Virus record (IMG/VR): IMGVR_UViG_3300022187_000271
Span: 1-22,263 of that record
Length of the DNA: 22,263 nt
Source: a virus
Strand: one strand, 5' to 3'
The position numbers and the translations under genes were made by a program. The notes under the pieces were generated by a model that was given only the letters and a program-made list of their open reading frames with translations, did not search any database and was not told the DNA's origin. This document shows, in pieces, positions 1-22,263 of this stretch (within the stretch, counting starts at the first letter, position 1; every line of letters begins with the position of its first letter).

Positions 1-2469
1 GGATAGCGGCGTTGTTGGTAGCGCCGAAGGTGCCGAAACATCCGGTAAAGGCGCAAACGAAGCACCCATACCTAGGTCGATAGAATCCGATACAGACGGC
101 TCTGCGGCCTGCTCTTCGAGCTCACGCATACGTCGTCGCAAATCAAGATTCTCATCGCCCATCGACTCAATCTGGCCTTCGGGCCCAAACTCGGTGGGCT
201 CTAACGCTTCAGGCATATCCACGCCACGAGCCGTAGACTGAACGCCCATGTAAATATATGGGTTGATTCTGTCGATCGCCTCACGAAGCTCTAACGCTTT
301 CTTTGGATCGATAATCGCTTGGATCAACGCATCCTCATAAGCTTCTCGCTGAAACCCAATGGCGGCTTGAGATAGATCATCAAAACCACGGATAAGAATG
401 CGCTGTGGCACTTCTACGATCGCTCTGACTGCACTAATGACAGGACGCGAAAGACCAGAAGATTCTGCCTCAGCCCGACGCATCAAAGCCAGAAGCGGTT
501 GAGTCGGAGACCCGCCTTGCGTAGCGATGTAACTAATGGCCTGTGTAACCTGCAAAGCGTCTTCAAAGGCCGCAAATTCTTCAGGGCTCAGAATCTCTTT
601 GAACGCATCGATCTTGCGTGAGCGCCTCTTAACGCCTCCACGGCCTGAGAAAGCTCGGTTAGGGTTCCGTATACCTATCCTTCTCAAAAACTTGTTTGGC
701 ACTCCAAACGGGTCTGTGGTGCCCATAATGACGTCATCAAGCTGAGTCCGTAACCAGTCAGCCTTCAAGTTTTGCCAAACGCGAGGATCTTCGGTCTGGA
801 CCAAACGACGCAAACGACGCAACTCTTCTGCCGTAGCTTTGCCCGTAAACATTTTTTGAACCAACGGCGCGGCGGTCGCGCCACCTTTATCTACCGCTTC
901 GGTCAAGTTCTTTAGCAAACCACGCTCAAGGATCTGAAGGTGACCTTTCTCGGGGTCGTAGATACGAGCGGCACGAGCATAGATGGGGTTGTTCGCTTTT
1001 ATCGCGTCACTGATTTGACCTTTATAATTGGCAACAACACTAGCGATCTTGCCGCCTTCGGACGTAGCCTTTGTTTCATACAAAGCACGAAGATCCTCGG
1101 TCACAGCGTTATGCAGTGCACGGGTCTCGCTTTTAAATCCGGTAAGTGATGTGCCTGTGGGGTCAACAATAGTTTTGTAGATCTGAGCCAGAGCGGCGCG
1201 CATTTGGTCGCCCGTATCAGGATCATCCATTTTTTGCTTAATAGACTTACCGATATCACTGATATCAATGAGTGGCGCAAAACCCATTTGCCCAGACCTT
1301 GCAAAGTCATCAAGCGCAAACGCTTCTTCATAAACCTTGTTGGCTCTTTGCTGACGCTTGTCTGCCAGTTTTTTGATGACTGATTGAGTAGCTTCCGCCA
1401 AGTCCATTTCTGGAGTTACCGAGCCTGTTGTCGGCATTCCCTGCATCCGTGCGCCAGTCTGCCCAGTAAGCATTTTTCCGGCCTGAATCTCATCAAAGAA
1501 TTCGTTGAGCGCGTCCTCCATTCGCAGTGCTCGATCGTTGTAGAAATCGAACAGCTTTTGCGATGACGGTTGCATCTGAAGATATCGCTGAATCTGACCA
1601 GCATTAGTTTTTATTCCCTGCGCTTCGGCACGAGTAAGCGTGATGCCAAACTTATCGTCGGCCATAGCAATGATCTTGTCGACATCCTCCCCACCTTCGG
1701 TGAGCAAGGTGCGCAACATATTCCTGCCGTCCTCGCCAGCAAAGTCGGTGCTAACCTTATTCAGGATTGGCCTCCCGCCACGGAAAAAACCAGCGCCCAA
1801 CGGAACGGAGCCAAACGCGCTGTTGACCAGAAGGTCATTGCCTAGCTGTCCGACGTTCAAAGGTGGTCCGTCAAACGCGGCACTGATACCCGCTCTACCT
1901 GCGGCGCCTGCGCTACCACCCAAGGCAGTGCCGCCAGCACCTCCGGCCATCGCTCCCGGTAAGCCGCCTGAGAGCGCTCCAAAACTAAGACCTGCGGCCC
2001 CTAAAGCCATCTCTGGCACAAACTGCAAGGCCGGTCCTACAAGCCCATAGGTGTCCATTACAGTGCCAAACAAGCCGTCCTTAAATTCTTTGTTGATCTC
2101 TCCCGTGTACGGGTCCATATACGCAAGATCATTGTCCTCGTCGAGGAAGTAGTAATCCGACAGATTGACTGAGTCCGCAAGCTCCGGGAATCGCTTTTCT
2201 GCGAGCCACTGCGCTTGATACGCCTGATCATTCGACATACCTGCAAGCAATGCTCGGAGCGCGCCAGACTTATTAGCGTCCGCCATTTCACGCATCTCAG
2301 CTTCGCTTTCTAATGCGCGCAGATCTCGGGCGCCCATCTGCATGACTCGGCGTTGATGCTCGTCGCCCATGCCGTTGTTGTTTTCGGCTATGTCACGACG
2401 CAGACGCTCTGCTCCTTCGTCACTAGAAACCGTGTATTCGACGCCGTCAATGTTTACTTGCTTTGCCAT
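1..2469 (-). CDS. Large internal/ejection protein, 3' end missing
   Basis: I read all 823 codons from ATG 2469 to position 1 and found no stop, so the gene runs off the window. Stop and start overlap as TGATG, with GAGG 7 bases ahead. The N-terminus is MAKQVNIDGVEYTVSSDEGA followed by charged helix, then ALLAGMSNDQAYQAQWLAEK and FLDEDNDLAYMDPYTGEINK. Residues 143-200 are a hydrophobic Gly/Ala-rich block (PALQFVPEMALGAAGLSFGA, GAMAGGAGGTALGGSAGAAG) of glycine-zipper character. The remainder is soluble helix (KTNAGQIQRYLQMQPSSQKL; IGIRNPNRAFSGRGGVKRRS; YIATQGGSPTQPLLALMRRA). The last visible part is acidic and Pro-rich. The N-terminal pattern and Gly-zipper resemble large ejection proteins of short-tailed marine phages; a C-terminal lysozyme-type domain could lie beyond the edge. 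Not a recognised named family. Confidence 0.88.
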   Translation of the reverse strand, partial: MAKQVNIDGVEYTVSSDEGAERLRRDIAENNNGMGDEHQRRVMQMGARDLRALESEAEMREMADANKSGALRALLAGMSNDQAYQAQWLAEKRFPELADSVNLSDYYFLDEDNDLAYMDPYTGEINKEFKDGLFGTVMDTYGLVGPALQFVPEMALGAAGLSFGALSGGLPGAMAGGAGGTALGGSAGAAGRAGISAAFDGPPLNVGQLGNDLLVNSAFGSVPLGAGFFRGGRPILNKVSTDFAGEDGRNMLRTLLTEGGEDVDKIIAMADDKFGITLTRAEAQGIKTNAGQIQRYLQMQPSSQKLFDFYNDRALRMEDALNEFFDEIQAGKMLTGQTGARMQGMPTTGSVTPEMDLAEATQSVIKKLADKRQQRANKVYEEAFALDDFARSGQMGFAPLIDISDIGKSIKQKMDDPDTGDQMRAALAQIYKTIVDPTGTSLTGFKSETRALHNAVTEDLRALYETKATSEGGKIASVVANYKGQISDAIKANNPIYARAARIYDPEKGHLQILERGLLKNLTEAVDKGGATAAPLVQKMFTGKATAEELRRLRRLVQTEDPRVWQNLKADWLRTQLDDVIMGTTDPFGVPNKFLRRIGIRNPNRAFSGRGGVKRRSRKIDAFKEILSPEEFAAFEDALQVTQAISYIATQGGSPTQPLLALMRRAEAESSGLSRPVISAVRAIVEVPQRILIRGFDDLSQAAIGFQREAYEDALIQAIIDPKKALELREAIDRINPYIYMGVQSTARGVDMPEALEPTEFGPEGQIESMGDENLDLRRRMRELEEQAAEPSVSDSIDLGMGASFAPLPDVSAPSALPTTPLS

Positions 2470-3935
2470 CAATAGCCTCGCTCGGTCATATCTTCAGAGC
2501 CCGTGTCCCCAAACTGTCGCCGGTAACTGGCGGCAACCTCGGGCTCGTTTGCCGCAAACTGACGAAGCTCTGCGAGTTCTGTGGGATCTAAGAAAGAATT
2601 GCTTTTTTGCCAGTTGGCATACCACTGGTTATAAGCGGACGCTCGCTGTACATCGTTTAAAGACGGATCGCCAAGCTGGTTTTGCAAATTTTCATTGGAG
2701 TAAAAATCGTTCGCCAGCTTGACGTTCAAGTCTGCAATGCGCTTTAGGTACTCTGACTGTTTAAGCAAACCACCCTTCGATGAGGCTAAACCGGGAGATG
2801 CCGCAATAAACAGGCGCATCTCCATCTCAGTAATCGCGCCCTTGGTATCGCCAATCAACTGCATAGCAATACGAGTGCCTAGCGTGTTCAAAAGCTCTTG
2901 GTCACCAAGTTTGCCGTCATACCGAATACCCATATCGTTTAATAGTTTTCGGAACGGCAAGGTTTTCGCTTCGACTACGCCAACATTTTCACCCAATCGA
3001 GACAGCGCAACCTGCATCATATTGATTAATCGCTGTTGTTCTACACCCGCGTTTCTTGCCTCTTCGATTCCGACAATGGAGTCGTTAAGACTTTGGCCCC
3101 GACGCTCCATAAACTTAGATGGGTCTGGCTGGGTGATGTTGACTTCTGTTCCTGCGGAAGAAGCTCGTCGTGCATTAGGCAACAACCGCACAGCGGCGAC
3201 CTCAAGCTTATTGTTCTCATCGACCGGCACCGTCACTTGACGTGTTTCGCCAGTCACAGGATCAACTTCGTCGTATACATAGTTTTGCATTTTAGGGTCT
3301 TTGTTGGATAACTTAATCCGTTCCAACGAAACCTTGTTGAGGTAATCCTCAGCGGCATTCTCGTCTTCGCGAGCCATCTCAAATGCCTTTAGTGCTACTG
3401 CTTGATCGACCTTACGCTTATCCTCACGCTGTTTGCGCAATCGCTTGTGAAAGGCAATGAAGCCAGCCGCAGAACTTGCAAACGGGCCTGTATCTGCCGG
3501 AGCGGAAATCATAGCCTCGCCAAGTTCGGCCGCAAGATCATAAAGCGTAGGGCGCTCACTTTGAGCCATCAACGGACCAAGGCGCCGCTTGTACTCGTCA
3601 TATCGGTCGGTGAAGGTGCGGGTTTTTTTCTGCTCTTCACTCTCTTCTTGCGGCGCTGGCTTAGCCTCAGAATTAGCCGCCTGCTCAAGCAACTCGTCAA
3701 GATCTGGCAACGCAAACGGATCGTCTTCATCCTCTTCTGCAAGAGTGAACCCAGACATATCAAGCGTTGGAGGCGTTAGCGTTGGCGCAGTTGGTAGCGG
3801 TTGCATACCCATAGGAATCGGAGGGATTGCGAAAGGGTCAACGGTAGGCTCGCTAAATATATCAAAATCATCAACACCGCCGCCAAGGGCAAGGCCTCTA
3901 ATCTGCTCTTCCATTTGTGCTCGTGAAATAGCCAT
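2469..3935 (-). CDS. 488-residue internal virion protein candidate
   Basis: The start at 3935 is a TAATG overlap with AGGAGG 6 bases ahead. The first seven residues MAISRAQ repeat the coat protein opening almost codon for codon. Next comes ALGGGVDDFDIFSEP, then a Pro-rich acidic linker (about 30-110). A helical part holds DRYDEYKRRLGPLMAQSERP, TLYDLAAELGEAMISAPADT, SSAAGFIAFHKRLRKQREDK; the C-terminal half holds NTLGTRIAMQLIGDTKGAIT and EMEMRLFIAASPGLASSKGG. The LYD-x-A-x-x-LG-x-[AG] and [GK]-[AG]-[IV]-[ST]-x-x-EM-x-x-F elements are familiar from internal proteins of short-tailed marine phages. Helical, soluble, with no enzymatic motif. Likely an ejection/core protein. Confidence 0.78.
   Translation of the reverse strand: MAISRAQMEEQIRGLALGGGVDDFDIFSEPTVDPFAIPPIPMGMQPLPTAPTLTPPTLDMSGFTLAEEDEDDPFALPDLDELLEQAANSEAKPAPQEESEEQKKTRTFTDRYDEYKRRLGPLMAQSERPTLYDLAAELGEAMISAPADTGPFASSAAGFIAFHKRLRKQREDKRKVDQAVALKAFEMAREDENAAEDYLNKVSLERIKLSNKDPKMQNYVYDEVDPVTGETRQVTVPVDENNKLEVAAVRLLPNARRASSAGTEVNITQPDPSKFMERRGQSLNDSIVGIEEARNAGVEQQRLINMMQVALSRLGENVGVVEAKTLPFRKLLNDMGIRYDGKLGDQELLNTLGTRIAMQLIGDTKGAITEMEMRLFIAASPGLASSKGGLLKQSEYLKRIADLNVKLANDFYSNENLQNQLGDPSLNDVQRASAYNQWYANWQKSNSFLDPTELAELRQFAANEPEVAASYRRQFGDTGSEDMTERGY
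3915..3935 (-). repeat. 21-bp start-codon repeat, copy 2
   Basis: The first seven codons of the 488-residue protein gene (MAISRAQ) match positions 20356-20376 at the start of the capsid gene in 20 of 21 bases; the single difference is the third base of the Arg codon (CGA versus CGC). The regions just upstream share only the purine-rich ribosome site, and the downstream codons differ at once. Confidence 0.9.
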
Positions 3936-6640
3936 TAGGGTCCTCCTCTCAGGCCGGGTGGCGGTGGCGTCTCAATCGGAGTTTGATAGAATTGATTTAA
4001 TTTCGGCGTAAATTGTGGTTGCGCAGGACCACTAGAGTATTGCTGTGTTGGCACGGCTTGCTGTGGCTGGTTGAAGTACGTCCCCAAAGCTCCGAGCGCA
4101 CTCAATCCAGTACCTAATCCGGCTTGTAACGGGCTAGGTGGCGGCGTGTACTGCGTTTGTACTTGGCTTGGCCCAGTCTGACCGGCCGCAAACTGCATGA
4201 ACGGTAGGAGCTGTTGATACTGAGCGAGCGGCGCCTGCTGAGCCTGTAGCAATCCAGCACGTTGTGCATCAAGCATTTGCTGACGCTGTTGCTGTTGCAT
4301 TCCACCGATACCCATTAAGGCCTGCACGTCCTGCTGTCCAGCCTGAGCAAACTGTCCACCAAGCCCTTGCAACTGCTGACCGTAGCCCTGCATAGCTTGA
4401 CCGACCTGCTGACCATACTGACCCTGTACACCGCCAAGCTGACCATATCCCTGAGCCAATTGACCGGCAGTACCAAGCGCCTGCTGACCTGCGCCCATAC
4501 GAGCCTGCATACCTTGTTGACCAAGCTGGCCCATGGTTTGCCCAAGCTGTGTGCCTGCGCCATACATCTGCTGAGCTTGTTGTCCTAACAAGCCGCCAAA
4601 TTGCTGTTGCGCACCAAGACGTTGTCCTGCGGCGCCCATCTGTTGACCGGCAAGCTGTTGCTGAGAACCAAGCTGTTGCCCTGCTAGTCCCTGCTGGAAC
4701 TGACCGAGTTGCTGTCCTGCGCCCAATCTCTGCTGTGCCATCTGTTGTTGCTGAGATGCTAACTGCTGTTGGCTTTGTAGTTGCTGAGCGGCAGTTTGAC
4801 CAAGCTGGCCCTGTAATGCCTGCCGAGCACCAAGCTGGCCTTGAGCCGCCGCCATCTGCTGAGACGTAAGCGCCTGACCGGCGCCGAAGCGCTGACTTCC
4901 TACTGCGGCCAGTCGGTTGGCTAAGCTTTGCTCTGCCGCCAATCTTTGCCCTGCCTCTTGGCCCATTTGCCCAGTTAGTGCCTGCTGTGCGCCTAATCGC
5001 TGTTGTGAAACATCACCTAGACGTCCAGCCATTCGCTCACCAGACGCGGCTAACTGCTGTGCTTGTGAGCCCAACTGCCCAGCCAATGCTTGGCCTGCAC
5101 CAAATCTGGTTTGCGCGCCACTACCTAGCATTTGTGCCGCGCGCTCCTGAGCGCTTAGTCTTTGACCGCTTAATCCGGCGAGGCCAGATGCGGCCGCTCT
5201 TTCTGCGTCACGTTGCCGAGCAAACTCACCCATAGCGCTCTGCTGAGCTCTCTGGAAGCCGCCTGAGCGTATTCCGGCAAGTTCTTTTGCCAATCCACGC
5301 CCTAACGCTTCTCTCCTTTCTCCGGCAGTTAAACGAGCCCTAGAGCCGAAAGCTGACTCTCCTGCTGTTTGCACATCTCGTGCTTGCTGAGCAATATCTG
5401 CTTGAGCTCCAGTTTTCATCATGTCGTCAATGGTTTGCTGAACGACACGATCTTCGTAGGGATCGTAAAACTGCTGTGTCATTGAAGGGTCAAAGCCGCC
5501 AGTTGTTCCACGAAGCAATTGCTCTGACTCTCCGAGCCTTCCGCCGAACTCTTGGGTTGCGCCAAGCTGTCTTTGCTCTGCGGCACTCAAGCCCCGACCC
5601 AAGCCTCGGGCCGCACCAGCAAGTGTGCCAGTGGCACGACGCAAGCCTTGTCCAAGACCAGCTTGAGCCATTCTCTGTTCACCAATACTTTGCCCAAGAC
5701 CTCGATCAAACTGACCAATTCCTTGGCGAAGTTGTTGCGTGGCTTGACCAATGTCTTCACCAAACCTACCAACAGCTCCTCGCTCCTGCCCAAGAGCCTG
5801 AGACAACTGCTGGTCCAACTGTTGCTGTGCGGTCTGTAGCCCACGAGTAGCCTGTCCAACCCCCTGACCGAATTGTTGCTCACCTTCACGGGCCAAAGCA
5901 TCAACACCCGACAATTGGCGCCCAAATCTGTCTGTAGCCGCCGCACCTCTGCCAAAGGCGCCGCTCAAATCACGGCCAAATTGCCCCGTTAGACCGGCTT
6001 GTTGTCGGCCCAACTGCTCGGCTTGTCCGCCAAAACGATCTGCCGCGCCGCCTAATGTTGCGAGGCCCTGATCAAGGCCGCCCTCAAACTGTCCTAATGC
6101 TCTTTGCTGAAAACCGCGTTGCTCGCCCAAGCCTCTTCCAAGCTGGCCAAACGCACCCTGTGACAGTGCGCGTTGCTGACCAATACCCCGTAAAGCATCG
6201 GATAATCCTGCACGTCTTTGAAATCCCTCTTCTGCCGCACCGCGCTGTAACTGACCCAAAGCCTGTCGTTGGGAGCCTAACTGCTGTTCCGCTCCCCTCT
6301 GGATTGCACCCAAACCCCCACGATACTGCTCTTCTGCTCTGCGCAAGAAGGGCTGTAAGCCTCCAACTTGCTCGCGAGCCAGTTGCATCGCGCCAACTTG
6401 GTCTGGAGAGAATCCAGCAATTTGCTGAGGTATAACGATGGGACGTCCCTGTTCATCAAAAAAGGTACGCTCTGCGGCGCGCATCGCTCCGGGAATAAAG
6501 CCGCCTTGACCGCCCAAACCAAACAGCATTTGCTGAACAATAGGGTCCATCTGGCGTTCTTGCCGGGTCACTCCGGCGACGTAAGGGCCTGTCGACCCTC
6601 CATCTTGAAATTTCTTGATTCTCTTAGGGGGCATTATCAT
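3935..6640 (-). CDS. 901-residue Gln/Gly-rich repeat protein, probable internal virion protein
   Basis: The start at 6640 overlaps the previous stop (ATGA) with GGAG about 9 bases ahead; a second in-frame ATG at 6634 is possible. Layout: a basic N-terminus with FQDGGST (11-17); an 18-residue repeat array at 83-370; a core about 371-473 with FYDPYEDRVVQQTIDDMMKT and SAFGSRARLTAGERREALGR; a second 18-residue array at 492-779; a Pro/Gln-rich end with YTPPPSPLQAGLGTGLSALG. I remember the NPY/DPY...AFGSR-x-R core from phage structural proteins. Consensus units are QxxGQxxGxGxxGQFGRxLS and GQRLGAQQALxGQLGQxA. Helical, Gln-rich and in the four-gene block after the tail genes, it is probably an ejected internal protein or an internal scaffold of the core. 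Confidence 0.78.
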   Translation of the reverse strand: MIMPPKRIKKFQDGGSTGPYVAGVTRQERQMDPIVQQMLFGLGGQGGFIPGAMRAAERTFFDEQGRPIVIPQQIAGFSPDQVGAMQLAREQVGGLQPFLRRAEEQYRGGLGAIQRGAEQQLGSQRQALGQLQRGAAEEGFQRRAGLSDALRGIGQQRALSQGAFGQLGRGLGEQRGFQQRALGQFEGGLDQGLATLGGAADRFGGQAEQLGRQQAGLTGQFGRDLSGAFGRGAAATDRFGRQLSGVDALAREGEQQFGQGVGQATRGLQTAQQQLDQQLSQALGQERGAVGRFGEDIGQATQQLRQGIGQFDRGLGQSIGEQRMAQAGLGQGLRRATGTLAGAARGLGRGLSAAEQRQLGATQEFGGRLGESEQLLRGTTGGFDPSMTQQFYDPYEDRVVQQTIDDMMKTGAQADIAQQARDVQTAGESAFGSRARLTAGERREALGRGLAKELAGIRSGGFQRAQQSAMGEFARQRDAERAAASGLAGLSGQRLSAQERAAQMLGSGAQTRFGAGQALAGQLGSQAQQLAASGERMAGRLGDVSQQRLGAQQALTGQMGQEAGQRLAAEQSLANRLAAVGSQRFGAGQALTSQQMAAAQGQLGARQALQGQLGQTAAQQLQSQQQLASQQQQMAQQRLGAGQQLGQFQQGLAGQQLGSQQQLAGQQMGAAGQRLGAQQQFGGLLGQQAQQMYGAGTQLGQTMGQLGQQGMQARMGAGQQALGTAGQLAQGYGQLGGVQGQYGQQVGQAMQGYGQQLQGLGGQFAQAGQQDVQALMGIGGMQQQQRQQMLDAQRAGLLQAQQAPLAQYQQLLPFMQFAAGQTGPSQVQTQYTPPPSPLQAGLGTGLSALGALGTYFNQPQQAVPTQQYSSGPAQPQFTPKLNQFYQTPIETPPPPGLRGGP
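4304..5167 (-). repeat. Second 18-residue (54-bp) repeat array, 16 units
   Basis: Residues 492-779 of the same protein again divide into 16 gap-free units of 18, with consensus GQRLGAQQALxGQLGQxA. Sample units: QQRLGAQQALTGQMGQEA, GQRLAAEQSLANRLAAVG, SQRFGAGQALTSQQMAAA, GQQLGSQQQLAGQQMGAA. The last four units decay into Gly/Gln-rich sequence but keep the spacing. The phase and consensus differ from the first array, so it is a separate expansion. Confidence 0.88.
5531..6394 (-). repeat. First 18-residue (54-bp) repeat array, 16 units
   Basis: Residues 83-370 of the 901-residue protein divide without a single gap into 16 units of 18 residues. Column 13 is L, I or F in 15 of 16 units, and column 17 is aliphatic or Ala in all. 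Sample units: GAFGRGAAATDRFGRQLS, QALGQERGAVGRFGEDIG, QATQQLRQGIGQFDRGLG. Eighteen residues equal five turns of an alpha-helix, so the hydrophobic columns align on one face. DNA of the units is diverged, with no exact long repeats. Confidence 0.88.
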
Positions 6641-8706
6641 GCGACGGCCTCCGGCTCTTCCGCGAATTCCTTAAACAAGCCCATCATGTCATACATTAAC
6701 TTGGTTCCTCGGTCACGATCTTCACCGTTCTTTGGAGTCAATGTAATAATGCCGTTCTTGTTTTTCATATTAAACGCGCCAGCCCCTCTAACTGCGCGTC
6801 CGGTCATTACAAACTCTCCATCGGAGAGCATCGCAGGAATGTCGTCACTGACCTCGGTGCCTTCACCGTTGATGTCACCATTCATGCGTTTAAAGTCTTG
6901 CTCGTCTACATTACCGCCCTCAGCAAAAGCCATCACAGGACCGCCATACCGCATTCCTGTGGCCTTCTGCGCTTCAAGCCCAGCTTGTGCCGTAGTAGGT
7001 GCTCGTCCGCCACTCAGGGTTGGTAAAGTGCCCTGCGGCAACAATCCGAACTCAACTGGATTTGGGGCGGCTGTTCCGCTTCGGCGAGCAATTTCGTTTT
7101 CTAAATTAAACCGGCCAGCCGCATTCATTACGACAGAAGGTGTCAGAGGCACGCCCTTACGATCCTTAGCCTCGTCGTATGCAAGTTTGCCTATCAAACC
7201 AGCAAGGCCAGCCGCGCCAAGGGCGCCCATATTTAGGCCGCTACCGCCACCGCCACCAAGCAAGCCCGCAAGGCCTCTGCTTTGTTGTCCTTGTGTTGCT
7301 GGCGCTCCGTTCATACCCAACATATCTTTTATGGAGTCTTCGATGCCTCGAATTGCGTCGGGAGTGCGCATCCCAAAAAAGCTACCGCCTTGTTGTTGAG
7401 ATCCTGCTTGCGACGCCTGAAACTCAGGGAGCCCCATAAGCTGTGCGGCTAATTCGTCCTCTGTTACGCCGGAGGCCAGCATAGCGTTAATACCGCCGCG
7501 TTGATCAGGGAATTGAGCTAAGTAGTTTTCAATGATTGTAATCGAGTCCTCTGATCCCATAGGCATAGCACCGCCGCCCATGCCACCCATGGCATCAACC
7601 ACCTTCATGAATCCGCCGCCAGAGCCTCCATAACCCATCTGCTCAACTTCGCTAAGAATGTCGCCCATCGATTTACCAGAGCTGACGCCAGCCTCAACGA
7701 TTTCGTTGATCTCTGGATTATTAACGCTCAACTGACCAAGAACGGCGCCCGGATCTCGCATAGATGCGTAATCAGTAACACCCAAAGTGTCGCCAATTCC
7801 GCCAGCAAAATCGCCTAATTTTCCAAAGCTACCAACGCCGTCAGCACCGCCGCCCGTCACCAAGCCGCTGACATTGCGCCCAAGACCGCTAATTCCTTTG
7901 CCGATGTTTCCTAACAATCCAACGCCGTCAGCACCTTTAGTTACAAACTCTTTCGCGCCGCTAAATAAGCTTCCGATACCGCCACCGTTACCGCCACCGG
8001 GGATTGGAGCGCCTAAAGAAGCCAGTGCCAATGGGCTTGCCCTTCCTTTAGCTACATCGTAGACCGTACCGGCTTTATTGATAATTGCGGCAAAGGGTTG
8101 CCATGGTCCGGGGATGAACTGGGCCACAGACGCGATAGGACGGACAACCTTTTTTACAACCTTCTTAACGCCCTTGGCTATTTTTTTAAAAAAGCCAAAC
8201 TCTTCTAACCCCGTGATGGGGTTGAGGGAAGCAATGCCTAAACCCGCCACATACTCTTCAGGAGCAAGGTCCAATTGATTAAATCTATTTTCAACGACAC
8301 GCTCAAACTCTGGGTCATCCATCATGCCAAGCGGCAAAATTACTTCGCCGGGCGTGAGGTGGGCCAGCATGGTGTCACCACCTCTGCCTGCTTCAGAAAG
8401 CTCCATCGCCATTGTGCCCATCGGCGCCTCTGAGCCGATTTGTGCGGCCTCCATAAGCTGTTGTGCTTTAGCGGCTTCAAAAGGGTCGTCTGCGGTTTCC
8501 TGAGCCATCATTAGCTCTTCCATGGCGGCGCGTAGCTCAGCATTTGGGTCAGTAACAGGCTGGCCCATGGCCATAGAAGCTTCAGCCATGGTTTCCGGGT
8601 CATCAATATCAAAGACCTCACCGCCTTGGGCCATCATCATAGGGTCGTTATAGGTGGGCTCTGGACCCATCAAGTTGGCTATTCTTTGCTCTAAAAACTG
8701 GTTCAT
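6637..8706 (-). CDS. 689-residue internal/ejection-type virion protein
   Basis: Start at the ATGA overlap (8706). The N-terminus is Met/acidic-rich with MAQGGEV (25-31). Residues 110-125 hold GGDTMLAHLTPGEVILPLG, an element seen in tape-measure-like and internal phage proteins. Residues 170-218 form a cationic amphipathic stretch (FFKKIAKGVKKVVKKVVRP, then FIPGPWQPFAAIINKAG). The middle is Gly/Met-rich and repetitive. Toward the C-terminus are MAFAEGGNV (592-600), SDDIPAMLSDGEFVMTGRAV (620-639) and RGAGAFNM. I recall the PAMLSDGEFVM element from internal proteins of marine phages. It is the first of four large proteins in the likely injectosome block. It could alternatively be a short tape-measure-like protein, but short-tailed context favours an internal protein. 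Confidence 0.75.
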   Translation of the reverse strand: MNQFLEQRIANLMGPEPTYNDPMMMAQGGEVFDIDDPETMAEASMAMGQPVTDPNAELRAAMEELMMAQETADDPFEAAKAQQLMEAAQIGSEAPMGTMAMELSEAGRGGDTMLAHLTPGEVILPLGMMDDPEFERVVENRFNQLDLAPEEYVAGLGIASLNPITGLEEFGFFKKIAKGVKKVVKKVVRPIASVAQFIPGPWQPFAAIINKAGTVYDVAKGRASPLALASLGAPIPGGGNGGGIGSLFSGAKEFVTKGADGVGLLGNIGKGISGLGRNVSGLVTGGGADGVGSFGKLGDFAGGIGDTLGVTDYASMRDPGAVLGQLSVNNPEINEIVEAGVSSGKSMGDILSEVEQMGYGGSGGGFMKVVDAMGGMGGGAMPMGSEDSITIIENYLAQFPDQRGGINAMLASGVTEDELAAQLMGLPEFQASQAGSQQQGGSFFGMRTPDAIRGIEDSIKDMLGMNGAPATQGQQSRGLAGLLGGGGGSGLNMGALGAAGLAGLIGKLAYDEAKDRKGVPLTPSVVMNAAGRFNLENEIARRSGTAAPNPVEFGLLPQGTLPTLSGGRAPTTAQAGLEAQKATGMRYGGPVMAFAEGGNVDEQDFKRMNGDINGEGTEVSDDIPAMLSDGEFVMTGRAVRGAGAFNMKNKNGIITLTPKNGEDRDRGTKLMYDMMGLFKEFAEEPEAVA

Positions 8707-9014
8707 GATGTCGTTACCGTTACGGCTCCCACTGTTGCCAACACGCCTATGCCTGTCGGGTAGGTCTGATGATCGTATAAGTCTCTAAATTGTACCCCAT
8801 CAAAAGCCTGATGAATTGAATTAGTAGTATTGAATATGATAGCGCCCGTGGCAAATTGTAATTCAGAGATCTCCGTCGCGTTAAAATGCGGCGAAATACT
8901 GAAATTAACCCCACCGAGGTTAAGCTCAAGGACCCGGATAAGCCGGTTAAACGTATCCGAAGATACCGTTTCGCCCTGCGAGAACGGTAGCCGGGTGGGT
9001 AATAACACGCTCAT
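8703..9014 (-). CDS. Small tail-region protein
   Basis: 103 residues. The ATG at 9014 overlaps the nozzle gene stop by four bases (ATGA). It begins MSVLLPTRLPFSQGETVSSD, TFNRLIRVLELNLGGVNFSI, then SELQFATGAIIFNTTNSIHQ, AFDGVQFRDLYDHQTYPTGI, and ends ATVGAVTVTTS. The LPF-x-QGE-x-VSSDTFNRL-x-R-x-LE-x-NLG opening is familiar from a small protein directly after the nozzle gene in marine phages and may link the nozzle to a fibre or plug; this is inference. No strong ribosome site is visible, so coupling is likely. The stop overlaps the next ATG by four bases. Confidence 0.8.
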   Translation of the reverse strand: MSVLLPTRLPFSQGETVSSDTFNRLIRVLELNLGGVNFSISPHFNATEISELQFATGAIIFNTTNSIHQAFDGVQFRDLYDHQTYPTGIGVLATVGAVTVTTS

Positions 9015-10909
9015 GCACGTCTACCACTTGGCTGTAAGTCAAGGCGAGTCGCTCCAACTCGCCACTTATACCCCTTCTGATCCACTGCGGAAGCATCGTC
9101 ATCACTTTCAAATCGGAGGACTATCTGCCTGCCGCGCGTCCTAACGCTCTTAAATGTCGTTGTTTGCGTAATCTGGTTTGTACTGTCCGTTATTAAAGAC
9201 TGTCCCGGAAACTCACGGCGCTTAAGGACAATGTTCATGACTGGGTTTGTGCTCACGCCTGTCTCAATAACAAAAGCCATATCCGGTATGAGCTTCTTGA
9301 CGAAAGCCAAGCTGTCGCCAGAGCTTATGTCAATGTCAGCCGACTCTATGTAAACGCCAGTCATAGCATCTTCATAAGCGTCAAACCCGGTCTCGTGTTG
9401 AAAAATGCACTGCTGAGACGAGCTTTCCGCCGACGCAAAAGGAAGGTCTTCAATACCCGCATCAAGCCATGCGTAACGAATCAAAGAACCAATGGACCAA
9501 TGGTTTTCTTCGTAGTTGTAAATTACATAACGCGAGACCTCACCCGTGCCATCTTCGATGCTCGGGTAGAAGAACCACACCTCGCCAAACTCTGAGTTGA
9601 CGCCCATGTGGCACTTAAATGCTTGACCTAAGTCTAGGTCGTTAAACACGTACTCCTGAACCGAGCAGGGAAGCTTCTGCACCGAGCCGTTGTAGAAGTA
9701 GAAACCAGTCTTACTCGCGAAATACACACCGTTTGGTGCGTTACAGGCCGCTTTGGGACCGACAAGACCGGAGCCTTCGTTGACCAAGTTCATCGCAAAG
9801 GTCAGGGGAGGGCCAATAAATGTCATCGAATATAGACTCGTGTCGGTCCATATCAAGACCTCTTGCCGAGACTTGATGCCGCCGACAATGAACGAGCCGC
9901 TAGACAAACGCACATCGCCAGCGCTGTTAGTCGCCGTGGGCGTAAAATCCAGATCATTTTCGGAGTCTGAGAAAGCGACCAACATAGGGTCAATAATGCC
10001 TGTCCGTGTGCCCCCAACCAAGGGATCAACGCCCATGCAAATCAAGTGCCGGTTGGTCTCTGACGTCAGTACCTGCAAAGCAACTGTTGGTACGCCACTT
10101 GCACCGGCCTGCTGAGAAAGCTCCTGCGCTCTCACAGTAACGCCATTGTTTTCTACCCAACGGTAAATACCACCACCGCGCGGGTTAATAATTAGGTTCT
10201 CACCGTAATTGTCGTGCGTCCAAAGACGTAGCTGTCCAGCCGCAGAAATGGCGCTAGAAGAGCCCCAGCCGCCAGCTCCCCACGTACCAACGCCCCAACC
10301 CGTGGACTTAACAAAGGTGTCAAGGCCAACATTTATTTGATATGCGCCCACAACCGATGACCCACCGTTGCCACTATCACTGCTATTCGCCGTAACAGTA
10401 GCGCCGCTCGTGTCTTTAGCGACTAGCTCATAGGTATTTAAGCTCGTTACGAGGCTGATTTGATACTCTTGGTTAAGCACTTCTGCCGTAATGTTACCTC
10501 CAAGGGTAGAGGCGCCACTAAAAGTAACAAAATCATTGCTGACAGCCCCATGATCCGTGTCAGTCACTGTGATCGTAGAAGATCCGTCTGTGGCGCTGAA
10601 AGTAACGTCGCCAGCAGAGGTGGTAAGTCTTATCGGGGTGATGTCGTTGAACGACTCACCCTCCTCGATGTAATACTTGAAGGTCGTGCCCAGTCCCAGA
10701 AAACGAGTGCCGCCGAGAGAAATCCAACTATGAAGAGCGCGAGCAAGCCCAAGGTAATAACTGCTACCAAGCTTATTCCAGCCGCCAACCTTTTCCACGC
10801 GGCCTTTGCGAAATCTAATGAGGTTTCCGTCCACCCAGCCACCTTTGGCCGCATAGTCAGTCGACTCCTTGTCAATCCCCGGCTGAAATTCTATCGTCTG
10901 TAACGGCAT
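9011..10909 (-). CDS. Tail nozzle / P22 gp10-like DNA stabilisation protein
   Basis: 632 residues. The N-terminus QTIEFQPGIDKESTDYAAKG, GWVDGNLIRFRKGRVEKVGG is the known opening of P22 gp10-like/nozzle proteins, which close the tail tube of short-tailed phages. Many beta-propeller-like blades follow (SWISLGGTRFLGLGTTFKYY; YGENLIINPRGGGIYRWVEN; NRHLICMGVDPLVGG; YVIYNYEENHWSIGSLIRYA). Residues 101-175 are an inserted beta module with TITVTDTDHGAVSNDFVTF that is shared with the protein encoded at 18346-18879. The length fits this family. The start lacks a strong ribosome site and lies 9 bases after the previous stop. The end overlaps the next gene by four bases. Together with the gp4-like adaptor this defines the tail as podovirus-like. 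Confidence 0.85.
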   Translation of the reverse strand: MPLQTIEFQPGIDKESTDYAAKGGWVDGNLIRFRKGRVEKVGGWNKLGSSYYLGLARALHSWISLGGTRFLGLGTTFKYYIEEGESFNDITPIRLTTSAGDVTFSATDGSSTITVTDTDHGAVSNDFVTFSGASTLGGNITAEVLNQEYQISLVTSLNTYELVAKDTSGATVTANSSDSGNGGSSVVGAYQINVGLDTFVKSTGWGVGTWGAGGWGSSSAISAAGQLRLWTHDNYGENLIINPRGGGIYRWVENNGVTVRAQELSQQAGASGVPTVALQVLTSETNRHLICMGVDPLVGGTRTGIIDPMLVAFSDSENDLDFTPTATNSAGDVRLSSGSFIVGGIKSRQEVLIWTDTSLYSMTFIGPPLTFAMNLVNEGSGLVGPKAACNAPNGVYFASKTGFYFYNGSVQKLPCSVQEYVFNDLDLGQAFKCHMGVNSEFGEVWFFYPSIEDGTGEVSRYVIYNYEENHWSIGSLIRYAWLDAGIEDLPFASAESSSQQCIFQHETGFDAYEDAMTGVYIESADIDISSGDSLAFVKKLIPDMAFVIETGVSTNPVMNIVLKRREFPGQSLITDSTNQITQTTTFKSVRTRGRQIVLRFESDDDASAVDQKGYKWRVGATRLDLQPSGRRA

Positions 10910-10918
10910 ACCAAGGCA

Positions 10919-11347
10919 TCACGCAAGCCGGATAATTGCACCCGTTGCCGTAGGCGACGGAAATACAATTGTGAAATTGCCTGCCGTGCTGGTTTTATCC
11001 CCTCCAAAATCAATCGCGGCTACTGATTTATCTGATTGCGTGTCGTTGTATATTAAACAACCGCGAGCCGTAACCGTAGCGGTTCCAAACGTCAGGTCTG
11101 CAAAATCAACTATCGCAGTCGTTCCAGACGTAGTGGGGGTGACATTGGTAAGCGCATTACCGCCAGCCGTGTAGTTTGTGCCAGAAACCTCGTTTGTGGT
11201 TGTGTACGCGGTTGTGGAGGCGCCGAGAGTCGCAGAGCTGGTATACAAAGCCAGCTTAAATGTGTTGCCTGAGCTGTTAGTGAAGTTGTGAGTGCCTACT
11301 AACAATTCCTGCTTAAACGATGTACAGATCGCCGATGTGATAGCCAT
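10919..11347 (-). CDS. Beta-rich phage structural protein (MAITxAICTSFKQEL family)
   Basis: 142 residues. It starts one base after the previous stop with AAGGAG ahead. It opens MAITSAICTSFKQELLVGTH, then NTFKLALYTSSATLGASTTA, TNEVSGTNYTAGGNALTNVT, VDFADLTFGTATVTARGCLI and ends FTIVFPSPTATGAIIRLA. The Thr/Ala/Gly-rich strands and this exact opening are typical of a very common phage structural protein family, usually annotated as hypothetical or minor tail protein. It has one N-terminal and one mid-domain Cys. Its place just before the nozzle-like gene suggests a tail or neck surface component. The precise role is unknown. Confidence 0.82.
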   Translation of the reverse strand: MAITSAICTSFKQELLVGTHNFTNSSGNTFKLALYTSSATLGASTTAYTTTNEVSGTNYTAGGNALTNVTPTTSGTTAIVDFADLTFGTATVTARGCLIYNDTQSDKSVAAIDFGGDKTSTAGNFTIVFPSPTATGAIIRLA

Positions 11348-11348
11348 T

Positions 11349-11639
11349 TTATAGCTCCTTCAGTAAGTCAGCCATTTGGTTATGACCTTGACGCCTTAGA
11401 ATAACCGATAAAGTAGTACGGTCACTAGCAATGGCGCTGTTAATCCCCCTCAATACTACTTCATAAACTTGCTGTCGGAAAGCCTCGGCTTGTTGCCTAA
11501 CGTGAGGATCGGCGTTTTCTGAAATGCTAACAAGCCTATCTGTGACAATTTTTGCCCAAAAATCAGGATCGTGGCCGCCATCGTTGGATGTCGCCACCAT
11601 AACGCTTCCCAGTCCAGAGTCCGCACTTTGAGAAATCAT
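11349..11639 (-). CDS. Small helical conserved phage protein
   Basis: 96 residues. Start at 11639 overlaps the previous stop by four bases and has AAAGG immediately ahead. Apart from a flexible N-terminus, the protein is almost wholly helical: GGHDPDFWAKIVTDRLVSIS, ENADPHVRQQAEAFRQQVYE, RGINSAIASDRTTLSVILRR, QGHNQMADLLKEL. The pattern [G]H-x-P-[DE]FW-A ... T-D-R-[LI]VS ... SDRTTL ... QGH-x-x-MA is familiar from small proteins of marine phages located near the nozzle gene. No function is known to me. Two His and the RTTL stretch are conserved in my memory. It is probably a minor neck/tail assembly or internal protein. Confidence 0.8.
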   Translation of the reverse strand: MISQSADSGLGSVMVATSNDGGHDPDFWAKIVTDRLVSISENADPHVRQQAEAFRQQVYEVVLRGINSAIASDRTTLSVILRRQGHNQMADLLKEL

Positions 11640-12358
11640 CCTTTGTACGGCTCCGGCGCTGAAGGCATTTCTATCTGCTTAAAGTTAAACTGCCTGCGAG
11701 CCTCGTCAAATTCTGACTGAGGGCAAACCATAAACTGGCCTTCTTGATCTGTCATGACAAGCATTGGATCATCTAGCCGATGGTAGCCATAGAGGCGTTC
11801 TGCTGGTACGACGTTGCTATCCAGTAGAGCTGACTTCTGGCTTACACCCACACCCACTCCCTGCGAGATACATCGAGAGACCCAGAACTCGACGCATCCT
11901 CGTCCTGCTTCTGCAAAATGCAGGTTGTGTTTGTAACTAAAATCCATGCCAAACAGATCGATATGAGCCACTTTATTGTAGAGCGCGTACGCCATTGCGT
12001 ACGCCACAGTGTTGTTGAGATAAGCGCACCGCTGATCATCAATCACATCCTTAATGGGGTACTCAACGATTGCCGGTACCCGCTCATCAAGCTCGCACGA
12101 ATAAATAGGTTTATCAAACGTAGGCAGTAAACGACGCATGACGTCAGTCTGGCCACCCGCATCTTCCGTGTCCAAGTACCGGGACGCAGGGTCCAGCATA
12201 AACACACGGTCACAATCAAAAACAGATAAGGCGGCGTTGATACACCATACCTCATCCCACTGCTGACTGTTTTCTACTCCAATTACGTAGTCAATTTGAG
12301 AAGCGCCAAGGCCTATCAGGGCGACTCTGGCCCCCTCCAACTCCGGTATGCGTGACAT
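11636..12358 (-). CDS. Rossmann-like protein, possible glycosyltransferase/MptE-like enzyme
   Basis: 240 residues with the look of an enzyme and not a virion part. A Gly-containing first strand-turn (VALIGLGASQIDYVI, 12-26) leads to strands WDEVWCINAALSVF and DRVFMLDPASRYLD. A central block has CAYLNNTVAYAMAYALYNKV (111-130) and AHIDLFGMDFSYKHNLHFAE (131-150), then GRGCVEFWVSRCISQGVGVG. The AYLNNTVAYA...LFG-x-DF-x-Y...GR-x-CVEFW signature is one I remember from marine phage proteins; the fold is reminiscent of DUF115/MptE-like and sialyltransferase-type Rossmann folds. Substrate unknown. It sits within the neck block, coupled at both ends (TAATG upstream, ATGA downstream), so it is expressed with late genes and may modify the virion or host surface sugars. 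Confidence 0.75.
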   Translation of the reverse strand: MSRIPELEGARVALIGLGASQIDYVIGVENSQQWDEVWCINAALSVFDCDRVFMLDPASRYLDTEDAGGQTDVMRRLLPTFDKPIYSCELDERVPAIVEYPIKDVIDDQRCAYLNNTVAYAMAYALYNKVAHIDLFGMDFSYKHNLHFAEAGRGCVEFWVSRCISQGVGVGVSQKSALLDSNVVPAERLYGYHRLDDPMLVMTDQEGQFMVCPQSEFDEARRQFNFKQIEMPSAPEPYKG

Positions 12359-13005
12359 TAACTAACACCTGTTCTCAACAAGTCATATCTATATTCATCG
12401 CGAGTAGCGCGGCCTTCGCTCACGTTCTTCATTCTCGCGATCCCCTCCTTGAATCGAGTCTCAAACGTCTGAATAACGTCTGGAGCCTCTTTCAGGAATA
12501 TCGCCGCCTCGACCAAGGTTCCATACAGCAAAGGATCTGGATGGTCCGTAGACAAGACAGTGGTTCCTGAATCTGCACCCGCCGTCAATGAGGCTGGCTT
12601 GTAAAGATAGTGAAGCTCCACCGAATAACCAGAATCCGGTATAGGCGACACTTCAAAAGCCGTCTCATCAAACAATGAGTAATACTTTGGTTGTGCTGTG
12701 GTGGTTGTTACAGGGCTGTACTCTTTGATGAAAGATGGATGTTTGTAGTCCAAATAATAATATCTGTCACCACTAATTACAGCCAAAGAAAAAGGCGCAA
12801 AAAAGTCAGACGGGGTCGCTAAAAACCGATTTCCGGTGGTCAGTGTTCCTGTGACGTTCTTACGTTGCTCGGGCAACTGCACAAGCTTGAAAATACGGCT
12901 TTCTGCTTCCTCAATAAATGTGTTGAGGTTGTTGTTGAAGGTTGTTTCGTCAACCTGCAAGTAGTCTTGTACCGTCGATTTTAGGGTGGCTAATGTAAAA
13001 CTCAT
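12358..13005 (-). CDS. Phage adaptor-like protein
   Basis: 215 residues, starting at an ATGA overlap with GAGGTGA about 8 bases ahead. The N-terminus is MSFTLATLKSTVQDYLQVDE followed by NNNLNTFIEEAESRIFKLVQ, then NVTGTLTTGNRFLATPSDFF; the middle has AQPKYYSLFDETAFEVSPIP and YSVELHYLYKPASLTAGADS; the end is helical (HPDPLLYGTLVEAAIFLKEA, ARMKNVSEGRATRDEYRYDL). This helix-strand-helix layout is that of small phage adaptor proteins joining the portal/adaptor ring to the nozzle, and I recall many close relatives in marine phages. A family name (SU10-type adaptor) is a recollection and was not checked. The stop overlaps the next start as TAATG. Confidence 0.78.
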   Translation of the reverse strand: MSFTLATLKSTVQDYLQVDETTFNNNLNTFIEEAESRIFKLVQLPEQRKNVTGTLTTGNRFLATPSDFFAPFSLAVISGDRYYYLDYKHPSFIKEYSPVTTTTAQPKYYSLFDETAFEVSPIPDSGYSVELHYLYKPASLTAGADSGTTVLSTDHPDPLLYGTLVEAAIFLKEAPDVIQTFETRFKEGIARMKNVSEGRATRDEYRYDLLRTGVS

Positions 13006-13325
13006 GACGTGGTCACCTCAACCGTGCCTAATCCACTGTTTATTTGATAAGTCGTAAGCTGTGTGCCTAGTATACCTTGACCCACATTCGTGTAGACAGT
13101 AAAAAAGTTTCCGTCGTTACCGTCCGCCGCCTGATCAATTCGTGGATTTTTTAAAGCTTCAGGATCAACTGGTGTAGGTTTTGGCATCAACTGAGGATGC
13201 TTTGGAGACCATTGATCAGGTCCCACGAGCAACCCATCCCAAGTCTTTTTCATGTCCTTGAGCCGATAGCGGAAGCCCGTTATGTCACAGATCCCGTAAG
13301 CTCGCTTGTTAGATGCGAAGGCCAT
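13002..13325 (-). CDS. Small conserved neck-region protein
   Basis: 107 residues. It opens MAFASNKRAYGICDITGFRY, then RLKDMKKTWDGLLVGPDQWS and PKHPQLMPKP, a pattern I recall from a small protein encoded beside the gp4-like adaptor in many phages. The two N-terminal Cys-like positions of some relatives are reduced to one (C13). The remainder is polar with a C-terminal strand ending GTVEVTTS. There is no clear ribosome site, so it is probably translated by coupling through TAATG. The C-terminal VTTS also ends the 103-residue protein encoded at 8703-9014, and both genes then overlap the next ATG by four bases. Probably a minor neck or tail component. Confidence 0.8.
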   Translation of the reverse strand: MAFASNKRAYGICDITGFRYRLKDMKKTWDGLLVGPDQWSPKHPQLMPKPTPVDPEALKNPRIDQAADGNDGNFFTVYTNVGQGILGTQLTTYQINSGLGTVEVTTS

Positions 13326-14020
13326 TATGCTATGTCGTAACTTCTGGTGTCAGGAGCAATGCGGAAGCTTGATCGAGGCTCGTCTTGAGAGAGTGCTCGC
13401 AAAAACTCCTCTTCATAAAGCTGTTTAAGAAGTTGCACTTTTTCAGGCGCTCTTTTAAGGGCGAGATAATACGCAAGTCCTGCCGCAAGGCACGGATAAA
13501 ACCGAAATGGGACTTCCATGGTATTTACGCCAACGTCCGCATCATCCATGCGAGTAAGCACGTTCATGTACACGGTATAGGTTGAGCTCTTGTCTGGCAC
13601 AGGCCAAACGGTAATTGTAGGCGTCAACTGCTTGTCAATTAGATATTGGTTTGGCTTTCCTGTCGTCGACTTCGTCGCTAAGTTTGCATACTCAGCACGA
13701 GACATACGGCTTAGCGGAATGTCAGTTGTTGTCCCCTGCGAGGTTTCTCTAATAAATACGTCTAACACGTCAATTGTCGCGGTAGGATCACTTGAGTCAA
13801 TATTGTATTTACCCGTGCTTTGTACCATAGGGACGGTCTTTTCTTTGATCGTCCATTGATTCAATCCGCGATTAGCCCACTCGGCCAGCATAAGGTTCAA
13901 AGATCTCTGAGCTGACTTCAAGTCATAACCCGTTCTAAGCTCTAAGCCACAACGCTCAAAAGCCTCTTCAACGTAGTCGGCTACGTCTAACTCGAAATCT
14001 TTACTCCCGCTCGTCGCCAT
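13325..14020 (-). CDS. Head-to-tail adaptor, P22 gp4-like
   Basis: 231 residues. I choose ATG at 14020 over the in-frame GTG at 14029 because GGGTG lies about 6 bases ahead and MATSGSKDFELDVADYVEEA reads as a natural start. The N-terminal helices carry YVEEAFERCGLELRTGYDLK and SLNLMLAEWANRGLNQWTIK, the pattern of the packaged-DNA stabilisation/tail accessory protein gp4 family in short-tailed phages. A beta-rich middle follows (PTITVWPVPDKSSTYTVYMN), then FRFYPCLAAGLAYYLALKRA and a helical C-terminus. The family forms the ring below the portal that closes the filled head. This supports a podovirus-type neck. It overlaps the previous gene by 20 bases and the next by one (TAATG). Confidence 0.82.
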   Translation of the reverse strand: MATSGSKDFELDVADYVEEAFERCGLELRTGYDLKSAQRSLNLMLAEWANRGLNQWTIKEKTVPMVQSTGKYNIDSSDPTATIDVLDVFIRETSQGTTTDIPLSRMSRAEYANLATKSTTGKPNQYLIDKQLTPTITVWPVPDKSSTYTVYMNVLTRMDDADVGVNTMEVPFRFYPCLAAGLAYYLALKRAPEKVQLLKQLYEEEFLRALSQDEPRSSFRIAPDTRSYDIA

Positions 14021-14696
14021 TTTCTGCACCCGCGTATAAGTTGTCGAACACTTGGTTCACGTCCAAGGTGTAGTCTAAGTCAGATTTGCTGTAATGGATA
14101 TGCTGGGAAGGCCTAAAATCTGGGGCGCCATCACCTAGCTCGAACTGCGCAGGTCGCGTTACTCTTACTCGGTTATTAGGTAACGCAACAATATTACCCG
14201 TCCACTCCCCCGCATCGAGCAACTCCAGCACATGGCTTTGCTTGTGTTGTGCAGGGTCGTCCGCCGTATCTGACTCGGTATAATCCACAGTAAAGTAGTA
14301 TTTTGCCGGGTAAAACTTGCCATCAATTTTTGCCATCCAAGGGCATGGGTCACAGTTTTCTAACTTGTAGACGCTGTGGGTTCGAGATGCGCAGTCCCAC
14401 GGCTGTGCCGCCCAAACAGGCATTGGCTCAGCCCATTTATCGAAGGGGGTGTCCCCCACGAGAGCGGTGATAGGCATACGAGCCCACATTGCGCCCCCGT
14501 GGAGGTTCGGCTCATCGGTATCGTAAGTCTCAGCCCCGGTAAATATGACCTGAAAAGACAGGCATCGCTTGGGTAGCGTCGTGACACCGATGACCATGGC
14601 ATGAAGAAATTCGCCATGGTATTTCTCGTGATTGTGCGTGTACTCTTTTCTGACCCAGCACTTAAAGTACGGGATGCTGGACTGGAGAAATGCCAT
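14001..14696 (-). CDS. Conserved marine-phage tail/neck-region protein
   Basis: 231 residues, starting at the TAATG junction. It opens MAFLQSSIPYFKCWVRKEYT, followed by EKYHGEFLHAMVIGVTTLPK and a beta-rich middle (LHGGAMWARMPITALVG; PMPVWAAQPWDCASRTHSVY). Later segments are DGKFYPAKYYFTVDYTES and HVLELLDAGEWTGNIVALPN. I remember this N-terminal pattern from proteins encoded just ahead of the neck genes in uncultured marine phages, but no function is established as far as I know. It is rich in aromatics and Cys for a phage structural protein. There is no transmembrane segment or catalytic motif. The 3' end overlaps the next gene by 20 bases. Confidence 0.8.
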   Translation of the reverse strand: MAFLQSSIPYFKCWVRKEYTHNHEKYHGEFLHAMVIGVTTLPKRCLSFQVIFTGAETYDTDEPNLHGGAMWARMPITALVGDTPFDKWAEPMPVWAAQPWDCASRTHSVYKLENCDPCPWMAKIDGKFYPAKYYFTVDYTESDTADDPAQHKQSHVLELLDAGEWTGNIVALPNNRVRVTRPAQFELGDGAPDFRPSQHIHYSKSDLDYTLDVNQVFDNLYAGAENGDERE

Positions 14697-15172
14697 TATC
14701 GGCCATATAGTCCGCTGTTTTTGTTTGAAGGAGCGCGCACTGAATTAGACGTGGCTTTGCTCTTCATAGCGCCGCCAGCGGCCTTTCCCTTAGCTTTCAT
14801 CATGCCAGATCCGGGTCTTCCTACAGCAATCATAACTTGCGTTGCGTCTTCTTTATTGCCAGCGCCACCTTTAGCGTAACCTTTAGTCTTCATTTTCATG
14901 ATTGAGCCTCCCTCGGCCGCAAACGTACTTACATTAGTGGGCTTACCACCCACACCTTGCTTTTTCGCTCGCTTGCGCCTGACGGCGGAAGCTACTTGTT
15001 TCTTTGACATCTTTGCGGCCTTAGCCGCAGGCACACATTTCGGATAGTCACGATCTGAATCATCGGCGCTTTGGCGGCCACACTTTTCATAGCCGCCGCC
15101 CTCTTTTGGGGCGCTAATATCAACCCAGTTCTCGCTTCCGAACCAGTCTTTAAGTCCGCGTTTTTTAGCCAC
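14696..15172 (-). CDS. DUF5872-like small protein
   Basis: 158 residues from a GTG start (15172) that overlaps the previous gene by 8 bases; the conserved domain begins at once, so a later start would remove it. Residues 5-60 show DWFGSENWVDISAPK, EKCGRQS and DYPKCVPAAKAAKMSKKQV, the WVD(I/L)...P...CGR...YP-x-C-x-P pattern that I associate with the uncharacterised DUF5872 family of marine phages and giant viruses (recalled, not searched). KKQGVGGKPTNVSTF follows. The C-terminal 75 residues are a Gly/Lys/Met-rich tail with FAAEGGSI (84-91), YAKGG and AAGGAM. The two conserved Cys (31 and 46) could bind metal. The stop overlaps the next start as TAATG. Confidence 0.82.
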   Translation of the reverse strand: MAKKRGLKDWFGSENWVDISAPKEGGGYEKCGRQSADDSDRDYPKCVPAAKAAKMSKKQVASAVRRKRAKKQGVGGKPTNVSTFAAEGGSIMKMKTKGYAKGGAGNKEDATQVMIAVGRPGSGMMKAKGKAAGGAMKSKATSNSVRAPSNKNSGLYGR

Positions 15173-15449
15173 GAGGCACTCGCACAGTTCTACGCTTGTT
15201 TTGCATCATAGCGCCACAACCCCGAGGTTGCATCTCCACAGAGCCGCCTGTATTCATTTTTTTAGCTTTGACTTCTCCGCCAGTCGCTTTTTTGGCGCCT
15301 TTATATTCTCCTCCCATGCGCTGATACTCTTGCACCATAAATCCGTTTGCGTATGCGGAAGGATATACCTCAAATTTAGCCTTGGCCTTAGCCTTAGCTT
15401 TTTTATAAATTTCGGGGTTAGCGACGTTGTCTGGTATTTTGCTTGCCAT
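15165..15449 (-). CDS. Small Lys/Gly-rich conserved phage protein
   Basis: 94 residues. The first half is a helix-rich block IYKKAKAKAKAKFEVYPSAY followed by ANGFMVQEYQRMGGEYKG, a pattern (basic helix, PSAYA, then EY-x-x-[MR]GG-x-Y) that I recall from small proteins in many marine phages. The second half is basic and low-complexity with two GG-x-V elements (TGGEV at 56-60, TGGSV at 67-71) and ends RGCGAMMQNKRRTVRVPRG. Calculated charge is strongly positive. It could bind DNA or acidic capsid surfaces, but no function is known to me. It overlaps the upstream gene by one base and the downstream gene by 8 bases. Confidence 0.8.
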   Translation of the reverse strand: MASKIPDNVANPEIYKKAKAKAKAKFEVYPSAYANGFMVQEYQRMGGEYKGAKKATGGEVKAKKMNTGGSVEMQPRGCGAMMQNKRRTVRVPRG

Positions 15450-18043
15450 TATCCGCGACCTCCTCTTGAGCCTCTATAGCCGGGCGGGAACGTGCCCATT
15501 TTTGGTGGTGATTTAGGCGGTGCTGGAAGAGGCTTGATTCCTGCCGTGCCAGCCGGTACGCGCTCATCAAGTCGTCCACGTAGGTTAGCAATCTGCTCTC
15601 GAATTCCACCTAAATCTACCTGCGGGATGTCAATTCCCTCTCTAACTCTTCGGGCAATAGCGTCCATATCTACCGTAGGCCTTTCGTCCATACGGCCTCG
15701 CAGATTAGCAATTTGCTCTCGGATTCCGCCTAAATCGACCTGTGGGATGTCAATACCTTCTCTGACTCTTCGGGCAATAGCATCCATGTCGACTGTAGGC
15801 CTTTCGTCTAAACGACCACGTAGTTGCGCAATTCTCTCAGTCAACGGGGTTACCTGCCCCCTGACCTCTTCCAGTCTGCCGCCAAGGCGCTCTTCAATAG
15901 CGCGACGACCAGCCGTTGCTTCGCCCTGTCTTTCTCGCAAAGCCGCCAAACGCTCTTGTAGCGGATCAATACGTCCACCAACTTCTTGTATGGCGCGCTG
16001 ACTAGCTGATTGCTGTGCTTGCTGTTGCTCTCTCAATCCAGCTAGTTCAGCGTCTCGGACACTCGCTCTGGCGCTTGCTTCTGAGTCTAAGCGCTCTTGT
16101 TCAGACCGTAGTCTTTCAGATTGCTCTCTGAATGAGGCCGATGATGATTCAAGCTGACCACGAAGATCCGCGATTCTTGGGTTGATTCCACTGCGTACAC
16201 GCTCTGCAATAGCCGCTTCGTCAGGACCTTCACGGCTTTCTACCGCACGTAGCCTTTCAAGCACCTCTGGTGGTAATCCACGGTTTTCTAAAGCCGCTAT
16301 CTGCGTTTGTAGTTGAGATGGGTCAAATGTTTCTCCCGGCATATTGCCAAGTCGACCGCGCAATTCACCAATTTGCTCTCTAATAGTAGACAAATCAGGC
16401 CCTTGACGCCCTTCTACTGCGCGTAGCCGCTCAAGTACGTCAGGGTCCATTCGTCCGCGTCCTTCCTCAAACCTACGGCGTAACTCTTCAATCTGACGTT
16501 GCGCGTCAGGGTTAATGCCGATGGCTTGTCGAGCATCAATGCCCTCTTGAACTCGACGACGAATATCTTCGATATCAATGTTTGGCAATCCCTCAAGGCG
16601 ACCACGTAAGTTACCAATCTGCTCGCTAATGGACGATGGATCAAACTGCTGTCTAAACTGCGCGACTGATTCGCGGACACTATTAACCCGCTCCTCTACC
16701 GGCGTAAGGCGCTGGTTAAGTTCTGCGCGTAAGCCAGCAATTTCTTGCTCAGGGGCGCCAGCATCAATACTGTCTTGAATCCGGCGCTGTAGTGACTCAA
16801 TGTCTACCCGCTCCTGTTCTGGTAGCTGGCTAATAATTTGTTGGCGTATTGCATCAACATCAATATCAGGCAGTGCGCCGACTTGACCACGTAGTTCACC
16901 TATCTGCTCGGCAACACTGCCACGAGACTCTTGTAGCCCCTGTAACTGCTCCTCAACGGGGCGAATCCGGTTCTGTAGCTCTTGACGTAAAGCGTCAATT
17001 TGCTCAGGCGGTGCACCACGGTCGATACTCTCTTGAATCTGTCGACGTAAGTTTTCTACATCCACCTGCTCCTGCTCTGGTAAAAGACGCATCACCTCAT
17101 CACGAATTTGAGTTACGTCAGGAAAATCTTGCTGAGCAAGAGCAAGAACCTCTCCTGTAATCTCTCTGCGTAACGCTTCCGTGTCTATTTGTTCTGGCAT
17201 TTGACCAAGAATGTCTTGGCGCAACTGAGCGCCAAAGGCGTCTAAGTCTGGGCCTTCTTGCCCCTCTAGCGCCGCAATTCGATCCATGAGCGCCTGACGC
17301 TCTGAAGATGCCATATCTGTTTGTTGTTGTGCTTGTTGCTGTGCCGCCTCTTGAGCCGACTGAATCTGTTGTGCGAACTGATCGTACTGCGCTTGCAAGC
17401 CGGGTTGTTGCGCCTGCATAGCCGCCAAACCACCAGAACCTCCGGCATCGCTGTATCCGTAAGAAGGCATATCTGTCGATGGCATCGATGTTTCAGGGCG
17501 AGCGCCTCGGTCAAACACTGACCGATTCATCAAAAAGTCGGTGGCCCCTGCATAGGGGCTTTGCCCTGAAGAGTATTCTTGAAAGGCGCGCGACATGAGA
17601 TTGTCGTAAGAGCCAGCTCCGGGATCGCCGAACAAGTCGTCAAATCCGCCCATAGCAGGAGGAGGTACGGGTCCACCGGTCATTGGTGGTGGCATAGGCC
17701 CCGACATTATTGGCGGCTGTTTTACGGGAGGAAGCGGCTTAATGCCAGCCGTTCCGGGAGGCACATAATTTGGGCTAGAGGGATCTACTCTAGGCCCGGC
17801 ACTGCCAAGCGGGTATTCCCCCGTTCCGTCACCGCCCATAGTGCCCATCATAGGTGGGTTTGGGTCGAAAGGGGGCGACTGATAACGATCGATGGACTTG
17901 GGTTCTCTTATGGGTGGAGGGGGCTTTATGCCACCAGTACGCATAAAGCCGGGTCGCGGTGCGTTGGTGCGAGGGTTTTTTACAATTTGCTGTGCAAACG
18001 CCAACGCATCTGCGTGTTGTTGATCTGTAAATGATCTCTTCAT
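15449..18043 (-). CDS. 864-residue Pro-rich / coiled-coil repeat protein
   Basis: Not recognised as a named family. Residues 30-135 are Pro/Gly-rich and probably disordered (GGIKPPPPIREP; GTAGIKPLP at 97-105). Residues 135-180 are mixed (FDDLFGDPGAGSYDNLM), 205-245 are Gln/Ala-rich, and about 250-830 are charged helix with recurring EQIGxLRGRL...LPxIDIEDIRRRVQEGID units. Two 40-residue units at 741-780 and 781-820 are almost identical. The C-terminus repeats the Pro motif (GTAGIKPLP at 832-840) and ends GYRGSRGGRG, whose codons also supply the AGGAGG for the next gene. ATG at 18043 follows GGTGA, which contains the previous stop. A long rod-like virion part (fibre, stalk or internal rod) is the likeliest role. 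It has no peptidase, lysozyme or tape-measure domain that I can see. Confidence 0.85.
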   Translation of the reverse strand: MKRSFTDQQHADALAFAQQIVKNPRTNAPRPGFMRTGGIKPPPPIREPKSIDRYQSPPFDPNPPMMGTMGGDGTGEYPLGSAGPRVDPSSPNYVPPGTAGIKPLPPVKQPPIMSGPMPPPMTGGPVPPPAMGGFDDLFGDPGAGSYDNLMSRAFQEYSSGQSPYAGATDFLMNRSVFDRGARPETSMPSTDMPSYGYSDAGGSGGLAAMQAQQPGLQAQYDQFAQQIQSAQEAAQQQAQQQTDMASSERQALMDRIAALEGQEGPDLDAFGAQLRQDILGQMPEQIDTEALRREITGEVLALAQQDFPDVTQIRDEVMRLLPEQEQVDVENLRRQIQESIDRGAPPEQIDALRQELQNRIRPVEEQLQGLQESRGSVAEQIGELRGQVGALPDIDVDAIRQQIISQLPEQERVDIESLQRRIQDSIDAGAPEQEIAGLRAELNQRLTPVEERVNSVRESVAQFRQQFDPSSISEQIGNLRGRLEGLPNIDIEDIRRRVQEGIDARQAIGINPDAQRQIEELRRRFEEGRGRMDPDVLERLRAVEGRQGPDLSTIREQIGELRGRLGNMPGETFDPSQLQTQIAALENRGLPPEVLERLRAVESREGPDEAAIAERVRSGINPRIADLRGQLESSSASFREQSERLRSEQERLDSEASARASVRDAELAGLREQQQAQQSASQRAIQEVGGRIDPLQERLAALRERQGEATAGRRAIEERLGGRLEEVRGQVTPLTERIAQLRGRLDERPTVDMDAIARRVREGIDIPQVDLGGIREQIANLRGRMDERPTVDMDAIARRVREGIDIPQVDLGGIREQIANLRGRLDERVPAGTAGIKPLPAPPKSPPKMGTFPPGYRGSRGGRG
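15459..15464 (-). promoter_or_regulatory. Shine-Dalgarno embedded in the upstream gene's C-terminus
   Basis: AGGAGG on the minus strand, 9 bases before the ATG at 15449. It is read as Arg/Gly codons in the SRGGRG tail of the 864-residue protein, and the stop and start overlap as TAATG, so translation of the small gene is probably coupled to that of the large one. Confidence 0.8.
15584..15823 (-). repeat. Two tandem 120-bp units inside the 864-residue protein gene
   Basis: Units 15704-15823 and 15584-15703 each encode 40 residues (LRGR[LM]DERPTVDMDAIARR followed by VREGIDIPQVDLGGIREQIAN). The two proteins differ at one residue (L versus M) while the DNA differs at roughly one base in eight, nearly always at third codon positions. 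A partial third copy (LRGRLDER) follows. More diverged copies of the same pattern lie upstream in the gene. Confidence 0.92.
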
Positions 18044-18048
18044 TTAAA

Positions 18049-18342
18049 TCACCAATTTTTGCACGACCAAAATGCCGCTGTGAAAACGTCCTTTTTCTGC
18101 TCTACTGCATCGCAGTTGTGGCGAGCACGGAAGCTCTTACGTCGCTCTGGATTACTTTTTTTGATGGTCATGTTGGAGTCGCCAAAGCGAACCATTTTGA
18201 CCTGATCACCTTTTTTGGCTAAGACCTTGAACTTTTTAGGGCCTCCGCTCGTGCGCACCGGCTTGTTATAGCCGGGAAACGACTCACCTCGGTAGGTGAG
18301 CCGTCCGCCTTCAGATCGTTCAACGTCTTTGGTATCAGCCAT
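18049..18342 (-). CDS. Small basic conserved phage protein with HC...C tail
   Basis: 97 residues. It starts 3 bases after the previous stop, with only a weak GAG as ribosome site inside the upstream gene's end, so coupling is likely. The first 35 residues are polar (YRGESFPGYNKPVRTSGGPK); then comes a basic strand-rich part (KFKVLAKKGDQVKMVRFGDS) and a distinctive C-terminus with SFRARHNCDAVEQ and AAFWSCKNW. I remember this C-terminal pattern, R-x-SF-x-ARH ... A-x-[FY]W-x-x-K-x-W, from small proteins of many marine phages, where it has no assigned function. The His-Cys pair and the later Cys could bind a metal or form a disulfide, but this is not shown. Confidence 0.82.
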   Translation of the reverse strand: MADTKDVERSEGGRLTYRGESFPGYNKPVRTSGGPKKFKVLAKKGDQVKMVRFGDSNMTIKKSNPERRKSFRARHNCDAVEQKKDVFTAAFWSCKNW

Positions 18343-18345
18343 AAC

Positions 18346-18879
18346 TTACTCGTAAAAAACGTCAGCAACGTCAAGATTAGCCATGTGAAAGTAGAGCCCA
18401 TAGCGCACAATAAAGCCGCTATTTGGGATCTTAAACACATTAGCAAAGGTATCTGCCGCCGCAGTCTCTTTGCTCATCAACCAGCGCTTCGGCTCTTCTT
18501 TGCCGGGCGTGGAGGCCACGTAACGACAAGCAGGAGTGCCGGAAATGGTGTCAGAATTCAGCATGGTGACTGTGAAGGCATTTGCCGTAGTCACAGTGAT
18601 GGCGTAATTACCCGGCTGAGCCGTGCCGCCAGTGCCTGTTTCAAAAGCAATGCCCACCACGTCGCCCGTAGACAACCCATGGCCTGTATCGGTAACCGTT
18701 ACGGTGGTGCCACTTTGTGCGTAAGTACCCGCTTCTGGTGCCGTACTGGTGTCGAACAAATCGAGAATGCCTGCGGATGAGGTGCCAGTTACACTGACCT
18801 CCTTAATTCGGCGACGGCCAAGAACGACGAAGCCACTTTCGTGCCGGTGTCCCTGAAATACTTGAGATAAACTGTCCAC
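18346..18879 (-). CDS. Structural protein with a TVTDTxHG beta module
   Basis: 177 residues, starting at a GTG (18879) preceded by AAGGGGG about 7 bases upstream; no useful ATG exists nearby. It follows the previous gene after an 11-base gap. The N-terminal 30 residues are basic (GHRHESGFVVLGRRRIKEVS). Residues about 51-114 form a Thr/Gly-rich beta module with TVTVTDTGHGLSTGDVVGI and NYAITVTTANAFTVTML. The C-terminus is mixed (SKETAAADTFANVFKIPNSG, then YGLYFHMANLDVADVFYE). The same module occurs at residues 101-175 of the nozzle-like protein encoded at 9011-10909, which suggests a surface-exposed virion domain. Exact role unknown. Confidence 0.78.
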   Translation of the reverse strand: MDSLSQVFQGHRHESGFVVLGRRRIKEVSVTGTSSAGILDLFDTSTAPEAGTYAQSGTTVTVTDTGHGLSTGDVVGIAFETGTGGTAQPGNYAITVTTANAFTVTMLNSDTISGTPACRYVASTPGKEEPKRWLMSKETAAADTFANVFKIPNSGFIVRYGLYFHMANLDVADVFYE

Positions 18880-18890
18880 GGTTTACCCCC

Positions 18891-19340
18891 TTACGCATTG
18901 TTTATGTTCTGAATGTACTCAACAGTCACATAGCCAGCGCCGCTTGTTCCAGCAGAGAAGTCGATAAAGATTGGCAAGTCTGAAGTGCCAATATCTACCC
19001 AAGTATCTGCGTCAGTGATTGTTCCGTCGCTTCCATGGTGGATTACGTTAGCCGCCGTTCCAGCCGCCAGAGCGGTAAAAAGCTCGGTAGACGTCGCTGA
19101 CGTTCCCATTGAAATGTTAGCCGCATCACAAGCCGTGGTGATGTAAACAGTCACCTCGGTAACTTGACTGTTTGCAGGAACAACAATGCCGGTATCGGCC
19201 GCTGTAGTGCTTTGAGTCCAGCTTGCAGTTTGAGCCATTGTGACAAAACCGACGTTTTTAACGTCACTGCCAACAGTGGTTCCAGTTGTATCTTTAATTG
19301 TTCCGGCCTTAATTGGACCAGAGAAAGTTGTAGTAGCCAT
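18891..19340 (-). CDS. Small beta-rich virion protein, unknown
   Basis: 149 residues. An open frame continues upstream to 19442, but that extension would be encoded across the terminator. The ATG at 19340 has CAGGAG about 8 bases upstream and opens a normal-looking protein (MATTTFSGPIKAGTIKDTTG). The composition is Thr/Ala/Ser/Gly-rich with almost no Lys/Arg, alternating hydrophobic strands (VTEVTVYITTACDAANISMG, LPIFIDFSAGTSGAGYVTVE) and no signal peptide. It ends EYIQNINNA. This composition is typical of phage beta-sandwich structural proteins, and I recall similar proteins next to coat genes in marine phages. It is the first gene after the capsid terminator, so its expression depends on read-through or on a promoter I could not identify. 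Confidence 0.8.
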   Translation of the reverse strand: MATTTFSGPIKAGTIKDTTGTTVGSDVKNVGFVTMAQTASWTQSTTAADTGIVVPANSQVTEVTVYITTACDAANISMGTSATSTELFTALAAGTAANVIHHGSDGTITDADTWVDIGTSDLPIFIDFSAGTSGAGYVTVEYIQNINNA

Positions 19341-19363
19341 GATAAGTCTCCTGTCTTGGCAAA

Positions 19364-19381
19364 TGTCAGTTGTAACTGTCA
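19364..19381. repeat. Imperfect inverted repeat in the leader after the terminator
   Basis: TGTCAGTT-GT-AACTGTCA: two 8-base arms matching at 7 of 8 positions around a 2-base centre. It lies between the capsid terminator and the next start codon, in the only intergenic stretch longer than 15 bases (19341-19458). It could be an operator-like site or a weak RNA hairpin; with a 2-base loop a DNA-binding dyad is at least as likely as a hairpin. Function unknown. Confidence 0.35.
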
Positions 19382-19415
19382 GAAAGACCTTATCATCATA
19401 GACCTGAATGAAGAC

Positions 19416-19440
19416 AAAAAAAAGGGGGCCATTGGCCCCC
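19416..19440 (-). terminator. Intrinsic terminator after the capsid gene
   Basis: Read on the minus strand this is GGGGGCC-AAT-GGCCCCC followed by eight T residues: a 7-bp all-GC stem with a 3-base loop and an unbroken U tract, a textbook rho-independent terminator. It starts 18 bases past the capsid stop. I saw no comparable hairpin elsewhere in the window. It would end or thin transcripts coming from the head genes before the tail genes begin. Confidence 0.9.
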
Positions 19441-19458
19441 AAGTCTCACTACTGAAAC

Positions 19459-20376
19459 TTATGCGCCCTGTGATCCGTAGATGCCTCTCCAGTCAGAGAA
19501 TCCGAATGAATAACGCTCACGCGCCTTGTATCGGATGTTGCCTGTGCTGAAGTCTGGCTCCATAGACGTCTCCATCGCGGTACGCTGGAACATCTTGAGT
19601 CCTTCACCAGATTCGGTGACAGACGTCAGGATGAAGTACGCATCGGGGTCAGTCAGGTAATGGTTTACCGTGTAACCACCGGGCAGTACGCCAGTGTTGC
19701 GAATGGCGTTGATGTCGTTGTCAGCAGTGCCAACACGCAATTGCGAGTTGAGAATGCGGTCAGCAACGAACGTCAACTGTGGTGGAATGACTAGCTTGGT
19801 CGCTTGTACTGAGATGGTCAGACCGCGATCGTCAGTGAAAGTGCTGATATCGATCAGCGAATCTTCCAATGAAGTCTCGTTAAGGTCAGCCATAGTAGTT
19901 GCGCGGTTCGCTAGAGTTCCGCCACCTGCCAGTGGGTGTGCTGTAGAAATCATTGGCTGTCCGTCACCACCAGCAAAGCTGGTGTTGAAAGCGTTGTTAA
20001 GGACATCTGCGCCCTTAACTTCCTTGGTGTTAGCCATTGATCGAGCCAGTGCCTTCACGTAACGGCGGCCGAGTGAGTCGTAAAGGTTGTCCTCTACAGC
20101 CTCATCAGTCAGCGAAAACGCTAACGCAATGGTGTCGTGGGTATAACGAGCCGTGAAGCCTTCTGACGCAGTGTCGAAAGATACACCCTGACCTTCGGTC
20201 TTGACAGGTGCACTTCCGAAGCCTGTGATCAGAACTTCTTCTTCAAAAGCACGTTGCGAGTCTTCAATAGAGAAAATCTCTTCATACTCACGGTCGTATG
20301 TGTCATAGCTCATGCCGAACAAGGCGTTAAGGCCGGGTTCAAGCTCTTTCGCTAATTGTGCGCGTGAAATAGCCAT
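19459..20376 (-). CDS. Major capsid protein (Mu gpT-like, HK97 fold)
   Basis: 305 residues. It shows the pattern I know for the Mu-like major head subunit gpT family: an N-terminal helical region (ELEPGLNALFGMSYDTYDRE), an E-loop-like FEEEVLITGFGSAPVKTEG, then YTHDTIALAFSLTDEAVEDN, RRYVKALARSMANTKEVKGA, the GDGQPMISTAHPLAGG segment, DDRGLTISVQATKLVIPPQL and a C-terminal FGFSDWRGIYGSQGA. There is no obvious cleaved propeptide, so assembly probably relies on the separate scaffold gene upstream. The Shine-Dalgarno AAGGAGG (20385-20391) sits 8 bases before the ATG and is the strongest in the head block, as expected for the most abundant virion protein. An intrinsic terminator follows within 20 bases of the stop. 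The first seven codons nearly match those of the gene starting at 3935. Confidence 0.93.
   Translation of the reverse strand: MAISRAQLAKELEPGLNALFGMSYDTYDREYEEIFSIEDSQRAFEEEVLITGFGSAPVKTEGQGVSFDTASEGFTARYTHDTIALAFSLTDEAVEDNLYDSLGRRYVKALARSMANTKEVKGADVLNNAFNTSFAGGDGQPMISTAHPLAGGGTLANRATTMADLNETSLEDSLIDISTFTDDRGLTISVQATKLVIPPQLTFVADRILNSQLRVGTADNDINAIRNTGVLPGGYTVNHYLTDPDAYFILTSVTESGEGLKMFQRTAMETSMEPDFSTGNIRYKARERYSFGFSDWRGIYGSQGA
20356..20376 (-). repeat. 21-bp start-codon repeat, copy 1
   Basis: The first seven codons of the major capsid gene, MAISRAQ, matched in 20 of 21 bases by the start of the gene at 3935. Both copies are preceded by a strong AGGAGG-type ribosome site at 6-8 bases. Confidence 0.9.
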
Positions 20377-20389
20377 CTAATTAGCCTCC

Positions 20390-20977
20390 TTATGCCAAGC
20401 CAGCAGACTTAACACCCGCAATGTGGTTTTGGATAACCACCTTCACGTTGGTGTTAGCGCTTGCTACGTCGTCGTTGTCGGGATCTTGGCTGATATCAAT
20501 GGCCTTGAGTGGCAACGTAGTGGTAGTAGCACCAGTCGTTACGTCAAGTTCCATGTTAGATCGGCCAGAGCGGGTGTCACCGGTAGGTGTCTGATCAACA
20601 ACATCAAAGTTGCCGAACAAGTCAGCTACTGGGAATGTGTCGTCAGCTTGTACCTCGAAGACAACATTTGGATCATCAACGATAAACGCGATGATGTCGT
20701 CTGCGGCTACGCCACCGGGGTAGTAGTTTGAAAAAACCTGCTCTTGAGTAGTTGGGTCCGTATACCGACAGCCGTTGAATACACCAACGACTGGTACGGT
20801 AGATGAGGCCGCCGCACGAGAAACAGTACCGCCAGTTAGTTGCTTAACCAAGTCGCCTTGGAAAATAGCACCAGATTGGTTGTTGGCGATTCTATAACGT
20901 GATTGGCCACCTGAATACGGAGCACCGCCCATCATGTGAGCAGGACGAAGTCCAAAAGCGGCATCTTTATTAGCCAT
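20390..20977 (-). CDS. Probable head decoration/stabilising structural protein
   Basis: 195 residues, beta-rich and low in charge, beginning MANKDAAFGLRPAHMMGGAP, an opening I associate with a family encoded beside the coat gene in many marine phages. Later features are a Gly/Ala-rich segment (YYPGGVAADDIIAFIVDDP), a segment predicted as strand (NVVFEVQADDTFPVADL) and a Thr-rich loop. The start has a good Shine-Dalgarno (TAGGAGA) about 8 bases upstream; an 11-base gap separates it from the previous gene. The stop TAA overlaps the Shine-Dalgarno of the capsid gene. Position directly before the coat gene and the compact beta-rich make-up suggest a capsid decoration or cement protein; this is inference, with no fold shown directly. 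Confidence 0.75.
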   Translation of the reverse strand: MANKDAAFGLRPAHMMGGAPYSGGQSRYRIANNQSGAIFQGDLVKQLTGGTVSRAAASSTVPVVGVFNGCRYTDPTTQEQVFSNYYPGGVAADDIIAFIVDDPNVVFEVQADDTFPVADLFGNFDVVDQTPTGDTRSGRSNMELDVTTGATTTTLPLKAIDISQDPDNDDVASANTNVKVVIQNHIAGVKSAGLA

Positions 20978-20988
20978 GGATCAATCTC

Positions 20989-21456
20989 CTATTGCTTACC
21001 AAAGGTTACACGGCTACTGCGGTTAGGATCATATTGTACATACCGAGAATCGCCTCGGGTCTCATTGAACATATTATTGTCCAATGCGTCCTTAGCTTTT
21101 GCCGCCTCATTAGCGTAGTGTGCACTGCGCTGTTCGACGAACTCCTCGGGCATCTTAGCCAACAGTAAGCCCTCGTTATAAACGACACCTTCATGCCTTC
21201 CGTTGTCCATGGTAGGAAGTTCCCATTCGGGAGGAAGGTCGGTTCCACGAACCAGTTCCCATCCTTCACGAAGACGACGCGAGACATTAGCCCGGTCTTC
21301 CGTTCCTAACATACTCTCCCGAATCCATCGGTATACATAACCGGGGGGTGCCGGAGGAGTTTCCAACTTACGCACTGGGCGCCATACTTTTCGCCGAGCC
21401 TGATTATCGTGCGCTCCGCTTTCACGCGAAGAACGGGTGTTTTTTGTATCTGCCAT
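20989..21456 (-). CDS. Conserved marine-phage head-region protein of unknown function
   Basis: 155 residues. I place the start at the ATG at 21456, not at the upstream in-frame codon at 21513, because it forms a TAATG overlap with the preceding stop and has AGAGAGGCAAGG just before it. The N-terminus is polar (MADTKNTRSSRESGAHDNQ). The core carries WRPVRKLETPPAPPGYVYRW followed by a Ser/Arg-rich stretch (NVSRRLREGWELVRGTDLP), then GLLLAKMPEEFVEQRSAHY and a helical C-terminus. I remember proteins with this layout from uncultured marine phages, always near the coat gene, but know of no function. There is no membrane segment or enzyme motif. Lying between scaffold and coat genes, it is probably a minor head component. 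Confidence 0.8.
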   Translation of the reverse strand: MADTKNTRSSRESGAHDNQARRKVWRPVRKLETPPAPPGYVYRWIRESMLGTEDRANVSRRLREGWELVRGTDLPPEWELPTMDNGRHEGVVYNEGLLLAKMPEEFVEQRSAHYANEAAKAKDALDNNMFNETRGDSRYVQYDPNRSSRVTFGKQ

Positions 21457-22263
21457 TACCTTGCCTCTCTTTGAGCTACTTTCTGTTTCTCTTTTGCCAC
21501 AGCCTTGAGCCAAGCTTCCTCGGTCATGTTGTGTGGCTTAAGACCACGCAATCGCTCCAATTCACCAGAGGTGAATTTAACACCGTTCTTTTTGCCTCGT
21601 GTTTGTGGCCGACCACTTGTCTGGGCGGACGCAACTCTTTGCACGGCGGGTTGACGTCCTGTTGATTCGGCCGCATCCGTGTCGTTGCCGACACTTTTGC
21701 TTAAGTTAGGATAAACCCTCTGAACCCGAGAATCTAGTGCATCGTAATATTCATCGGAATCCGGTTCAAATCCTTCATTGATAAGGTTGTAATGAGTGAA
21801 ATAGGCAAACTGAGTAGCTTCAACATTTGTCTCATCCTCACCATCACCATACCAAGGGTTTTTTTCATGCCAGCTTAAAGCTTCTTTTGTGGGCTCAGGC
21901 TCCGCTTGCTGAGGTGCCATTTGCTGTTGGGGAACAGCTTGCTCCATAGGCTCGTACTGCTCTTGCGGCATCTGCCTACTTTTTGCCACTCGAAGTTTTT
22001 CTTTCTTTATGGCAAGGTCATTCTTTAAGGTGTCTGCCTTAGACATAAGATCTGCATCTTGGCTTTGCACCGCTTTTTTGTAGATATCATCTACTTGTTG
22101 CTCTTGCGCCTTAAGCTTATCTTCCTCAGCTTGTAACGTAGAAGCCTGACCTTGTACCGCCAGTTGCTTGTACTGAGCCAGCTCGTTTTGTTGCTGGGCA
22201 AGCATAGCCTCGTACTGCTGTGCGCGTTGCTCAGCCTCACGAGTTTTAGCATTAAGTTTATTA
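21456..22263 (-). CDS. Scaffold-like capsid assembly protein, 5' end missing
   Basis: The frame is open to the right edge of the window (about 19 codons upstream of the Met at 22205 are still coding, rich in A, E, R and Q), so the start lies outside and this is a partial gene. What is visible is a long charged, Gln-rich helix of about 90 residues that looks like a coiled coil, then a Pro/Gln-rich linker, an acidic aromatic segment (WHEKNPWYGDGEDE, later EGFEPDSDEYYDALDSRV), a Ser/Thr/Gln-rich linker and a basic helical C-terminus (SGELERLRGLKPHNMTEEAW). A helical, charged protein encoded just before the capsid genes, ending in a basic helix, fits a phage scaffolding protein that would bind coat protein inside the prohead. 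The stop overlaps the next start by one base (TAATG). The role is inferred from position and composition; another internal head protein is possible. Confidence 0.65.
   Translation of the reverse strand, partial: NKLNAKTREAEQRAQQYEAMLAQQQNELAQYKQLAVQGQASTLQAEEDKLKAQEQQVDDIYKKAVQSQDADLMSKADTLKNDLAIKKEKLRVAKSRQMPQEQYEPMEQAVPQQQMAPQQAEPEPTKEALSWHEKNPWYGDGEDETNVEATQFAYFTHYNLINEGFEPDSDEYYDALDSRVQRVYPNLSKSVGNDTDAAESTGRQPAVQRVASAQTSGRPQTRGKKNGVKFTSGELERLRGLKPHNMTEEAWLKAVAKEKQKVAQREAR

Follow-up and report, generated by a model that had tools for sequence, protein, structure and literature searches.

The repeat gene and its genomic setting

The window analysed here is the whole of a 22,263-base IMG/VR virus record (IMGVR_UViG_3300022187_000271). 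On its minus strand, between the capsid and adaptor genes, lies an open reading frame of 864 codons (15449..18043) whose product, the repeat protein, has relatives in 24 distinct IMG/VR contigs by our own count over the scan listings. Scans with the whole protein as query found 20 loci, several of them truncated, and queries with parts of the protein added more. The 864-residue protein begins with a proline-rich N-terminus, followed by a conserved region (aa 140-345, 17009..17626), which is 77-91% identical to the window in an alignment of 12 sequences, a long helical repeat region punctuated by prolines, and a proline-rich C-terminus. Towards the end of the repeat region stand two adjacent copies of a 40-residue unit, unit 1 (aa 741-780, 15704..15823) and unit 2 (aa 781-820, 15584..15703), and directly after unit 2 the first seven residues of a third copy, LRGRLDE (aa 821-827, 15563..15583). 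The protein closes with a tail (aa 829-864, 15452..15559) containing TAGIKP and FPPG motifs. In an alignment of 13 rows the TAGIKP-like and FPPG-RG columns of this tail are kept in most rows, and L046 lacks the FPPG part. All of these features are encoded on the minus strand.

Judged by its genes, the window is a tailed-phage fragment, with predicted late genes similar to those found in the HTVC023P and CRP-901 groups; the CRP-901 phages are treated in PMC10149686. The capsid protein (19459-20376) shares 59-67% identity with six phage records, including DSL-LC04, HTVC023P and CRP-902, and the adaptor genes match phages of the DSL-LC04/HTVC023P/CRP-902 type, one of them also weakly matching a solved adaptor (7z47, E 0.0029). 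The late module of HTVC023P, CRP-901/902 and DSL-LC04 has its capsid, adaptor and other late genes in common with the window, but the stretches of six such records (L022-L027) contain no relative of the repeat protein. The gene at 9011-10909 matches 9nwi, which is named as a capsid and scaffold protein, and weakly matches the nozzle chain of 8zkk. In contigs near-identical to the window the sequence continues with portal and terminase genes at one end and with 2OG-Fe(II) oxygenase and exonuclease genes at the other. No spike or fibre gene was confidently recognised among the proteins scanned, which were a subset of the ORFs of an incomplete genome.

Several neighbouring sequences deserve mention in their own right. 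The next gene (15165-15449, minus strand) matches Pfam PF19197 (DUF5872) with 32.6 bits against a cut-off of 27.5. Downstream of the nozzle gene a 901-residue protein (3935-6640, minus strand) consists mostly of short Gln/Gly/Ala-rich repeats (RLGAQQ-like) and has no Pfam or PHROG match. The capsid region on the contig of L016 (L051) is 90% identical in DNA to positions 18891-22262 of the window, and the repeat gene is far more diverged.

The family of the repeat protein is unnamed in the libraries that we searched, and its evolutionary pattern is of a known kind. Searches of 50,697 phage records with blastn and tblastn revealed no relative of the protein (tblastn), nor did a search of PDB sequences and two scans of cellular genomes, and comparison with PHROG, Pfam and PDB gave no confident match. 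The best PHROG hit of the conserved region had an E-value of 0.0074, which is not a confident match, and a tail fibre PHROG matched two of 12 family members with a best E-value of 0.036. We took an SbcC-like PHROG match to be driven by composition, and likewise the Pfam matches to DUF1664, a scaffold family, EF1_GNE and DUF3349, all of which fell below the cut-off. None of the papers listed in literature searches deals with this protein, and six structural terms gave no passage in PMC9599517.

A tandem repeat kept at the protein level

Units 1 and 2 agree in register at 39 of 40 residues, with L745/M785 as the sole change, so that the single Leu/Met difference reported in the preliminary description is correct. 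Its coordinates for the pair (15584-15823) are also right, and Tandem Repeats Finder independently detects the array (15576-15823, period 120, 2.1 copies, 84% matches, score 370). As adjacent in-frame copies of one unit, the two form a protein tandem repeat. At the DNA level 18 of the 120 bases differ (15%, or one in 6.7), slightly more than the earlier estimate of about one in eight. Sixteen of these differences are silent third positions, as expected from the same description, and the other two are bases of the TTA/ATG (Leu/Met) codon.

Chance and random recoding can be ruled out as the source of this identity. In 200 shuffles of aa 205-830, at offsets of 20-60, the best 40-residue window had at most 14 identities, compared with the 39 observed. 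When unit 2 was randomly recoded with synonymous codons 5000 times, 29.9 +/- 3.2 bases differed between the units against 18 observed, and 14.1 +/- 2.8 codons were identical against 23 observed (P 0.0006). The silent sites are thus not fully randomised, which indicates that the units share ancestry at the DNA level and that a dS near 1 is a rough value.

An in-register comparison by the Nei-Gojobori method gives 16.5 synonymous changes over 29.2 sites, hence a dS of 1.05, a rough figure resting on 29 sites, and 1.5 non-synonymous changes over 90.8 sites, hence a dN of 0.017. The resulting dN/dS of about 0.016, a ratio that the preliminary description had proposed to compute, lies nowhere near the value of 1 that would have spoken against constraint. 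Given that 24% of sites are synonymous, the binomial probability of 16 silent changes among 18 is 1.4e-8. The same contrast holds among relatives: in 11 distinct full units, 37 of the 40 residues are invariant while 34 of the 40 codons vary. These comparisons support the view that strong purifying selection keeps the unit at the protein level. Such selection, holding the unit unchanged, would explain why units near-identical as protein differ at about half of their silent sites. The earlier proposal of strong purifying selection is therefore upheld, by the low dN/dS and by the preservation of the protein between genomes whose silent sites have diverged far.

A constraint of another origin could come from an antisense gene, the plus-strand ORF at 15492-16001. 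In the window, L006, L012, L016, L019, L020 and L046 the frame does have only 0-2 stops across the final 170 codons. However, random synonymous recoding left it as poor in stops in 24% of 2000 trials, and the frame contains seven stops in L007 and five in L014. On these grounds we ruled out the antisense gene, an explanation that we would credit with hardly any probability.

More diverged copies of the unit lie upstream, as the preliminary description had noted. A stretch with EQIGNLRGRLEGLPNIDIED (aa 464-510, 16514..16654, minus strand) aligns to the units without gaps at an offset of 302, and aa 369-408 (16820..16939, minus strand) align in the same gap-free manner, at an offset of 95 to aa 464-503. 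Six comparisons among the older and other repeats of the protein give pN/pS of 0.44-0.67. Together, the gap-free copies and the older-repeat comparisons support the earlier idea that the protein grew from diverged copies of the unit.

Protein tandem repeats kept by purifying selection are described by Persi et al. 2016 (PMC5120217) and Schaper et al. 2014 (PMC3995336), and the window protein resembles these cases in that its copies are selectively kept and conserved between genomes. Persi et al. report that, as a rule, the copies inside one protein drift apart faster than copies in different species do. In the window protein the older repeats fit this rule and look accelerated (pN/pS 0.44-0.67), but the last pair departs from it with its dN/dS of about 0.016.

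Copy number and divergence among relatives

The number of unit copies ranges from 0 to 3 across the relatives, and a need for two units is not supported by this. Single full units are present in L012 and L016-L018, two in the window, L002-L004, L006, L008 and L020, and three in L019. Diverged versions are found in L007, L010, L011, L014, L015, L021, L046, L047 and L067, and none was seen when the homolog protein of L048 was read by eye. Units were judged by eye in L046, L047, L048 and L067 and by scan in the other relatives, of which L005, L009 and L013 end before the end of the array. From 28 unit-like stretches scanned, seven that had under 37 matches out of 40 did not enter the distance counts; of the remaining 21, ten were set aside because they were identical at the units to those of the window (L002, L003, L004, L008) or of L016 (L017, L018), leaving 11 distinct units.

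Among these 11 units, two copies from one genome resemble each other no more closely than two from different genomes do. The six within-genome pairs, which come from four alleles, differ at 18, 18, 20, 21, 22 and 23 bases (mean 20.3), and the 49 between-genome pairs at 18.2 bases on average (range 8-25). The excess within genomes is not significant (permutation P 0.083). This excludes recent gene conversion in our sample: the homogenised units that would have contradicted the preliminary description were looked for, and the copies within genomes are not homogenised (20.3 vs 18.2).

Recent slippage, or gene conversion within a genome, might otherwise have made or homogenised the copies. The differing unit numbers of the relatives would suit such a process, as would the window pair taken alone, since an AU test that forces only these two units as sisters gives no rejection (P 0.157). 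However, the window units differ at 18 of 120 bases, mostly silently, none of the six within-genome pairs falls below 18 differences, and the AU test rejects a tree that groups the units of each genome (P 0.0024). A tree in which just the L020 units are forced as sisters is likewise rejected (P 0.0008); the tree used for these tests took in one partial L009 unit and two outgroup units. Recent slippage and within-genome conversion were ruled out by the pair divergence and the AU test, and we consider them extremely improbable.

One reading of the divergence between neighbours is that it is itself favoured. Phage recombination would quickly delete identical tandem copies, so only copies with different codons would persist. 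Under this reading copies within a genome should differ more in DNA than copies between genomes, a tendency that is weakly seen (20.3 vs 18.2, P 0.083). We think it rather improbable that codon divergence protects the copies, but if true, it would provide a simple rule for the persistence of repeats in phage structural genes.

A conserved unit in a fast, mosaic gene

The gene around the units evolves quickly. Across the repeat gene as a whole, 13 of 14 relatives have a pN of 0.133-0.334; the value for L009, 0.051, comes from a comparison of the last 75 codons only. For comparison, pN is 0.007-0.031 for the capsid gene in the six relatives that hold it and 0.017-0.092 for the second adaptor gene in eight relatives. 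The small neighbour genes at 14696-15172 and 15165-15449 evolve fast too (pN 0.059-0.348). In these gene-level values only the best-aligned stretch is counted, so that the pN of a relative may rest on part of the gene.

The unit segments, computed with coordinates one residue late (742-781 and 782-821), have a pN of 0-0.017 in L006, L019 and L020 and of 0 over 24 codons in L012 and L016, whereas it reaches 0.12-0.49 in L007, L010, L011, L014, L015 and L021. The values in these six other relatives limit the strong constraint to one type of C-terminal end. As far as these alignments indicate, the unit is a conserved island within a fast gene in relatives with this type of end.

Parts of the gene seem to have been exchanged between phages. 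L010 (125 codons) and L015 (46 codons) match the window over aa 346-470 at a pS of 0.12 and a pN of 0, and L014 matches it over aa 471-540 at a pS of 0.14, while most other segments of the gene are far apart. This pattern suggests that the repeat gene is a mosaic made by recombination. The silent divergence consequently provides no date for the window pair, because recombination in a mosaic gene could join copies that had already diverged. The preliminary description called the duplication old, which does not follow for this pair alone, whose sister relation is not rejected (AU P 0.157). The pair may go back to an old duplication, or two old alleles may have been joined in it more recently.

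The second of these origins can be put more specifically: phage recombination by unequal exchange would have joined units that diverged silently in separate lineages, so that the pair might be young and its units old. This is consistent with the mosaic gene and its near-identical segments in L010, L015 and L014. It is also consistent with the middle unit of L019, which differs from unit 1 of the window and unit 2 of L006 at 15 bases each but from its own neighbours at 20 and 21, and with unit 1 of the window, whose closest counterpart is the last L006 unit (10 differences). Furthermore, a contig that is 99.5% identical to the window over 2,095 bases carries a gene for an exonuclease VIII-like protein, so that a recombination function may be available. 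Position in the array points the other way, as units that share an end differ somewhat less (on average at 16.2 bases first-first and 16.3 last-last) than units from opposite ends (20.1), and the three last units with a Met codon cluster with a support of 83, or of 48 once the partial unit is added. We therefore see this joining as an alternative worth keeping, although one with the lesser share of the probability.

Predicted structure and possible role

The preliminary description envisaged a continuous coiled coil, the 40 residues of a unit being about 11 helical turns. This is not what the predictions suggest. AlphaFold2 models of the whole protein (17 sequences, mean pLDDT 60.1, pTM 0.29) and of aa 690-864 (13 sequences, mean pLDDT 69.6, pTM 0.22) are both of low confidence, and both break the helices at prolines 749, 767, 789 and 807, which divide the units, giving two short helices per unit with proline linkers between them. 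In the model of aa 690-864 the helices span aa 753-763 and 771-785, then 793-803 and 811-828. Hydrophobic core residues over aa 733-830 recur with a period of 3.64, as in amphipathic helices. A viral fold search with the C-terminal model returned no matches at E <= 0.001.

Coiled-coil phage tail fibres are, as a kind, long, helical and repetitive products of late genes, and the window protein resembles them in all of these features. It differs from them in the short, proline-broken helices of its units, as seen in the low-confidence models, and in having no confident match to a fibre family.

The explanation that we favour, and hold to be probable though far from certain, combines these observations. 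One late gene would make a long helical protein in which, for much of the sequence, prolines interrupt the helices at intervals of ~15-25 residues, and its end would be assembled from 40-residue units, each comprising two short amphipathic helices. These units would have spread by in-frame duplication and probably also by exchange between related phages, which would explain why their number differs between genomes. Each copy would then be kept at the protein level by strong purifying selection while its silent sites drift. Each unit might make one kind of contact, either with other subunits of a bundle or with a partner that is itself repeated, and the protein as a whole would be a virion rod docked via its proline-rich ends. 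For this last part, a rod on the virion, we put the chances at roughly even, judging from gene position, length, helical repeats and proline-rich ends.

The main alternative is that the repeat protein, rather than being an external rod, is an internal, ejection or assembly protein, with units that make their contacts within the head or while the particle is assembled. Gln-rich helical stretches, the location of the gene among head and neck genes and a weak, below cut-off Pfam match to a scaffolding family are compatible with this, and an internal virion protein stands among the best rows of the viral fold search, with a non-significant E-value of 2.1. On the other hand, gene order places a likely scaffold gene elsewhere, before the capsid gene, and the protein has no significant match to any known internal protein. 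An internal or assembly function is in our view possible but somewhat unlikely.

The locus offers a clean natural case in which tandem-repeat copy number, silent drift and protein constraint can be separated across related phages.

The ends of the repeat protein show a further pattern. A proline-rich motif of the TAGIKPLP type is found near both of them, in the window at 15452-15559 and at about 17705-17758 (minus strand), and possibly acts as a docking motif. In the homolog of L048 (436-2208), the YAGGSPNFDERTG and RTGG motifs of the N-terminus recur in the C-terminus. A DxNxNGxDDRDE loop, absent from the window protein, occurs in the N-terminal part of the homologs in L006, L007, L009, L010, L013-L018, L047 and L048, and we take it to resemble a calcium-binding EF-hand loop.
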